DNA of 64,000 bases from Atopobium fossor DSM 15642 (GTDB lineage Bacteria; Actinomycetota; Coriobacteriia; Coriobacteriales; Atopobiaceae). Positions 1 through 64,000 of the stretch are shown here, one piece after another (within the stretch, counting starts at the first letter, position 1; each line of letters starts with the position of its first letter). The stretch covers positions 717,124 through 781,123 of the forward strand of contig NZ_KI519553.1 of NCBI RefSeq assembly GCF_000483125.1, in the 5' to 3' direction. The notes beneath the pieces are model-generated. The model was not told the origin of the DNA. It searched no databases and was given only the letters and a program-made list of their open reading frames with translations. Both the position numbers and the translations under genes were made by a program.

Positions 1-648
1 AGAAGATACAAGACCAAACACGTTAGAAGGACTTACGCTCATAAGCTCTGCAGGAGGTTCTACTCCCAAGGCTAGGGGCACATTTGCTACCTTGAAGCCA
101 AGAAATGCAAGGTACATAGACAAAGGTGTCTTTGAAGTGCGAGAAACACCAACCAAAATCACATCTGCCTTACCCAAATCCTGAGGATTACGACCGTCAT
201 CATGCTCAACAAAGAACTCCATAGCTTCAACACGACGGAAATAGCGATCATCCGTATTGTGAATAACGCCAGGAATATTCTTGGGTTCTTCACCCGTCAA
301 GCTGGACATAACCGTAATGGCTGGACCCATTAAATCAATCGAAGGAATACCACGGTGGTCAAGCTCGCGGCGAACATCTGCACGCAGACGTGCGTCAACA
401 ATAGTATGGAATACTGCAGTTTGCTTATCGGGATTACCTAAGCTATCCAGATACTCACGCACCTGCTCAATGTTAGAGACCTTCGCCAAACGCTCGATGC
501 GAATGGACTCATCAGGAAACTGACAAGCAGCAGCGTTAACTACCTCACTTGCAGTGTCTCCTAAAGAGTCAGACAAGATATGTACGACAGGAACATCCTC
601 ACAAGCGGTGTCGTCGACAAGATCAAAGTTTGCCTTCACGTCACGCAT
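1..648 (-). CDS. ppsR: pyruvate, phosphate dikinase regulatory protein (DUF299 family), C-terminus cut by window
   Basis: This family is a bifunctional Ser/Thr kinase and Pi-dependent pyrophosphorylase that switches pyruvate phosphate dikinase or PEP synthase off and on. The translation of the reverse strand shows the family's N-terminal pattern: a HILSDSLGDTA segment near residue 23, then VFHTIVDARLR, then the IHNTDDRYFRRVEAMEF block, then DVILVGVSRTSKTPLSMYLA, the nucleotide-binding region. The reading frame stays open to the window edge, so the C-terminal part is missing. It is the last gene of the rpsP-to-glyS run, 16 bases after glyS. The start is uncertain: ATG at 648 lies almost on top of a GAAAGGA ribosome site, and the in-frame GTG at 639 has better spacing. 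Confidence 0.85.
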   Translation of the reverse strand, partial: MRDVKANFDLVDDTACEDVPVVHILSDSLGDTASEVVNAAACQFPDESIRIERLAKVSNIEQVREYLDSLGNPDKQTAVFHTIVDARLRADVRRELDHRGIPSIDLMGPAITVMSSLTGEEPKNIPGVIHNTDDRYFRRVEAMEFFVEHDDGRNPQDLGKADVILVGVSRTSKTPLSMYLAFLGFKVANVPLALGVEPPAELMSVSPSNVFGLVSS

Positions 649-664
649 TCCTTTCAACAAGCAC

Positions 665-2761
665 CTAGTTCTTACGAGCTAGTGCTCCAATATTAGCCAC
701 GTCAGCAAAAATACTGCAAAAACGATTTAATAGCCTCAAACGGTTACATCTAACAGTATCATCCTTGTCCATAACCATGACTTCATCAAAGAATCGGTCG
801 ATGGGTTCCTTAAGCTGGGCAAGCGCGCGTAAAGCAGCTGCAAAGTCACCAGATTCCATCGCTTCTCCAACGTTTTTCTCGCCAGACACCACAGAATGCA
901 AAAGTTGCTGCTCGGGTTCATTCAAAATGGAAGCATCTACCTCATTGCCCAAAGATGCGTCCGCCAAGTGAGAAGCGCGAGCAAAAGCTCCAGCCAATGC
1001 TTGGAAGATCTCGGGCTGAGTTGCACGAGCTTGATCAAGAGCAGCAACACGACTCAAAAACTCTTGTGGATCGATGATTTGAACGGCAGAGACAGCCTCA
1101 ATAGTGTCTGCTTTGGCACCCTCATCCCTAGCAATGGTAGCCAGACGACCAGCAAAGAAGTTGCCAATATCTGTAGCAACGCGATCCACATCAAAAGACA
1201 GACCCTGATTTGCCAAAGCATCTAGTGCACAGGTGATGAGTGCACGTAAATCCATAGCAGGAAGCTCACGTAAAATAGCAATGATGCCAATTGCAGCACG
1301 GCGCACTGCAAAAGGATCAGAAGAGCCAGTTGGAGGCTCATTAATAGCAAACAAAGCAGCTACGGTATCAAGTTTGTCTGCCAGAGCAACAAGCTTGCCA
1401 TAGAGATTTTCTGGTAGGACATCACCAGCAAAACGTGGTCGATAATGCTGTGCTACTGCCACGGCCACCTTGGGATTCTCCCCTGCTGCCGTTGCATAAT
1501 AACCACCCATAACGCCCTGTTGGCTGGTAAATTCGATAACCGCTTGGCTCACCAAATCTGCTTTTGCCAAATGAGCTGCACGAACCACATCAGTTATCTG
1601 AGTTTCATCCAACTTGATTGCTTGAGCAGCACCGCGAGCAATGGCTTCTATACGCTGGACCTTTTGCAGTACAGTGCCCAGCTTCTCTTGAAAGACTACG
1701 CGATCCAAACGCTGGACAAAGTTATCCATCGAGACTTTAAGGTCCTCTTCGTAGAAGAACTTAGCATCATCCAAGCGAGCACGAACCACACGCTCATTAC
1801 CGTTAACAATAGTTGCCTCACAGGCAGGGTCACCATTAGAAACAATAACAAACTCACGAGTAAGCTTGCCCTGTGCATCATATATAGGAAAATAACGCTG
1901 ATTGGATAGCATGGATTCACAAATAATCTCATGAGGAACTGCAAGGAATTCCTCATCAAAAGTACCAACCATAACAGTAGGCCACTCACAAAGGTTAACG
2001 ACTTCATCAAAGGTGCGTTTTGGAGTATCTACATGACTACCTGGACGAGCAGCCTCTACCTGTGCAATTTGCTCTCGAATAACCTTAATGCGCGCCTCTG
2101 CAGAAAGAACGTGAGCTTCCTCCAAGACTGTCTCATACACATCGGGGCTTGTGACGGTATAGCAACCATCAGAAAGCACGCGGTGACCACGTGTTGTATT
2201 GGAAGAAGTAACATCACCATAGGTTACCGGCACAATTTCCGAACCAAGCAGGGCGCAAATCCAACGAATAGGACGCACAAAAGACTCGTGCACACAACCC
2301 CAGCGTTGGCTACGATAATTAGGCCATTCAATATTGCCAATAAGGTCATGGCAGAGCTCGGTCAAAATAGGCAATGCGGGACGAGAAGCAATATTAATTT
2401 CTGCAAATACGTACTCGCGACCGTCAGTATCTACCCTACGCACCAGCTGATCTACAGCAATACCAAACTTGCGTGCAAAACCAGCGGCTGCCTTAGTAGG
2501 ATTACCATCTGCATCAAAAGCAACAGTGGATGCAGGTCCACGTTTTATATCATGAATTTCCTCGGTTGCCATTGCGAGATTATGTACCACAATAGCCAAG
2601 CGACGAGGACTTGTAATGATGCGTATATCTCCATAAGACAGGCCTGCTTCATTAAGACCTTGAGTCATGAGTTTGCTTAACTGAGTAGCAGCATTAATCA
2701 AAGGCGCTGAAGGCATTTCCTCGGTACCAATTTCGAACAAAAAATTCTGCATCTGAGCCAT
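665..2761 (-). CDS. glyS: glycyl-tRNA synthetase beta subunit
   Basis: This is the beta chain of the bacterial alpha2-beta2 glycyl-tRNA synthetase, which binds tRNA-Gly and supports charging. At 698 residues it is the usual length. It opens with the typical FLFEIGTEEMPSAPL segment and carries the family block RGPA around residue 55 and the SNQRYFPIYD block near residue 290. An HD-like stretch in the middle and a C-terminal DALR-type anticodon-binding region complete the architecture. Its start codon shares one base with the end of glyQ, so the two subunits are translationally coupled. Calling the pair as the two-gene GlyQ/GlyS type, not the single-chain GlyRS, is secure. Confidence 0.96.
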   Translation of the reverse strand: MAQMQNFLFEIGTEEMPSAPLINAATQLSKLMTQGLNEAGLSYGDIRIITSPRRLAIVVHNLAMATEEIHDIKRGPASTVAFDADGNPTKAAAGFARKFGIAVDQLVRRVDTDGREYVFAEINIASRPALPILTELCHDLIGNIEWPNYRSQRWGCVHESFVRPIRWICALLGSEIVPVTYGDVTSSNTTRGHRVLSDGCYTVTSPDVYETVLEEAHVLSAEARIKVIREQIAQVEAARPGSHVDTPKRTFDEVVNLCEWPTVMVGTFDEEFLAVPHEIICESMLSNQRYFPIYDAQGKLTREFVIVSNGDPACEATIVNGNERVVRARLDDAKFFYEEDLKVSMDNFVQRLDRVVFQEKLGTVLQKVQRIEAIARGAAQAIKLDETQITDVVRAAHLAKADLVSQAVIEFTSQQGVMGGYYATAAGENPKVAVAVAQHYRPRFAGDVLPENLYGKLVALADKLDTVAALFAINEPPTGSSDPFAVRRAAIGIIAILRELPAMDLRALITCALDALANQGLSFDVDRVATDIGNFFAGRLATIARDEGAKADTIEAVSAVQIIDPQEFLSRVAALDQARATQPEIFQALAGAFARASHLADASLGNEVDASILNEPEQQLLHSVVSGEKNVGEAMESGDFAAALRALAQLKEPIDRFFDEVMVMDKDDTVRCNRLRLLNRFCSIFADVANIGALARKN

Positions 2762-3672
2762 TAGGCTACCTCCCCCGCATGCTCAACATTTTTGGATGTA
2801 CCGGCGACCTCTGCCAAATAGCATTCACAGCACAGCTTAGCAATAGTACGAACACGCAAAATGTAATTTGCACGTTCGGTAGCAGAAATAGCACCACGAG
2901 AATCAAGTAGGTTAAATGCATGACTGCACTTCATAACACAGTCATAAGCAGGAAGAGGAAGTTTGCGGTCTAAACAAGCGTGACATTCTGCCTCATACTC
3001 ATCAAACTTGCGACGCATCATAGCTACGTCTGCCACCTCAAAATTGTAGGTAGAAAACTCGCGCTCATTCTCCAAAAATACCTCGCCATAGGTCATAGGG
3101 GTGCCATCAGGCAGGTAACTCCAAATAATGTCGTATACGGAGTTAACACCCTGTGCATACATGGCAATACGCTCCAAACCGTAGGTAATCTCTACGGGAA
3201 TGGGGTCAACCTCAATACCTCCTACCTGTTGGAAATAGGTAAACTGAGTAACCTCCATACCATCCATCCAGACTTCCCAGCCTAGGCCCCATGCACCAAG
3301 CGTAGGGCTTTCCCAGTCATCCTCTACAAAACGGACATCATGTTCTGCTGGATCTAAGCCAATTGCTTTAAGTGAGCCCAAGTACAGCTCTTGAGAATTG
3401 GAAGGAGAAGGTTTAAGAATGACCTGAAATTGGTAATAGTGCTGCATACGATTGGGATTCTCACCATACCTACCATCAGCAGGACGGCGACAAGGCTGTG
3501 GATAGCAAGTGCGCCAAGCAGCAGGACCAAGCGAACGCAAAAGCGTTGCGGTATGAAAGGTTCCCGCACCAACTTCACTATCGTAGGGTTGCATTACTGT
3601 GCATCCTTGCTCTGCCCAATAATGCTCGAGCGCCAAGATCATATCTTGGAATGTAAGAGGCGCATTGCTCAT
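2761..3672 (-). CDS. glyQ: glycyl-tRNA synthetase alpha subunit
   Basis: This is the catalytic alpha subunit of heterotetrameric glycyl-tRNA synthetase. The sequence [19 protein letters not shown] followed by [19 protein letters not shown] and the [25 protein letters not shown] block is diagnostic. I place the start at ATG 3672, giving MSNAPLTF as in the family and 303 residues, because an AGGAAAGG ribosome site lies about ten bases upstream. A longer frame to 3720 would run into the end of lepB. It is followed directly by glyS with a one-base overlap. Confidence 0.96.
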
Positions 3673-3697
3673 ATGCCACATACCTTTCCTCATGCAA

Positions 3698-4333
3698 TTA
3701 CAACGAACTTGCGTCTTCAAACGGCCAATAAATAAACAGGCAATGAGACGTAATGTTATCTACCGGAACAGCACCAAAATAGCGAGAATCCAGAGAATTA
3801 GTGCGATTATCCCCCATAACCCAAACATATCCCTGGGGAACTGTGTAAGGATAGGATAAACCACCATCTAATATATTTTGATCAAGCGGGTAAGAAAGCT
3901 TTCCAGCGGTATATGGCTCATCCAAAGCCTTGCCATCCACCACAACCTTGCCATCCTGTAAATCAACCGTTTGACCACTGGTGGCAATAATACGCTTTAC
4001 CAAAATGGTTTTATCGTCCTCTGGACTCGTAAAGGTAACAATGTCTCCAGCCTTTGGATCTGTAAAGCGATAGCTGATCTTCTCGCCCACTAAACGATCA
4101 CCCAACTGGATAGTTTGAAGCATAGAACCCGTAGGAACAACAAAGACATCTGCCACAAAGCTACGGATACATAAGGATAAAACCAGCGCACCAAGAGCAA
4201 TAACTAACATTTGAACATACCATGGCTGCTCTTTTTTTGCATCATCGAGCTCTACAGCTGCAGATTCCTCAAGCCCTTTAAACTTCTCGTCAAGAGGTTC
4301 TTGGGTCTTATCCGTAGTATTAAGACTCATCAT
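3698..4333 (-). CDS. lepB: signal peptidase I
   Basis: This is a membrane-bound serine protease that removes signal peptides from secreted proteins. Residues 36 to 60 form one membrane anchor. The catalytic Ser lies in the PTGSMLQTI motif and the general-base Lys in [11 protein letters not shown]. The family box [16 protein letters not shown] is present near the C-terminus. The length of 211 residues fits a Gram-positive type enzyme with one membrane segment. The gene overlaps the end of trmD by 14 bases. Two ATG codons in tandem follow an AAAGGAG site, so the start is 4333 or 4330. A likely client in this window is the C69 peptidase at 49019. Confidence 0.95.
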
Positions 4334-5078
4334 TCTCCTTTATCCGAGTGTTTAGCAACTGTTGAACAAACAGTTCTTCTTCTTTAGATAGAGTAGCTTG
4401 CTCAAGCAGGTCGGGGCGACGTAAAACAGTACGCTCCAAAGCATTTGCACGCCTCCATGACGCGATCTTCCCATGATTGCCAGAAAGCAACACCTCAGGA
4501 ACGTTCATACCTCGATAACTTGAAGGCCTCGTGTACTGCTCATACTCAAGAAGACCAGCAGAGAAGGACTCGTCTTGTGCGCTCATTTCATCCCCAAGCG
4601 CACCAGGAAGCAAACGCACAATAGCATCTACTACAACCATACAAGCCAGCTCTCCACCAGTAAGAACATAATCTCCCAGTGAAAGTTCCTCATCTGCTAA
4701 AGAATAAGCACGTTGATCTATGCCTTCGTAGCGACCACACATGAAGACAATACGGGGTTTCTTACTTAAACGCTCAGCTACCTGCTGTGTAAAGGGTGTG
4801 CCAGTAGGAGTAAAGAACACCACATAGGGTTTCTCGTTAGAAGCAGCAGAAATGGCATCAAACGCTTCAAAAATGGGAGCGGGTTTCATGAGCATGCCGG
4901 CACCGCCACCAAAAGGAGCATCGTCTACTGTTTTATGACGATCATGCGTCCAGTCACGAAGATTGTGCGCGGTAAAAGAAAAGATACCACGATCTTGAGC
5001 TTTACCTAAAATGGATGATCCAAAATACGCATCAAATACCTCAGGAAATACGCTAATAGCTTCATAAGAATATCTCAC
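4320..5078 (-). CDS. trmD: tRNA (guanine-37-N1)-methyltransferase
   Basis: This SPOUT-class enzyme methylates G37 of tRNAs and so protects against frameshifting. The N-terminus SYEAISVFPEVFDAYFGSSI, the PFGGGAGMLMKP loop, FMCGRYEGIDQR and the knot segment YVLTGGELACMV are all present. At 252 residues it has the normal length. It sits in the conserved order rpsP-khpA-rimM-trmD, 11 bases after rimM. Confidence 0.97.
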   Translation of the reverse strand: MRYSYEAISVFPEVFDAYFGSSILGKAQDRGIFSFTAHNLRDWTHDRHKTVDDAPFGGGAGMLMKPAPIFEAFDAISAASNEKPYVVFFTPTGTPFTQQVAERLSKKPRIVFMCGRYEGIDQRAYSLADEELSLGDYVLTGGELACMVVVDAIVRLLPGALGDEMSAQDESFSAGLLEYEQYTRPSSYRGMNVPEVLLSGNHGKIASWRRANALERTVLRRPDLLEQATLSKEEELFVQQLLNTRIKENDES

Positions 5079-5089
5079 TACCAGCTCCT

Positions 5090-5602
5090 TTAGTATTCAA
5101 TAAGACCGTTGGGAGCATTCACATGAAGTGCTCCTTGCTCATCAAAACCTAAAACAAATTCCTCAACAGCAGGAAGTAAAACTTCATCAAACGGACCGCG
5201 AATAACCCAAATATCTTGAGAGGGACCGCGCATAATTTCTTCTATCATACCTAAGTAGCCTGCATGCTCATCGTAAACTTCTTTACCTATGAGCATATAT
5301 GGATCTTGGAAATCCATATCCTGAGGTAAGTCTTTTACATGAGCCATGAGGGTTTTACCCACTAGCTCTTCTGCATGAGACATGGTTTCAACTTCTACAA
5401 AACGCACAAGCTGACCCGAGCTGTTGTCACTAACAGCTTGTACGGTATACCATCTATCACCTTTAAGCTCAGGTGGCAACACACAAATCTGCATTCCAGA
5501 ATGCAGAAGAAGGGGAAGGCCGTCTGCAGGAACACATACGACCTCCCCCTTTTTACCATGTGTTTTTGCCACGCGAGCTATAGGCTTGAGTTCTTCAAAC
5601 AA
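5090..5602 (-). CDS. rimM: 16S rRNA processing protein
   Basis: RimM helps maturation of the 30S head and binds S19. The protein is 170 residues with an N-terminal RimM beta-barrel (IARVAKTHGKKGEVVCVP) and a C-terminal PRC-barrel-like half (GKEVYDEHAGYLGMIEEIM, then LLPAVEEFVLGFD). Gene order between khpA and trmD supports the assignment. It starts 10 bases after khpA ends. Confidence 0.94.
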   Translation of the reverse strand: MFEELKPIARVAKTHGKKGEVVCVPADGLPLLLHSGMQICVLPPELKGDRWYTVQAVSDNSSGQLVRFVEVETMSHAEELVGKTLMAHVKDLPQDMDFQDPYMLIGKEVYDEHAGYLGMIEEIMRGPSQDIWVIRGPFDEVLLPAVEEFVLGFDEQGALHVNAPNGLIEY

Positions 5603-5612
5603 TGTTAGATGC

Positions 5613-5921
5613 CTAACCTAGAACCTCTACCTCAACTGACGTGCCAATGCGCTGGCCTAACGCACGCGCGAGTGTACGAATTGCTTTAATAGTACGTCCG
5701 CGCCTACCAATTACCTTACCTGTGTCTTCTTCAGAGCACGATACCTCGATGAGCGTTCCATTGTCGCTATCGGTAACGTCAAGCGACACGGAATCGACGT
5801 CATCTACTAAACCGCAGACAACATACTCAACAAGATCTGCCACCTGATCTGATGGCAAACCTTCAGAGGCGTTTCCCTCAGTATTATTAAGGGTGTACTC
5901 CTCTTCCGCATCAAAAGACAT
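5613..5921 (-). CDS. khpA: KH-domain RNA-binding protein (KhpA/YlqC family)
   Basis: This small RNA-binding protein has a single KH domain. The GKVIGRRGRTIKAIRTL stretch near residue 70 contains the GxxG loop (GRRG) that contacts RNA. Ahead of it is an acidic N-terminal extension of about 20 residues. In Gram-positives, KhpA works with KhpB and affects cell division and elongation, which is knowledge of the family. It is placed as usual between rpsP and rimM, 2 bases after rpsP. Confidence 0.9.
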   Translation of the reverse strand: MSFDAEEEYTLNNTEGNASEGLPSDQVADLVEYVVCGLVDDVDSVSLDVTDSDNGTLIEVSCSEEDTGKVIGRRGRTIKAIRTLARALGQRIGTSVEVEVLG

Positions 5922-5923
5922 GT

Positions 5924-6247
5924 TTACTCTGCAGATTCTTCAGCAGCAGCGGCATCCTTTGCAATCTGCTTCTTGGATTTCTTGTCCTTCTTGGAAGGCT
6001 CTGGTGCAACACCGCGAGCAATATCAATAAGATGTGCAACGGCGTTAGTAGGCTGAGCGCCCTTAGCTACCCATGCATCAACCTTCTCAAGGTCAATCTC
6101 AATAGTCTTAGGGGTGGTAAGGGGATTATAGCGACCAACCAACTCAATGTAACGACCATCGCGAGGCATGCGGCCGTCTGCAACAACAACGCGATAGAAT
6201 GGACGCTTTTTGGCACCGTGACGGGCCAGACGAATCTTGACTGCCAA
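5924..6247 (-). CDS. rpsP: 30S ribosomal protein S16 (TTG start)
   Basis: S16 is a small-subunit protein recognised by the sequence [35 protein letters not shown] start it at TTG 6247 because a GAGGAG ribosome site lies exactly 7 bases upstream (6255-6260) and the product then begins (M)[10 protein letters not shown] as in other S16 proteins. There is no ATG at this point; the nearest upstream ATG would add about 30 unrelated residues. The product has 107 residues with a Lys/Ala/Glu-rich C-terminal tail beyond the core. It is the first gene of the minus-strand run leading to trmD and glyQS. Confidence 0.93.
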
Positions 6248-6419
6248 AGTAAAACTCCTCTTTAAACGAATGCGGCACGAGTAATAAGGATTGATTTGCC
6301 GCAAAGCTACATAAAGCAATAGATAATGATATGACATCTCTATGCTTCTGAAAAGTGCTGTAGTAACTTCGCCGAAAATATTAAATAAATTCTTACGAAA
6401 ATCATTTTTTAGGAACCTG

Positions 6420-6486
6420 AAAGGGTATCTAAAAGGGTATTTTATTATAGTGCGCCCTTCTATATTCCTACATCATGTTGATGTAG
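6420..6486 (+). promoter_or_regulatory. direct repeat and inverted repeat ahead of the response regulator gene
   Basis: AAAGGGTAT occurs twice, at 6420-6428 and 6432-6440, twelve bases apart, just upstream of an AT-rich TATTTTATTATAG stretch that could hold a -10 element. Further down, CTACATCA-TGT-TGATGTAG (6468-6486) is a perfect 8-base inverted repeat directly before the ribosome site. Tandem direct repeats near one helical turn apart are typical of OmpR/PhoB-family binding, so autoregulation by the downstream regulator is a reasonable guess. No binding has been shown. Confidence 0.45.
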
Positions 6487-6506
6487 CCATAACAAAGGAG
6501 TTCATT

Positions 6507-7187
6507 ATGAACATCTTGGTTTGCGAAGACGAGAAAAATATGTCCGACGCGATTTGCAAGATTCTGGAGGATAACGGCTTTAAATCCGAAGCAGCTTACG
6601 ATGGTAAGACTGGTCTAGAAGAGGCAAATAGCGGCAAATTTGACGCTCTTGTACTAGACATCATGCTTCCCGAGATGGATGGTATGACGCTCGTATCTAA
6701 AATGCGCGAAAAAGGCAATTCTCTGCCTGTTTTGATGCTTACAGCTCGTACACAAATTGCAGATAAGGTAGAAGGTTTGAATGCGGGTGCAGATGACTAC
6801 ATGACTAAGCCTTTTGAGGGCGTGGAGCTCGTAGCGCGTGTACGCGCGCTTACTCGCCGTCAAGGTGATGTAGTAATTGATGAGCTTACCTTTGGTGACC
6901 TTATGCTGGACCTTTCCACCCATGATTTGCGTTGTGGAGATAAAACCGTACATCTTTCACAGAAGGAATATGAGGTTATGTCCATGCTCATGAACTCTAA
7001 GGGCAGGATTATTTCCAAGCAAGACCTTCTCAGTCGTGTTTGGGATATTGATGGAGATGCTTCCGAAAACTCTGTAGAGGCTTACATTTCCTTCCTCCGG
7101 AAAAAGATTACACATCTTAAATCCACGGTTCACATCACTACCCTACGCATGTTAGGCTATCGTTTAGAGCAAATTGTTGGTGCCTAA
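6507..7187 (+). CDS. OmpR/PhoB-family response regulator
   Basis: This is the DNA-binding half of a two-component system. Residues 1 to about 115 form a receiver domain with the acidic pair CEDE near the start, the phosphoacceptor Asp in LVLDIMLPEMDG, the conserved Thr in MLTART and Lys in DYMTKPFE. Residues about 125 to 226 are a winged-helix effector domain (LSQKEYEVMSMLM, then VEAYISFLRKKI). I start at ATG 6507, six bases after AAAGGAG, so the earlier in-frame extension from 6342 is not used. The histidine kinase gene follows 22 bases later. The stimulus cannot be read from the sequence. Confidence 0.92.
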   Translation: MNILVCEDEKNMSDAICKILEDNGFKSEAAYDGKTGLEEANSGKFDALVLDIMLPEMDGMTLVSKMREKGNSLPVLMLTARTQIADKVEGLNAGADDYMTKPFEGVELVARVRALTRRQGDVVIDELTFGDLMLDLSTHDLRCGDKTVHLSQKEYEVMSMLMNSKGRIISKQDLLSRVWDIDGDASENSVEAYISFLRKKITHLKSTVHITTLRMLGYRLEQIVGA

Positions 7188-7209
7188 ACTTGTTGGACTG
7201 TTTTAAACC

Positions 7210-8454
7210 ATGCTAAAAAGACTTAAGAGGAGCTACGTCGTTCTTACGAGCACGTTGTTGGGCATTATTTTGCTAATTGTGCTTAGTAGCTCCTTTTATA
7301 ATACGTACATGCTTATGACAAGCTCCATTAATTTAACGCTTGATTATGGAGTAAGTGATGCATCAAATGTACAACTTGTTATTGGTAAGTCAGATTCCGG
7401 CACCTATGATCAACGCATTGCTTCGCACATGTTGGTAGCCCGTGCAGTCTACACTCCTGACGGGCAACTGTTACAAGAAAAAACAAACTTTTCCCAGGTT
7501 GACTCGAGTATTTTAAAGTCAATCGCTTCTGAATATTCAGAAAAAGGTGTATTAAAAGGAAAAATTCCTTCTTCTCACTTAAGTTGGAAAGCTAAGCAAC
7601 TTCCCAATAAAAATTTACGTATTGCAGTAGTTGATACCTCTACCGTAGATATGATTTTGCAACGCCATCTTATTGTTAATAGTGCTTTGTTTGTAGGCAT
7701 TATGCTGGTACTTATTTTGCTGGCTCATGCAGTAGCCAATTGGACGATACGTCCAGTGGAAACCGCCTGGCTTAATCAACGTCAGTTTATTGCAGATGCC
7801 TCTCATGAACTTAAGACTCCCCTTGCAGTCATTTTGGCTAACACACAAATTCTTGCTACATCCCACAACGATATTTCCTCCGACGATAAACGTTGGATTA
7901 CAGGAATTTCTGATGAAGCACATCGTATGCAAGCGCTGGTACAAGCACTTCTTGACTTAGCACGTATGGATGCTGCAGAAGCAGAAGGAACTACTTCACA
8001 TCCTCATCGAGATGTTGATTACTCATATGTGGTCGAGAAAACCGCGCTACAGTTTGAAGCCCTAGCATTTGAACGTGGCATCGAAATCATAACCAATATT
8101 ACCGATGACATTCATCTGTGTGGTGATGAAGAAAGTCTTGAACGCATGGTAGGTACTATTGTTGATAACGCTTGTAAGTACGCTAGTCCCAACACTCCAG
8201 TAACCGTTACGCTTTCAAACCGTTCTGGTCACTCACATCTGCAGATTAACAACAAGGGTAGCTATATTGCACCAGAAGATATTCCTCACGTATTTAATCG
8301 ATTTTATCGCACCGATAAGGCACGCACAGCCAAAAAAGCTGGTGGTTATGGTCTTGGCTTAGCCATTGCGGCTAACATCGTATGCGAGCACAATGGTCGC
8401 ATTTGGGTGAATAGCTCCCGCACTAATGGAACAACCTTTACGATAAGCATCTAG
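7210..8454 (+). CDS. sensor histidine kinase
   Basis: This is the membrane sensor partner of the preceding response regulator. Two membrane segments (about residues 10-33 and 155-175) flank an extracytoplasmic sensor region of about 120 residues with no recognised domain. The H-box FIADASHELKTPLAVI near residue 200 carries the phosphorylated His. The ATP-binding part has an N-box (DNACKYA), F-box (IPHVFNRFYR) and G2 box (GGYGLGLAIA). There is no obvious HAMP domain between the second membrane helix and the H-box, which are only about 25 residues apart. The length of 414 residues is ordinary. Confidence 0.92.
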   Translation: MLKRLKRSYVVLTSTLLGIILLIVLSSSFYNTYMLMTSSINLTLDYGVSDASNVQLVIGKSDSGTYDQRIASHMLVARAVYTPDGQLLQEKTNFSQVDSSILKSIASEYSEKGVLKGKIPSSHLSWKAKQLPNKNLRIAVVDTSTVDMILQRHLIVNSALFVGIMLVLILLAHAVANWTIRPVETAWLNQRQFIADASHELKTPLAVILANTQILATSHNDISSDDKRWITGISDEAHRMQALVQALLDLARMDAAEAEGTTSHPHRDVDYSYVVEKTALQFEALAFERGIEIITNITDDIHLCGDEESLERMVGTIVDNACKYASPNTPVTVTLSNRSGHSHLQINNKGSYIAPEDIPHVFNRFYRTDKARTAKKAGGYGLGLAIAANIVCEHNGRIWVNSSRTNGTTFTISI

Positions 8455-8471
8455 CTCTTTACACTAGAGCT

Positions 8472-9773
8472 ATGACGTGTACAAAAAACATAGATACAAC
8501 TTCTAATCCTGCAAAAAATTCTTGGACTGGTCCAGCCATTGGCCTACTTGATCTTGACGCATTTTTTGCCTCAGTAGAGCAGCTTGATCATCCTCAGTGG
8601 CGTGGCAAGCCTGTAATTGTAGGTGGCTCTGCTGATAAACGTGGTGTTGTTTCTACCGCATCGTATGAAGCACGCAAGTTTGGCGTCCATTCTGCCATGC
8701 CCTCTGCACAAGCACGTCGCCTGTGTCCAGATGCCATTTGGACAGCCGGACATTTTGATAGATATCGCGAACTTAGTCGTAAGGTCATAGCCTGTATTCT
8801 CAATGAAACACCACTCGTAGAGCAGGTTTCTATAGACGAGGCCTTTTTTGACATTACACCAGGACGTTACTCAAAAGAATCTCCTCAAGACATTTGCATA
8901 CGTATCCAACAACAGGTATCTCAACTAGGCATTACCTGCTCTATTGGACTGGGCATCAACAAAACTATTGCAAAAATCGCTTCAGAACGTAAAAAGCCAC
9001 ATGGTCTATATGTAGTATCTCCTCAAGACAGCATTGCTTTTTTGGCTCCGCTACCTGTACACACCATGAGCGGCATTGGTAAAGCAGCTACCAAAAAGCT
9101 CCATCACTTAGGAATAGTTACTCTTGGTCAGCTTGCCTGTGCAGATAAAACCATTATTGAGCGTGAGTTTGGAAGCTTTGGTATTACCATGCTTTTACGG
9201 GCTCGTGGTCAAGAAATCAGTACAGTTGCTCCCTTTATGAAAAAAGAAGATCCAAAGTCCATCTCAGCCGAACGTACCTTTGCAAAAGATTTGATTTCTT
9301 CTACAGAAATATATGCTGCCATCGAACATATAGCTAGCCTTACTGCAGAGCGTTTACGCACCAAGCATATGGCCGGCCACACAGTCACACTCAAAGTAAA
9401 GTTTGATTTTGCTCATCAAAAAACGGTGCAAACACAACTCAACACCAATACCAATAACCAAACTATTTTGGCCCACACCGCCAAAGAGCTTTTACAAAAA
9501 GTGTGGAAGGACGGCATGCCCATTCGCCTGCTGGGCATAGGTGTTAGTGAGTTTTCTAGCGTTGCTTCTACGCAACTCTCGCTCTTTGACAACAATTCTA
9601 AGCAAAAGCATATTCATCAAAAGAAAAATCTCGACAAGCAAAAACTTGCCGAGACGTATGATCAGTTGCGTAAGCGCTTTGGCTCACAAGCACTTTCCTA
9701 TGGACATGACTTGCGCTTTAGCAATCACACAACCGATACCAAACCAACCGGTGGTAAAGGAAGTATTTCTTAA
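8472..9773 (+). CDS. dinB: DNA polymerase IV (Y-family translesion polymerase)
   Basis: This Y-family polymerase copies damaged DNA with low fidelity. The start LLDLDAFFASVEQ carries the first catalytic Asp, SIDEAFFDIT the Asp-Glu pair, and KPVIVGGSADKRGVVSTASYEARKFGV the fingers region. A helix-hairpin-helix region (MSGIGKAATKKLHHLGI) and a little-finger domain follow. An ILSLF-like QLSLFD segment near residue 370 resembles a sliding-clamp binding motif. It begins 17 bases after the kinase gene and its end overlaps the convergent rsfS gene by 4 bases. No SOS box was recognised upstream. Confidence 0.95.
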   Translation: MTCTKNIDTTSNPAKNSWTGPAIGLLDLDAFFASVEQLDHPQWRGKPVIVGGSADKRGVVSTASYEARKFGVHSAMPSAQARRLCPDAIWTAGHFDRYRELSRKVIACILNETPLVEQVSIDEAFFDITPGRYSKESPQDICIRIQQQVSQLGITCSIGLGINKTIAKIASERKKPHGLYVVSPQDSIAFLAPLPVHTMSGIGKAATKKLHHLGIVTLGQLACADKTIIEREFGSFGITMLLRARGQEISTVAPFMKKEDPKSISAERTFAKDLISSTEIYAAIEHIASLTAERLRTKHMAGHTVTLKVKFDFAHQKTVQTQLNTNTNNQTILAHTAKELLQKVWKDGMPIRLLGIGVSEFSSVASTQLSLFDNNSKQKHIHQKKNLDKQKLAETYDQLRKRFGSQALSYGHDLRFSNHTTDTKPTGGKGSIS

Positions 9774-10126
9774 TCCAAGTCCAATGCAACGCAAGGAGCA
9801 TCTCCCCAGAGCTTGTCCAAGCGATAATAATCACGCTGTTCTGGCAAAAAAACGTTAATTAAAACTGCTCCATAATCCATTAAAATCCAGGTTTTATCCT
9901 CACGACCTTCAATGGAAATGGGTTTCTCGGCACAATTAATGCCAACCTTCTCTTCTATCTCATCAATAACCGAATCCGCTAAGCGATTATTAGCAGCAGT
10001 GCAAATCAAGAAGTAATCACAAATATCCGAACTTCCCGATACATCAATAAGAACTAAATCCTCAACTTTTTTCTCGTTGGCAGCTGTTGCTGCAACCTTT
10101 GCGAGCTCTAGAGGGGTAACGCTCAT
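9770..10126 (-). CDS. rsfS: ribosome silencing factor (RsfS/YbeB/iojap family)
   Basis: RsfS binds ribosomal protein L14 and blocks subunit joining when nutrients are short. The protein of 118 residues shows the family core: ALIDVSG-type strand (LVLIDVSGSSDICDYFLICTA), then ADSVIDEIEEKVG and the C-terminal WILMDYGAVLINVFLPEQRDYYRLDKLWGDA block. It closes the obg-nadD-yqeK-rsfS run and overlaps yqeK by 4 bases, an order common in Gram-positives. Confidence 0.95.
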   Translation of the reverse strand: MSVTPLELAKVAATAANEKKVEDLVLIDVSGSSDICDYFLICTAANNRLADSVIDEIEEKVGINCAEKPISIEGREDKTWILMDYGAVLINVFLPEQRDYYRLDKLWGDAPCVALDLD

Positions 10127-10809
10127 GCATGCTCCTTTGTAGTGGCACGTTGTATAACAAGTGTATTGTAAATTTCTATTGTTCTAGGATACAGGTAACG
10201 ATGGGTGCTCAGTACATACAAAATACCCTCTACAAAGGTTTCCCAGAACAAGCTATCTAAATCAAGCTGTCCTACCTGCGAGCGAAGATGATCCAGAGCT
10301 TGTACAGGCGCTCGTAGTGGTTCTATAGCATCCGCAATAAAAACTACCTTGTCTAAATCAGACATTTGTTCATCTGCGATGGTGTGGCGTGCAATAGCTT
10401 GTAAAATATCAGCGCTGAGCTTTGGGTATCGCTGTACAAGTGTTTTTTGTGCAATAGGTCCATGCACCAAAGCACCAACTAATGTCAGATCTACACCAAA
10501 ATCTATATTAAGTTCACGTGCCTTAGCAAGCTGATCTGCCGTAGTGTTAACTTTCTCCCAATCATGCAAAATGCCCGCAACACGCGCCTTAAACGTATCA
10601 ACACCATACACAAGCGCTAGATGTTGGGCTGTCTTAGCAACAGACATGCTATGAGCCAGTCTGTGAGGATTATGCTCCATATGAGCACATAGATCCGCTT
10701 CGTAGGTGCGAATATCCGCTAGTTGCTGAGAACTGTAAATTGGTTCTTCAACGACTTGCTGTGCAAAAGTTTGTTGAGAAGAAGTGTCATGAACGTGTAT
10801 GTTGTCCAT
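10123..10809 (-). CDS. yqeK: HD-domain nucleotide hydrolase (YqeK family, bis(5'-nucleosyl)-tetraphosphatase)
   Basis: YqeK proteins hydrolyse diadenosine tetraphosphate symmetrically using a metal-bound HD domain. The metal ligands are visible as HRLAHSMSVAKTAQHLA and LHDWEKV (the HD pair), followed by LVHGPIAQ and ARHTIADEQMSDLDKVVFIADAIEP. I use ATG 10809, which has an AGAGGG site 5 to 6 bases upstream; this start overlaps nadD by 23 bases. The longer frame from 10836 is possible. About 40 residues before the HD domain look unstructured. Confidence 0.88.
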   Translation of the reverse strand: MDNIHVHDTSSQQTFAQQVVEEPIYSSQQLADIRTYEADLCAHMEHNPHRLAHSMSVAKTAQHLALVYGVDTFKARVAGILHDWEKVNTTADQLAKARELNIDFGVDLTLVGALVHGPIAQKTLVQRYPKLSADILQAIARHTIADEQMSDLDKVVFIADAIEPLRAPVQALDHLRSQVGQLDLDSLFWETFVEGILYVLSTHRYLYPRTIEIYNTLVIQRATTKEHA

Positions 10810-11461
10810 ACAACCCTCTTTTAGAAATATAGCCAATAACAGAATCGGGTGTTAAGTACGCTAGTGATTGACCGGCTCCTATGCGATTGCGCAAATAACT
10901 TGAGGAGATAGCCAATGCGGGAACCTCAAGGTAGGTTACATCAAAGTCAATGCCAGAGTTAAAAATAACGTCCGTTGCGTTATCTAAATCATATCCAGGA
11001 CGTGTAGCTGCGACCAAGCGTGCCAAACGCGCAATTTTCTTGGCATCATGCCACTTTACAATGTCGATAATAGCATCGGCACCTGTAATAAAGTACAGTT
11101 CAACATTGGATGGATAGAGTTCGCGCAAGGTACTGAGAGTATCTGCCGTATAGGTAATACCTTCACGGTCAATCTCAAAACGACTTGTTACAAAATGAGG
11201 ATTGTCTGCTGTAGCAAGTAATGTCATAGCATAACGGTCTGTTGCAGATGTTACCTGTGCATCCTGCTTAAAAGCAGGACTACCCGCAGGCATGAAGACT
11301 ACCACATCAAGATCAAGATCTCCCAATGCCTGCTCGGCAGCCACAAGATGGCCATTATGAATCGGATCAAAGGTTCCGCCCATAATGCCCAAACGATACG
11401 TTTTTGCACTAGTAACTCCAAGCACTGGAAGGTCAAGACCCTCAAATACTTGCGTATCCAC
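10787..11461 (-). CDS. nadD: nicotinate-nucleotide adenylyltransferase
   Basis: NadD joins ATP and nicotinate mononucleotide to make deamido-NAD, a step of NAD synthesis. The nucleotidyltransferase motif GIMGGTFDPIHNGHLVAAEQAL (residues about 26-47) and the C-terminal ISSSYLRNRI box match the family. Residues 1 to 23 are an N-terminal extension before the fold begins, so a later start cannot be excluded. It lies 3 bases after obg and overlaps yqeK. Confidence 0.94.
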   Translation of the reverse strand: MDTQVFEGLDLPVLGVTSAKTYRLGIMGGTFDPIHNGHLVAAEQALGDLDLDVVVFMPAGSPAFKQDAQVTSATDRYAMTLLATADNPHFVTSRFEIDREGITYTADTLSTLRELYPSNVELYFITGADAIIDIVKWHDAKKIARLARLVAATRPGYDLDNATDVIFNSGIDFDVTYLEVPALAISSSYLRNRIGAGQSLAYLTPDSVIGYISKRGLYGQHTRS

Positions 11462-11464
11462 CTT

Positions 11465-12922
<1,458 letters not shown>

Positions 12923-13001
12923 CTAGTGTAACGTTCCTACATATGGAACCATGCCATATCAGCAGCAATAATACCCTATATGAAACAACCACATACAAAA
13001 C

Positions 13002-13028
13002 GAGACCCCCGACTAAGTCGGAGGTCTC
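13002..13028 (-). terminator. intrinsic terminator after rplU-rpmA
   Basis: A 12-base stem with one mismatch (GAGACCCCCGAC / GTCGGAGGTCTC) and a TAA loop lies 23 bases beyond rpmA. On the minus strand it is followed by a short CGTTTTG stretch. The weak U-run suggests incomplete termination, so some read-through into obg may occur. Confidence 0.75.
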
Positions 13029-13051
13029 GCGCTCATTATAAACGTTCTTTG

Positions 13052-13306
13052 TTATGCCTGTGCAGGAATAACGGAAACGGTATGCTTGATACCCTTCTTA
13101 AACTCTACAGTGCCGTCAACAAGAGCAAACAGGGTGTCATCCTTGCCACGTCCTACATTAGCACCTGGAGTAATGTGAGTACCACGCTGGCGAACGATAA
13201 TCTGACCAGTCTTAATTGCCTGACCACCATAAATCTTGGTGCCAAGACGCTGTGCGTTAGAGTCGCGGCCGTTACGAGAGGAGCCGAGACCTTTCTTGTG
13301 AGCCAT
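13052..13306 (-). CDS. rpmA: 50S ribosomal protein L27
   Basis: L27 sits at the peptidyl-transferase centre. The sequence [28 protein letters not shown] is diagnostic and the length of 84 residues is normal. The protein begins directly with MAHKKG, without the cleavable N-terminal extension seen in many Firmicutes. It follows rplU by 38 bases. Confidence 0.97.
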
Positions 13307-13344
13307 GTTAAACCTACCTTCTACTCAACTAGGAAATACTCGAA

Positions 13345-13704
13345 CTACTCTGCTGCGGACTCATCAGCAGTAGATGCAGCCTTAGCGGCACGAGGCTTAG
13401 CAGGAAGCTTTACAATAGAAAGCTTAGTGAGGTTCTGCCTGTGACCGTTAAGACGGTGATAGCGCTTACGCTTGTGGAACTTAAAGACAAGCTGCTTCTC
13501 GCCCTTGAACTGTTCTACAACCTCTGCCGAAACAGACATCTTAGAAACTTTCTCAGGATCGACAATAACAGTTTTGCCGTCGCTGAGCATGAGGACGTCA
13601 AGCTTAACCTTATCGCCAGGCTGCGCGTCGAGCTTCTCTACGTCGATGACGTCGCCCTTGGCAACCTTATACTGCTTGCCGCCAGTCGTAATGATTGCGT
13701 ACAT
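13345..13704 (-). CDS. rplU: 50S ribosomal protein L21
   Basis: L21 is recognised by MYAIITTGGKQYKVAKGDVIDVEKL at the start and FKFHKRKRYHRLNGHRQNLTKL near the C-terminus. An Ala-rich tail of about 20 residues follows the core. It is the first gene of the rplU-rpmA unit and has a good promoter candidate about 45 bases upstream. Confidence 0.97.
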   Translation of the reverse strand: MYAIITTGGKQYKVAKGDVIDVEKLDAQPGDKVKLDVLMLSDGKTVIVDPEKVSKMSVSAEVVEQFKGEKQLVFKFHKRKRYHRLNGHRQNLTKLSIVKLPAKPRAAKAASTADESAAE

Positions 13705-13747
13705 GTTTAATGCCCTTCATTGCTATGAGTGAGTGCAACAGCTGGTA

Positions 13748-13776
13748 ACTTTATCATCGCTTGACAGCTTGGTCAA
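13748..13776 (-). promoter_or_regulatory. candidate sigma-70 promoter for rplU-rpmA
   Basis: On the minus strand TTGACC (13776-13771) is followed by 17 bases and then TAAAGT (13753-13748). Both elements are near the consensus and the spacing is ideal. The expected start site lies about 35 bases before the rplU start. No other gene is visible in the 188-base gap up to 13892. Confidence 0.65.
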
Positions 13777-13892
13777 CAAGAAAATCCAGCTAATTGATGT
13801 TATTCACTACAAAAACTCATGAACTACACTTACCAACACAGATTAGAATACTAAGAAGACCCGAACAATACTTTTACAACCGAATGCTTTCA

Positions 13893-14753
13893 TCAGACAT
13901 CCATGTTTTTTTGCATGCGATCTTCCAGCTCAAACCGTGCAGCGAGCGCTCGTCCAGTGGAAACCGTTCCACCAAACCCAACGCCAGCTTTTGCCACAAT
14001 TCCCGCCACAGGAATGGCACCTAGCAACGCACGAGCGGCTCCACGATATACCATACCCGCTCCCACCACTGCGGCAATATCTCCCATGCGTGAAAGATCT
14101 TGCTCGCGCCCATATACCTGCGCAATATCAAGTGCTAAACGCATTTGATTGGTGGTCATAACTGGCATATCTGCACCAGGAATAAAGTTGATTGCTCCTA
14201 CGGCCGCATTCTGCAAAGCACAGGTGCGCACAAGCTGATTGACCTTTGCTCTTCGTGCAAAGCTAAAAGCACGGGCAAATGCAATGCCCTTCTCGGCAAG
14301 CGAATTGGCAGTCCATAAAGCAAGTTTTTGTTCAAGCGTAGAAGCATCGGAGGCAGCAATGAGTCCCACGAGAGATTCGTCATGTTCAAACGATAACACC
14401 GGCATCTCGATACTAGAGCGTGCAATCATTGCACACGGCACCTGTGCTGCAAGATATTCATCCACCACACGGATAATTGCTGAACTATTGTGACCACACA
14501 ATACAATGCACGCATCGCAATCCGCAGCAGGATGTACATGAGCAGGACTGTCTACCACTGAACACACACTAAAGATGCACAGCTGTGCCTGAGGATCAAC
14601 GGGAATAAATAATGCTTTGACCGTATTGATAATAAAATCTTCTGCACTTAAATCAACATACACATGCACACGAATGGGCGTTACGTCATCCGCCTTCATA
14701 AACAGTGAGGCAGCGTTTTTGAGTGTGTCAACTGATGTTTTTGGAATGCGCAT
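13893..14753 (-). CDS. DUF697-like protein of the mre cluster
   Basis: I cannot assign a function. Residues about 170 to 275 resemble the DUF697/YcjF-type domain: AAVGAINFIPGADMPVMTTNQMRLALDIAQVYG, then a glycine- and alanine-rich helical hairpin (GAGMVYRGAARALLGAIPVAGIVAKAGVGFGG). In other proteins this domain follows a GTPase. Here the N-terminal 150 residues look like an alpha/beta domain with a DACIVLCGHNSS strand-loop but show no clear P-loop, so a degenerate or lost GTPase domain is possible. The gene starts 11 bases after rodA and ends the cell-shape cluster, so a role at the membrane in wall synthesis is conceivable from context only. Confidence 0.7.
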   Translation of the reverse strand: MRIPKTSVDTLKNAASLFMKADDVTPIRVHVYVDLSAEDFIINTVKALFIPVDPQAQLCIFSVCSVVDSPAHVHPAADCDACIVLCGHNSSAIIRVVDEYLAAQVPCAMIARSSIEMPVLSFEHDESLVGLIAASDASTLEQKLALWTANSLAEKGIAFARAFSFARRAKVNQLVRTCALQNAAVGAINFIPGADMPVMTTNQMRLALDIAQVYGREQDLSRMGDIAAVVGAGMVYRGAARALLGAIPVAGIVAKAGVGFGGTVSTGRALAARFELEDRMQKNMDV

Positions 14754-14764
14754 AAAACTGCTCC

Positions 14765-16000
14765 CTACGCTGCCTTTGTTCGATGTAGGTAAACACTCTG
14801 AACGATACCAATTGACAAAAGTTGCACCACCATAGAAGACGATCCAAAACTAATGAACGGTAGTGGAATGCCTGTAATAGGCATGATGCCAATACACATA
14901 CCCACATTTTCGAGCAATTGGAATGACCACATAGCAACCACACCAACTAAAACTAGCTTACCAAAGGGAGATTCCAATTTAAGAGCCAATCGAATAGCTG
15001 AGAAAATCAGTACGGCAAATAAGCTCAGTAAAATAACAGCACCAACAAAACCAAACTCTTCCGAAAGCAAGGCAAATACAAAGTCCGTATGAGCCTCTGG
15101 CAAAAATCCTCCACCTGCCTGCGTTGCATGACCAATGCCTTTACCAAAAAAACCACCAGAACCAACTGCAATTTTAGACTGTAAAAGGTTATAGCCGTCA
15201 CCCGTAGGACTTACATTGGGATCAACAAAGACAATAAGTCGGTTAAGCTGATACTCCTTTAAGAGGTGCGGAAGTCCAGGTGTCATAGAGGTAATAATGA
15301 TAAAAGCAGAAGCAACAATTATCAGAGCAATGGTTACCAAGACCCAACTCCGTCGAGCACCAGCACAAATAATAATAGCTGCACCAGAAACCAAGATAAC
15401 AAGACCGGTACCCAAATCTGGCTGAGTAAGAATCAAGGCAAAGGGCACAAGCAAATAGGCACAGAGACGCACATAATCACGCAATGTCTCTATCTTGCCA
15501 TTGTATTGAGCGCTTAATGAAGCCATCAAAAAAATAGTAACAAGCTTTGCCACCTCAGAAGGTTGCATGCGAAGGTGAATAAAGGGAATTTGAACCCAGC
15601 CTGTCAAACCTTTTGCGGAATAAGACAAACCGGGAACCTTTGGCATAAGCATTAAAGCAATATCTATTGCCAGTAAGATATTGGTCATATTGGCAAGATT
15701 GCGATAATCATAACGACGAATAAGGGCTGCACCTATAAAGCCAATACCCACACCAAGCATCTGTCGGGGCAAGGAAGCTTCCGGTATAGTCAAAGAAGCA
15801 GACCAAACTACCAGCAGTCCGTAAGCGCATAACAGAATTGCGGGAATAAGGTTGGCTAGATAATAGCTGCCAAAACGATGTTTGATTGGCCTAATACGAG
15901 CATGAGAAGGTGACTTACCAGCATCGCCGCCAAACATAGAGGACAAAATACTTCCAAAACCAATATCTGACAAGCTTTGTTTTGGTGTCTCAATAGCCAT
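14765..16000 (-). CDS. rodA: SEDS peptidoglycan polymerase RodA
   Basis: RodA is the lipid-II polymerising glycosyltransferase of the elongation machinery. About ten membrane helices are visible after a cytoplasmic N-terminus of about 60 residues. The SEDS signature appears as SYSAKGLTGWVQIPF, then QPSEVAKLVTIFLMASL, FVDPNVSPTGDGYNLLQSKIAVGSGGFFGKG and LPEAHTDFVFALLSEEFGFVG. ATG 16000 is chosen because AAAGGGGGAG directly precedes it; the codon at 16015 is GTG inside that site. I prefer RodA over FtsW because it follows mrdA, mreD, mreC and mreB. Confidence 0.93.
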   Translation of the reverse strand: MAIETPKQSLSDIGFGSILSSMFGGDAGKSPSHARIRPIKHRFGSYYLANLIPAILLCAYGLLVVWSASLTIPEASLPRQMLGVGIGFIGAALIRRYDYRNLANMTNILLAIDIALMLMPKVPGLSYSAKGLTGWVQIPFIHLRMQPSEVAKLVTIFLMASLSAQYNGKIETLRDYVRLCAYLLVPFALILTQPDLGTGLVILVSGAAIIICAGARRSWVLVTIALIIVASAFIIITSMTPGLPHLLKEYQLNRLIVFVDPNVSPTGDGYNLLQSKIAVGSGGFFGKGIGHATQAGGGFLPEAHTDFVFALLSEEFGFVGAVILLSLFAVLIFSAIRLALKLESPFGKLVLVGVVAMWSFQLLENVGMCIGIMPITGIPLPFISFGSSSMVVQLLSIGIVQSVYLHRTKAA

Positions 16001-16024
16001 TACTCCCCCTTTCACTATGCAATA

Positions 16025-18064
16025 TTAGTGCGTTTCGATATCTGCGGCATCATTTACGGTATCCGGTGAATCATAAATAGCACCTAGAGTGTCTCGAACT
16101 GCATACATGGCCGATGTTGCACCAAAGCCGCCCTTCTCGACAACTGCCGCGATAGCATACTTGGGATCATCTGCTGGCGCATAGGCACATAACCAGCCTG
16201 TTGCCGCTTCGCCCGCACGCTCTCCAGAACCTGTCTTGCCTGCTACGCGCACTGGAAGATTGGTAAAGTGTGCTGCAGTAGCCTGATCTTCCTCATAAAT
16301 TACACCCTCAAGCGCACGGTGTAACATATCGTACTGCTCAGCAGTTTGCTTGGGTTCAAGGCGCTTAGAAGCACTTGTCTCCAAAATAGTACCTTTACCA
16401 GAATGTGATTGAACACTTTTTAGTACGCGAGGCTTCCAGATAGTACCTCTGTTTGCCAAACCCATATAGGTACTCACCAATTGAATGGGTGTTGCCAGCA
16501 AGTCACCTTGACCAATAGCGATGTTGGTGTTGTCTCCACCCTTCCATTGGCGATCTTCATCAGAACTTGTGGTGTAATAATTCCACTTCCACTTTTCATC
16601 TGGCACGCGACCCTCTCCCTCACTGGGCAGGTCAATACCCGTTTTTGAGCCAAAGCCCCACTTTTTCATTGTGTCTTGCATGCCCCACTTATGAGCATCA
16701 TCTGCTTGCCAGAAGCTCTTACCAATTTCGTAAAAAACAACGTCACAAGAAAATGTAATACCAGTTTGTAAGGTCATATAGCCATGGCCATCATGGTTCC
16801 AACAATACTGGCCAGATGCTTTACCAAAACCAGTCCAAAAACCAGTACAGTTATAACCAGAATCAAAACTTGCAAGACCATTATCCAAAGCAGCAAGTGC
16901 ATTAATGGGCTTAATGGTAGATGCAGACATATAGGCACCATCTACTGCACGATTCATCAGTGGATAACTATTGGCCTCATTTGACAATTCAGACCAGTCA
17001 TCATTAGAAATGCCACCAATAAAAATACTGGGATCATAAGTTGGGGCACTTGCCATAGCCAAAATCTCACCATTGGTGACATCAATAACAACAACGGCTC
17101 CCGCCTTACAGTCTGCATTGCCCTTCTTTTGAGAAGCTTTAATGGCGTGCGCCAATCCCTCTTCTGCACCTTTTTGAATCTTGGCATCAATGGTAAGCGT
17201 AATATCAGAACCAGGCGTAGCATCTACGGATGTGGAGTAGTCCACAACCCTACCAGATGCATCCACATACACTTTTTGCTCTCCATGAACACCCTGTAAA
17301 ACGGACTCGTACTGATATTCAATTCCAGCCTGTCCGACAATGTCGCCCAGCTCATATTTAGGAGAGCTTTGATCTTCCGTATTATGTTTCTCAATAAAAT
17401 CCTGTGTTACCGATCCCGTATAACCCAGCAAATGCGCCGCTAAATTACCTTGTGGGTAATTACGTGTAGAGCGTATTTCCACCGTAATGCCCTCAAATAA
17501 ATCTGCATGCTCACCCAAATACGCAACAACACGACGGCTGACATCGCTTGCAACTACGCGCAGGCTTTGTGCGCCAGCAGACGTATCTTGAATTTTTCTT
17601 TTTACAGCAATCTTTGGCATACCTAAAAGGTTTGCTAACAACTGAAGTTTAATCTCATCATTAAGTACATCAGCCTTTGCAACCACTGTTAGGCTTGAAC
17701 GATTGCCTACCAGCTCAACACCATTGCGGTCCAAAATACGCCCGCGTGGTGCGGAAGTAGAAATAGAACGCGTGCGATTACTTTCCGCTTGTTTGGCATA
17801 CTCATCTGATGAGACGAGCTGCATACTCCATAGTTTTCCAATGAGCGCTGTAATAATAGCGCCGGAAAATACAGCAAGGCCGTACAGGCGTGTTTTAAAG
17901 CCACCTTCAGTCGAATGATCTTCTCCACCTGCTGCGCGTGGTGCTTGACCACCAATATCAAAGGTAAAACGTTTACTGCCAGAACGCATAGTTATAAACA
18001 CGATTGCAGCAACTGCTATTGCTGCAACGGCGACAATACATAAGATGATAAGAGCTAACGACAT
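16025..18064 (-). CDS. mrdA: penicillin-binding protein 2 (transpeptidase of the elongasome)
   Basis: This class B PBP crosslinks peptidoglycan together with RodA. Two hydrophobic segments lie near the N-terminus (about 2-26 and 59-77), one more than the usual single anchor, separated by a charged Gly-rich linker. A dimerisation region follows (SAPRGRILDRNG at about 103-115). The transpeptidase domain has the nucleophile in SxxK (Ser382, Lys385), an SCD motif near 437 and KTGSG near 615. Length 679. Nine bases separate it from mreD and 24 from rodA. Confidence 0.94.
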   Translation of the reverse strand: MSLALIILCIVAVAAIAVAAIVFITMRSGSKRFTFDIGGQAPRAAGGEDHSTEGGFKTRLYGLAVFSGAIITALIGKLWSMQLVSSDEYAKQAESNRTRSISTSAPRGRILDRNGVELVGNRSSLTVVAKADVLNDEIKLQLLANLLGMPKIAVKRKIQDTSAGAQSLRVVASDVSRRVVAYLGEHADLFEGITVEIRSTRNYPQGNLAAHLLGYTGSVTQDFIEKHNTEDQSSPKYELGDIVGQAGIEYQYESVLQGVHGEQKVYVDASGRVVDYSTSVDATPGSDITLTIDAKIQKGAEEGLAHAIKASQKKGNADCKAGAVVVIDVTNGEILAMASAPTYDPSIFIGGISNDDWSELSNEANSYPLMNRAVDGAYMSASTIKPINALAALDNGLASFDSGYNCTGFWTGFGKASGQYCWNHDGHGYMTLQTGITFSCDVVFYEIGKSFWQADDAHKWGMQDTMKKWGFGSKTGIDLPSEGEGRVPDEKWKWNYYTTSSDEDRQWKGGDNTNIAIGQGDLLATPIQLVSTYMGLANRGTIWKPRVLKSVQSHSGKGTILETSASKRLEPKQTAEQYDMLHRALEGVIYEEDQATAAHFTNLPVRVAGKTGSGERAGEAATGWLCAYAPADDPKYAIAAVVEKGGFGATSAMYAVRDTLGAIYDSPDTVNDAADIETH

Positions 18065-18072
18065 AGGAGCCC

Positions 18073-18639
18073 CTAGAACTTCTTACCAGAAAATCGTGCA
18101 CCATGCCCAGGTTGCTTGCCTGAGAAGGATGGTGCAGACCCACCCATGCGTGATGAAAAAATCAATAACACAGCTACAAATACAAGACTATCCAGCACAA
18201 TAGCAGGAATGGTATGCATGCCAAAAGCAAACAGAATATTTGTAGAATGACCCGTAAGAATCATGGCAAGCGCATAGATCAACTCAACTAAAACGCAAGC
18301 AATTAAAAACTGCTGGAAGACTATGCCGTGACCATCAATAAGTTTGTTACGACTTTCCATACCAATAAAGTAAGAGGCTAAGGTCAGTTCAAAAGCCATA
18401 AGGCCTACAGGACCTGTGGTTGTAAGATCAAAAAACAAGCCAGCAATAAATCCAGCAATAACGCCCGTTTTTCCGCCAATTCCAAGGGCAATAAACACAG
18501 CGGTAATCATGCATATATTAATGCGTCCATCAAACAAACCAAAGTTTGGAACAATGGCCAGTTGAAGCACAAAACAGCTAATTGCAGCAATAAGTAAAGC
18601 TTTACGCTTTTTATTGTTGTCATTAACTTGCATTGCCAT
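18073..18639 (-). CDS. mreD: rod shape-determining protein MreD
   Basis: MreD is a small integral membrane protein of the elongasome. The 188 residues form about five hydrophobic helices with the family-like segment GLFFDLTTTGPVGLMAFELTLASYFIG in the middle. I start at ATG 18639 with AAAGGAGG 7 bases upstream; the longer frame to 18789 only reads across the end of mreC in another frame. MreD sequences diverge widely, so the call rests partly on position between mreC and mrdA. Confidence 0.88.
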   Translation of the reverse strand: MAMQVNDNNKKRKALLIAAISCFVLQLAIVPNFGLFDGRINICMITAVFIALGIGGKTGVIAGFIAGLFFDLTTTGPVGLMAFELTLASYFIGMESRNKLIDGHGIVFQQFLIACVLVELIYALAMILTGHSTNILFAFGMHTIPAIVLDSLVFVAVLLIFSSRMGGSAPSFSGKQPGHGARFSGKKF

Positions 18640-18643
18640 TGTC

Positions 18644-19645
18644 TTACCTCCTTTGCTTTGTATCTGATTCGTCTTCGGAAGACTGTGCTGCTGCATCATC
18701 TGTAGCTGCAGTAGTAGATGCCGCAGAGGTAGACGAAGACTCCTGTTTATCCGCCTGAGCAGCTTCCTCGTTTGTTGCCTGTTGCTCATCTGTCAAAGAA
18801 GTAATGACAAGCACTTCTTCAAAGCTGGAAGACTTAGTAAAGGGCTTAACCGTAATAACGTAATACATAGCTCCAGCGTTTTTCTCGATAGAGCTTACGG
18901 TGCCCAAAGGCAAACCTTTAGGATAAATACCACCTAAACCGCTGGTTACAATAGTATCTCCTACTGCCACGGATTGATCGGTAGTTACCAAAGTCAAGCG
19001 TAGCGTACCATCCGCAGAGCCAACAAGCATACCTTGTGCACGGCTTGCCTGCACCATAGCCGAAACAGAAGAAGATTCATCAGAAATAAGTCGAACTACA
19101 GAAGAAGTAGGACCAACCTCGGAAATCTGGCCAATAACACCTGTTGAATCCGTGACAGGCATACCAACTTGCATACCAGCTGCAGAGCCCTTATCAATAG
19201 TAATAGTAGAGCTCCAAGAATCCGTGGAACCCGAAACAACATGCGCTGCTGTAGATTCCAATTTGTAAGAGCTCTTGAGATTGAGAAGTCCCTGAAGGCG
19301 CTCAGCGGATTGCTGAGCCTCAGAGAGCTCTGCGTTTTGAGCGCGAAGCTTATCGTTTTGTGCTTTGAGATCGCTCAGAGTCTCTTGGCTTGCCGTCAGA
19401 TTGGAAAAGATATTACCCATGCCCTTTATGGGTGAAGCAATAAAAGAACCAATACCACGAACTGGTGTCGTAATAACACTAAAGAGATCACGGGTAGTGG
19501 TAATAGGACCATGACCCGCTTCCCTACAACTTAGCGTAAAAACGATAAGCGCAATGATACATAAAATTGTTGCCAGACGACCGCCGGTTGCGCCTTTACG
19601 CGGCATTCCAGTTGTACGAGCAGAGTGAGGCGAAAGCAAGGCCAC
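18644..19645 (-). CDS. mreC: rod shape-determining protein MreC
   Basis: MreC links the cytoplasmic MreB filament to periplasmic or extracellular wall enzymes. A single membrane helix (about residues 25-41) is followed by a coiled coil (LSDLKAQNDKLRAQNAELSEAQQSAERLQGLLNL) and then the two beta-barrel domains, with GSAAGMQVGMPVTDSTGVIGQISEV. The C-terminal 45 residues are a low-complexity Ser/Ala/Gln tail. The start at 19645 is a GTG with only a weak ribosome site, so TTG or the ATG at 19606 are alternatives. It lies 3 bases after mreB. Confidence 0.93.
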   Translation of the reverse strand: MALLSPHSARTTGMPRKGATGGRLATILCIIALIVFTLSCREAGHGPITTTRDLFSVITTPVRGIGSFIASPIKGMGNIFSNLTASQETLSDLKAQNDKLRAQNAELSEAQQSAERLQGLLNLKSSYKLESTAAHVVSGSTDSWSSTITIDKGSAAGMQVGMPVTDSTGVIGQISEVGPTSSVVRLISDESSSVSAMVQASRAQGMLVGSADGTLRLTLVTTDQSVAVGDTIVTSGLGGIYPKGLPLGTVSSIEKNAGAMYYVITVKPFTKSSSFEEVLVITSLTDEQQATNEEAAQADKQESSSTSAASTTAATDDAAAQSSEDESDTKQRR

Positions 19646-19648
19646 GGT

Positions 19649-20695
19649 TTACTGGCCTGCACTTTGAATAAAACCGCCCGACAAAGCATTAGCATCAAGA
19701 ACGCGCGCGCAACCATTTACAACGTTCTCGAGAGCCGTAGGGCTTACATTTACAGGGACGCCCGTCTCATCACGCAAGCGAGAATCAAGACCGCGTAGCA
19801 TACCTCCGCCACCCGTAAGCAAAATGCCGTAATACATAAGATCGCTTGCAAGATCTGGAGGCGTTACATCCAAAGCATCCTTAACTGCCTTGGTAACCTC
19901 GTCTAGAGGCCTATCCAGCGCACGACGAATTTCCTCAGATTCAATACGTACAGATTTGGGAAGACCATTTATAACATCGCGACCATTTACCTCAACGTCA
20001 AGCTCTTCGCGTAGCGGAGCAGCAGAACCAACCTTAATCTTAATGTCTTCTGCAGTGCGCTCACCAATGGATAGGTTATAGGCGTCACGAACATGCTCAA
20101 GAATGGTTTGATCAAATTCATCACCAGCAGTACGGATGGACTGAGAAACAACAATGCCGCCCATAGCAATAACAGCCACCTCGGTGGTGCCACCACCAAT
20201 GTCTACAACCATAGAGCCCGTTGGATCTTCAATGGGAAGATCTGCACCAATAGCTGCCGCCATTGGCTCTTCAATAAGATAAGCCTGACGCGCACCAGCA
20301 GAAATAGTTGCTTCAAATACGGCACGCTTTTCTACAGAGGTAACGCCAGAAGGAACACAAACAACAACACGCGGACGCGGAGACCACGGATAATGGCGAG
20401 ACCCACGGGCTTTCTCGATAAAGTAGCGAAGCATAACTTCGGTTACATCAAAGTCTGCAATAACGCCATCCTTAAGCGGACGTACTGCCATGATAGACCC
20501 AGGAGTACGACCAACCATGCGTTTTGCATCTGCACCAACAGCTAGCACTCGCTCAGCATCTTTATCAATTGCAACAACCGAGGGCTCGTTTAGAACAATA
20601 CCCTGGCCTCGAACGGATACCAGCGTATTTGCGGTACCCAAATCAATAGCAAGATCGCCGCCATATTCACTAAATAAAGAATCGAAAAAGGACAT
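19649..20695 (-). CDS. mreB: rod shape-determining protein MreB (actin homologue)
   Basis: MreB polymerises under the membrane and directs lateral wall synthesis. Actin-fold motifs are clear: DLAIDLGTANTLV (phosphate 1), VVDIGGGTTEVAVI (phosphate 2) and LTGGGGMLRGLDSRL (adenosine). I start at ATG 20695 (MSFFDSLFS), 8 bases after a GAAGGA site, giving 348 residues, the usual length. It heads mreB-mreC-mreD-mrdA-rodA. Confidence 0.97.
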   Translation of the reverse strand: MSFFDSLFSEYGGDLAIDLGTANTLVSVRGQGIVLNEPSVVAIDKDAERVLAVGADAKRMVGRTPGSIMAVRPLKDGVIADFDVTEVMLRYFIEKARGSRHYPWSPRPRVVVCVPSGVTSVEKRAVFEATISAGARQAYLIEEPMAAAIGADLPIEDPTGSMVVDIGGGTTEVAVIAMGGIVVSQSIRTAGDEFDQTILEHVRDAYNLSIGERTAEDIKIKVGSAAPLREELDVEVNGRDVINGLPKSVRIESEEIRRALDRPLDEVTKAVKDALDVTPPDLASDLMYYGILLTGGGGMLRGLDSRLRDETGVPVNVSPTALENVVNGCARVLDANALSGGFIQSAGQ

Positions 20696-20766
20696 GTTGT
20701 TGTATCCTTCAAACGTATTTTTACAACCATACACACTCAGATAAATACGAACGATACATTACGTTA

Positions 20767-22212
20767 CTACTCGTCAGAACTTGATGTATCAGTGCTTGCT
20801 GCTTTTGTGGAAGCAGCATCAGTGCTTGCGGTACTTGCAGACTCAGTATTTGCTTCCTGCGTGTTTGCGGTATCAGAAGAGGCCTCTTGCGTATCAGAAC
20901 TAATAGCAATGTTATTACCATGAGTTGCTTGAGAGGCATAACTTGTACTAACAGCAGTAACCTTCCAAGAAATGCCATCACGAATCAAATCAATGGTGTA
21001 ATCCTGGGTGCCACCCTCTGGAAGTGTTGCGGTTACGTACACCTTAGAAGAGCTCATGGAGCGGTCTACGCCACCAACAGAAACCTTGGCCCCAACAGGC
21101 AAGCTAGAAACAATTTCTTGTTGCTGATCAGCAGAAAGAGAACTATTCAAATACTGAGAAGCCTGACCTGAGCTTGATACAGAATCAAACATCTGAGTCA
21201 CAATGCTTTCCTGTGTAGGATAGCCATAGCCCTTATAAAACGCTACGCCACCCGCAGCAGCTACCAACAGCAGCAAGATGAACAGGGTAATAAAAATCTT
21301 ACGACCAATATGGCGATGTTTGCGACGAACCTTACGATTGCCCTTCTCAGCTTCAATAAGATCAGACTCACTCACCGAGAAGAAACCGGTGTCTTCAGGA
21401 GAAGGCATCATTTCGCCAGATTTACCCAAGGGATCCAAGGGATCATAGGAGCCAGTGCCTGCATAGCCAGCAGCCTCCAAAAATGCATCGGTCTCTGAAG
21501 GTTGGGTGCCAGTAAGCGCACTCAAGGCTTTTTGCGCTGCAGCATATGCTGCCTGTTGCTCGCCAGTCAGCTCGTAGCTACCATCTGCCAGTGCATGACC
21601 AAAGGCATCAAGGGCTTCCGACATGCGATTTGCAGCAACATATGCATCGCCCAGCTGGGCATAAATAGCATTTTGATTAGCAGCAGGAGTTGAAAAGTCC
21701 AATGCCGTACGATAAGCCTCCACTGCATCAATGGGACGACCAAGCTGCATAAAGCAGCCACCCAAACTGGTAAGAGCACTTGCTGGATTGGGATTTGTTT
21801 CATCAATTGCAGCATTACGATATGCAATACCAGCATCACGAACATTACCCATTGCAAGTTGGGCTGCACCTAGAGCTACCTGTGCCTTGTAAGGAGTTGT
21901 GTACTCAGAATCTTGCAAAGCAGCATTGAGAACATCCACAGCCTCCTGACTACGGCCTGCGGCTAATAACGCACGACCTTGGTTGCACAGCAAAGCACCA
22001 CGCTTGCCGTACGCCTCATCACGCAAGGCATCAGAATAAGCTTGAGCAGCTTCGTCAAAACGACCAAGCTTCATTAAAGAATTACCCTTGAGATGATCGG
22101 CTGCGCCAAACAACTCGCCCGGATCCTTAACAGCTGCCATTGCAAATACAACAGACGACCAATCCCCACGCTGATAGGCAGTACGAGCGGCTTCGAATGC
22201 TTGCTGATCCAT
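20767..22212 (-). CDS. TPR-repeat membrane protein of unknown function
   Basis: The N-terminal 230 residues contain tandem tetratricopeptide-like helices (FEAARTAYQRGDWSSVVFAMAA, LMKLGRFDEAAQAYSDALRD, ALLAAGRSQEAVDVLNAALQD, FMQLGRPIDAVEAYRTAL, YVAANRMSEALDAFGHAL). A basic stretch (RKVRRKHRHIGRK) precedes a single membrane helix near residue 310-330. The outer part includes a small alpha/beta module (about 340-425) and ends in a 50-residue Ser/Thr/Ala/Glu low-complexity tail. The TPR part is therefore probably cytoplasmic and could collect wall-synthesis partners, given mreB 71 bases downstream. No family name recognised. Confidence 0.75.
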   Translation of the reverse strand: MDQQAFEAARTAYQRGDWSSVVFAMAAVKDPGELFGAADHLKGNSLMKLGRFDEAAQAYSDALRDEAYGKRGALLCNQGRALLAAGRSQEAVDVLNAALQDSEYTTPYKAQVALGAAQLAMGNVRDAGIAYRNAAIDETNPNPASALTSLGGCFMQLGRPIDAVEAYRTALDFSTPAANQNAIYAQLGDAYVAANRMSEALDAFGHALADGSYELTGEQQAAYAAAQKALSALTGTQPSETDAFLEAAGYAGTGSYDPLDPLGKSGEMMPSPEDTGFFSVSESDLIEAEKGNRKVRRKHRHIGRKIFITLFILLLLVAAAGGVAFYKGYGYPTQESIVTQMFDSVSSSGQASQYLNSSLSADQQQEIVSSLPVGAKVSVGGVDRSMSSSKVYVTATLPEGGTQDYTIDLIRDGISWKVTAVSTSYASQATHGNNIAISSDTQEASSDTANTQEANTESASTASTDAASTKAASTDTSSSDE

Positions 22213-22252
22213 ATTGCTCCTTCGATTATGCTACAAAAACAAGAACAAAGAG

Positions 22253-22801
22253 CTATGCCTTGTCGTGCTCAATACGAACAGATTCAATTACATCTCCCGC
22301 ACGCAAAGATGCAATCACATCAAATCCGTCAATTGTCTGACCAAAAACAGTGTACCCACTATCCAAATTATGCTGTGGACCTAAACAGAAATAAAACTGA
22401 GAGCCCGCAGAGTCTGGCATCATGGAGCGAGCCATAGCCAAAGCACCATCTTCATGGCTGTTATGAGGGTTTGTATCATACTCGTGCTTAATACAATAAC
22501 CAGGACCACCAGTACCAGGCATACCAAACTCACCAGACTTACCAGCTGCAACTTCTTCACTGGTAAGATCACGCGTGTTAGGACAACCTCCCTGGATAAC
22601 AAAACCGGGAACATAGCGATGGAACTTAAGGTCATCATAAAACCCAGATTCTGCCAACTCGCACAAGTTACCAACATGAATGGGAGCGCCTGCTCCATCT
22701 AATTTAACGCGAATAGTACCCTTGCTGGTGGTAAACACAGCTATCTCGTCACCAACAACCTTGTACTCAGGCGTATGCAGTGGATCTCCAAACAAACTCA
22801 T
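22253..22801 (-). CDS. peptidyl-prolyl cis-trans isomerase, cyclophilin type
   Basis: This protein folds proline-containing chains. The cyclophilin motifs are visible: FHRYVPGFVIQGGCPN, then MARSMMPDSAGSQFYFCLGP and GYTVFGQTIDGFDVI. With 182 residues and no signal peptide it is a cytoplasmic single-domain enzyme. Unlike PpiB of E. coli it has an extended loop with RDLTSEEVAAGKSGEFGMPGTGGPGYCIKHE. It starts with a spacer of about ten bases behind AAGGAG. Confidence 0.92.
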   Translation of the reverse strand: MSLFGDPLHTPEYKVVGDEIAVFTTSKGTIRVKLDGAGAPIHVGNLCELAESGFYDDLKFHRYVPGFVIQGGCPNTRDLTSEEVAAGKSGEFGMPGTGGPGYCIKHEYDTNPHNSHEDGALAMARSMMPDSAGSQFYFCLGPQHNLDSGYTVFGQTIDGFDVIASLRAGDVIESVRIEHDKA

Positions 22802-22946
22802 TTGGGCAACACTCCTTCACTATAGGTATCCGAATTAGTTTACCAGCACATAAAGCTGTTCACACTTTGTGCAGAACGTCTCGCACGGACAAAATAAGCT
22901 CATTACACAAGTCTGTGCAATACCAGAGTTAAAATGCAAGATAAAC

Positions 22947-24218
22947 CTACGATTCCGGATTCCAACTTTCATAGTTCTGTTCAAAGAGCGATTTATAAGC
23001 CTCTTGGCTCGAACCATTTTGGGACGAACGAAGAATTGACATAATATTAGTTTTATCGGCAGACGGATTTTCCGACGATAAAACCTCCTGCCATGCCTTA
23101 TTAACAATATCGAGGCGGTTACGCAGATAATTACCAAGGGTTCCCATGTTGTTAATCTGAGTCACATAGGTACCTGTAGTAGTATCAAGTGCCTGAATCT
23201 CCGAAATAAGATTGCTTGTTTGATATGAAAGAGATTTGGCCTCATCCGCTGCTTTTTTAATAGCATCCGTATCGGAGCTAAATGCTATCGAACTGAATGA
23301 ATCCACATTCTTATTAGTTTTCTGAGCGAGCTCACCTAGTTTTTTATAATCTTCAACAAGTTTTTTGTACGTTTGCTCGTCAGCAGACTCTACGTGAGTG
23401 GTGGCAGCTGTAGTATCTGAATCTTGACCAGCAAGTTTTTCCTTTACACCAGGAAAACCAGCTTTTGACGTGTCTGCCTCTGTAGATTTTTGTGTGGTAT
23501 AGCCATTGGGTGCCCAAGGATGAGTGAAATACAAAACAGCACAACCTACCAGTAATAACGATGCAACAGCGGCTGTTGCTACCGTACGTAAACTCGGAAG
23601 ATTTTCAAATGCATACCCATTACTAGAATTTGCAGGAAGCGCGCTCGCAATGCGTGGGATGGCATTGGTTTGTTCTGATTCAGATGGTTGAGGCTCATCA
23701 TCTTGGCTGGTTGAAGCATCCAAATGAGTCAGACTGTCAAGATCATCAAGGTCATCCAGCTCATCTAAAGAAGAGTTGCTATCAGAACTTGAATTAACAA
23801 TCGCAGCCTTTGCTACAGTTTCTGCCTCAGACATGTTAGATGGTTCGAGTGAAGGCAGATCCCCCAATAAAGTGGAGCGAGTAAGTTGCTCTGGCGTGTT
23901 AGCACTTAGTGCATCTGCAGGGGTATTGTCGGATACAGAAACTGTTTGGGATGAGATACCTGATGCAGATTCACTGCTCTTCTTGTCCTCAAGCACGGAA
24001 TCTGCAGTAGATTTGATAGACATTACAGACTGTTTGTTTGTAACAGGCATGCCGCAAGAAGGACACGAACTCATGTCATTGGGAATCAAAGCTCCACAGG
24101 TTTTGCAATAGGTACCATCCAACTTGGGCAGCCGCATAGTGAGTTCCAAAGTTGAATGGCAGGCCGGACAGACCGATAAATCGTCTGCAATATGTGTGCC
24201 GCAGTAGGGGCAAATCAC
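22947..24218 (-). CDS. zinc-ribbon membrane protein of unknown function
   Basis: Two zinc ribbons open the protein: CPYCGTH with CPACHS, and CKTCG with CPSCG, within the first 57 residues. A long Ser/Asp-rich low-complexity linker follows (about 60-205, including LDELDDLDDLDSL). One membrane helix lies at about 215-238. The C-terminal part (about 265-420) is helical with coiled-coil character. The start is GTG 24218 with GGAGGA six bases before it. The arrangement (cytoplasmic ribbon, linker, helix, outer helical domain) resembles zinc-ribbon membrane proteins of unknown role common in Gram-positives. Confidence 0.72.
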   Translation of the reverse strand: MICPYCGTHIADDLSVCPACHSTLELTMRLPKLDGTYCKTCGALIPNDMSSCPSCGMPVTNKQSVMSIKSTADSVLEDKKSSESASGISSQTVSVSDNTPADALSANTPEQLTRSTLLGDLPSLEPSNMSEAETVAKAAIVNSSSDSNSSLDELDDLDDLDSLTHLDASTSQDDEPQPSESEQTNAIPRIASALPANSSNGYAFENLPSLRTVATAAVASLLLVGCAVLYFTHPWAPNGYTTQKSTEADTSKAGFPGVKEKLAGQDSDTTAATTHVESADEQTYKKLVEDYKKLGELAQKTNKNVDSFSSIAFSSDTDAIKKAADEAKSLSYQTSNLISEIQALDTTTGTYVTQINNMGTLGNYLRNRLDIVNKAWQEVLSSENPSADKTNIMSILRSSQNGSSQEAYKSLFEQNYESWNPES

Positions 24219-24243
24219 GTGAGTCCTCCAGCAAACAAGCAGG

Positions 24244-24320
24244 TGGTGCCCTCAGTGGGGATCGAACCCACGACCTTTCGCTCCGGAGGCGAACGCTCTA
24301 ATCCACTGAGCTATGAGGGC
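24244..24320 (-). tRNA. tRNA-Arg, anticodon CCG
   Basis: The reverse strand folds as a full cloverleaf. The acceptor GCCCTCA pairs with TGAGGGC, a D-arm with GCTC/GAGC follows, and the anticodon stem TTCGC/GCGAA holds the loop CTCCGGA. The T-arm is GTGGG-TTCGATC-CCCAC. Loop positions 34-36 read CCG, which decodes CGG arginine codons. The 3' CCA is encoded in the genome. Confidence 0.97.
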
Positions 24321-24459
24321 ATGTAGGAGTTAAGTATAACCCGAGAAATGTTACACCAACGTTTACGATACCAAGCTCAGAACATTTGAGCATGAAATAC
24401 GTAGTATTATCTGATAAATACATAGAATATTTTTACGATTTTTGCAGATAGAGAGCACA

Positions 24460-25335
24460 ATGACAGATAGTTCTGGGGCACACACGGTAGGTATTTTAAG
24501 TCTAGGCTTAATTGGTGGTTCATTTGCAAAGGCCTTTGTTCGTGGTGGTTATACCGTATATGCCTACGATGTGGTTCGTTCGGTTATGTGTGAGGCACTG
24601 GCAGATGGTATTGCCGGTGAACTTAACGAGAAAACCATCGGAGCTTGCGAACTTATTGTACTAGCAGGCTATCCTGAAGTATGTGTTCGATGGCTTGAAG
24701 CACATGCACACAACATTGCATCCCACACCCTAGTTATAGACACAGCTGGTGTTAAACGCAGTTTATGTACTGCCTGTAACCGCATTGCAGCTGGTCACAG
24801 CTGGACCTTTATTGGATGCCATCCCATGGCTGGTACTCAATTTTCTGGTTATGGCAAAGCTCGTGCCAATATGTTTGTAAACGCTCCACTCGTAGTATGT
24901 TTGCCGCAAAACATTACGCCTAACCCTACAGATACAAGCAACAAGAGCATTTGTGCACGTCTACGTGAATTGCTCGAACCCTGTGGTTTTGCGTCCTTCA
25001 CCAGTGCAACTCCAGATTTTCATGATGAGCAAATTGCCTATACCAGCCAACTTGCACATGTGGTTTCCAATGCTTATGTAAAAAGTCCTGCCGCTCAAGC
25101 TCACAAAGGCTTCTCGGCAGGGTCATACAAAGATCTCACACGTGTAGCGCGCTTAAACGCAACCATGTGGACTGAGCTTTTTTTGGACAACGCAGATAAC
25201 TTATCTTCCGAGATAGAAACCCTTATTCAGAATCTACAAGCATACAAAGATGCGCTCGATACAGCCGATGCCAATGCCCTTCATGCCCTACTCGAAGAAG
25301 GCGATCGCCTGAAGAGAGAAGCTGAAGCACGATGA
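24460..25335 (+). CDS. tyrA: prephenate dehydrogenase
   Basis: TyrA converts prephenate to 4-hydroxyphenylpyruvate, the precursor of tyrosine, with NAD(P). The Rossmann motif VGILSLGLIGGSFAKAF is at residues about 10-26, and FIGCHPMAGTQFSGY and the QIAYTSQLAHVVSNAY helix match the family. ATG 24460 is preferred; an upstream TTG at 24442 is in frame, and neither has a strong ribosome site. There is no fused chorismate mutase or ACT domain. It opens the aromatic cassette and overlaps aroB by 4 bases. Confidence 0.93.
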   Translation: MTDSSGAHTVGILSLGLIGGSFAKAFVRGGYTVYAYDVVRSVMCEALADGIAGELNEKTIGACELIVLAGYPEVCVRWLEAHAHNIASHTLVIDTAGVKRSLCTACNRIAAGHSWTFIGCHPMAGTQFSGYGKARANMFVNAPLVVCLPQNITPNPTDTSNKSICARLRELLEPCGFASFTSATPDFHDEQIAYTSQLAHVVSNAYVKSPAAQAHKGFSAGSYKDLTRVARLNATMWTELFLDNADNLSSEIETLIQNLQAYKDALDTADANALHALLEEGDRLKREAEAR

Positions 25336-26414
25336 ATACTACGATTACTGTTACTACCCCCTCAGTCAGCTATAACGTACATGTAGGTACTAAACTGCTG
25401 GAACAAGTGGGTAGTATTGCACATACGGTTAATGCCGGCACGCGCGCATTTATTATCACGGACAGCAATGTAGGACCTCTTTATGTGGATTGTGTTGCAC
25501 ACTCTCTGAATACTGCAGGCTACACGGTTTTCTCGGCAGTATTTGATGCTGGCGAGAAATCCAAGCATTTTGGTACATTATCTGAACTGTTAGAACGCAT
25601 TGCCGCAGCAGAACTTTCCCGTAAAGACCTTATTGTTGCCTTGGGCGGTGGCGTATGTGGAGACATGGCTGGTTTATGCGCAGCCTTATATCTGCGTGGT
25701 ATAGATGTGGTGCAAGTTCCCACCTCTTTGCTTGCCATGGTTGATTCCTCCGTTGGTGGAAAAACAGCCATTGACTTGCAGGCGGGTAAAAATCTTGTAG
25801 GCGCTTTTTTACAACCCAAGGCCGTCATAGCAGATGTAGACACTCTAACAACCATCTCTTCAGAGCTGTTCCGCGATAGCTGTGGTGAGGTTATTAAACA
25901 TGCCGTTATTGCAGATAAGTCTTTGTTTGACCAGCTTATAGTCCATCCCCTCACATCTGCAAACTACAGTACGCAAGAGCTTGTGAATATCATCGCTCGA
26001 AATGTGCAAATAAAAAGCAAGGTAATTCAGGCTGATGAAAAAGAACAAGGTATGCGCCAAATTCTTAACCTTGGCCACACGCTTGGACATGCTATTGAGG
26101 CTGCAAGTAACTTTAGTCTTGGACACGGTAGCAGTGTAGCAGCTGGCTTGTGTTGCGTGGTTCGTGGTGCCAGCAAGTTTGGCTGGTGTGATCCCCAACT
26201 AGTAAAATCCATTGAATGCATTACACAAGCGCATGGCTTACCAAGTAACACAGATATTGACCATAACAGCTTGTTTAAATTTGCTACACACGACAAAAAA
26301 CGCGCCTCTCAAAGCGTTAATCTTATAGTTCCTACCGCAATCGGAAATGTAGAAATTAAAACAATTTCCTTAGCTCAGCTACGCAAACTCATAGATGCTG
26401 GCTGTGGTAAATAG
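25332..26414 (+). CDS. aroB: 3-dehydroquinate synthase
   Basis: AroB closes DAHP to 3-dehydroquinate, step two of the shikimate pathway, using NAD and a metal. The sequence shows DAGEKSKHFGTLSELLERI, VALGGGVCGDMAGLCAALYLRGIDVVQVPTSLLAMVDSSVGGKTAID and LNLGHTLGHAIEA, which carries metal-binding His residues. Length 360 is normal. The start ATG overlaps the tyrA stop in an ATGA arrangement. Confidence 0.97.
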   Translation: MNTTITVTTPSVSYNVHVGTKLLEQVGSIAHTVNAGTRAFIITDSNVGPLYVDCVAHSLNTAGYTVFSAVFDAGEKSKHFGTLSELLERIAAAELSRKDLIVALGGGVCGDMAGLCAALYLRGIDVVQVPTSLLAMVDSSVGGKTAIDLQAGKNLVGAFLQPKAVIADVDTLTTISSELFRDSCGEVIKHAVIADKSLFDQLIVHPLTSANYSTQELVNIIARNVQIKSKVIQADEKEQGMRQILNLGHTLGHAIEAASNFSLGHGSSVAAGLCCVVRGASKFGWCDPQLVKSIECITQAHGLPSNTDIDHNSLFKFATHDKKRASQSVNLIVPTAIGNVEIKTISLAQLRKLIDAGCGK

Positions 26415-26424
26415 AAGGAGCATG

Positions 26425-27741
26425 ATGGACATTCTTATTACGCCACATGAGCTCACCGGTTCCGTTGATGCCATTTCTTCCAAATCGGTTGCTCATCGTT
26501 TACTTATTTGTGCATCTCTCGCCAATAAACCCTGCAATATAGTGTGCAACACCACAAGCGCAGATATTATGGCAACTGTGGAATGTCTTCGTGAGCTTGG
26601 CGCTCGTATTACACGCACGCAAACAGGTTTCAGGGTTGTGCCTATTAAACAGCGCGGCCGTCATTTTTGGAGACCTCGCACCAAGTTAGATTGTCGTGAA
26701 TCTGGCTCTACCCTACGTTTTTTACTACCCGTCATTTGTGCGCTCGGCAACAATGTAGCCATCTCTATGGGCGGAAAATTGCCTCAACGTCCACTTACAC
26801 CTCTTTATGAACAACTCATTGCCGCCGGTGCTCAAATGAGTCCTCAAGGCACCGTCCCCTTTATGGTTTCTGGCTCAATGCGAGCAGGTATTTTTAGAAT
26901 GCCTGGTAATATTTCTTCTCAATATGTAAGTGGCTTGCTTATGGTAGCGCCTCTTTTGGCAGAAACCTTGCAGGTAGTAGTAACTGAGCCTGTAGAATCT
27001 CGTCCTTACATCCAGCTCACTATTAATGCCATGCAGCAATTTGGTGTGCCCGTATCTACCGAACGCACAGTAGAGTTTGACCAAAAAGTTACGATATATA
27101 CCGTAGATGGCTCTGCGCAGTATAGTTCTCCCGAGACAACCTTTGTAGAAGGCGACTGGTCAAACTCTGCTTTTTGGTTATGTGCAGCAGCTCTAGGTGG
27201 TACAGGAATCTGCGTCAATCAACTTAATCTTTCTAGCTGTCAAGGCGACCGCTCTATCATGGCTGCGCTTGCTCGTTTTGGTGCACGTATTTCTCGCAAA
27301 GGCAAATCTGCCGTTGCACTAGCAGATCATATTGATGGCTGTACCTTAGATGTAGCAGACTTTCCAGATTTAGTCCCTCCCCTTGCTGTTGTTGCAGCTT
27401 TGGGTCGTGGAACTACACACCTCACTGGTGCTGGACGCCTGCGTCTTAAAGAATCTGACCGCTTGCAAACAGTATGTAATGGTCTTTGTGCCCTTGGCGC
27501 AAACATCCGTATTCAAGATGACGGTCTTATCATTACAGGCGTGGATCAACTTACCGGTGGAGTGGTAGATGCTGCAAATGATCACCGCATAGCCATGATG
27601 GCTGCTATTGCTGCAATACGCTGCACCAACAACGTTATTATTCGTAAAGCACACTGTGTCAATAAATCTTATCCACACTTCTTTGAAGATTATGCCCAAC
27701 TTGGAGGCCTTGTTGAGAAGCTTGAGGATGTAGAGGACTAA
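26425..27741 (+). CDS. aroA: 3-phosphoshikimate 1-carboxyvinyltransferase (EPSP synthase)
   Basis: AroA adds enolpyruvate from PEP to shikimate 3-phosphate. Family segments seen are SKSVAHRLLICASLA, DCRESGSTLRFLLPVICALG, GKLPQRPL, ISSQYVSGLLMVAPLL, EGDWSNSAFWLCAAALGG and RLKESDRLQ. ATG 26425 is preferred over ATG 26422 because GAAGGAG then has workable spacing; the product has 438 residues. It begins 10 bases after aroB. Confidence 0.97.
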   Translation: MDILITPHELTGSVDAISSKSVAHRLLICASLANKPCNIVCNTTSADIMATVECLRELGARITRTQTGFRVVPIKQRGRHFWRPRTKLDCRESGSTLRFLLPVICALGNNVAISMGGKLPQRPLTPLYEQLIAAGAQMSPQGTVPFMVSGSMRAGIFRMPGNISSQYVSGLLMVAPLLAETLQVVVTEPVESRPYIQLTINAMQQFGVPVSTERTVEFDQKVTIYTVDGSAQYSSPETTFVEGDWSNSAFWLCAAALGGTGICVNQLNLSSCQGDRSIMAALARFGARISRKGKSAVALADHIDGCTLDVADFPDLVPPLAVVAALGRGTTHLTGAGRLRLKESDRLQTVCNGLCALGANIRIQDDGLIITGVDQLTGGVVDAANDHRIAMMAAIAAIRCTNNVIIRKAHCVNKSYPHFFEDYAQLGGLVEKLEDVED

Positions 27742-27743
27742 TC

Positions 27744-28904
27744 ATGGCATCACAGTTTGGTACAAGTGTACAGGTTAACATTTTTGGACAATCCCACTCA
27801 GATGCAATAGGCGTGTGCATAGAAGGACTGCCTGCGGGCTTTTATGTGGATCAACAAACACTGACCAGCTTCATGGCTCGTCGTGCTCCCGGCCAAAGTG
27901 CTTGGTCTACCCCTCGAAAAGAAGCAGACGCTGTGCACTTTGTGTCTGGTCTTAACCCACAAGGCTATACCTGTGGAGCTCCTCTTTGTGCAGTTATTAA
28001 TAACACCAATACACACTCTGCAGATTATGACGAACTTACACGTATACCACGCCCCGGTCACGCGGATTTTCCCGCACAGCAAAAATGGCTTGGCTTTCAA
28101 GATGTGGCAGGTGGCGGACATTTTTCGGGTAGGCTTACAGCACCACTTTGTATTGCTGGCGGTATTGCCATACAAATGCTCGAATCAATGGACATAACAA
28201 TTGCAGCTCATCTTTGTGAAATAGCTGGTATTGCGGACGATAACTTTGCTGCATATGTCAATAACTCAAGTTTTCAGCAAAAACTCCGCGACCAAATGAA
28301 TGCCCTTCACGATGGTCGTAGCTTCCCCGTACTTAACCAAGACATTAGCGTACGTATGCAAGAGGCTATTACACAGGCACGTCATGACCATGATTCTGTT
28401 GGTGGCATTGTTGAATGCGTTGCGACTGGACTACCTGCGGGCATAGGTGGACCTTTATTTGATGGCATTGAATCTGCTATTGCACGTATTGTTTTTGGTA
28501 TTGGTGGTGTAAAAGGTCTGGAATTTGGTCGTGGTTTTGAGGCTTCGCGCATGCGTGGTTCTAAACATAATGATGGCTATCGTATGCACCAGGACGCTAT
28601 CATTCCAACAACTAATAGCGCTGGCGGGAATCTTGGTGGTCTTACCACAGGCGCTCCCCTTCTCTTTAGGATGGCTATTAAACCCACATCTTCCATTGGT
28701 CTTGAACAAGACTCTGTAGATATGCAAAAAAAGACCAACGCCACACTTGCTGTAAAAGGCCGACACGATCCCTGCATTGCTCCTCGTGCCGTTCCCGTTG
28801 CAGAAGCTATCATGGGTATTGCCCTTCTCGATCAACTTGTGTCATATCCATCACAGCACACATTTGACGCAGTTGTAAAGTCCGTTACCGCACAACAAAT
28901 CTAA
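27744..28904 (+). CDS. aroC: chorismate synthase
   Basis: AroC makes chorismate from EPSP with reduced FMN. The protein has the family marks FGQSHSDAIGVCIEGLPAG, RRAPGQSAWSTPRKEADAV, RPGHADF and GGHFSGRLTAP, and the C-terminal RHDPCIAPRAVPVAEA. Length 386 is in range. An AGAGGAC site formed by the end of aroA serves it; the genes are 2 bases apart. Confidence 0.97.
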   Translation: MASQFGTSVQVNIFGQSHSDAIGVCIEGLPAGFYVDQQTLTSFMARRAPGQSAWSTPRKEADAVHFVSGLNPQGYTCGAPLCAVINNTNTHSADYDELTRIPRPGHADFPAQQKWLGFQDVAGGGHFSGRLTAPLCIAGGIAIQMLESMDITIAAHLCEIAGIADDNFAAYVNNSSFQQKLRDQMNALHDGRSFPVLNQDISVRMQEAITQARHDHDSVGGIVECVATGLPAGIGGPLFDGIESAIARIVFGIGGVKGLEFGRGFEASRMRGSKHNDGYRMHQDAIIPTTNSAGGNLGGLTTGAPLLFRMAIKPTSSIGLEQDSVDMQKKTNATLAVKGRHDPCIAPRAVPVAEAIMGIALLDQLVSYPSQHTFDAVVKSVTAQQI

Positions 28905-28912
28905 GGTATCGC

Positions 28913-30067
28913 ATGAATGATCTTTCCAACATCCGCGCACGCATAGACGAAATTGACGACCACATTATTGATTTATTCATGCAGCGTATGCAGTGCGTTT
29001 CTGAAGTTTCTCAATACAAGGCTGCACACCATATGCCTGTGTTGGATCCTGGTCGTGAGCGTGCCAAGCTTGACTATGTTGCTTCTCAGGTACCCGATGC
29101 ATTAAAAAGCTATAGTCAGGTACTTTTCTCGCTTCTTATGGAAACTGCTCGCGCTTCCGAGCATGCCCAGTTGGACAGTTCAAATGGTCACATACTTTTG
29201 GGCGATAAAATCTTGGCATCCCAGACAAACACACCCAACCTATTCCCACAAACAGCCCATGTTGCCTGTCAAGGTGTTGAAGGCGCGTATTCCCAAGTGG
29301 CTACAGACAAATTATTTAGACATCCCACCATTTCATTCTTCAATACATTTGAAGGTGTGTTTAACGCTGTGGAGCAGGGTTTTAGCCGTTATGGTGTTAT
29401 ACCTTTAGAAAACTCTACAGCGGGTTCGGTTACGCAAGTCTACGACCTTATGATGAAGTATGACTTTTATATTGCACGTACACTACGTCTCAAGGTTGAC
29501 CACTGCGTTTTAACAAAGCCTGGCACCTGCATGGAAGATATTACTGACATTTACAGTCATCCTCAGGCTATTGCTCAGTCTTCAGGGTTTTTGGATGCCC
29601 ATAAAAATATAACTGTCCACGTTGTAGAGAATACCGCTGTAGCCGCAAAGCTTGTTGCACAATCCAAAGGCACCACCAGCGCTGCTCTTTCGAGCCGTTG
29701 GTGTGCAGCGTTATATGGTTTGTCCATCCTTGCCCAAAACGTGCAGGACAAAGGAAACAACTACACGCGCTTTGCTTGCATTAGTAAGGGTCTTGAAGTG
29801 TATCCTGGCGCCGATCGCAGTTCTCTTATGCTTGTTGTTGGACATGAGCCGGGCACACTGTATAAAGTGCTTTCTCGCTTTTTTGCTCTTGACATCAATA
29901 TCTGTAAGCTAGAAAGTCGTCCTATTCCAGATCGTGACTTTGAATTTATGTTCTACTTTGATATTGAATGTCCTGTTGCGGCCCCTCAATTTGCCACACT
30001 TATGAACACCCTCAGTGATGTATGCGAGGAATTCCGTTACTTAGGTAGCTATTCGGAGCTAGTGTAA
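28913..30067 (+). CDS. pheA: bifunctional chorismate mutase / prephenate dehydratase
   Basis: This P-protein turns chorismate into prephenate and then phenylpyruvate, the phenylalanine precursor. Residues 1-85 form an AroH-like helical chorismate mutase (IRARIDEIDDHIIDLFMQRM and the KAAHHMPVLDPGRE loop). Residues about 115-295 are prephenate dehydratase (ACQGVEGAYSQVA, YGVIPLENSTAGSV). An ACT domain follows (SSLMLVVGHEPGTLYKVLSRF and LESRPIPDRDFEFMFYFD) and probably gives Phe feedback. Its mutase also supplies prephenate to TyrA encoded upstream. Confidence 0.95.
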   Translation: MNDLSNIRARIDEIDDHIIDLFMQRMQCVSEVSQYKAAHHMPVLDPGRERAKLDYVASQVPDALKSYSQVLFSLLMETARASEHAQLDSSNGHILLGDKILASQTNTPNLFPQTAHVACQGVEGAYSQVATDKLFRHPTISFFNTFEGVFNAVEQGFSRYGVIPLENSTAGSVTQVYDLMMKYDFYIARTLRLKVDHCVLTKPGTCMEDITDIYSHPQAIAQSSGFLDAHKNITVHVVENTAVAAKLVAQSKGTTSAALSSRWCAALYGLSILAQNVQDKGNNYTRFACISKGLEVYPGADRSSLMLVVGHEPGTLYKVLSRFFALDINICKLESRPIPDRDFEFMFYFDIECPVAAPQFATLMNTLSDVCEEFRYLGSYSELV

Positions 30068-31374
30068 TGGGCTTGCAACAACCTAGACAACCAGCTTTAC
30101 AGATGCCCCACACACCTTTTGGCCTTCTTGGACGCAACCTTACTCACAGCTGGTCTTCTCAAATCCACACACAGCTTGGTAGTGCTCCGTATGCTCTCTA
30201 TGAGATTGAATCAAACCAACTAAAGGATTTTATTACATCTTGTGGTTGGCAAGGCCTTAACGTAACCATCCCTTATAAAAAGGATGTTGTTCAACTGGCC
30301 GATAAAAGATCAAATGCTGTCCAAGTGCTCGGTGCAGCAAACACGCTTACACGTCTTCCTGATGGTAGTATTTTTGCCGAGAATACCGATGTGTTGGGTT
30401 TTTCTTGGATGCTAAAACGCTTTTGCAAAACCCAGCTCAAAGCCGCCAACGCCACAGAAGTATGTGCTCATAGTAAAGTGCTGGTGTTGGGAAACGGTGG
30501 AGCGTCACGTGCTGTTTGTTATGTGCTTAACCAAATGCAAGCGCACACTGTTGTAGTTTCTCGTTCAGGGGCTACAAACTATAACAATATTCTGCCACAG
30601 CATCAAGATACTGTTCTTATAGTAAATACCACGCCCGTTGGCATGTATCCTCACGACAATGCTTCACCTTTGAGCTTTCAAACTATACAGACGCTTCCAC
30701 AGCTCAAAGGCGTTCTTGACATTGTGTACAACCCTCAAAATACACAGCTTTGCCAATATGCACGCAAGCTTACTATTCCTGCACAGACAGGACTCAGCAT
30801 GCTCGTAGCACAAGCATGGGCGTCTTCTAAATTATGGCAGCACAAAAATCTCTCCGAAGCTCTTATCGAGAGGATTGAAAAGGACCTCAAGAAGCAGATT
30901 TCCAATATTGCTTTTATCGGTATGCCTGGATCAGGAAAAACGTCTACTGGCAAAAGACTTGCACGCATGCTTCAGCGACCTTTTGTTGATCTTGATGATG
31001 TAGTAGCACTTGCTTGTGGTATGCCCGTAGCAACATACATTCAACGCTATGGTGAAGATGCATTTAGACAGCAAGAAACGCAAGCATTGGCTCAATACAG
31101 CCATGAGTCTGGTCTGATTATTTCTTGTGGTGGCGGCATAGTTACCCGCTCAGAAAACTACGATTTACTTCATCGTAACTCTGTTGTTGTCATGGTTGAT
31201 CGGCCACTCAATGAGCTTTCTGATGAAGGCAGACCACTATCCCAAGCACAAGGAATTAAAGCGCTGGCAAAACAGCGTATGAATTTATATTATGGCTGGT
31301 CAAACCATGTATTACACACTACTGGCTCCTCTCAAACAGACGCAGAAGCTGTTATGGAGATGCTTAATCTCTAG
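30067..31374 (+). CDS. shikimate dehydrogenase - shikimate kinase fusion
   Basis: One 435-residue chain joins two consecutive pathway enzymes, AroE and AroK. Residues about 15-265 are shikimate dehydrogenase: FGLLGRNLTHSWSS, NVTIPYK with the catalytic Lys71, ENTDVLGF with Asp108, and LGNGGASRA for NADP binding. Residues about 280-435 are shikimate kinase with the P-loop GMPGSGKT (285-292), the CGGGIVTR shikimate-binding loop (354-361) and an RPLSQ lid. The fusion is continuous with no stop or frameshift. It shares one base with pheA and ends the tight part of the cassette; a 165-base gap follows. Confidence 0.93.
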   Translation: MGLQQPRQPALQMPHTPFGLLGRNLTHSWSSQIHTQLGSAPYALYEIESNQLKDFITSCGWQGLNVTIPYKKDVVQLADKRSNAVQVLGAANTLTRLPDGSIFAENTDVLGFSWMLKRFCKTQLKAANATEVCAHSKVLVLGNGGASRAVCYVLNQMQAHTVVVSRSGATNYNNILPQHQDTVLIVNTTPVGMYPHDNASPLSFQTIQTLPQLKGVLDIVYNPQNTQLCQYARKLTIPAQTGLSMLVAQAWASSKLWQHKNLSEALIERIEKDLKKQISNIAFIGMPGSGKTSTGKRLARMLQRPFVDLDDVVALACGMPVATYIQRYGEDAFRQQETQALAQYSHESGLIISCGGGIVTRSENYDLLHRNSVVVMVDRPLNELSDEGRPLSQAQGIKALAKQRMNLYYGWSNHVLHTTGSSQTDAEAVMEMLNL

Positions 31375-31517
31375 TATGTGAAAGCCGCCATAAAATCCTC
31401 ATCACATGTGCCGCTTACGGATAGCTGAATACAGTTCATAGATGAGCTAGACCTCAAAAAATATAAGCATGCAATACTTATTAGTTAACAGACCGCAACT
31501 AAAGAGTAAGGATGCAA

Positions 31518-31530
31518 CGGGGCTCCCCCG
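31518..31530 (+). other. small GC hairpin in place of the ribosome site
   Basis: CGGGG-CTC-CCCCG forms a perfect 5-base stem 10 to 22 bases ahead of the ATG at 31540, exactly where a ribosome binding site is expected. No good Shine-Dalgarno sequence is visible for that ATG. The hairpin might limit translation of the downstream fusion gene, or the true start may lie elsewhere. Confidence 0.5.
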
Positions 31531-31539
31531 AGAATAGCT

Positions 31540-32541
31540 ATGAACTACGCAAATGTCGCATCGCATATTTTGGACAATGTTGGTGGAAAACAAAACGTAC
31601 TCACCAGCACCATTTGCATGACACGTTTGCGCGTAAGTCTTACAAACGTTGCGCTTGTCAATGAAAGCGAAATCACAGCCTTAGACAGTGTCTTGGGCAT
31701 TGTTCCCCGTGGTGAACACGGTATAGAAATTGTATTTGGCCCTGCGGTTGTCGAGAAGGTCTATCAAAATTTTTCACTACTTGTTGGCTCAAAAAACAAT
31801 GAAGCAGTTCCACCCGAGCGACCTCACGGTGCAATGCGCGTTCACATTAGTCCTGCTCGTAGACAATCCTTCGCTGCACAGGCACAGGCTTTAATGGGCG
31901 AAACAAACATTCATACAAATACACATACTAGTTCTGGTCATGATGCTTCAGCAGCATCACATGCGTCTTCTTTTACCCTTGGTTCTCCAGACGATGATAT
32001 TACTTCACTGGTTGCTGCTCTTGATTCTGTACCAAGCTCACATCGTAAGTCATCTTTTCCCTCGGCACGCAGGCATACTGCTCAGACAAGCCCCGTTGCA
32101 AACAAAAAGATTTTGGTACTTAATGGGCCTAACATCAACATGCTAGGCATTCGTGAGCCACAGCTCTATGGAGCTCAAACCTATGCTGATTTAATCAGCC
32201 TTTGCCAAGATGAAGCTGGAAAGCTAGGTTTTGAAGAATGTAGCTGCTATCAGTCTAATCATGAAGGTGACTTAGTGGACGAAATCCAGCATGCGTATGG
32301 CATTTATGATGGCATTATTTTTAATCCTGGTGCCTATACTCATACGTCCATTGCACTTCTTGATGCACTTAAAGCTGTACAAATCCCCTGTATAGAAGTG
32401 CACATTTCTGCTATAGATGAGCGCGAAGATTTTCGCCAGGTTTCCTATATCCGTCAGGCCTGTTTTGAAACAATTACTGGTCTTGGCCTTAAAGGCTATC
32501 GCAAGGCTATTCAGTCTATGGCGCAATACCTAGCCCGATAA
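31540..32541 (+). CDS. PTS EIIB domain - type II 3-dehydroquinate dehydratase fusion
   Basis: Residues 1-80 look like a glucose-family PTS EIIB domain: a HILDNVGGKQNV helix, then ICMTRLRVSL with Cys26 at the position that EIIB proteins phosphorylate, and a GIVPRGEHGIEIVFGP stretch. A His/Ser/Ala-rich linker runs from about 85 to 187. Residues 189-333 are a complete AroQ dehydratase: LNGPNINMLG (194-203), Tyr210 in EPQLYG, QSNHEG (238-243), NPGAYTHTS (262-270) and EVHISAIDEREDFRQ with His288. AroQ supplies the dehydroquinate-to-dehydroshikimate step otherwise missing from the cassette. The EIIB domain has no EIIC or EIIA partner here, so it may sense PTS phosphorylation; that is inference. Confidence 0.9.
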   Translation: MNYANVASHILDNVGGKQNVLTSTICMTRLRVSLTNVALVNESEITALDSVLGIVPRGEHGIEIVFGPAVVEKVYQNFSLLVGSKNNEAVPPERPHGAMRVHISPARRQSFAAQAQALMGETNIHTNTHTSSGHDASAASHASSFTLGSPDDDITSLVAALDSVPSSHRKSSFPSARRHTAQTSPVANKKILVLNGPNINMLGIREPQLYGAQTYADLISLCQDEAGKLGFEECSCYQSNHEGDLVDEIQHAYGIYDGIIFNPGAYTHTSIALLDALKAVQIPCIEVHISAIDEREDFRQVSYIRQACFETITGLGLKGYRKAIQSMAQYLAR

Positions 32542-32553
32542 GTACGCCCGTCC

Positions 32554-33195
32554 ATGAGAAAGTTTTATAACTCAAGAACTGTTCTGTATAGCTATACCTT
32601 CCAATTGAACTCTATAGTGGTCCTTATACAGTTTAAGTACATTAAAAATATTACCTTACGTGTTAAGTCTGACGGCTCAGTGGTGGTATCTGCTCCTGCG
32701 TATACATCCTCCAAGTATGTAGAATCATATATTCAGTCAAAACATACTTGGATTATGGCTAAAAGAAATGCAATGTTAGCTAAAACAGGTATGTATCCAA
32801 TAACAAACCAGCAGGTATACCTCTGGGGCGAGAAGCACAGCACAAAACTGCACAAACAGGAGCTAGAATCACTCTATAAACAGCAATTACTCACTGCTTT
32901 ACCAAAAGTTATTACAACCACACAAGATATTTGTCAGGTACAAGCCAAAGAGTGGCGTGTACGCAATATGAGTAGTAGATGGGGATCATGTATTCCCAAT
33001 AAAAAGCGCATTTGGCTGTCTACGCATCTTGCGGCATATCCACCAGAATGTCTTACCTATGTTGCCATACATGAACTTTGCCACCTGTATGAAGCAAACC
33101 ATAGTGCACAGTTTTATGCACTTCTCGATAGGTTTTATCCTGATTGGAAACGCTGTAAACAGCTCCTTAAACAGCCGCTTTATCCAACGTTCTAG
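32554..33195 (+). CDS. YgjP-like metallopeptidase domain protein
   Basis: The C-terminal half matches the DUF45/YgjP group of zinc-peptidase-like proteins: RVRNMSSRWGSC, then YVAIHELCHLYEANHSAQFYALLDRFYPDW, where HELCH is an HExxH zinc site and the later His is the third ligand. The N-terminal half has ITLRVKSDGSVVVSAP and SKHTWIMAKR, also typical. At 213 residues it is near the family length. The substrate is unknown. The ATG at 32554 lacks a good ribosome site. It ends 4 bases inside the convergent nrdG gene. Confidence 0.85.
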   Translation: MRKFYNSRTVLYSYTFQLNSIVVLIQFKYIKNITLRVKSDGSVVVSAPAYTSSKYVESYIQSKHTWIMAKRNAMLAKTGMYPITNQQVYLWGEKHSTKLHKQELESLYKQQLLTALPKVITTTQDICQVQAKEWRVRNMSSRWGSCIPNKKRIWLSTHLAAYPPECLTYVAIHELCHLYEANHSAQFYALLDRFYPDWKRCKQLLKQPLYPTF

Positions 33196-33740
33196 TCCAT
33201 AGTATGAGTGCTATAAACCTCTTCATCCTCCCAAAGCACAACTTCACCAGTCGCAAGGGTTTGAGGTACATCAATTAAGCGCTGATTAGACGAACCCCTA
33301 AAGCGTAATGTGATGTCATACAACTCTTTTATAAACATACCATCTACTAGTACATCTAAACATGCCAAAATGCGATCTGTTACCTCTGTATGATGAAAAC
33401 CGCCTTCACTAATTTCTTCTAAGGTATCACCGGTGTAGCACCAAATACTTTTATCAGGAAATTCACGACGAACACGCTCAAAAAAATCTACCAAATCACG
33501 CTGGTTTTCTGGTTCCATAGGCTCGCCACCTAACACCGTAAGACCTTCAATCCAGCTCGGACGTAGACTTTCTATAATATTGTCTGCAATCTCATCTGTG
33601 AACTCCTCACCAAAGTTGAAGTTCCATGTCATAGCATTAAAACACTCTTTACAGTGCCTACGACAACCAGATACAAATAAACAGGTACGCACACCGGTAC
33701 CGTTTGAGATGTCTGAATATTTGATTGATGCGTAATGCAT
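33192..33740 (-). CDS. nrdG: anaerobic ribonucleotide reductase activating protein
   Basis: NrdG is a radical SAM enzyme that installs the glycyl radical on NrdD. The cluster motif is GCRRHCKEC near residue 30 (CxxxCxxC), followed by TWNFNFGEEFT and the GGEP-type VLGGEPMEPENQ loop. At 182 residues it is a typical class III activase. It lies 86 bases downstream of nrdD with an intrinsic terminator in between, and an AAAGGA site precedes its ATG. Confidence 0.95.
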   Translation of the reverse strand: MHYASIKYSDISNGTGVRTCLFVSGCRRHCKECFNAMTWNFNFGEEFTDEIADNIIESLRPSWIEGLTVLGGEPMEPENQRDLVDFFERVRREFPDKSIWCYTGDTLEEISEGGFHHTEVTDRILACLDVLVDGMFIKELYDITLRFRGSSNQRLIDVPQTLATGEVVLWEDEEVYSTHTMD

Positions 33741-33770
33741 AATGAAATCCTTTGCCTATAACAAAAGGTA

Positions 33771-33805
33771 AGAATAAAAATGCGGGCCACATTCGCAGCC
33801 CGCAT
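33771..33805 (-). terminator. intrinsic terminator between nrdD and nrdG
   Basis: ATGCGGGC (33780-33787) pairs with GCCCGCAT (33798-33805) around a 10-base loop. On the minus strand the stem is followed by TTTTTATTC. It should end most nrdD transcripts and leave less message for nrdG, matching the small amount of activase needed. Confidence 0.85.
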
Positions 33806-33826
33806 CGTCTTTACAACTCATAATCC

Positions 33827-36052
33827 TTAGAGGTGAAGGACGCGGTCCTTAATCTCTTCGGTACGACCTTGATTCCAGAACTGAGTCCCAATGTAACCGC
33901 AGGTACGACGAGCAACATTCAACTTATCCTGATCACGATTGCCACAGTGCGGGCATTCCCAAATAAGCTTACCGTCTGTATCTTCTACAATCTTAATCTC
34001 GCCATCATAGCCACAAACCTGACAATAATCACTCTTGGTATTGAGCTCAGCGTACATGATATTGTCGTAGATGAAACGCATGACACTTACAACAGCCTCA
34101 AGGTTATCCTGCATATTAGGAACTTCAACGTAGCTGATAGCTCCACCAGGAGATAGTCGTTGGAACTGACTTTCAAAAGCAAGCTTCTTGAAAGCATCAA
34201 TATTCTCGGAAACATGCACGTGGTAGCTATTAGTAATGTAGCCATGATCTGTAATGTGAGGAATGACACCAAAGCGACGCTGTAGAGCCTTAGCAAACTT
34301 GTAAGTTGTTGACTCTAAAGGCGTACCATATAGCGAGTAATCTATATTCTCGGCATCCTTCCACTGCGCACACTTATCATTCATATGCTGCATAATAGCA
34401 AGGGCAAATGGTGTGGCCTGAGGATCCGTATGAGAATGACCAGTCATAAAACGCGTGGCCTCATACAATCCTGCATAACCCAAAGAGATGGTAGAATAGC
34501 CGCCATACAGCAGCTTGTCAATAGGTTCTCCCTTATCCAAGCGTGCAAGAGCACCATACTGCCACAAAATTGGTGCAGCATCAGAAAGTGTGCCCAAAAG
34601 ACGCTCATGACGACAACGTAAGGCCCTATGACAAAGCTCAAGACGCTCGTCAAAAATCTCCCAGAACCGCTTTGTGTCTCCACCAGAGGACAAGGCTACA
34701 TCAGGCAAGTTAATAGTTACAACGCCTTGGTTAAAACGGCCATAATATTTGGGCTTTCCAGGAACATAGTTCTTAGCACGAGCAATGTTATTAAAACCAC
34801 CTTCAGAGCGGTCTGGCGTCAAAAATGAGCGACAACCCATGCAGGTAAAGGTATCACCTTCACCTTCCTTCTCACCTGTAGAGAGCTTATACTCCTTCAT
34901 TTTCTTCTCGGAGATGTAATCGGGAACCAAGCGCTTTGCCGTACATTTAGCAGCAAGTTGTGTGAGATAGAAGTATGGTTGATGAGGTTCAATGTTATCT
35001 TCCTCAAGCACATAGATAAGCTTGGGGAATGCAGGGGTAATCCACACACCCTGCTCGTTACGAACGCCCTCATAACGCTGACGCAAGGTCTCTTCAATAA
35101 TCAAAGCCAAATCTTTTTTGGTGCGCTCGTCCTCCACCTCATTGAGGTACATAAATACCGTTACAAATGGAGCCTGGCCATTGGTAGTCATGAGCGTAAC
35201 AACTTGGTACTGAATGGTTTGTACACCACGACGAATCTCATCGCGAAGGCGCTTCTCCACAATTTCCTGTAGCTTATCCGCAGCAGGTTCTACACCAAGA
35301 CTGTTGAGTTCATCAATGGCCTGAGAGCGAATCTTCTTACGAGAAACATCTACAAATGGAGCGAGGTGTGACAAGGAAATAGATTGACCGCCATATTGAT
35401 TAGAGGCAACCTGAGCAATAATCTGCGTTGCAATGTTACAAGCAGTTGAAAAACTGTGGGGTTTCTCAATCATAGTGCCAGAAATGACCGTACCGTTTTG
35501 GAGCATATCTTCCAAATTGACCAGGTCACAGTTGTGCATATGCTGAGCATAATAATCTGCATCATGAAAATGAATGATGCCTTCATTATGAGCAGCTACA
35601 ACATCTTCTGGCAGTAGCATACGCATGGTAAGATCCTTGGAAACCTCACCGGCCATATAGTCGCGCTGTACAGAGTTAACGGTTGGGTTTTTGTTAGAGT
35701 TTTCCTGCTTGACATCCTCGTTGTTACACTCAATTAACGACAAAATCTTGTCATCTGTAGTGTTCTTTTGACGCTTAAGACTCTGAACATAACGATAAAT
35801 GATGTACTTACGAGCTACCTCAAAACGGTCCAAGGCCATAATCTCGTCCTCGACCATATCTTGAATTTCTTCCACCGTAACGGTGTGTCCTGCATCCTCA
35901 CAGCGATCACGTACATTCTCGGCAGCATAAGTAATCTGACGCTGCGTCAGGCGCATATCGGAAGGAACCTCATTGTTGGCAGCGCTGATAGCATTAGAGA
36001 TCTTATCGATGTCAAAGATGACCTCAGAGCCGTTACGCTTGATAATCTTCAT
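33827..36052 (-). CDS. nrdD: anaerobic ribonucleoside-triphosphate reductase
   Basis: This class III reductase makes deoxynucleotides without oxygen through a glycyl radical. It has an N-terminal ATP-cone (MKIIKRNGSEVIFDIDKISNAI), the catalytic barrel, a zinc ribbon with CQVCG and CPHCG near residue 680, and the C-terminal glycyl-radical loop RTCGYIG. I start at ATG 36052 (MKIIKRNG, 741 residues) because the family begins there; an in-frame TTG at 36103 would add 17 residues, and no strong ribosome site decides. No oxygen-dependent reductase is seen in the window, in line with anaerobic life. Confidence 0.96.
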   Translation of the reverse strand: MKIIKRNGSEVIFDIDKISNAISAANNEVPSDMRLTQRQITYAAENVRDRCEDAGHTVTVEEIQDMVEDEIMALDRFEVARKYIIYRYVQSLKRQKNTTDDKILSLIECNNEDVKQENSNKNPTVNSVQRDYMAGEVSKDLTMRMLLPEDVVAAHNEGIIHFHDADYYAQHMHNCDLVNLEDMLQNGTVISGTMIEKPHSFSTACNIATQIIAQVASNQYGGQSISLSHLAPFVDVSRKKIRSQAIDELNSLGVEPAADKLQEIVEKRLRDEIRRGVQTIQYQVVTLMTTNGQAPFVTVFMYLNEVEDERTKKDLALIIEETLRQRYEGVRNEQGVWITPAFPKLIYVLEEDNIEPHQPYFYLTQLAAKCTAKRLVPDYISEKKMKEYKLSTGEKEGEGDTFTCMGCRSFLTPDRSEGGFNNIARAKNYVPGKPKYYGRFNQGVVTINLPDVALSSGGDTKRFWEIFDERLELCHRALRCRHERLLGTLSDAAPILWQYGALARLDKGEPIDKLLYGGYSTISLGYAGLYEATRFMTGHSHTDPQATPFALAIMQHMNDKCAQWKDAENIDYSLYGTPLESTTYKFAKALQRRFGVIPHITDHGYITNSYHVHVSENIDAFKKLAFESQFQRLSPGGAISYVEVPNMQDNLEAVVSVMRFIYDNIMYAELNTKSDYCQVCGYDGEIKIVEDTDGKLIWECPHCGNRDQDKLNVARRTCGYIGTQFWNQGRTEEIKDRVLHL

Positions 36053-36103
36053 GGCAGGAACTTTCTTCTTTGTGTAGATTAGGCTACCGATAGAAACAAC
36101 CAA

Positions 36104-36474
36104 TACTTTCTTTTTGTCGGCACCATCTATCCTACTCTATCTATGAGCTCCTACTAAGTACAATTTTGCTTAAAACCACAAAATATTGTTGTTAGAAATC
36201 TTTACAACCACAATATATGGTAGGTGTTCACCTGGACAATTATAAAGAGCTGCAGGTAAATAAATTGTGCTTCGATGCACACATTACACTTGAACACGCT
36301 CTGCATAAAAAGTATGCGCCAAAAGTTGTGTACGCTCTGATGTGACTCACATAATTCATCCACTGACCTGAAACTTACTAACATAAATTGCCTAAACTAA
36401 ACTGTACTGACAACAATCTTGAGTACTCAGATGCTCTACACTAAACAAGATATACCAACTGTGAAAGGATTATT
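36104..36474. other. divergent intergenic region between nrdD and trpS
   Basis: No gene is supported here. It contains the two NrdR-like boxes (36176-36223) on the nrdD side and, on the trpS side, a GAGTACTC palindrome (36421-36428) of unknown meaning. An AAAGGA ribosome site before trpS closes the region. I saw no T-box or Trp-rich leader peptide ahead of trpS. Confidence 0.6.
36176..36223 (-). promoter_or_regulatory. tandem NrdR-like boxes upstream of nrdD
   Basis: Two related sites, CCACAAAATATTGTTG (36176-36191) and CCACAATATATGGTAG (36208-36223), are 32 bases apart start to start, or three helical turns. This spacing and the ACA-AT-rich-TGT pattern match known NrdR operators, which repress ribonucleotide reductase genes. 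They lie 124 to 171 bases before the chosen nrdD start. NrdR itself is not in the window. Confidence 0.65.
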
Positions 36475-37527
36475 ATGCCCAACGAGGGTAGCTATGAAGT
36501 CGCACTCAAACGTAGCAACACCATTCGCGACGATATAGAGTCTGGTAACGTTGCACCGTACACCATGCTTACAGGTGATCGTCCTACGGGTCGCCTGCAT
36601 CTTGGACACTACTTTGGCACTATTGCACAGCGTGTTCGTTTACAAAATCTTGGTGTGCATACCAACATTATCATTGCAGATTACCAGGTCATTACAGACC
36701 GCGATACTACAGACCAAATCCAAGACAACGTCTACAACATGGTTATGGACTATCTTGCCTGTGGTATTGATCCTGCCAAAACTATGATTTTTACTCACTC
36801 CGCTATTCCAGCAGCCAACCAGCTTATGCTTCCCTTTTTGTCTTTGGTAACCGAAGCAGAAATGGAGCGTAATCCCACAGTAAAGGCAGAGCAAGCTGCC
36901 TCTGGGCATGCGCTTACAGGATTATTACTTACCTACCCCGTACATCAGGCGTGCGATATTTTGTTCTGCAAGGGTAATATTGTGCCGGTAGGTCGCGATC
37001 AGCTACCCCACATAGAGATTACCAGCAAAATTGCTCGTCGCTTTAACGAACGCTATGGCAAAGTTTTCCCCGAAGTATCTGGCTTGCTTACTTCTACCCC
37101 ACTGTTACCTGGCCTTGATGGGCGTAAGATGTCTAAATCATATGGCAATGCCATCTCTTTATGCATGACAGAACAAGAAACTGCCAAGCTTATCAAGAAG
37201 TCCAAGACTGACTCTGAACGTAACATTACTTTTGATCCTGAAAATCGTCCTGGCGTAAGCGCACTTCTCACCACCGCAAGTATTTGCACAGGACGTGCTC
37301 CGCAAGAAATTGCTGAAGAAATTGGTATGGGCGGCTCAGGCCAACTTAAGGGCTATGTTACCGATGCTGTTAATAATTATTTTGCCCCCATACGTGAACG
37401 TCGCCGTACCTACGAGCAAGACCTCACATATATCAAAGATGTTTTGCATGAGGGTAACAAACAGGCAAATGCTATTGCCGAGAAAACTTTGGATGAAGTT
37501 CGTGAAGCAATGGGAATGATTTACTAA
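36475..37527 (+). CDS. trpS: tryptophanyl-tRNA synthetase
   Basis: TrpS charges tRNA-Trp. The HIGH-type motif is PTGRLHLGHYFG near residue 33 and the KMSKS motif is GRKMSKSYGNAI near residue 218. The GRDQLPHIEITSKIARRFNERY block is also typical. At 350 residues it has normal length. AAAGGA lies 6 bases before ATG. The level of charged tRNA-Trp set by this enzyme is what the leader peptide at 44913 would measure. Confidence 0.96.
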   Translation: MPNEGSYEVALKRSNTIRDDIESGNVAPYTMLTGDRPTGRLHLGHYFGTIAQRVRLQNLGVHTNIIIADYQVITDRDTTDQIQDNVYNMVMDYLACGIDPAKTMIFTHSAIPAANQLMLPFLSLVTEAEMERNPTVKAEQAASGHALTGLLLTYPVHQACDILFCKGNIVPVGRDQLPHIEITSKIARRFNERYGKVFPEVSGLLTSTPLLPGLDGRKMSKSYGNAISLCMTEQETAKLIKKSKTDSERNITFDPENRPGVSALLTTASICTGRAPQEIAEEIGMGGSGQLKGYVTDAVNNYFAPIRERRRTYEQDLTYIKDVLHEGNKQANAIAEKTLDEVREAMGMIY

Positions 37528-37560
37528 GTTTCTTACGCAAATCACTCTATATGAATGTAA

Positions 37561-37589
37561 AAACGGATGAGAAAATCTCATCCGTTTTT
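37561..37589 (+). terminator. intrinsic terminator after trpS
   Basis: AAACGGATGAGA pairs with TCTCATCCGTTT around a three-base loop, followed by a T-run (37585-37589). It is 34 bases after the trpS stop. An A-run on the other side means it may also act on the opposite strand. Confidence 0.9.
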
Positions 37590-37628
37590 GTTTACTGTAT
37601 ATATTTGTCCGTGAACCCAAACATGCAT

Positions 37629-37661
37629 ATAAAAAGCCACCCCACTTACGCGAGGCGGCTT
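37629..37661 (-). terminator. intrinsic terminator after arcD
   Basis: On the minus strand AAGCCGCC pairs with GGTGGCTT (one G-U pair) around a 12-base loop and runs into TTTTTATA. It lies 24 bases beyond the arcD stop. Confidence 0.78.
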
Positions 37662-37684
37662 ATCACTCAGTGCTTAATAATGAC

Positions 37685-39259
37685 TTAGAGAGCCATCATT
37701 GCAATGGTAAGAATAACAATGGAAGCCAGAGCGATGGTTCCAACAACCTTGATAGCAAACTTAACCCAAGTTGCGTACTCAATACGAGACAGAGCCAAGC
37801 CACCCATGATTGCACCATTAGTAGGAGTAATCAGGTTTACAGCGCCGGAAGCTGCAGAGAAAATCATGATCATTACTGCAGGGTTGAAACCGAGTTCCTG
37901 AGCCAAAGGTCCCATAATAGGCATGGAAACGGTTGCCATACCAGAAGTTGAAGGGATGAGGAAGGACAGCAGGAAGTATAGCAGGTAGCTACCGATGGAG
38001 AATACAACACCGGAGGTACCAGCAAGAGCACCTGCAGCTGCATTGAGTACATAGGTAGAAAGACCAGTTGCACTCATAACTACAGATACGCCACGAGACA
38101 GAGCAATGATCATTACTACAGACATCATGTCGCCTGCACCAGCCATGAACTCGTTAACAATCTCGTGCTCAGAAAGACCACCAACAACACCAATAACAAT
38201 GGCAAGGAGCAAGAACCAAGTAGTGGCCTCTGCGAAGTACCACTGACCAAGAGGGGTACCGGTCAAGAAGGAAGACCAACCAGCATTGTCGGTAACGGAG
38301 GTAGTGAGCTTACCCTTTACGTCACCAGAAAGCTCAAGAGCACCAAGCTTAGCGTCATCATACGCGGTGACAATATCCTCAGAAGTTACATCGGTAACCT
38401 CTTCGTGGGAAGCAGCGTCAGAAACAAATACGTTGACCTTGAGATCCTCCCAAGGAACAAAAGAGATGATCATGATTACAAAAGCAGCTGCAAAGATACC
38501 AAGAACGGCCTTCTGCTTACCAGTAAGCTTAACGTCCTTACTAGCCTCCTCAGAAGCACCACCATAGGTAGCCTCTGCATTTGCAACCTCAGTAGCAGAA
38601 AGCAGAGTACGAGAAGGATCAGCCTTAACACGCTTTGCATACTGAATGGTAAAGAATACAGCAATGATATAGGAAACAACGGCAAGAACAGCACCAAGAC
38701 CTAAAACAATGGTCTGATTAACCTCAATATTTGCAGAGGTAAGAGCAGCAGCTGCTACGCCGGTTGCAAAAGGATTAACGGTAGAACCAAGGCAACCGAC
38801 ACCAGCACCAAGCAGTACCATCATGGCACCAGTCAAGGTATCAAAACCAGCAGCCATCATAGTTGCGGAAAGCAGCGCATAGAAGCCTACAGTCTCTTCG
38901 CACATACCGTAGGTAGAACCACCAATGGCAAACAGACCCATAAGAACGGGGATAAGCATAAGCTCATTGCCGCCCATCTTACGAACAAGTACTGCAATAC
39001 CGTCATTAAGAGCATTGGTCTTGTTTACAATTCCAAGGAATCCACCAAGAACCATTACAAACAAGCAAACGTCAATAGCGTCTGCAAAACCCTTAGCAGG
39101 AGCCATCATAAAGTCGCCGAGCGTAGCGCCGGTGACTTCTGTGGTGCCGCCTGCTGCCACTGCAATAGTAATAAGACATACTGCAGCAAGGATGATGAAG
39201 ATGATGGAGAAGGATGTAAGCATCTCCCTCTTCTTCTTAGGCTGTGCCTGGTCTGCCAT
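37685..39259 (-). CDS. arcD: YfcC-family transporter, probable arginine/ornithine antiporter
   Basis: This is a polytopic membrane carrier of 524 residues with about 12 hydrophobic helices. It belongs to the YfcC/ArcD group related to anaerobic C4-dicarboxylate carriers. Typical segments are GGFLGIVNKTNALNDGIAVLVRKMGG, GGSTYGMCEETVGFYALL, GVGCLGSTVNPFATGVA, and IPSTSGMATVSMPIMGPLAQELG with LITPTNGAIMGGLALSRI. The start is ATG 39259, 7 bases after AAAGGAG. Family alone does not fix the substrate; arcA and arcB upstream make arginine/ornithine exchange the best reading. It lies behind the terminator that follows arcB and has its own upstream region. Confidence 0.85.
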   Translation of the reverse strand: MADQAQPKKKREMLTSFSIIFIILAAVCLITIAVAAGGTTEVTGATLGDFMMAPAKGFADAIDVCLFVMVLGGFLGIVNKTNALNDGIAVLVRKMGGNELMLIPVLMGLFAIGGSTYGMCEETVGFYALLSATMMAAGFDTLTGAMMVLLGAGVGCLGSTVNPFATGVAAAALTSANIEVNQTIVLGLGAVLAVVSYIIAVFFTIQYAKRVKADPSRTLLSATEVANAEATYGGASEEASKDVKLTGKQKAVLGIFAAAFVIMIISFVPWEDLKVNVFVSDAASHEEVTDVTSEDIVTAYDDAKLGALELSGDVKGKLTTSVTDNAGWSSFLTGTPLGQWYFAEATTWFLLLAIVIGVVGGLSEHEIVNEFMAGAGDMMSVVMIIALSRGVSVVMSATGLSTYVLNAAAGALAGTSGVVFSIGSYLLYFLLSFLIPSTSGMATVSMPIMGPLAQELGFNPAVMIMIFSAASGAVNLITPTNGAIMGGLALSRIEYATWVKFAIKVVGTIALASIVILTIAMMAL

Positions 39260-39339
39260 GACCGTTCTCCTTTCGTGAGAAACATAAGCAACAACGAACA
39301 ATAGGGCAACTCAAACGGTGCCTATCACTGACATACTGA

Positions 39340-39362
39340 TTTTTGCAGATTCAGTGCAAAAA
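39340..39362. promoter_or_regulatory. perfect inverted repeat upstream of arcD
   Basis: TTTTTGCA and TGCAAAAA, separated by GATTCAG, form an 8-7-8 inverted repeat about 80 to 100 bases before the arcD start. The shape fits a dimeric repressor or activator operator. The regulator is not identified. Confidence 0.5.
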
Positions 39363-39380
39363 TGGACAAGATATATCTGA

Positions 39381-39393
39381 CCGTTATTCAATA
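39381..39393 (-). promoter_or_regulatory. arc-shared motif, arcD copy
   Basis: CCGTTATTCAATA lies 122 bases before the arcD start. The same 13-mer with one change lies 135 bases before arcA (42214-42226). Read on the minus strand it is TATTGAATAACGG. It is a candidate operator of a common arc regulator such as an ArgR-type protein. Confidence 0.5.
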
Positions 39394-39656
39394 GTCGGTG
39401 AACGTAGTTTTTGCGACAAGCTTGATTTTTTTAAAAAAATGTAGTTCAAAAATAAAAGCCATTTACTGGCGTATTGCCAGTACACTCCCCTTATTCCACA
39501 ACTACAGGTATTTTTTTAAAAATCACTGATAACATACCTAAAAAGATATTTGATGAATAAATTTGCTATTATTAACATATTTATTGCATAAACACGAAAA
39601 ACCACTAGTAGAAAACCGCTTGACATTACATAAAATAATGTATCTGGTTAAGGCCA

Positions 39657-39686
39657 GAAAAAACCTCCCCGAAAAATCGGGGAGGT
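39657..39686 (-). terminator. intrinsic terminator after arcB
   Basis: ACCTCCCCGA (39663-39672) pairs perfectly with TCGGGGAGGT (39677-39686). On the minus strand the stem runs into TTTTTTC. It is a strong terminator 23 bases beyond arcB that separates arcAB from arcD. Confidence 0.92.
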
Positions 39687-39709
39687 GTATGTGCTTTACC
39701 AACAATGCA

Positions 39710-40705
39710 CTACTTAAGGGTTGCGTACATTACAGCCTTAATGGTGTGCATGCGATTCTCTGCCTCAGCAAATACCTTAGATGCAGGAGATTCGAATACC
39801 TCGTCGGTAACCTCCATCTCGGTAATACCAAACTTCTCAGCAACAACAGCACCCTTCTTGGTGTTGGTGTCGTGGAAGGAAGGCAAGCAGTGCATGAAGA
39901 TGGCGTCATCGGCAGCCATAGCCATAACCTCAGAGGTTACACGATAAGGCTCCATCAGAGGAATGCGCTGCTTGTAAAGCTCGTCAGGCTCACCCATGGA
40001 TACCCAAATGTCAGTATAAATAACGTGAGCACCCTTTACGCCCTCAGCAACATCAGAAGTAAGCGTAATGGTAGAACCATTCTGAGCAGCAATCTCACGG
40101 CAGGTTGCTACAAGATCCTCTGTAGGCATGTTCTCCTGAGGACCACAAGCAACAAAGTTCATGCCAAGCTTAGCGCAAACAACCATCAAAGAGTTAGCAA
40201 CGTTGTTGCGAGCATCACCCATGAATACGAGGGTCTTACCCTTGATGTCATTGTTGAAGTTCTCTTTAACGGTAAGGATGTCAGCAAGCATCTGCGTTGG
40301 GTGGAAATCGTCAGTCAGACCGTTCCATACAGGCACACCAGCCTTGTCAGCCAGCTCCTGAACTACGTCCTGATCAAAACCACGGTACTCAATACCGTCA
40401 TACATACGGCCAAGTACACGAGCGGTATCCTCTACGGACTCCTTGTGGCCCATCTGAGAACCACTGGGCTCAAGATATGTTACGCCCATGCCAAGATCAT
40501 AAGCGCCAACCTCAAATGCGCAGCGAGTGCGGGTAGAGGTCTTCTCAAAAATAAGGGCAACATTCTTGCCCTCAAGATAACGGTGAGGAACACCAGCCAT
40601 CTTCATACGCTTGAACTCTGCAGAAAGGTCGAGCAAGTAGTTAATCTCCTCAGTGGAGAAGTCAAGCAGCTTAAGGAAGCTACGACCAGAAAGGCTTACA
40701 CCCAT
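39710..40705 (-). CDS. arcB: ornithine carbamoyltransferase (catabolic)
   Basis: In arginine fermentation this enzyme splits citrulline with phosphate into ornithine and carbamoyl phosphate. The carbamoyl-phosphate motif [41 protein letters not shown] and the ornithine motif HCLPSFHD are visible. At 331 residues it is the size of catabolic OTCs. The start [16 protein letters not shown] at ATG 40705 is preceded by GAAAGGA. Its neighbours arcA and arcD argue for the catabolic role. Confidence 0.94.
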
Positions 40706-40773
40706 GGATACGATCCTTTCAAATAGAAAAACAGTAACCGGGCTTCCCCGGGTGGTGCCGATTTAGACAGTAC

Positions 40774-40808
40774 TAGTCCGGAGGTGAGCTTAACTCATCT
40801 CCGGACTA
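40774..40808 (-). other. 15-base stem-loop between arcA and arcB
   Basis: TAGTCCGGAGGTGAG (40774-40788) pairs with CTCATCTCCGGACTA (40794-40808) with a single mismatch. It lies 20 bases beyond the arcA stop. No T-run follows on the minus strand, so it is not a standard terminator. It may protect or cut the message and so set different levels of ArcA and ArcB. Confidence 0.6.
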
Positions 40809-40828
40809 AGCTTTAGAACTCTATAAAC

Positions 40829-42079
40829 TTAGAGATCCTCACGTACAAAAGGCATGCTCATGCAGCGTGGGCCACCACGACCGCGGGAAAGCTCTGCGGA
40901 AGGTACAACGAGAAGGTCAAGGCCCTCTTTGTACAGTACGTCGTTAGTAACGGAGTTGCGCTGATATACGCAAATCTTACCAGGAGCAACGCAAAGGGTG
41001 TTGGAGCCGTCGTTCCACTGCTCACGAGCAGCTGCAACAGGGTCGCCACCACCACAAGGAATGAGCTTAACAGCGTCAAGACCCATAGCCATTGCAAGGA
41101 TGTGCTCGAGGGTATCGTTCATCTCTTCAATCTTGACTTCGCCCTGGGTAGCACCCTTGGTAAGCTTGAATACACGCAAGGTACCCATGATTGCAGGGTG
41201 AATGGTGAACTTGTCAACATCGATCTGAGTGAATACGGTATCGAGGTGCATGAATGCACGAGTTGCAGGAATGTCGAATGCATAGATGGTGTCAATCTCG
41301 CACTCGTCACCCTTCTCCCAGAACATGTTCTGAGCCATGATGTCGATAGCAGCAGCTTGGGTGCGCTGAGAAATACCAACAGCCAAGGTATGAGCGTTGA
41401 TGTTAAGAACGTCGCCGCCCTCAGTGTGAGCTGCAGAGTCACGACGGAACCACAAAGGAGCATCGTTGTACTCAGGGTGATCACGGAAGATGTACTTACC
41501 AAAAAGGGTCTCGCGGTTACGAGTTACGGAGTACATACGGTTGAGGTTAACACCCTTACCTACAATTGCGAAAGGATCGCGAGTGAAGTAGGTGTTAGGC
41601 ATTGGGTCAATAAGAAGGTCAGACTCGCCATCAGCGTCGTGACCGATAATCTCATCAAGAAGAGCGGTGGAGTTAGCAGGAAGATCAATCTCGTTCTTAC
41701 GGATACCAGCAATGGTCTTCTCTACGAAGGTCTGGGTATCGGTAATAGAGTCCATGAACTCCTTAACAGCCTTGCGAGCAGTTGCGCCATGAAGACCAGA
41801 CTCGTCGAGCCACTGATTGGTGAACTCCTCACGGGAGCCAGCAGCATCAAGCGCCTCAGCAGTCAACTTCTCGAGGTATACAACCTCAGCACCTGCCTCC
41901 TGAAGAAGCTCAGCAAATTTATCATGCTCAGCCTGAGCTACCTCAAGGAAAGGTACATCGTCAAACAAAAGACGACCAAGCTCATCGGGGGGAAGATTGA
42001 GAAGCTCCTCGCCAGGGCGGTGAAGGCAAACCTTCTTCAGAGAGCCAATCTCGCTGTGGACGTAGAGTCCGTTAGCCAT
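40829..42079 (-). CDS. arcA: arginine deiminase
   Basis: ArcA hydrolyses arginine to citrulline and ammonia, the first step of the ADI pathway. The protein shows the start GLYVHSEIGSLKKVCLHRPGEEL, FTRDPFA, RDSAAHTEGGDVL, FMHLDTVFTQID and the C-terminal RGRGGPRCMSMPF loop with the catalytic Cys. I start at ATG 42079, right after GGAGGAGGGACA, giving 416 residues. No carbamate kinase (arcC) follows in this window, so ATP formation from carbamoyl phosphate must use a gene elsewhere. Confidence 0.97.
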   Translation of the reverse strand: MANGLYVHSEIGSLKKVCLHRPGEELLNLPPDELGRLLFDDVPFLEVAQAEHDKFAELLQEAGAEVVYLEKLTAEALDAAGSREEFTNQWLDESGLHGATARKAVKEFMDSITDTQTFVEKTIAGIRKNEIDLPANSTALLDEIIGHDADGESDLLIDPMPNTYFTRDPFAIVGKGVNLNRMYSVTRNRETLFGKYIFRDHPEYNDAPLWFRRDSAAHTEGGDVLNINAHTLAVGISQRTQAAAIDIMAQNMFWEKGDECEIDTIYAFDIPATRAFMHLDTVFTQIDVDKFTIHPAIMGTLRVFKLTKGATQGEVKIEEMNDTLEHILAMAMGLDAVKLIPCGGGDPVAAAREQWNDGSNTLCVAPGKICVYQRNSVTNDVLYKEGLDLLVVPSAELSRGRGGPRCMSMPFVREDL

Positions 42080-42726
42080 TGTCCCTCCTCCTTTCATGTC
42101 GCATCCCTGCGACGTATCTGGACTTTGCATGCTTAATGCATGCACTACTACCAACACGGCATTGCGGCACACTTGTGCACCGCGCCCGTGGATTTACGGT
42201 TATCAATATACATCCGTTATCCAATAATGCAACGTAAAATTCTGAACGGTATATTTGTGACTGTTAACGGTCTTGAAATACTCAACTACTCATAAACTGA
42301 CCATATATCCATCATAAACTAGGTGATTAACTGGACTTTTATTATTTTTACAGAACTTTACTTTGTTCTATTTGTAAATTTTTTCTTGTAATTTTATTTT
42401 TCTTGCATTTTTTAAATATTTCATAATATGCAAGATGTTGGGTATTTTATGTAATAAATTCCACTTGTCGGATATTAATATTTTAAATTTTTGACTCACC
42501 TATAACAATTTGCGCTCTAACGTGCGGAAGTACCAGCTTATAAAGCTAGGCTAGTACTCATTTGTCATGTGTCAGAATATACTTTTATATTTGCGTATTA
42601 GAATAATTTGTACACGAATTATTTATTTGTTGTATAACCAAACTGCAATTTTAAATTGATGAATTTGCAATAAAATAATTTTGAAAAACATAATTTTTAT
42701 TGAACATTCAAACAGATTGATTTGTT
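42080..42726. other. AT-rich gene-free region between arcA and an RNA methyltransferase gene
   Basis: I find no credible gene in these 647 bases. The stretch from 42230 to 42726 is much richer in A and T than the genes around it. It holds the arcA-side motif pair, long-range arms CTTGCAT (42402-42408) and ATGCAAG (42428-42434), and a 7-8-7 inverted repeat AATAATT-TGTACACG-AATTATT (42602-42623). It probably carries the arcA control region and a promoter for the plus-strand gene. An old insertion scar is another possibility. Confidence 0.6.
42196..42226 (-). promoter_or_regulatory. arc-shared motif, two copies upstream of arcA
   Basis: CCGTTATCCAATA (42214-42226) matches the arcD copy in 12 of 13 bases and sits at a like distance from its gene. 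A shortened relative, CGGTTATCAATA (42197-42208), precedes it by about 17 bases in the same orientation. The pair may be a tandem operator. Confidence 0.5.
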
Positions 42727-44064
42727 ATGGCAGAAAATCTCACACTCAAAATTGAGCGTATGACATATGGCACAGATGCGATTGCGCATGATACCAACGG
42801 TAAAACTATCTTCGTAAGTGGTGCGGTTGTTGGGGATACAGTCGAAGCGCGCATAACTGCCAGCAATAAAACCTTTAGTAAAGCGCAGGCTACAAAGATT
42901 CTAAAAACTGGCCCCTATCATCGCGATGCTGCTTGCTCTACTACTGAGCTTGCAAGTGGATGTCCGTGGGCTCAAATATCATATGAGCAGCAACTCATAG
43001 CCAAACGTACCAACGTTGTAGATTCGCTCGTTCGCATTGGTCATTTTGACCCTTTTTATGTAGAGGACCTTGTAGATGTATGCAACTCCCCTTCTTATGA
43101 ATGGGAATATCGCAACAAACTAGAACTCGGTTTTGAACGCACAGCTGGCCGCGCGCGTCTTGGCGTGCGCGCTTTTAATACCAATGAACTTATAAAACTC
43201 GAGCAAACTATGTTATTACCAAAGCCATTATCCAAACTTCCTAAATCAATTTCTGGTGCTCTCTCGTATTTATCCAACTCCCATAACTTGTCTTTTATGC
43301 GCATAGGTATTCGCGCCTCCAAACGTACCAAGGATGTAGAAGTCGCTCTTTGGACTGAACCAGGACCATTCCCCCGTGCTCAAGCTGCTCGTGTCCTTAA
43401 CGATGCAGCCAAACTTACGAGCGTGGTTCGGGTAATGAGTAAAGGACCCACAAAAGCTCGTAAGATTGCTGGAGTAGAACGTTTGAGCGGCAAAGGTTAT
43501 TGGACCGAGAAAATCGGTAATGAAACTATGTATATTTCGGCACCTTCTTTTTTTCAAGTAAACACTAAAGGCGCTGAACGTTTAGTTGAACTAGTGCTTG
43601 AGGGACTTAAGCCACAAGCTCATGACGTTGCTATGGACTTATATAGCGGTGCAGGAACATTTACGCTGCCTCTAGCTCGTGTGTGTTCTTTTGTGTATGC
43701 AGTAGAAAGCTATGGACCTGCTGTTAAAGATTTACATCGCAATATAGAGAAAGCCAAGCTGGACAACATTGATGCTGCTGGCGGTGATGCCGCACGTAAA
43801 TTTCCAGAAGATGAGGCGGATATTATCGTAGTAGATCCACCCCGTGCGGGATTAGCTCCAGAGGTTGTAGATCTTCTCGGTAAACAACCTGCTCGTGCTA
43901 TTGCATATGTCTCATGCGATCCAGCAACCTTAGCACGTGATTTAGCTCGATTTGCTGCAGACGGCAATTTTAAACCAGTGCGAATTACTCCTGTTGATTT
44001 ATTCCCTCAAACCTTCCATGTAGAAACCGTCACTATATTGTCGAGGGTGAAAAATAAAGCTTAA
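42727..44064 (+). CDS. 23S rRNA (uracil-5-)-methyltransferase, RlmCD/TrmA family
   Basis: This SAM-dependent enzyme makes 5-methyluridine in rRNA or tRNA. A TRAM domain covers residues about 1-58 (LTLKIERMTYGTDAIA with FVSGAVVGDTVEARI). The methyltransferase domain has MDLYSGAGTFTLPLARV, VDPPRAGL and the catalytic Cys in YVSCDPATLARDL. The iron-sulfur motif before the catalytic part is altered: CSTTELASGCPWAQISYEQQL replaces the usual CxxxxxCGGC pattern. No Shine-Dalgarno sequence precedes the ATG, and the region upstream is AT-rich. The exact target base cannot be given. Confidence 0.88.
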   Translation: MAENLTLKIERMTYGTDAIAHDTNGKTIFVSGAVVGDTVEARITASNKTFSKAQATKILKTGPYHRDAACSTTELASGCPWAQISYEQQLIAKRTNVVDSLVRIGHFDPFYVEDLVDVCNSPSYEWEYRNKLELGFERTAGRARLGVRAFNTNELIKLEQTMLLPKPLSKLPKSISGALSYLSNSHNLSFMRIGIRASKRTKDVEVALWTEPGPFPRAQAARVLNDAAKLTSVVRVMSKGPTKARKIAGVERLSGKGYWTEKIGNETMYISAPSFFQVNTKGAERLVELVLEGLKPQAHDVAMDLYSGAGTFTLPLARVCSFVYAVESYGPAVKDLHRNIEKAKLDNIDAAGGDAARKFPEDEADIIVVDPPRAGLAPEVVDLLGKQPARAIAYVSCDPATLARDLARFAADGNFKPVRITPVDLFPQTFHVETVTILSRVKNKA

Positions 44065-44183
44065 CGCTATGAATGAGCTTAAAGAAAATGCATAATAAAG
44101 ATTTTCTACTCGATTAAAGTTACCTAAGAGTTAGATAAGAGATATAGATGGTATAGGAAAACATTTAGGTAAGGTTAAAGTTC

Positions 44184-44834
44184 ATGCTTAACGTTGTGCT
44201 TGTAGAACCCGAAATTCCTGCAAATACTGGCAACATTGGTCGAACGTGCGTAGTAACAGGAACACGTCTACACCTTATTAAGCCACTAGGATTCTCGTTA
44301 GATGATAAAAGTCTCAAGCGTGCTGGCATGGCATATTGGCAAAGTCTTGATGTGCGAGTTTATGATAATTGGGATGAATTTATAACCCAAAATATTCCCT
44401 CCTCAGACACTGAAGTTGACTGTATGCGCAATAATGCAAATGTCACCGTACCGCAACTGCACTTCTTAACTAAAAAAGCTCGTAAAACTTACGTTGAAGG
44501 TTCGTATTGTGACGGAGATTTTATTATCTTTGGCAAAGAAAGCTCTGGACTACCTGAGCATTTGCTCGCTCAACATGCTTTGGAGTGTGAGCGTATTCCC
44601 ATGCTTACCGATGATGAAGCTTTGGTAAATGGTGCTGATTGGAGCGATAAAAATACAGCTCTGACTTGGGAAGGAACGCCGCGCACACATGAAGCACTTC
44701 TTGCTCAAGATATCTGCGGTAACTTTATTAATCCCGAAGAGTATCACGTCAGTGCACTTAATCTATCTAACGCAGCAGCGATAGTTCTTTACGAGGCGTT
44801 ACGACAAATTAATTTTGTTACTATACAAAATTAA
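44184..44834 (+). CDS. trmL: tRNA (cytidine(34)-2'-O)-methyltransferase-like SPOUT enzyme
   Basis: TrmL methylates the wobble ribose of tRNA-Leu. The N-terminus LNVVLVEPEIPANTGNIGRTC, FIIFGKESSGLPEHLL and the C-terminal knot LNLSNAAAIVLYEALRQ are diagnostic. The protein is 216 residues, about 55 longer than the usual 155 to 160. The extra length includes an insert before the ALNLSNA knot (about residues 140-190, with GADWSDKNTALTWEGTPRTHEALLAQ) and one near residues 68-85. Function of the inserts is unknown. AAGGT precedes the ATG. Confidence 0.88.
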   Translation: MLNVVLVEPEIPANTGNIGRTCVVTGTRLHLIKPLGFSLDDKSLKRAGMAYWQSLDVRVYDNWDEFITQNIPSSDTEVDCMRNNANVTVPQLHFLTKKARKTYVEGSYCDGDFIIFGKESSGLPEHLLAQHALECERIPMLTDDEALVNGADWSDKNTALTWEGTPRTHEALLAQDICGNFINPEEYHVSALNLSNAAAIVLYEALRQINFVTIQN

Positions 44835-44837
44835 AGC

Positions 44838-44866
44838 TTGCATAACTGCAATAGGACGCGTACAGT
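44838..44866 (+). promoter_or_regulatory. candidate promoter of the Trp leader and ECF transporter
   Basis: TTGCAT (44838-44843) and TACAGT (44861-44866) are separated by exactly 17 bases. Transcription would begin about 40 bases before the leader-peptide ATG. The -35 match is modest. It overlaps the end of the trmL region only by a few bases. Confidence 0.45.
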
Positions 44867-44912
44867 TCTTAGCAATTAAAACATTTTTTGAGAAAATCAA
44901 AGGAGGCGCACG

Positions 44913-44987
44913 ATGACCTGCTCCGCAGTACAGTTTGTTTCCAACAACTGGTGGTGGTACATGCTTATAGCGAATGGTCGATCGTGA
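44913..44987 (+). CDS. tryptophan-sensing leader peptide
   Basis: A 24-codon reading frame starts at ATG 44913, six bases after a strong AAAGGAGG site (44899-44906), and stops at TGA 44985-44987. The peptide contains three consecutive Trp codons (44949-44957) within NNWWWYM. Trp is the rarest amino acid, so a WWW run in a short, well-initiated frame directly ahead of a terminator is the mark of a classic attenuation leader. Ribosomes short of Trp-tRNA would stall at codons 13 to 15. The genes controlled are an ECF transporter with a TrpP-like subunit. It is too short for ordinary gene calling. Confidence 0.9.
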   Translation: MTCSAVQFVSNNWWWYMLIANGRS

Positions 44988-45046
44988 GTCTTCTGCATGC
45001 ACTATACGTAGCATTTGAGAAACTCCCGGGAGACCGGGAGTTTTTT
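44986..45046 (+). promoter_or_regulatory. transcription attenuator with mutually exclusive hairpins
   Basis: The terminator hairpin AACTCCCGG (45021-45029) / CCGGGAGTT (45034-45042) with a GAGA loop is followed by six T (45041-45046). A competing stem pairs GAGT-c-TTCT (44986-44994) with AGAAACTC (45018-45025), eight pairs with one bulged base, helped by ATGC (44997-45000) / GCAT (45011-45014). It covers the first half of the terminator arm. A ribosome that finishes at the stop codon (44985-44987) would cover the 5' arm of this antiterminator and let the terminator form. A ribosome stalled on the Trp codons would leave it free. Confidence 0.85.
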
Positions 45047-45119
45047 ATTAACTCGAGGTGAACCAAGCAGAACATTAGTATCCAACAAGCATCCAGCGCA
45101 GTTAGAAAGAAGAACGCAT

Positions 45120-45683
45120 ATGCCTAGACCAGATCAACAACCGCGCGTGTTAGCGGTCGAGAAAACCGATGAGCTTGAGATCCGTTCGCTTATCTTACTT
45201 GCCATTCTTCTTGCTGCAGGGTTTATCTTAAATTTTACTGTTGGTAAGGCTATCTCGAGCATTTCGGGCGGTATGATTAGTCCCGAATTTATCATTTCAG
45301 CATTTTGTATCACTATTTTGATTGTGAAACCACGCGTACGCCAAGCCTTTATTATTGGTCTCATTTCTGCTGCAGTCATTCAAATTACCACGACGTCACC
45401 ATTTATTGACTTTGCTGCTGAAGGTATTGCCGCTGTGCTTATGGCGCTCATGGTTCGTATTGGAAATAAACTTCCCTACAAAAGAGCACTTCCTTTTATT
45501 AGTACGGTAATTACTACTACGATTTCTGGTCTCATTTTTATGGTTATTAAGATTGCTATGATTGGCGCCGCTTCTCAACTTGTTGCTGCCATGACACCTG
45601 TAATTATTCTGACAGCCGTTTTTAATGCAGTACTTGTACAAAGTCTGCACAAGCCTATTGTTGACGCCCTAAAGATTGGATAG
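45120..45683 (+). CDS. ECF transporter substrate-binding (S) subunit, TrpP-like, probably for tryptophan
   Basis: This membrane protein of 187 residues has about five or six hydrophobic helices. The SSISGGMISPEFIISAF segment, then KPRVRQAFIIGLISAAVIQITTTSPFIDFAAEG, resembles TrpP-type tryptophan transport proteins. It starts at ATG 45120 after a modest AGAAAGAAG site; the longer frame from 45015 would run through the terminator and is not real. The ATPase gene begins 2 bases later. Tryptophan as substrate rests on the TrpP likeness and on the Trp leader peptide upstream, two independent hints. Confidence 0.82.
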   Translation: MPRPDQQPRVLAVEKTDELEIRSLILLAILLAAGFILNFTVGKAISSISGGMISPEFIISAFCITILIVKPRVRQAFIIGLISAAVIQITTTSPFIDFAAEGIAAVLMALMVRIGNKLPYKRALPFISTVITTTISGLIFMVIKIAMIGAASQLVAAMTPVIILTAVFNAVLVQSLHKPIVDALKIG

Positions 45684-45685
45684 AT

Positions 45686-47455
45686 ATGACTACACAATCA
45701 GTTATTCGTCTTGAGGACGTAAGTTTTTCTTATACATCTCATACAAATGACGCGATGACACAGAAATTTGCACTTGACGTAATAAATTTAGATATTCATC
45801 AAGGTGAATTTGTAGGTATTATTGGCCCTTCTGGTGCAGGCAAGTCTACTCTTGCAGCGGTGCTTTCTGGAGCAATCCCCCATCATACACAGGGGATGTT
45901 CTATGGAACTGCTTTTATCAATGGTCAAGACAGTTGCACCATAAACCTCACGGACATTTCCAAGCATGTAGGAAGCGTACTGCAAGATATAGACTCTCAA
46001 ATGGTTGCCTCTGTCGTAGAAGATGAGATTCTATTTGGTCTGGAAAACTTTGGTGTTCCCCATACTCTCATCGAAAAGCGCCTAGAAGATGCACTCACTA
46101 CAACAAATATGAATGACTTTCGTTACCGAGACATTGCAACGCTATCCGGCGGCCAAAAACAAAAGCTTGCCTTAGCAGCCATTTTGGCACTGCAGCCTCA
46201 AATCTTAGTTCTTGATGAACCAACCGCTGCACTCGATCCCCGCTCTTCTCAAACCATCTTTGACCTGCTCAAAAACTTATCGCAAAACCATGGTATTACC
46301 GTTGTAGTGATAGAGCAAAAAGTGGCACTACTTTCTCAATACTGCTCACGCATGCTTGTGATGGAACACGGCCGTATTGCACTTGATGGCACTCCACGCA
46401 AAGTATTACAACACAGCAGCGAGCTACGAACTATTGGAGTAGACACCCCTCGTGTGACCAGAATTTCAAACAGTTTGTATGCTGCAGGCCTTTTAGATAA
46501 ACCGCAACCCAGTATTACACCCTCGGAGGCGTGCAATCAGATTTGCACACTACTCACATCAGCATCTCCAACACAGCAATTAATAGCCCCTGTCGAGAAA
46601 ACTTATACAAACCCAGCTTCCTACAGCTCAAACAACGTTGTTGCACGCGTTTGCAACTTGGGATTCTCGTATGCAAACGGCGCCTCTATTCACAACCTTA
46701 GCTTTGATTTGCGTGAAGGAGAAACGCTAGCTGTTATTGGTCAAAATGGCGCTGGTAAAACTACCCTTACTAAATTGATGAACGGACTTCTGCATCCTAA
46801 AACAGGAAGTGTATGTATTGCAGGAATGGATACGCGCACCACACCAACCAGCACGCTTGCTGCGTCGGTAGCTACTCTGTTTCAAAACCCAGATCATCAG
46901 TTATTTAAAAACACAGTACTTGACGAGGTAAGCTTCACTCTTGAAATTCATGGCTGTGATCAGACAAGTGCTCGGACCCGTGCACAAAAAATATTAGACA
47001 AATTTAAACTCCCCGCACAGGCATCGCATTTCCAGCTTTCACGCGGACAACGTCAAATGGTTGCTTTAGCTAGCGTTGTGGTGTTGGAACCTAAGCTTGT
47101 CATTTTAGATGAACCAACAAGTGGCTTGGATTATCGTGAATGCATGACTGTTATGCAGGCAATCAAGGAGCTTACTCATAACAAAACTGCAGTGCTCATG
47201 GTCTGTCATGACATGGAAGTGGTACTGGACTTTGCTGATCGTGTACTTGTAATGGCAGACGGATATCTACTAGCTGATACCTCACTGGACAAAGCATGCA
47301 CCGACCAACAACTCATGAAAAAAGCGTTTGTACAGCCACCTCAAACTATTGCGCTTGCCACACAGCTTGTAGAAACAGGCTATCCGCAATATAGAGGACT
47401 AACCCAAGTAGAACAGTTTGTAGCAACTACAAGTGAAATGATACGCCATGAATAA
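45686..47455 (+). CDS. ECF transporter ATPase, two fused ABC domains
   Basis: The energising ATPases EcfA and EcfA' are joined in one 589-residue chain. The first domain has Walker A GPSGAGKS (47-54), signature LSGGQKQKLALAAI and Walker B ILVLDEPTAALD. The second has Walker A GQNGAGKT near 352, a variant signature LSRGQRQMVALAS and Walker B VILDEPTSGLD. An unstructured linker of about 50 residues joins them. It overlaps the T-component gene by 8 bases, so the S-A-T set is one transcription unit. Confidence 0.95.
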   Translation: MTTQSVIRLEDVSFSYTSHTNDAMTQKFALDVINLDIHQGEFVGIIGPSGAGKSTLAAVLSGAIPHHTQGMFYGTAFINGQDSCTINLTDISKHVGSVLQDIDSQMVASVVEDEILFGLENFGVPHTLIEKRLEDALTTTNMNDFRYRDIATLSGGQKQKLALAAILALQPQILVLDEPTAALDPRSSQTIFDLLKNLSQNHGITVVVIEQKVALLSQYCSRMLVMEHGRIALDGTPRKVLQHSSELRTIGVDTPRVTRISNSLYAAGLLDKPQPSITPSEACNQICTLLTSASPTQQLIAPVEKTYTNPASYSSNNVVARVCNLGFSYANGASIHNLSFDLREGETLAVIGQNGAGKTTLTKLMNGLLHPKTGSVCIAGMDTRTTPTSTLAASVATLFQNPDHQLFKNTVLDEVSFTLEIHGCDQTSARTRAQKILDKFKLPAQASHFQLSRGQRQMVALASVVVLEPKLVILDEPTSGLDYRECMTVMQAIKELTHNKTAVLMVCHDMEVVLDFADRVLVMADGYLLADTSLDKACTDQQLMKKAFVQPPQTIALATQLVETGYPQYRGLTQVEQFVATTSEMIRHE

Positions 47456-48194
47456 TTTGATTGACTATACGCCTGGAACCAGCTTTTTACACCAGCTTAA
47501 CCCTGTTACCAAGCTTGTGCTAGCCACCTGCATCATTGCTGCAACGCTTGTTGCCCATTCTTTTGCCATGCTCATTGCACTATTAGGCTTGAGCTTTATT
47601 CTTGCGGCATGCGCAAAAGTTGCTCGTAAACTAGGTACGTTACTCTATATGCTTATCCCACTTGCCCTTATCATGCTTGCGTTTCAAACTTTTTTTATCC
47701 AAGATGGAACTCGTCTTATAGCTTGGGTAACTAATACTGGTCTTACCACAGGCGTATTGGTGGCGTTGCGGCTCATTGGAATTGCACTTCCGCTGGTGCT
47801 TATGCTTATGGTCACACGTCCTAATGATCTTGCTAATGCCAGCGTTGAACTGCTGCATATTCCGTACCGTTACGCATTTACCTTTACCACGGCACTGCGC
47901 TTTATTCCCATTTTTTCTAAAGAAATGACCGCTATTATGGAAGCGCAAACTGCGCGAGGTGTGCAGTTTGACACCAAAAATCCGCTCAAAAAGATGCAGC
48001 TTAAGATGCCCGTTATTATTCCATTACTGGTAAGCTCTGTGAGAAAAACAGATGATACTGCCCTAGCTGCCGAACAGCGAGGATTTTATCTACGTACCGT
48101 ACAAAACTCCTACAGGCACTACCCTCTTACCACTCTTGACTATGTGGTACTAATAGGCTGCATACTTCTTATCGCTAGCGCAATCTTACTGTAA
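47448..48194 (+). CDS. ECF transporter transmembrane (T) component
   Basis: EcfT couples the ATPases to the S subunit. The N-terminus TSFLHQLNPVTKLVLATCIIAATL, five or so membrane helices and the coupling-helix motif EAQTARGVQFDTKNPLKK with a later ALAAEQRGF match the family. Length 248 is normal. Having its own dedicated T and A parts suggests a group I (single-substrate) ECF system. It ends 9 bases inside the convergent pcp gene. Confidence 0.93.
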   Translation: MNNLIDYTPGTSFLHQLNPVTKLVLATCIIAATLVAHSFAMLIALLGLSFILAACAKVARKLGTLLYMLIPLALIMLAFQTFFIQDGTRLIAWVTNTGLTTGVLVALRLIGIALPLVLMLMVTRPNDLANASVELLHIPYRYAFTFTTALRFIPIFSKEMTAIMEAQTARGVQFDTKNPLKKMQLKMPVIIPLLVSSVRKTDDTALAAEQRGFYLRTVQNSYRHYPLTTLDYVVLIGCILLIASAILL

Positions 48195-48833
48195 ACGTTT
48201 GTATGTTATTGCAGTCTCCAGTGCAACGGTTAAGCCAAAAGTCATGGTGTCCACTGACATGCTTGGAGTAGGCACCGGTAGTGAAGCTACCTGCTGTGTA
48301 GCGTAGGGAACATGAATAAAAGTTCCTTGCGTATCAGGGTGCTTAGTAGCCAATAAGTGCAGAAGACGATACATCACTTCATTACAAACGTATGTACCTG
48401 CTGTATAAGAAACCGTTGCAGGAACTGAAGCCTGTTGCATGGCAACAACCATGGCTTGCACAGGCAATGTTGCAAAATAAGCAGCAGGGCCATCTGCAAC
48501 CAACGTTTTCTCTTTAGGCTGTATTCCGGCGTTATCGGGAATGCGTGCTTGTGCATAATTGATGGCTACAAATTCCGGAGTAATGGCAGCTCGACCTGCA
48601 GCCTGTCCAACACAAACCACAATATCGGGTTGTAAGCGAGCAACAGCAGCTTCCACCTGCTGAAACGCGATGTCAAACACAACAGGAATTTGTAGCTTTG
48701 ATACCAATGCACCAGAAATATGCGATGGAAGCTGTTCCACAGCCATCCATGCTGGATTGATGTTCTCGCCACCAAATGGCTCGAAACCAGTGACTAAAAT
48801 ATGCTGCGATGCATCATTGCAATACTGTTTCAT
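48186..48833 (-). CDS. pcp: pyroglutamyl-peptidase I
   Basis: Pcp removes N-terminal pyroglutamate from peptides using a Cys-His-Glu triad. Visible are VTGFEPFGGENINPAW at the start, the TPEFVAINYAQARIPDNAG stretch with the Glu, SYTAGTYVCNEVMYRLLH with the nucleophile Cys, and FIHVPYATQQV with the His. ATG 48833 follows a GGA site; a TTG at 48845 is in frame. The product of 215 residues has the family length. Confidence 0.95.
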   Translation of the reverse strand: MKQYCNDASQHILVTGFEPFGGENINPAWMAVEQLPSHISGALVSKLQIPVVFDIAFQQVEAAVARLQPDIVVCVGQAAGRAAITPEFVAINYAQARIPDNAGIQPKEKTLVADGPAAYFATLPVQAMVVAMQQASVPATVSYTAGTYVCNEVMYRLLHLLATKHPDTQGTFIHVPYATQQVASLPVPTPSMSVDTMTFGLTVALETAITYKRLQ

Positions 48834-49018
48834 TTGTTCATCCAATTTTATGACTTAAAGTCAAGACTTTATTGAATATATATTCCCACACGGCCACTTA
48901 CCGTAAATATAGGCTTCCTGCCTTTTTGCCAGCTAGAAACATACACGTAACAAATAATATGGAGAAGGTAATATGCCTGCAGTATGTAGGCTGATAGATT
49001 CGTACGTAAAGGAGAAGC

Positions 49019-51388
49019 ATGATAGCGACAAAGAAAGGGTATTCGCTTCTCAAAACCGCTGGCAAAGCCGTAACGCTTGGCGCAGCTGTTTTGATGGCGC
49101 TCCCCATCGATGCACTGGCTTGCACTCAGGTGTACGTTGGACCTAAAGTCACAGATAGTGGCAATGTCTATGTTGGCCGTACCGAGGACTACAATCCTCG
49201 TCACGGCAAGGTTTTTGGCATTCAAGAGCCTCGAACTAATCCAACGTTCACCTCTGATGAATCCAACTTTAGTTGGACTTACACCGGCACCACACACCGT
49301 CACACCTATGTGCGTGACCTTGCTGGTGACTGGGGCGGTCGCCACGATGCCTATTCTGAGGCAGGCACCAATGATGTAGGCGTAAGTGTTTCTGCAACCC
49401 TTACCACCGATTACAATGGTGCTATGAAGGCAGCCGATCCTTGCGGCAGCGAAGATCAAAATAATCCAAGTGGTATTGGCGAATATACCGTTACCGATGT
49501 TTTGCTGGGCTGCTCTAGCAATGCACGCGAAGGTGTAAAACTGCTTGGCTCCATCATAGATGCACATGGCAACTATGACTGCAACCAGATTATTATCACG
49601 GATAACTCCGAGACCTGGGTATTTATGCAGCTTTCTGGTCACCAGTGGTGTGCAGTTAACCTGACGGTAGCTGCTCCTGATCAGGTTTCTGTTAATCCCA
49701 ACATGGGCAACCTTAAGTTTAAAGTAGACCTCAACGATGAAAATGTCTGCATTCACTCCGCTAATCTTGAAAAGACTGCAAAGGATGCTGGTACCGCCAC
49801 TTACTTTGATGCTGAGAAGAAACAGCTTGATGTTGCTACATCTTATGGCAATCCAAACTCTGGCACGGGACAGTACACACGTTATGCCCAAGGTCATGCT
49901 CATTTTGGCGATATGTTGTCCAAGGATAACTATGTTATGGGCACCCAGGGTGTGACCAAGGTTCATGACACCCAACTACTCTTTACCCCTGGCAAGACTG
50001 GCGTTACCCTCATGGACTCCATGAAAGCTTTGTGCGCTCGTGGTCAGGGCACTGGTTTTGATGCAAACACCAACAATGGCTTTTACTCCATTGGTAACAA
50101 CCGCAACGTCGAAGGTCACATGTTCCAGATTCGTCAGGGCATGTCTGCCGATATTGCTACCATCCAGTGGGAAAACCTGTCTCGCGTAGAGTTTGGTCTG
50201 TTTGTACCTAGCTACTCTGCACTTCTCAGCGAGATTGACACCAATATCTATCCTACGCTTGACAAGTTTACGGATGAGCACACGGGTGGCTCTGAGCGCA
50301 ATGACTCTGTAGCAGCAGCAATGGATGCTTCTAACGAGAACGGCTCTTTAGATTACGTCATTATGGATATCAATACCTTGGCGTACAACAACCGCGCTGA
50401 CTTAGCTAAGCCCGTTCGTATGTATCTTGATGCACTTCAGAAGCAGCTCATTGCCCAGCAGAACGTTGTTGATGCCGTAATGCAAGCAACCCCTGCAGCT
50501 GAGCGTACTGCATTTGCAAATGCTGCCCATAAACAGGCAAGCGCGCAGGCTTATGCTAAGACCTATGGTTTGCTCACCGAAATGCGCACCTGGCTTAAGG
50601 GTGACAAGTCTTCTGCCTTTGTTCCGAGCGATTGGGATGCAAATACCAATGACACCAAGGTGCCTATATACTACGCAACCGTAGCAGTTGCCCCTGCTAT
50701 TACCAGCATCTCTGACTCCACAACCGTTAAGGTTGATGAGACTGTAGAGCTCAAGGTAGAAGCCAACATTCCTGACAGCGTTAAGGGTAGCGATCAGTTT
50801 ATGAGCATTGAGTGGTTTAACAAGACCACAGGTGCAAAGGTAGCTGACGCGGACACCGTCAAGGTTGACACCTCCAAGACTGGCGCCACCGAGTACTACG
50901 CCATAGTAACTAACACTGTTTCTGGCAAGAAAACTACTTCCGATACAGTAACTGTTACCGTTGAGGCCCAGTACAAGATGGAGAAGGCTCCTACCCAGGT
51001 AACACAAGGTAAAGACGCTAACTTTGTATCCGAGGCAGATTTTAATAAGTTTGTTGAGGTTCGTGTAGATGATACGGTTGTTGATCCTTCTAACTACACT
51101 GCAAAGTCCGGCTCTACTGATGTAACCCTTAAGGGTTCTTACACCAAGACCTTGGCTGCTGGCGAGCACACCTTGGATATTATTTCCAATGATGGTAAAG
51201 CACGTTCCAAGTTCACAGTGGTAAAGGCAAGCTCACAAACCACCAATGCAGCTAAGCCTAGCAAGAAGAATGCTGGTCATCTTCCCAAGACGAGCGATAA
51301 TACCAATGTAGCTGTAGCATCTGCTATGGGTATTGCTGGTATTGCTCTGAGCTTAGTAGCCGTAGACCGTAAGCGTAAGAATAACTAA
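49019..51388 (+). CDS. cell-wall-anchored C69-family dipeptidase
   Basis: C69 peptidases are N-terminal nucleophile hydrolases whose catalytic Cys is the first residue of the mature chain. Residues 1-34 form a signal peptide ending in ALA, and the next residue is Cys35 in CTQVYVGPKVTDSGNVYVGRTEDYNPRHG, so signal cleavage would expose the nucleophile. The catalytic domain runs to about 560. Two Ig-like modules follow (about 560-650 and 652-735). The C-terminus has an LPKTS sorting signal (755-759), a hydrophobic helix and KRKNN tail, so the enzyme is probably sortase-anchored. AAAGGAG precedes the ATG and a strong terminator follows. Confidence 0.92.
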   Translation: MIATKKGYSLLKTAGKAVTLGAAVLMALPIDALACTQVYVGPKVTDSGNVYVGRTEDYNPRHGKVFGIQEPRTNPTFTSDESNFSWTYTGTTHRHTYVRDLAGDWGGRHDAYSEAGTNDVGVSVSATLTTDYNGAMKAADPCGSEDQNNPSGIGEYTVTDVLLGCSSNAREGVKLLGSIIDAHGNYDCNQIIITDNSETWVFMQLSGHQWCAVNLTVAAPDQVSVNPNMGNLKFKVDLNDENVCIHSANLEKTAKDAGTATYFDAEKKQLDVATSYGNPNSGTGQYTRYAQGHAHFGDMLSKDNYVMGTQGVTKVHDTQLLFTPGKTGVTLMDSMKALCARGQGTGFDANTNNGFYSIGNNRNVEGHMFQIRQGMSADIATIQWENLSRVEFGLFVPSYSALLSEIDTNIYPTLDKFTDEHTGGSERNDSVAAAMDASNENGSLDYVIMDINTLAYNNRADLAKPVRMYLDALQKQLIAQQNVVDAVMQATPAAERTAFANAAHKQASAQAYAKTYGLLTEMRTWLKGDKSSAFVPSDWDANTNDTKVPIYYATVAVAPAITSISDSTTVKVDETVELKVEANIPDSVKGSDQFMSIEWFNKTTGAKVADADTVKVDTSKTGATEYYAIVTNTVSGKKTTSDTVTVTVEAQYKMEKAPTQVTQGKDANFVSEADFNKFVEVRVDDTVVDPSNYTAKSGSTDVTLKGSYTKTLAAGEHTLDIISNDGKARSKFTVVKASSQTTNAAKPSKKNAGHLPKTSDNTNVAVASAMGIAGIALSLVAVDRKRKNN

Positions 51389-51418
51389 TCTTGCAGTTAC
51401 ACTTTAAAAACGGTAGCG

Positions 51419-51454
51419 AAAGATGCCCTCACACCATGCGAGGGCATCTTTTTT
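51419..51454 (+). terminator. intrinsic terminator after the C69 gene
   Basis: AAGATGCCCTC (51420-51430) and GAGGGCATCTT (51440-51450) form an 11-base stem followed by a T-run to 51454. It also lies at the end of the convergent COG0523 gene, and A residues on its left side give partial two-way action. Confidence 0.93.
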
Positions 51455-51472
51455 GCAACTTTCTTTCAAAGA

Positions 51473-52627
51473 CTAAAACTCAATATCGTCTAAGTCTTCC
51501 CATTCTTCAAGACAGCGATCAAGCTCGGCTTCAACACGAACCTGATCCATACCGCGACCAATAAAGCATAGCTTAGTCTGACGATCACCAGTTGTATCGT
51601 CCCACTCATTCATTATCTCTGGATTTTGAGCAATTAATTGTTTTTGTTGCTCAGCAGGAGCACTTGCCACAAACAAGCCATTCTCGCTCAATGTTACTTG
51701 GCGACCTGCCTGCTCAAATACAAAGCACATATCAGGATCTTGAGAAGCCCAAAGCATACCTTTACAGCGAATTATGCCCAAATCATCCCATTTACGTAGC
51801 ACCTCATTAAAGGCATCCACATTAAAGGGCTGGCGGCGGCGATATACAAAGGTGGAGATACCATACTCCAACACTTCTGGATCTTCGTGCTCCTCTGGGT
51901 GTTCCATAGCATGCATCCAAGCAGCAGAATTGTATGCCTCATTAAAGTTAAAACGACCCGTATTAAGCAGGTCACTCAAAGGCACCTTGCTATTTTGAGC
52001 TTCAATAATAACAGCGTCTTTTTGCAGGCTTTGTACCAAGCTCTTAAGTTCAGCTCGTTGAGATGCAGAAACTAGATCTGTCTTGTTAAGTACCAAAGTG
52101 GAGCAAAACTCAATCTGCTGAATGAGCAAAGCTTCAAGATCATCTTCATCGATATTCTCGGAAAGTAAAGATTTACCACCATTAAACTCGTCATACATGC
52201 GGGCGCAGTCCACCACAGCCACAATATTATCAAGATCCATGGGCGCATAATCGCCGCCCCATTTAGTGCGGTCGCAAAAAGCGCTGATAGTATATGCAAT
52301 AGGAATGGGCTCACAAATGCCAGAAGCTTCAATCACGATGTAGTCAAACTTACCGCTGTTAGCAATATCGGATAGCTGACGCTCCAAATCATCAGATAGA
52401 GTACAGCACAAACAACCATTGGTCATAGGAATAAGTTCGTCGGTCTGAGATAGACCTCCATCTGCAATCAAATTAGCGTCTACGTTAACCTCACCAATAT
52501 CATTAACGATAACCGCCGCACGAATACCCTCTGTGTTAGCCAAAATGTGGTTGAGCATTGTGGTTTTACCAGCGCCTAAATAACCGGTAAGCAAAATAAT
52601 CTTTACCGGAGTTTTTTTCTCTACCAT
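51473..52627 (-). CDS. CobW/P47K-family (COG0523) GTP-binding metallochaperone
   Basis: COG0523 proteins bind GTP and metals, often zinc, and deliver metal to enzymes. Walker A GYLGAGKTTML (about 14-24), VNDIGEVNVD, the metal motif GCLCC (CxCC) near residue 73 and NKTDLV are all present, with a CobW C-terminal domain beginning near 265. At 384 residues it is normal. The substrate metal and client enzyme are not evident, and I saw no Zur-like site upstream. Confidence 0.9.
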   Translation of the reverse strand: MVEKKTPVKIILLTGYLGAGKTTMLNHILANTEGIRAAVIVNDIGEVNVDANLIADGGLSQTDELIPMTNGCLCCTLSDDLERQLSDIANSGKFDYIVIEASGICEPIPIAYTISAFCDRTKWGGDYAPMDLDNIVAVVDCARMYDEFNGGKSLLSENIDEDDLEALLIQQIEFCSTLVLNKTDLVSASQRAELKSLVQSLQKDAVIIEAQNSKVPLSDLLNTGRFNFNEAYNSAAWMHAMEHPEEHEDPEVLEYGISTFVYRRRQPFNVDAFNEVLRKWDDLGIIRCKGMLWASQDPDMCFVFEQAGRQVTLSENGLFVASAPAEQQKQLIAQNPEIMNEWDDTTGDRQTKLCFIGRGMDQVRVEAELDRCLEEWEDLDDIEF

Positions 52628-52803
52628 AACTTCCCTTCTATATGATTAACACTCGCGCCTTAGCTGCACGGCTATAATAGCCTTTAGTAAAGTATGTTTT
52701 GTCAAACTATTATACTCACGCAGCGTATATTTCCAGCACTATGTACGAACATGGTATCGTTAAGAAAAAAACATACGCAGCCATGCCTTTGAAGGGATTT
52801 CTT

Positions 52804-53409
52804 GTGATCTTGGCCTCTGCTTCTCCCCGCCGCTTACAGCTTTTACAGGAGTTGAATATCAATCCAACTGTGCTGCCCACCAATATTGATGAGACTCCTC
52901 TTCCAGACGAGAAACCCACTGCTCTTGTGGCTCGTTTAGCAAAGCAAAAAGCACTTGCCTGCTTAGAAACTGCACATCATGAACTCAACTCTACCGCTCT
53001 TGCCAATCAAATAGTGCTAGCCGCAGATACTACCGTATGGTTTAACAATATTAGCCTAGGCAAACCATCTTGTCCGGATGATGCTGCCCATATGCTCAGA
53101 CAGCTGTCTGGCAAAACGCATTACGTCTCTACTGGTGTATACCTTCTGAAACTTGATACTTCGGGATCTATTGCGGCACAGAAAGGCTTTATCGAAACCA
53201 GTAAAGTAACATTTTATACTCTGAGTACACAAGAAATTGAATGCTATGTTGCTACGGGTGAACCATTGGACAAGGCTGGTGCCTATGGCATCCAAGGCTA
53301 TGGCCGCGTACTGGTACAAAAAATCGATGGTGATTTTTTTACCATTGTAGGACTTCCTGTTGCACGACTTATGCGAGAAATTCACACTCTTGAGCAACAT
53401 GTACACTAA
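52804..53409 (+). CDS. maf: Maf-family nucleoside-triphosphate pyrophosphatase (GTG start)
   Basis: Maf proteins hydrolyse non-canonical or pyrimidine nucleoside triphosphates. ILASASPRRLQLLQ at the start, AADTTVWFN in the middle and GEPLDKAGAYGIQGYG near the end are the family motifs. I start at GTG 52804 because GAAGGG lies 7 bases upstream (52791-52796) and the product then begins MILASASPRR. The in-frame ATGs at 52741 and 52783 have no ribosome site. The product has 201 residues. Confidence 0.9.
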   Translation: MILASASPRRLQLLQELNINPTVLPTNIDETPLPDEKPTALVARLAKQKALACLETAHHELNSTALANQIVLAADTTVWFNNISLGKPSCPDDAAHMLRQLSGKTHYVSTGVYLLKLDTSGSIAAQKGFIETSKVTFYTLSTQEIECYVATGEPLDKAGAYGIQGYGRVLVQKIDGDFFTIVGLPVARLMREIHTLEQHVH

Positions 53410-53420
53410 ACGGAGGATTC

Positions 53421-54404
53421 ATGAATCTTACTTCTATCACTCAAATTCCAGGTATTTATGCCGCCAATTACACCAATGAAAAAGCCGCTACAGGTTGCAC
53501 GGTTATCATTTGCCCCGAGGGAGCTACTGGTGGTGTAGACGTCCGCGGTGGCGCCCCTGCCACTCGTGAAACAGACCTGCTCCGCCCAGAGGAAACGGTG
53601 GATGTCCTACACAGCATTGTTCTTTCTGGCGGCAGCGCCTATGGTCTGGAGTGCATGTCTGGCGTAGCAAACGAACTAGAAAAGCGTGGCATCGGACTGA
53701 ATGTAGGCGTTGGTATTGTTCCCATTGTAAGTGGAGCCTGCATTTTTGACCTTGCGTGCGGCAATCCTTCTATTCGTCCAACCCTTACAAACGGTGTAGC
53801 GGCGGTAGCAGAAGCATTGGATAACAACTCTTGCCTTCAGCGCGGAAATGTTGGCGCTGGTACCGGCGCAACTGTTGGCAAGCTTGCTGGACCTTCTCGT
53901 GCTATGAAGGGAGGTCTTGGCGAGAATATCCAGGTAAGTGGCAATCTTATCTGCGGAGCTGTAGCTGCAGTAAATGCTTGCGGCGATATTGTAGACCCTG
54001 TGACTAATATGCCAGTAGCAGGCGTTTTAGATGAACGTAATCCCTCATGTATCGCAAGTACCACAGACTTGCTGGTTACTATGGCAGCACAGATGCCTTT
54101 GTCGCGCACCAACACCACCATTTCTTGTGTAGTAACCAACGCAAAACTTACCAAGGCTCAAGCCACTAAAGTAGCTCAGATGTCTGCAGATGCCTATGCT
54201 CATGCTATTAGACCAACACATACTACCAATGATGGTGACACTATCTTTGTCATGGCAACGGGACAAGTAGAGGTCTCGGTAGATGTATGCGGGGCGCTTG
54301 CAACCAAGGCACTAGAACAAGCAATTGTAGATGCAGTAACACAAGCTAAAACTGCTTACGGTTTTACAGCGGCTTGTGATTTAAAAGAACGGGCACGTAC
54401 ATAG
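53421..54404 (+). CDS. P1/S58-family peptidase (DmpA/ArgJ-like Ntn fold)
   Basis: S58 proteins include L-aminopeptidases that cleave themselves to expose a nucleophile. The sequence has GCTVIICPEGATGGVDVRGGAPATRETDLL, LSGGSAYGLECMSGVANELEKRGIGLNVG, and GNVGAGTGATVGK, where self-cleavage and the nucleophile would be expected, around residue 150. The length of 327 is normal. No signal peptide is visible. It lies 11 bases after maf with a GGAGGA site, so the two are cotranscribed. The substrate is unknown. Confidence 0.88.
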   Translation: MNLTSITQIPGIYAANYTNEKAATGCTVIICPEGATGGVDVRGGAPATRETDLLRPEETVDVLHSIVLSGGSAYGLECMSGVANELEKRGIGLNVGVGIVPIVSGACIFDLACGNPSIRPTLTNGVAAVAEALDNNSCLQRGNVGAGTGATVGKLAGPSRAMKGGLGENIQVSGNLICGAVAAVNACGDIVDPVTNMPVAGVLDERNPSCIASTTDLLVTMAAQMPLSRTNTTISCVVTNAKLTKAQATKVAQMSADAYAHAIRPTHTTNDGDTIFVMATGQVEVSVDVCGALATKALEQAIVDAVTQAKTAYGFTAACDLKERART

Positions 54405-54424
54405 TATTTTTAAAAAGAGAAGGT

Positions 54425-55240
54425 GTGGTGCACAAAATGAATACATTCAAAGGAGTAGCAGACACCCTATTTATTCCTCTTACTGCAAGAATATATATGT
54501 CTCAACGATTTCCAGAGTATTTTTACGACTCCAAAGCTTTGGAGTTATCATCTCTGCTACCAGATGATAGTATCAAAAAGAATTCTTCAGAGTACTCCAT
54601 GATTGCATCGGTAGCGCGTTATTACAATTTGGATGAGATGACAAAAAACTTTATTACCGCCCATCCAACATGCAATATTGTTAATCTTGGTTGTGGATTA
54701 GAAACAGCGTATGATCGCATTGGTAACAAAACAGCACTATTCTATGAAATAGATTTACCAGAGGTCATAGAAACAAGAAGAACAATCCTTGGGGAGCAGA
54801 GAAACGAAAAACTTATTGCTGGCAATCTGTTTGATTTACAATGGGCAAAGCATGTAGAAGACCAAACTCTACCTACCCTACTCATTGTCTCTGGTGTGTT
54901 TCAGTATTTTCATGAGACAGAGGTGCTCGCCTTTATTAAAAAGGTGCGTGAGGTATTTACAGAAGCAGAACTCATCTTTGATGCAACCAATAAAGCGGGG
55001 ATTCGATACGCACAAAAATATGTAAAGAAAACTGGCAATACCTCTGCCATGATGTATTTCTTTGTGGAGAACAATGAAGAATTTGCCAAAAAAGCAGGTG
55101 TCACATTACTTGAACACCGACCCTTTTTTACGGCAGCAAGAAAACTCATTGGGAAAAGAACGGGTCTTTATACTCGAATAGCCATGAAGATATGTGATGA
55201 TTTAGGTAGAGCAAAACTCCTGCATCTAAAGTTATCCTAA
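54425..55240 (+). CDS. leucine carboxyl methyltransferase-like SAM methyltransferase
   Basis: The protein resembles the LCM/Tcmp group of small-molecule or protein carboxyl O-methyltransferases. The SAM site is NIVNLGCGLETAYDRI near residue 82, followed by FYEIDLPEVIETRR, and LLIVSGVFQYFHETEV. Two in-frame GTG codons (54425, 54428) follow AGAGAAGG; the ATG at 54437 has a long spacer, so GTG is more likely. The gene looks richer in A and T than its neighbours. No partner that reveals the substrate lies nearby. Confidence 0.75.
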   Translation: MVHKMNTFKGVADTLFIPLTARIYMSQRFPEYFYDSKALELSSLLPDDSIKKNSSEYSMIASVARYYNLDEMTKNFITAHPTCNIVNLGCGLETAYDRIGNKTALFYEIDLPEVIETRRTILGEQRNEKLIAGNLFDLQWAKHVEDQTLPTLLIVSGVFQYFHETEVLAFIKKVREVFTEAELIFDATNKAGIRYAQKYVKKTGNTSAMMYFFVENNEEFAKKAGVTLLEHRPFFTAARKLIGKRTGLYTRIAMKICDDLGRAKLLHLKLS

Positions 55241-55258
55241 AATTTTAGACATGTACGC

Positions 55259-55290
55259 ATGAGCAAAGACAACAAAGCGTCTTTGCTCAT
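55259..55290. other. 12-base perfect stem between convergent genes
   Basis: ATGAGCAAAGAC (55259-55270) pairs with GTCTTTGCTCAT (55279-55290) around an 8-base loop. It sits between the ends of the methyltransferase and glycosyltransferase genes. Neither side has a clear T-run, so it is a weak terminator at best or a 3'-end stabiliser. Confidence 0.55.
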
Positions 55291-56336
55291 TAGTTAAATT
55301 TGTAAAGCTTTTGAGCTACGCGATAAATATAAATGGTGGTCTTAATGCCAGCCTTAGTAGGGAGATTGGTAGCAAAACCAACAACACCGCGGCGCGCTCG
55401 CCTATACATACGATCATCGTAGGCTTTAAGCTCATCCCATAAGGCTTGGCAATTTTCCATAGCATCTGGCTTATCTGACATGCGTGAATATACCGAACAA
55501 ACAGCCATCATGAGCGTAAAGTGATTGCACATATAGCTACGTAACTTGGCGATTTCAATATCATCATACAGGTGATAGGCATGCATCATAATGCGCGTAA
55601 CAGCAAGCTGCTGATTGATACGAGAAATAGCTACGCTCTCGTTAATGGACTGATCATCACGACCAATAAAATAACGATATAAATCAACGTCCAGATAATA
55701 CAAAGTTTTGCAACGTGGAAGAGGAACGTAGGCATAAATGTTGTCTACATAGAAGGTGTGTGCTGGCATAGGAAGGCCACCATCCAGCAGCACATCTGTG
55801 CGATAACACAACGAATGCATGAGCAAATTTTGCGTCATCATGAAGTGACCAATATTTTTCCAGCCAATAACACGATTGCGCGGCAAAGCATACTTAAAGT
55901 CCACAATATTTTGCTTGCCGTCTACCACATGCTCAAACACGTAGTTAGTGATAACCAGGTCTACTCGCTCATCCATATCTATAAAACGACGAAGTTGAGT
56001 AAGAAGCGCCTGTAGAGCCGAAGCCTCTACCCAGTCATCAGAATCGATAATCTTAAAGTACTTGCCTTGCGCATGATTAAGCGCAGCAAGAACAGCCATA
56101 CCGTGACCACCATTAGGCTGATGGACAGCCGTAATAATGTTGGGATAGCGTGCTGCCCATGTATCCGCCACCTCGGATGTACGATCTTTGGTAGAACCAT
56201 CATCAACAATACAAATATGAATGTCCTCTGCGAAATTGGAACCTTCCAAAATCGACAGAATACATCTATCCATATAGTCTTCCGAGTTGTAACACGGAAT
56301 GCCAAAGGTAATAACTTTGTTTTGACTTGCAGACAT
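55290..56336 (-). CDS. family 2 glycosyltransferase
   Basis: This GT-A enzyme transfers a sugar from a nucleotide donor to a surface polymer or lipid. The N-terminal nucleotide-binding part has TFGIPCYNSEDYMDRCI, CIVDDGSTKDRT and the metal motif KIIDSDDWVEAS near residue 95. The C-terminal 230 residues are helical without a membrane helix. It starts 9 bases after glf ends (ATG 56336, with an AAGGT site), so it may use UDP-galactofuranose, but that is guessed from context. Its 348 residues are ordinary. Confidence 0.88.
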   Translation of the reverse strand: MSASQNKVITFGIPCYNSEDYMDRCILSILEGSNFAEDIHICIVDDGSTKDRTSEVADTWAARYPNIITAVHQPNGGHGMAVLAALNHAQGKYFKIIDSDDWVEASALQALLTQLRRFIDMDERVDLVITNYVFEHVVDGKQNIVDFKYALPRNRVIGWKNIGHFMMTQNLLMHSLCYRTDVLLDGGLPMPAHTFYVDNIYAYVPLPRCKTLYYLDVDLYRYFIGRDDQSINESVAISRINQQLAVTRIMMHAYHLYDDIEIAKLRSYMCNHFTLMMAVCSVYSRMSDKPDAMENCQALWDELKAYDDRMYRRARRGVVGFATNLPTKAGIKTTIYIYRVAQKLYKFN

Positions 56337-56345
56337 CAAACTACC

Positions 56346-57548
56346 TTATGCGCGCTGGGCAATAATCTCGTCACACAGATTAAGAGCAGATGCACATACG
56401 CCATCCATGTCGTAATAGCGATACTCTGCCAAACGACCTGCGGGATGGAAGTTTACCAAACCGCGAACGCGATCACGATACTGCTCATACAGCGCGCGAG
56501 TATCATCCTGCAAAATTGCATAATATGGTGTCTCACCACTGCCGGGCTCAAACTCCTTGGAGTACTCACGCATAATGGTGGTCTTGCCAGGAACAACCTG
56601 ACCAGTCATATTTTTAAACTCAGTAATGCGTGTAAAATCTTCAGAAGTAGTGTAGTTAACCGTACCAACAGGCTGGAACTGGTCTGTATCCAAAGTCTCA
56701 AACTGCATGTCCAAAGTGCGGTAAGGAAGACCGCCCAAATCTAGATCAAACAGCTCATCGAGAGGACCGGTATAAATAACCTCGCCTCCGTAAGGACGCT
56801 CACGAACTACCACGTTTGTCTCGGTAACGCTAAGAATATCACGCACATCAACGTTAAGAAACACATCGATAAGGTCATGGTCCAACATGTGTTCAAACAT
56901 CTTGGTGTAACCCTGAGCAGGCATACCTTGATGTGGAGCCTGAGGGAAATAACGATCATCGTCACCTACAAAAATAGGTACACGACCCGTAATAGACTTA
57001 TCAATCTGATCGGGTGTCTTGCCCCACTGCTTCATGGTGTAGTAGAGAAAAACGTTCTCGTAAACGTAATCTGCAACCTCAGCCAGCTCTTCATCATTTT
57101 TATCACGCAGTTCCATGATAGGAACCTTTTTATTCTCACCAAACGTAGCAACGAGCTTTTGATACAAACGCTCGCCCTTCTCGTCACCAAAAGCAAGTTT
57201 AAGTGAAGTGTGGTTAAAAGGAACAGGCATGAGCGTACCATTAATGTTTGCTAAAACCTTATGCTCGTAATCCGTCCACTCGGTAAAGCGAGAAAGGAAC
57301 TGATGGACGCGATCGTTAAACGTATGATAGATGTGAGGACCATACTTATGAACTAAAACGCCAGCAGCATCTTCGTAGTCATACGCATTGCCTGCAATGT
57401 GATCTCGACGCTCGATAACAGCTACTTTGTATCCACATGCCTCGGCCAACCTACGAGCGCAGGTAGCTCCAGCATAACCAGCGCCTACGACCAAAACATC
57501 GTATGTATCAGCATTAAAGTTAGCAGGTAATCCATACTCACAATTCAT
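56346..57548 (-). CDS. glf: UDP-galactopyranose mutase
   Basis: Glf interconverts UDP-galactopyranose and UDP-galactofuranose with reduced FAD. The FAD motif VLVVGAGYAGATCARRLAEA at about 15-34, RRDHIAGNAYD, YGPHIYHT and the C-terminal RLAEYRYYDMD block are diagnostic. At 400 residues it is slightly long at the N-terminus. It implies galactofuranose in a surface glycan. AAGGA lies just ahead of the ATG, and the following glycosyltransferase is in the same unit. Confidence 0.96.
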   Translation of the reverse strand: MNCEYGLPANFNADTYDVLVVGAGYAGATCARRLAEACGYKVAVIERRDHIAGNAYDYEDAAGVLVHKYGPHIYHTFNDRVHQFLSRFTEWTDYEHKVLANINGTLMPVPFNHTSLKLAFGDEKGERLYQKLVATFGENKKVPIMELRDKNDEELAEVADYVYENVFLYYTMKQWGKTPDQIDKSITGRVPIFVGDDDRYFPQAPHQGMPAQGYTKMFEHMLDHDLIDVFLNVDVRDILSVTETNVVVRERPYGGEVIYTGPLDELFDLDLGGLPYRTLDMQFETLDTDQFQPVGTVNYTTSEDFTRITEFKNMTGQVVPGKTTIMREYSKEFEPGSGETPYYAILQDDTRALYEQYRDRVRGLVNFHPAGRLAEYRYYDMDGVCASALNLCDEIIAQRA

Positions 57549-57745
57549 GTTTATCCTTCCCTAGGCCACCTGGCCCGCAGGCTCAAAAAAAGCGAGTGTA
57601 GGTCAATCCCACATCTCGGTCGTATGGTCGATTTTATCACGTGTGTCTATAATGGGGATACATCGCGCAAAACGTCCGTTGGTTGTGCATAATCGCACCA
57701 TCGCTCGTTTGCACGATTACAGAGGAGATTTTGGGAGGATTTTGC

Positions 57746-58723
57746 ATGAGTGATTTTTTAAATCGCATGAAAGACGCAGCTAGAGCAAACAAAAAAACTA
57801 TCGTTTTGCCCGAGGGTGAAGACCCACGCACCTTGGCAGCTGCTCGCATGATTGTGGATGAGGGTATAGCCAACCTTGTAATCCTTGGCAACCCTGACGA
57901 AATAAACATCGATGGCGTTACCGTAATTAATCCTGTTACCTCTGAGAAGCACGAAGCATATGCACAAAAATTTGCTGAGCTGCGCGCAAAAAAAGGTGTA
58001 ACCATTGAGCAGGCACGTGCCCAGATTAATGATGCAACCTATTTTGGCACTATGATGGTCAAGATGGGTGACGCTGACGGTTTAGTTTCTGGTGCTTGTC
58101 ACTCAACAGCAGACACTCTGCGTCCCGCTTTGCAAATCCTTAAAACTGCTCCTGGCACTAAGCTTGTCTCGGCATTCTTTATTATGTGCACTAACAAAAA
58201 TACCTTTGGTGAAAATGGCACGATATTGTTTGCAGACTGTGGTCTTAACATTGCTCCTACTGCCAACGAACTAGCCGAAATTGCAGCAGCTTCTGCAAGC
58301 TCTTGGAAGACATTCATGTCCGATGAACCTCGCGTAGCTCTGCTTTCGTACTCCACCATGGGTTCCGCTGGTGGCGAGACTGCAAAGAAGGTCCAAGAGG
58401 CTACTTCTATTGTTAAACAGGCTTATCCCGAACTTGCTGCTGATGGAGATTTGCAGCTTGATGCCGCTTTAGTACCAAGTGTAGCTCAGCTCAAAGCACC
58501 TGAGTCTAAGGTTGCTGGTAAGGCAAACATTTTAGTCTTCCCCACCCTAGAAGCTGGCAATATTGGCTACAAGTTGGTTCAACGCTTTGCGGATGCCGAA
58601 GCGTACGGCCCCATCCTGCAGGGTATTGCAAAGCCCGTTAATGATTTATCCCGTGGTTGCTCCGCAGAAGACATTGTGGGTGTTGTAGCTATTACCGCCG
58701 CTCAAGCCCATATGGCAAAATAG
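57746..58723 (+). CDS. pta: phosphate acetyltransferase
   Basis: Pta converts acetyl-CoA and phosphate to acetyl phosphate, which AckA turns into acetate and ATP. KKTIVLPEGEDPRTLAAARMI at the start, MVKMGDADGLVSGACHSTADTLRPALQI, and LVFPTLEAGNIGYKLVQRFADAEAYGPILQGIAKPVNDLSRGC are typical. ATG 57746 follows GGGAGGA; the longer frame to 57683 is rejected. The short form of 325 residues lacks the N-terminal DRTGG-type region of enteric Pta. ackA is 4.6 kb away on the opposite strand. Confidence 0.96.
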   Translation: MSDFLNRMKDAARANKKTIVLPEGEDPRTLAAARMIVDEGIANLVILGNPDEINIDGVTVINPVTSEKHEAYAQKFAELRAKKGVTIEQARAQINDATYFGTMMVKMGDADGLVSGACHSTADTLRPALQILKTAPGTKLVSAFFIMCTNKNTFGENGTILFADCGLNIAPTANELAEIAAASASSWKTFMSDEPRVALLSYSTMGSAGGETAKKVQEATSIVKQAYPELAADGDLQLDAALVPSVAQLKAPESKVAGKANILVFPTLEAGNIGYKLVQRFADAEAYGPILQGIAKPVNDLSRGCSAEDIVGVVAITAAQAHMAK

Positions 58724-58796
58724 TTTTTACAGCAGCTCTGTGCTTCCATAACGCAATACATACAGCTGCTTATTACTTATATGGCGAGCAAGAAAA

Positions 58797-58830
58797 CCCC
58801 GAACGTTTGCTATTAATCAAGCGTTCGGGG
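58797..58830. terminator. two-way terminator between pta and hydA
   Basis: CCCCGAACG pairs with CGTTCGGGG and the stem extends through TTG/CAA with a wobble pair around an ATTAAT-containing loop. On the minus strand it runs into TTTTCTT, so it ends the hydrogenase message; on the plus strand it has ATTCTT, a weaker tail for pta. Confidence 0.8.
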
Positions 58831-58883
58831 ATTCTTATGTGTGTACTGCCGAGTCTTGGTACACACAGATGAAGTTGCATATA

Positions 58884-60620
58884 CTACAGGCTTGCTGCCA
58901 TAGTCCAACTGTGATGATTAGTATGTAAAAACTCCTCACTCGTATGAGATAAAGGTTCGCCCAAAAACTCGCTATAAATCTGCTTGATGGCAGGATTGTC
59001 ATGAGAGTTGCGCCGCATCATACTCGCATCGGTACGGTACAGCTTCTTACTACGTGCTGGCACCAAAGAATATCCTTCGTGAATGGGTTGGCCACCGCCA
59101 TTAACACAGCCTCCAGGACATGCCATAACCTCTACAAAATCAAAGTGTTTCTCGCCAGCCAAAATAGCATCACAAAGCTGTTGAACGTGAGCAAGTCCAG
59201 AAACTGCAGCTACCCGGACAGTTGTTTCTCCCAAAACATAGGACGCCTCGCGCCAAGGATGAGAACCTCGAACTTCTATAAAAATATCGTCCGGCGCATT
59301 AACGCCATTAACACAGTGATAGGCCGTGCGCAATGCCGCCTCCATAACGCCGCCTGTGGCACCAAAAATTACTCCCGCACCCGTACCCTCTCCCAGAGGG
59401 TTATCAAACTCAGACGGCAAGAGGTCATGCACGGCAATGTGGTTTGCACGAATCATGCGCACCAATTCACGTGTGGTCAACACCACATCTACATCACGCA
59501 GCTCATCCGCATTGCACATATCCGGAATCTTTGCCTCGGACTTCTTCGCAATGCACGGCATAACTGACACACTAAACACACTTGAAGGCTCTACACCAAT
59601 CTGCTGCGCAAAGTAAGATTTAACTACGGCACCCATCATTTGTTGTGGAGACTTGCATGTAGAAATATAGTCCACAAGCTGGGGGTAATGAGCCTTGGCA
59701 TATCGCATCCAACCGGGACAGCATGAAGTAAACAAGGGCAGACCACCGTTTTGAGACTGAGGCAGATGCTCTAGCAACTCAGCCGATTCCTCCATAATGG
59801 TCAAATCTGCCGAGAAGTCCGTATTAATTACATAATCAAAACCAAGCTTTCGTAAGGCTGCCACAAGCTGTGATAAGTTTGCATCGGCTGGCTCTATACC
59901 AAATTCTTCACCCCAAGCAGTACGAATAGATGGCGCAATTTGGACAACACAGCAGGTATCTGGATCTGATAGTGCATCCCACACACGCTCGGTATCATCG
60001 CGTTCACGTAAAGCGCCAGTGGGACAATTCACCACGCACTGACCGCACAAAGTACAATCGGCCTCGCTAAAGTCCTTACCTCCTACCACATCCACTACTG
60101 CATGATGTGTACGGCTGGTCATACTCCACACATGGGAGTTTTGAACCTTATCGCATACCTGAATACAGCGATAACAACCAATACACTTGCTGTTATCTCG
60201 AATAAGCGGATAGTCTTTATTCCAAGGTGTAAAAGGCACATGAGTATTGGGAAAATCCTGATAGTAAATACCTAGGTCATTAGACACGTTTTGCAATGAA
60301 CAATTACGGGAACGCACGCAGCTGGTACAAGAAGAGTTGTGCGTAGACAGCAACAATTCTACGTTCATACGACGGGCTTCTCGCACCTTCTTACTGTTGG
60401 TATGCACCACCATGCCATCTAAGACGTAGTTATTGCACGAAGCCACTAACTGATCAATGCCTTCGATCTCCACAATGCACACACGACAAGCACCAATCTC
60501 GTTGAGATCCTTGAGATAACACAGGGTGGGAATATAAATACCAGCCATGCGGGCGGCATCCAAGATGGAAGTTTGCTCGGGTACCGTTACCTGAATGTTA
60601 TCGATAGTAAGCGTTACCAC
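58884..60620 (-). CDS. hydA: [FeFe]-hydrogenase catalytic subunit
   Basis: This enzyme makes or uses H2. All three H-cluster motifs are intact: TSCCPGWMRYAK (about residue 290), MPCIAKKSEAKIP and EVMACPGGCVNGGGQP. Upstream lie a 2Fe-2S ferredoxin domain (CYLKDLNEIGACRVC, 1-75), a His/Cys 4Fe-4S site (HNSSCTSCVRSRNC), and two 4Fe-4S clusters (CIGCYRCIQVC and CTLCGQCVVNCP). A small-subunit-like tail completes it. The start is GTG 60620 with GGAAGGA at good spacing. It overlaps the upstream oxidoreductase by 7 bases. The maturases HydE, HydF and HydG are not in the window. Confidence 0.95.
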   Translation of the reverse strand: MVTLTIDNIQVTVPEQTSILDAARMAGIYIPTLCYLKDLNEIGACRVCIVEIEGIDQLVASCNNYVLDGMVVHTNSKKVREARRMNVELLLSTHNSSCTSCVRSRNCSLQNVSNDLGIYYQDFPNTHVPFTPWNKDYPLIRDNSKCIGCYRCIQVCDKVQNSHVWSMTSRTHHAVVDVVGGKDFSEADCTLCGQCVVNCPTGALRERDDTERVWDALSDPDTCCVVQIAPSIRTAWGEEFGIEPADANLSQLVAALRKLGFDYVINTDFSADLTIMEESAELLEHLPQSQNGGLPLFTSCCPGWMRYAKAHYPQLVDYISTCKSPQQMMGAVVKSYFAQQIGVEPSSVFSVSVMPCIAKKSEAKIPDMCNADELRDVDVVLTTRELVRMIRANHIAVHDLLPSEFDNPLGEGTGAGVIFGATGGVMEAALRTAYHCVNGVNAPDDIFIEVRGSHPWREASYVLGETTVRVAAVSGLAHVQQLCDAILAGEKHFDFVEVMACPGGCVNGGGQPIHEGYSLVPARSKKLYRTDASMMRRNSHDNPAIKQIYSEFLGEPLSHTSEEFLHTNHHSWTMAASL

Positions 60621-62437
60621 TGCATGTTCCTTCCACCCCTAAAAGCACCAAAGCCAAAATGATCACAACGCAAGCAGCGTGATGCTTCTTGCATGGCCTC
60701 TTGCTCGGTTAGACCAATTTCCACCAAATCCCAATCATGCTTTCGTACATTTGCTTCGCGTGATGTCTCCTCACAACGAGCACACAGGGTTTTACCCTTA
60801 AATTTAACAGGAGGCATCTCTACATTATGTTTATCGATAATATGAGAAAATCCGAGGTAATGATCTATATTTGCTGCAGCCACTTTACCCGCATTAATAG
60901 CACGGATAACTGTTGCGGGACCAGACTCACAATCACCACCCGCATAGACTCCAGGAAAACCGGTAATGGAGCCATCTTCTTGTGCCACAATACGATCCCA
61001 TTTGGTAGGAATACCTTGATTAGCAAAATCAGTAGAGTCAATCTCTTGACCAATAGCAACCACTACACGCTCACACTCAATAATGCGCTCAGGCAAATGT
61101 GCAGCACGTGGCGCTGGACGGCCGCGACGTGGTGCACCAATAATTTGTGGCTGAACCGCCAAGCCTTCTACATATCCCTTTGGAGCTACAATACGAAGCG
61201 GTGCGTGCAAGTCTAAAATCTCACATCCTTCCGCAGCGGCTCCTTCAATTTCTTCATCCTGGGCTGTCATGTCTTGTGTACGGCGGCGATACACGATGGT
61301 GACCTTTTGAGCGCCACAGCGAATAGCAGAACGAGCCACGTCCATGGCCACATTACCACCACCAATAACACACACCCGCTCCTGACTAAAATCAGGGATG
61401 GTACCGTCTCCCACCAAGCGAAGCATCTCAACAGCAGACAAGACACCTACTGCATCTTCTCCTTCAAGTCCCAATTTTTTATCAGTATGTGCACCAATAG
61501 CCATATAAACGGCATCAAAATCACGTTTAAGCGCCACAATATCATCCACACGGGTATTTAAATGCGTGGTAATACCACAATCCAAAATCCACTGAATTTC
61601 TGAGTCGAGACGCTCGCGAGGCAGACGATAATTTGGAATGCCGTAACGCAACATGCCACCCAGGTTTTCTCGTTGCTCAAAAATTTCCACACGGTGACCC
61701 ATAACAGCCAAATAATATGCTGCGGATAATCCTGCGGGACCACCACCAACCACTGCAATACGCTTACCGGTAGGCTTTGCCATGTGTGGGCGGTACTCGT
61801 GTGTAGGATTATCTACCGCAAAGCGCTTAAGTGCACGAATATTCATGGGGTCATCCACCATGCCACGCCGACACTCAAACTCACACGGATGTTCACACAC
61901 ATATCCACATACCAGCGGAAGCGGATTATCCTTACGAATTAAACGAATTGCTTCGGTAGTTTGGCCAGCTTCAATAAGGGAAATGTAGCCAGGTATATCT
62001 ACGCCCGCAGGACAACTTGACACACACGGCACCATCAGCGATTGAGAAAAACCACAGGCACGATGCTTCATGTGGTACTCAAAGTCCTCCCTAAAACTCG
62101 TAATAGCCTTAAGTGCCATGTCACCAGCTTCGTAACCAATAGCGCAATCTGCAGACTCGTAAATGGTTCGTGCTGTCCTCTCGATAAGATCAAGCATATA
62201 GGGTTCAGCAGTGCCATCAAGCACTGCTTCCATAAGCTCTTGCAGCTGAACTAAGCCCACTCTACAAGGTGTGCACTTGCCACAACTTTGCGTTGCGCAC
62301 ATTTGCACAAAGGCTTTAGTAAATTCAACTGGACAAGGTGATTGAGAACTAGCCGAAAGCCTTCTTTCAATTGCATCGTGTAGGCTTTCCATTACGGTTT
62401 GAGCTTCATTTTGCACCATAACGTGCAGACGAGCCAT
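60614..62437 (-). CDS. NuoF C-terminal / GltD-like flavoprotein fusion, partner of hydrogenase
   Basis: The first 130 residues match the 4Fe-4S end of NuoF (SCGKCTPCRVG, then the fourth Cys in DCAIGYEAGDMA), without NuoF's FMN and NADH domain. From about 130 it is GltD-like: a ferredoxin-type region (VSSCPAGVDIPGY, VCGYVCEHPCEFECRRG), an FAD fold (VVGGGPAGLSAAYYLA) and a NAD(P) fold (VIGGGNVAMDVARSAI). The C-terminus has CARC and CLRC. It overlaps hydA, so the two probably form a complex that passes electrons between NAD(P)H and the hydrogenase. This resembles the GltD-linked class of [FeFe]-hydrogenases whose role is unsettled. Confidence 0.88.
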   Translation of the reverse strand: MARLHVMVQNEAQTVMESLHDAIERRLSASSQSPCPVEFTKAFVQMCATQSCGKCTPCRVGLVQLQELMEAVLDGTAEPYMLDLIERTARTIYESADCAIGYEAGDMALKAITSFREDFEYHMKHRACGFSQSLMVPCVSSCPAGVDIPGYISLIEAGQTTEAIRLIRKDNPLPLVCGYVCEHPCEFECRRGMVDDPMNIRALKRFAVDNPTHEYRPHMAKPTGKRIAVVGGGPAGLSAAYYLAVMGHRVEIFEQRENLGGMLRYGIPNYRLPRERLDSEIQWILDCGITTHLNTRVDDIVALKRDFDAVYMAIGAHTDKKLGLEGEDAVGVLSAVEMLRLVGDGTIPDFSQERVCVIGGGNVAMDVARSAIRCGAQKVTIVYRRRTQDMTAQDEEIEGAAAEGCEILDLHAPLRIVAPKGYVEGLAVQPQIIGAPRRGRPAPRAAHLPERIIECERVVVAIGQEIDSTDFANQGIPTKWDRIVAQEDGSITGFPGVYAGGDCESGPATVIRAINAGKVAAANIDHYLGFSHIIDKHNVEMPPVKFKGKTLCARCEETSREANVRKHDWDLVEIGLTEQEAMQEASRCLRCDHFGFGAFRGGRNMQW

Positions 62438-62647
62438 AAATCGTATCCTCCCCTTTTATCAAAGTTCTCGTGCTTGTTCGTAGTCGTATCGTGGCGTGCG
62501 TACAAAACACGTGTCTACTATCCACTACAAATTGCGATATATCAGTGGGGAGAAAAATTTTTTGACTGCTCGGTACAAATTGATAAGCGAACGTATAAAA
62601 TAGTGCAGCTATTTGCATCAATTAAGGAGAAAGGGTGACTTACTTAT

Positions 62648-63214
62648 ATGGATATCACTTCTTTGGTATTTCAGTTTAACGCTAGCAAGCCACTTCCTCA
62701 GGGGCTGAGTGTTGCAGTAGCACAGCCTACTGATGTAGATCAAATCATGGACACCATTAATGCTGCTCGCGCTATTATGCGAGCTAACAACAACTATAAG
62801 CAGTGGATGACTGAGTATCCTTCTCGTGAGCTCATTACCCAAGATATTGCTGCTGGTCGTGGTGTTGTATGTATAGATGAAAATCATAACGTGATTGGCT
62901 ATATGGTTTTATTCTTTACACCCGAGCCAACCTACGCCTCTTTGGATGGCAGCTGGCTCAATGATACGGATCCTTATGTGACCGTTCACCGAATTGCAGT
63001 ACGTAAATCTGGTCTAGGCGTTGGCTGCATGTTGATGCAACTTGCTATGAGTTGTGGTCTAAGTGTACGCGTAGATACCCATGAGGTTAATACGCCCATG
63101 CGCAATCTTTTGGTAAAGCTTGGCTATACGCAGTGTGGCATCATCATTATTGAAGATGGTACTCCTCGCATAGCATACCAATGGTTACCCAGCACTAAAG
63201 ATAACACGAAGTAA
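62648..63214 (+). CDS. GNAT-family N-acetyltransferase
   Basis: The protein of 188 residues has the GNAT fold: an N-terminal PTDVDQIMDTINAARAIMR helix, central GVVCIDENHNVIGYMVLF strand pair, and VHRIAVRKSGLGVGCMLMQLA, which is the acetyl-CoA binding loop in variant form. It ends with VNTPMRNLLVKLGYTQCG. The substrate is unknown. The ATG at 62648 is 12 bases past AAAGGG, and a 14-codon GTG frame (62635-62679) overlaps the start with better spacing. Confidence 0.85.
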   Translation: MDITSLVFQFNASKPLPQGLSVAVAQPTDVDQIMDTINAARAIMRANNNYKQWMTEYPSRELITQDIAAGRGVVCIDENHNVIGYMVLFFTPEPTYASLDGSWLNDTDPYVTVHRIAVRKSGLGVGCMLMQLAMSCGLSVRVDTHEVNTPMRNLLVKLGYTQCGIIIIEDGTPRIAYQWLPSTKDNTK

Positions 63215-63234
63215 CACAATCAGATGATTTAAAT

Positions 63235-63274
63235 AAAACTCCCAGCAGCTCAGATGAACTGCTGGGAGTTTTTT
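63235..63274 (+). terminator. intrinsic terminator after the GNAT gene
   Basis: AACTCCCAGCAG (63237-63248) pairs with CTGCTGGGAGTT (63259-63270) around a 10-base loop and is followed by TTTTT. The A-run on the left lets it also serve the convergent ackA gene. Confidence 0.93.
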
Positions 63275-63295
63275 CATATATAAAATTCTGTTAGA

Positions 63296-64000
63296 TTATT
63301 TGCCCAAGAGTGTCTCTACGTCCATAGCAATCATAAGCTCTTCGTTGGTGGGGATTACCAGTACCTTAATAGCAGAATCCTCGGTAGAAATAACACGAGG
63401 CTCACCAGAGCGAATCTTGTTAGCCTGATCATCCAGCTTAACACCCAACCACGCAAGCTCTTGAGCAACACCAAGACGCATGATGTCGGAGTTCTCACCA
63501 ATGCCAGCAGTGAATACCATAGTGTCAAAGCCATGCATGGACTGAGCCATCTCGGCAATAAGCTGAGAGGTGCGATAGTAGAACATGTCAAGCGCAAGTT
63601 GGCAGTTCTTATTACCCTGAGCCGCACCCTGTTCAATATCACGGGAGTCAGAAGAAACAGCAGAAAGAGCAGCTAAACCAGACTGCTTGTTCATCATGGT
63701 ATCTACCTCGTCTACGGTGTAACCACCAACACGCTGCAGATAAAATACGGTTGCAGGATCCACCGTACCTGTACGGGTGCCCATGATAAGACCATCAAGA
63801 GGAGTTAGACCCATGGTGGTATCCATGACCTGACCATCCTCAATGGCTGCCAAAGAAGCACCAGATCCAAGATGACAACTCACCAGCTTATGAACCTTAT
63901 CGCCCAAAACCTCGTGGGCGGTACGCCAAATAAAGCGATGAGAAGTGCCATGAGCGCCATACTTACGAATATGCAGCTTGTCTACTACATTGCGAGGAAG
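63296..64000 (-). CDS. ackA: acetate kinase, N-terminus cut by window
   Basis: AckA makes ATP and acetate from acetyl phosphate. The minus-strand frame is open to the window end and contains the family block KYGAHGTSHRF (63900-63960 region), then LVSCHLGSGASLAAIEDGQVMDTTMGLTPLDGLIMGTRTG, VFTAGIGENS and IPTNEELMIAMD at the C-terminus. Only the last 234 residues are in view, so the true start lies beyond 64000. With pta it forms the acetate branch of fermentation. Confidence 0.96.
   Translation of the reverse strand, partial: LPRNVVDKLHIRKYGAHGTSHRFIWRTAHEVLGDKVHKLVSCHLGSGASLAAIEDGQVMDTTMGLTPLDGLIMGTRTGTVDPATVFYLQRVGGYTVDEVDTMMNKQSGLAALSAVSSDSRDIEQGAAQGNKNCQLALDMFYYRTSQLIAEMAQSMHGFDTMVFTAGIGENSDIMRLGVAQELAWLGVKLDDQANKIRSGEPRVISTEDSAIKVLVIPTNEELMIAMDVETLLGK

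What the first reader, a model, noticed from the sequence alone, without database searches (positions are those of the whole stretch)
44838..48194. Tryptophan leader-peptide attenuator controlling an ECF transporter, not trp biosynthesis
Directly seen: a 24-codon frame (44913-44987) with an AAAGGAGG site and three consecutive Trp codons, then a perfect GC-rich terminator with six T (45021-45046). A possible competing stem (44986-44994 with 45018-45025, eight pairs, one bulge) begins at the leader stop codon and covers half the terminator arm. This is the layout of ribosome-mediated attenuation. Downstream is not trpE but an S-A-T ECF unit whose S subunit resembles TrpP. From known cases, Firmicute trpP genes use TRAP or T-box control, and leader-peptide attenuators are mainly known for trp biosynthesis operons. 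A charging-sensitive leader in front of an ECF importer would link Trp-tRNA starvation straight to uptake.
Basis: partly seen in the sequence, partly recalled or inferred. Interest (0 to 1): 0.88.

Follow-up and report, generated by a model that had tools for sequence, protein, structure and literature searches.

The report
Tryptophan leader-peptide attenuator on importer
A short tryptophan-rich leader peptide and a switchable transcription terminator sit in front of a probable tryptophan importer in Coriobacteriia that mostly cannot make tryptophan, so a lack of charged tryptophan tRNA should directly switch on tryptophan uptake.

Summary
Leader, Shine-Dalgarno site, Trp-Trp-Trp run and terminator are where stated. 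64 of 65 homologous S genes have the same layout, and a model of the leader matches 123 of 398 sampled Coriobacteriia genomes. Own leader-terminator pairs beat swapped pairs (p 1.5e-4). The Gly codon is GGT in 67 of 67, and the motif persists where the ORF ends before it, so RNA rather than peptide is selected. The substrate is probably tryptophan: 29 of 35 S proteins match TrpP, orthologues in a sister family carry UGG T-boxes instead, the same leader precedes an unrelated NSS transporter, and 114 of 123 leader genomes, the window's included, lack TrpC. The nine that keep TrpC have a T-box, not a leader, at their trp locus. This is a new variant of the classical leader-peptide attenuator, on importers instead of biosynthesis. 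Switching and transport remain untested in cells.

The parts
44899..44906 (+). Shine-Dalgarno site of the leader ORF (AAAGGAGG)
   Evidence: sequence
44913..44987 (+). leader ORF, 24 codons, MTCSAVQFVSNNWWWYMLIANGRS*
   Evidence: homologous leader ORF upstream of 64 of 65 homologous S genes
44949..44957 (+). three consecutive Trp codons (regulatory codons)
   Evidence: TGGTGGTGG in nearly all homologues
44955..44964 (+). 5' strand of the protector helix P1 (third Trp codon onward); pairs with 44995-45004, 9 of 10 in the window by inspection
   Evidence: sequence; helix with changes on both sides in homologues
44995..45004 (+). 3' strand of the protector helix P1
   Evidence: sequence
44975..44979 (+). 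antiterminator outer 5' strand (TGGTC, around the Gly codon); pairs with 45032-45036
   Evidence: GGT codon in 67 of 67 Gly cases; swap test
44982..44994 (+). antiterminator inner 5' strand (TCG, GAGT, TTCT); pairs with 45018-45029
45018..45036 (+). antiterminator 3' strand: terminator 5' arm, loop and start of the 3' arm
45020..45046 (+). intrinsic terminator: 10-bp stem, GAGA loop, six T
   Evidence: terminator downstream of homologous leaders
45120..45683 (+). S component, TrpP-like, six predicted helices
   Evidence: 29 of 35 family members match PF17099; model pLDDT 84.5; best fold matches are ECF S components
45686..47455 (+). A component: fused double ECF ATPase
   Evidence: TIGR04520 and TIGR04521 above cut-off
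47448..48194 (+). T component (CbiQ/EcfT family)
   Evidence: PF02361, 97 bits

Best explanation
A ribosome-mediated transcription attenuator that senses charging of tRNA-Trp and controls a tryptophan ECF importer. Without translation, helix P1 (third Trp codon onward, paired with bases just after the stop codon) holds the antiterminator strand in its loop and the terminator forms. When Trp-tRNA is plentiful, the ribosome runs to the stop codon, covers the antiterminator strand, and the terminator forms. When Trp-tRNA is short, the ribosome stalls on the Trp codons, covers the 5' strand of P1, and frees the last codons plus the stop region to pair with the terminator's 5' arm, loop and 3' arm, so RNA polymerase reads on into S-A-T. 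Shown by sequence and computation: layout, conservation, paired changes, direction of the masking energetics. Inferred: ribosome stalling, read-through and the transported substrate.
For: Leader with a Trp run upstream of 64 of 65 homologous S genes. Model R1 matches at 25 bits or more in 123 of 398 class genomes. P1 has changes on both sides (C-G to U-A in 7, G-C to A-U in 4 of 30). Own leader x terminator pairing beats swaps, p 1.5e-4, n 34. Independent letters in the same place: CGGATTATCG x CGGTAATCCG (L156), ACTCTGA x TCAGAGT (L143), TCGTCCG x CGGGCGA (L116). Masking shifts antiterminator-minus-terminator energy from +10.6 (no ribosome) to +5.0/+4.1 (Trp stall) and +16.0 (stop) kcal/mol, mean of 52. 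Antiterminator better than with shuffled leaders, mean z -1.83. GGT in 67 of 67 Gly codons against 51 of 936 in the S genes. UGG T-boxes on orthologous S genes. Same leader on an NSS transporter, both units in tandem in G072. The window's genome lacks Chorismate_bind, TrpC and TrpB; TrpC in 9 of 123 leader genomes against 121 of 275 others.
Against: No expression or transport data. On the finished RNA the terminator stays more stable in 44 of 52 cases even with a Trp stall, so switching would have to be kinetic. Relatedness inflates the counts, and the Fisher test treats related genomes as independent. P1 is imperfect in the window and its nearest relative.
Confidence: 0.88

Rival explanations
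1. The leader peptide itself arrests the ribosome in response to free tryptophan, as TnaC does, and the conserved residues after the Trp run (Arg, then Gly-Arg before the stop) are the arrest sequence.
For: Arg after WWW and Gly-Arg before the stop are conserved in most leaders.
Against: The peptide tail is not conserved where the RNA is: in L107, L109, L110, L115 and the second leader of G072 the ORF ends one or two codons after WWWR, yet CGGTCGATCG follows outside it. Gly is always GGT (67 of 67) although GGT is 5% of Gly codons in the S genes. The codon after WWW is mostly CGC or CGT, as P1 needs. TnaC induces catabolism when Trp is high (general knowledge), the wrong sign for an importer in an auxotroph.
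Confidence: 0.04
2. The attenuator is real but the transporter carries something other than tryptophan (for example indole, another aromatic compound or a vitamin), with Trp-tRNA as a proxy signal.
For: ECF S components mostly carry vitamins (general knowledge); the window's own S protein has no Pfam match; the closest solved folds are pantothenate, thiamine and riboflavin S components.
Against: The family matches TrpP; orthologues carry UGG T-boxes; the same leader is on an NSS transporter, a family with a known Trp transporter, TnaT (PMC2494555). None of 38 tested TrpC-less leader genomes had a TrpB match over the cut-off, so indole could hardly be used.
Confidence: 0.06
3. A plain terminator of the upstream SpoU-family methyltransferase gene (44184-44834) with a chance Trp-rich ORF.
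For: An intrinsic terminator does lie between two genes on the same strand.
Against: 0.02 such ORFs expected per shuffled window; 64 of 65 homologous loci keep ORF and terminator; leader-terminator pairing with paired changes.
Confidence: 0.01

Closest known systems
[quoted passage not shown]
   Same: Short leader with two or three Trp codons, GC-rich terminator with a T run, mutually exclusive antiterminator, in the same phylum
   Different: They precede trp biosynthesis (and trpS in one Streptomyces); here the leader precedes importers. Here the antiterminator strand lies in the last codons and stop region and pairs across the terminator loop into the 3' arm.
T-box riboswitch (RF00230) on Trp genes, for example the S. 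suis trpX importer operon (PMC9382623)
   Same: Senses tRNA-Trp charging, controls a Trp importer in a Trp auxotroph
   Different: No T-box in the window; the sensor is a translating ribosome, not tRNA binding. T-boxes occupy the orthologous site in a sister family and the trp locus in leader-bearing genomes that keep TrpC.
TrpP (PF17099), predicted tryptophan S component
   Same: Family resemblance in 29 of 35 members, six-helix S-component fold
   Different: The window's own protein is below detection; here it lies in a dedicated S-A-T operon with a fused double ATPase. Not the C. glutamicum protein also called TrpP, whose authors exclude a role as Trp transporter (PMC11995493).
Candidate attenuators on histidine genes in Bacillota (PMC9413887)
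   Same: Predicted leader-peptide attenuators for the his operon and/or a transporter, alternating with T-boxes between lineages
   Different: Other amino acid, other phylum, mostly biosynthesis; here importers only.
TnaC leader of the E. coli tryptophanase operon (PMC8429421, PMC3902921)
   Same: A Trp-responsive leader peptide; the operon includes a Trp permease, tnaB (general knowledge)
   Different: TnaC senses free Trp by nascent-chain arrest and induces catabolism; no arrest sequence is conserved here.

Membership tests
Ribosome-mediated (leader-peptide) transcription attenuator | Short ORF with SD site and a run of codons for the sensed amino acid, ahead of the first gene | tested here: met
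   (promoter not mapped)
Ribosome-mediated (leader-peptide) transcription attenuator | Intrinsic terminator between leader and first structural gene | tested here: met
Ribosome-mediated (leader-peptide) transcription attenuator | Mutually exclusive antiterminator, conserved with paired changes | tested here: met
   swap test; shuffles; P1 pair counts
Ribosome-mediated (leader-peptide) transcription attenuator | Ribosome position decides between the two structures | tested here: inconclusive
   Masking shifts energies in the expected direction on average, but the terminator stays lower in 44 of 52; calculation only
Ribosome-mediated (leader-peptide) transcription attenuator | Read-through rises when the cognate tRNA is uncharged | not testable with these tools
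   needs an experiment
Rfam families, including known Trp leaders | Match to a curated covariance model | tested here: not met
   no relevant match in the leader region
TnaC-type arrest peptide | Conserved peptide sequence that arrests the ribosome | tested here: not met
   ORF ends before the conserved motif in several leaders; RNA-level codon constraint
T-box (RF00230) | T-box core and specifier loop upstream of the gene | tested here: not met
   window; present upstream of orthologous S genes (L147 E 1e-12, below the gathering score)
ECF transporter | S, A and T components | tested here: met
   A and T by families; S by family and predicted fold
TrpP tryptophan S component | Pfam PF17099 match | tested here: inconclusive
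   29 of 35 family members match at E up to 1, best 6e-8; the window's own protein does not
TrpP tryptophan S component | Binds and imports tryptophan | not testable with these tools
   indirect support only

The most novel reading that the evidence does not exclude
In Coriobacteriia two unrelated tRNA-Trp sensors are interchangeable parts: a leader-peptide attenuator on importers and a T-box on trp biosynthesis work side by side in the same cell, and they swap places on the same importer between families. The two could give different thresholds, uptake first and synthesis second.
Probability: 0.5. Interest if true: 0.75.

Novelty: new variant of a known kind. Interest (0 to 1): 0.62.

Why it matters
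It would be a class-wide tryptophan-uptake control in Coriobacteriia (Collinsella, Olsenella, Atopobium), tying Trp-tRNA charging to import in organisms that cannot make tryptophan. It gives a likely substrate for an S-component family that standard annotation partly misses (the window's protein has no family match). The same transporter under a T-box in one family and a leader peptide in another is a clean natural comparison of two tRNA sensors, and an antiterminator that pairs through the terminator loop is a testable variation on the textbook four-segment scheme.

Tried and rejected
Nascent-chain arrest: rejected, because the motif is kept outside the ORF and by codon choice. Chance: rejected. 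A second TGGTGGTGG ORF on the minus strand near 61.36 kb: inside an oxidoreductase gene. Leader upstream of trp biosynthesis: not found in nine TrpC-positive leader genomes; the two scan hits there look unrelated. R1 hits of the class search below 25 bits: those fetched (L118-L123, L132, L134, L135) look like chance, but one weak hit (G228, L154) is a real divergent leader. First masking run used a constraint that blocked all terminator bases; redone. Rfam at gathering thresholds missed the T-boxes; short-region searches by E-value found them in the three examined. RNAalifold on the full alignment was uninformative, probably because terminator loops vary in length.
Full report
What is there. 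The window holds a 24-codon ORF, 44913-44987, with AAAGGAGG at 44899-44906, reading MTCSAVQFVSNNWWWYMLIANGRS*. A 10-bp stem (45020-45029 with 45034-45043), a GAGA loop and six T follow. Then come S (45120-45683), a fused double ECF ATPase (45686-47455; TIGR04520 and TIGR04521) and a T component (47448-48194; PF02361). The region 44900-45055 folds at z -4.0 against dinucleotide shuffles. A start-plus-SD ORF with TGGTGGTGG is expected 0.02 times in a shuffled window; the one other case lies inside an oxidoreductase gene.

Conservation. A scan of species genomes with the S protein gave 65 loci, nearly all titled as Coriobacteriia: Atopobium minutum at 86% identity, then Olsenella, Collinsella, Slackia and others. 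64 of 65 have an upstream ORF with WWW and a terminator; L061 does not. In most, the distance from the first Trp codon to the stop is exactly 36 bases. A covariance model of the leader core, R1, searched 398 Coriobacteriia genomes; 123 have a match of 25 bits or more (counted). A search of 296 genomes of the phylum found 12 strong matches, all in the window's order, and two of 26-27 bits in other families that I did not examine.

What is selected is RNA. The third codon before the stop is GGT in 67 of 67 leaders that have Gly there, although GGT is 51 of 936 Gly codons in the S genes (relatedness not corrected). In family f2 leaders L107, L109, L110, L115 and the second leader of G072 the ORF stops one or two codons after WWWR, but CGGTCGATCG still follows, outside the ORF. 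So a TnaC-like arrest peptide is unlikely.

The structures. P1 pairs the third Trp codon and the codons after it with bases just after the stop: 82.5% of cells paired, C-G to U-A in seven and G-C to A-U in four of 30 sequences. In the window I read it by eye as 44955-44964 with 44995-45004, nine of ten pairs. The antiterminator is bipartite. The outer half joins the GGTC codons to the terminator loop and 3' arm: in the window 44975-44979 with 45032-45036, and 44982-44984 with 45027-45029 between. Across 34 leaders filtered at 75% similarity, own leader x terminator pairing averages -23.7 kcal/mol against -21.9 for swaps, p 1.5e-4. Divergent leaders show different letters in the same place: CGGATTATCG x CGGTAATCCG in L156, ACTCTGA x TCAGAGT in L143, TCGTCCG x CGGGCGA in L116 (sequences; complementarity checked by eye).

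Masking. For 52 leaders I folded the RNA that is free when a ribosome sits on the Trp codons or on the stop. Antiterminator minus terminator energy averages +10.6 kcal/mol with no ribosome, +5.0 and +4.1 with a stall at the first or third Trp codon, and +16.0 at the stop. The direction is as expected for attenuation. The terminator remains the more stable final fold in 44 of 52 even with the stall, so the choice would have to be made during transcription. The antiterminator is better than with shuffled leaders, mean z -1.83. One search was a faulty first version of this calculation.

Why tryptophan. (1) 29 of 35 S-family members match Pfam TrpP at E up to 1, best 6e-8; the window's own protein does not. 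The AlphaFold2 model has six helices, pLDDT 84.5, and its best PDB matches are ECF S components, with weak E-values. (2) 22 of 30 further S loci that I fetched, mostly of family f2, have a T-box core upstream, and the specifier reads AAA-UGG in 20 by a pattern search; for L147 Rfam T-box aligns end to end, E 1e-12, below the gathering score. (3) The same leader precedes NSS transporters (PF00209) in several f2 genomes, and in G072 leader-NSS and leader-S-A-T lie in tandem. NSS includes the Trp transporter TnaT, and Trp T-boxes control NSS members in Bacilli (PMC2494555). (4) The window's genome has no Chorismate_bind, TrpC or TrpB match. TrpC is found in 9 of 123 leader genomes and 121 of 275 others. 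Of 40 leader genomes searched for TrpB, only the two with TrpC had a match over the cut-off; one other (G096) has a fragment. Indole salvage is therefore unlikely.

Leader and T-box in one genome. In the nine leader genomes that keep TrpC I fetched the trp loci. A scan found no Trp leader there. All nine have a T-box core. In seven (L166-L170, L172, L173) the first long ORF after it reads like anthranilate synthase component I; for L171 and L174 the script picked another frame, so trpE was not confirmed there. A UGG specifier was seen in L168, L169, L170, L171 and L174. Rfam T-box aligns to L168 and L171.

What is known. Leader-peptide attenuators of trp operons and one trpS are described for Corynebacterium and Streptomyces (PMC1262725). 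A T-box controls a Trp importer in Streptococcus suis (PMC9382623). Histidine attenuators alternate with T-boxes in Bacillota and may control a transporter (PMC9413887). In the open-access library I found no report of this Coriobacteriia leader; subscription papers were not searched. I therefore call it a new variant of a known kind.

Limits. No experiment was done. Related sequences inflate the counts. Family labels f1, f2, f3 are anonymous. Promoter and transcription start were not mapped.

Noticed in passing
L105, L117, L125, L130: Two S genes in tandem behind one leader; the class search lists two S matches in many genomes.
   Followed up: no
L139 (G170), upstream of S: A terminator like the others is kept, but no Trp leader ORF was found; this genome has TrpC.
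   Followed up: no
L136 and L111: Leaders with Trp-Ala-Trp or only two Trp codons instead of three.
   Followed up: no
L015 and G253 (L133): Slackia carries a leader and S gene much closer to Collinsella than to most of its own family, which suggests horizontal transfer of the unit.
   Followed up: no
window 44901-44994: With no ribosome the predicted fold pairs the leader's SD and start region with the region around the stop; conservation of this was not tested.
   Followed up: no
window 39710-42172, minus strand: Two ORFs that read like ornithine carbamoyltransferase and arginine deiminase lie side by side (names from general knowledge).
   Followed up: no
window 49019-51388: Large ORF with an LPKTSD sequence near its C-terminal end, like a wall-anchored secreted protein (reading from general knowledge).
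   Followed up: no
G439:C169:5246-5283 and G425:C8:196-244: Two R1 hits of 26-27 bits outside Coriobacteriia; not examined.
   Followed up: no
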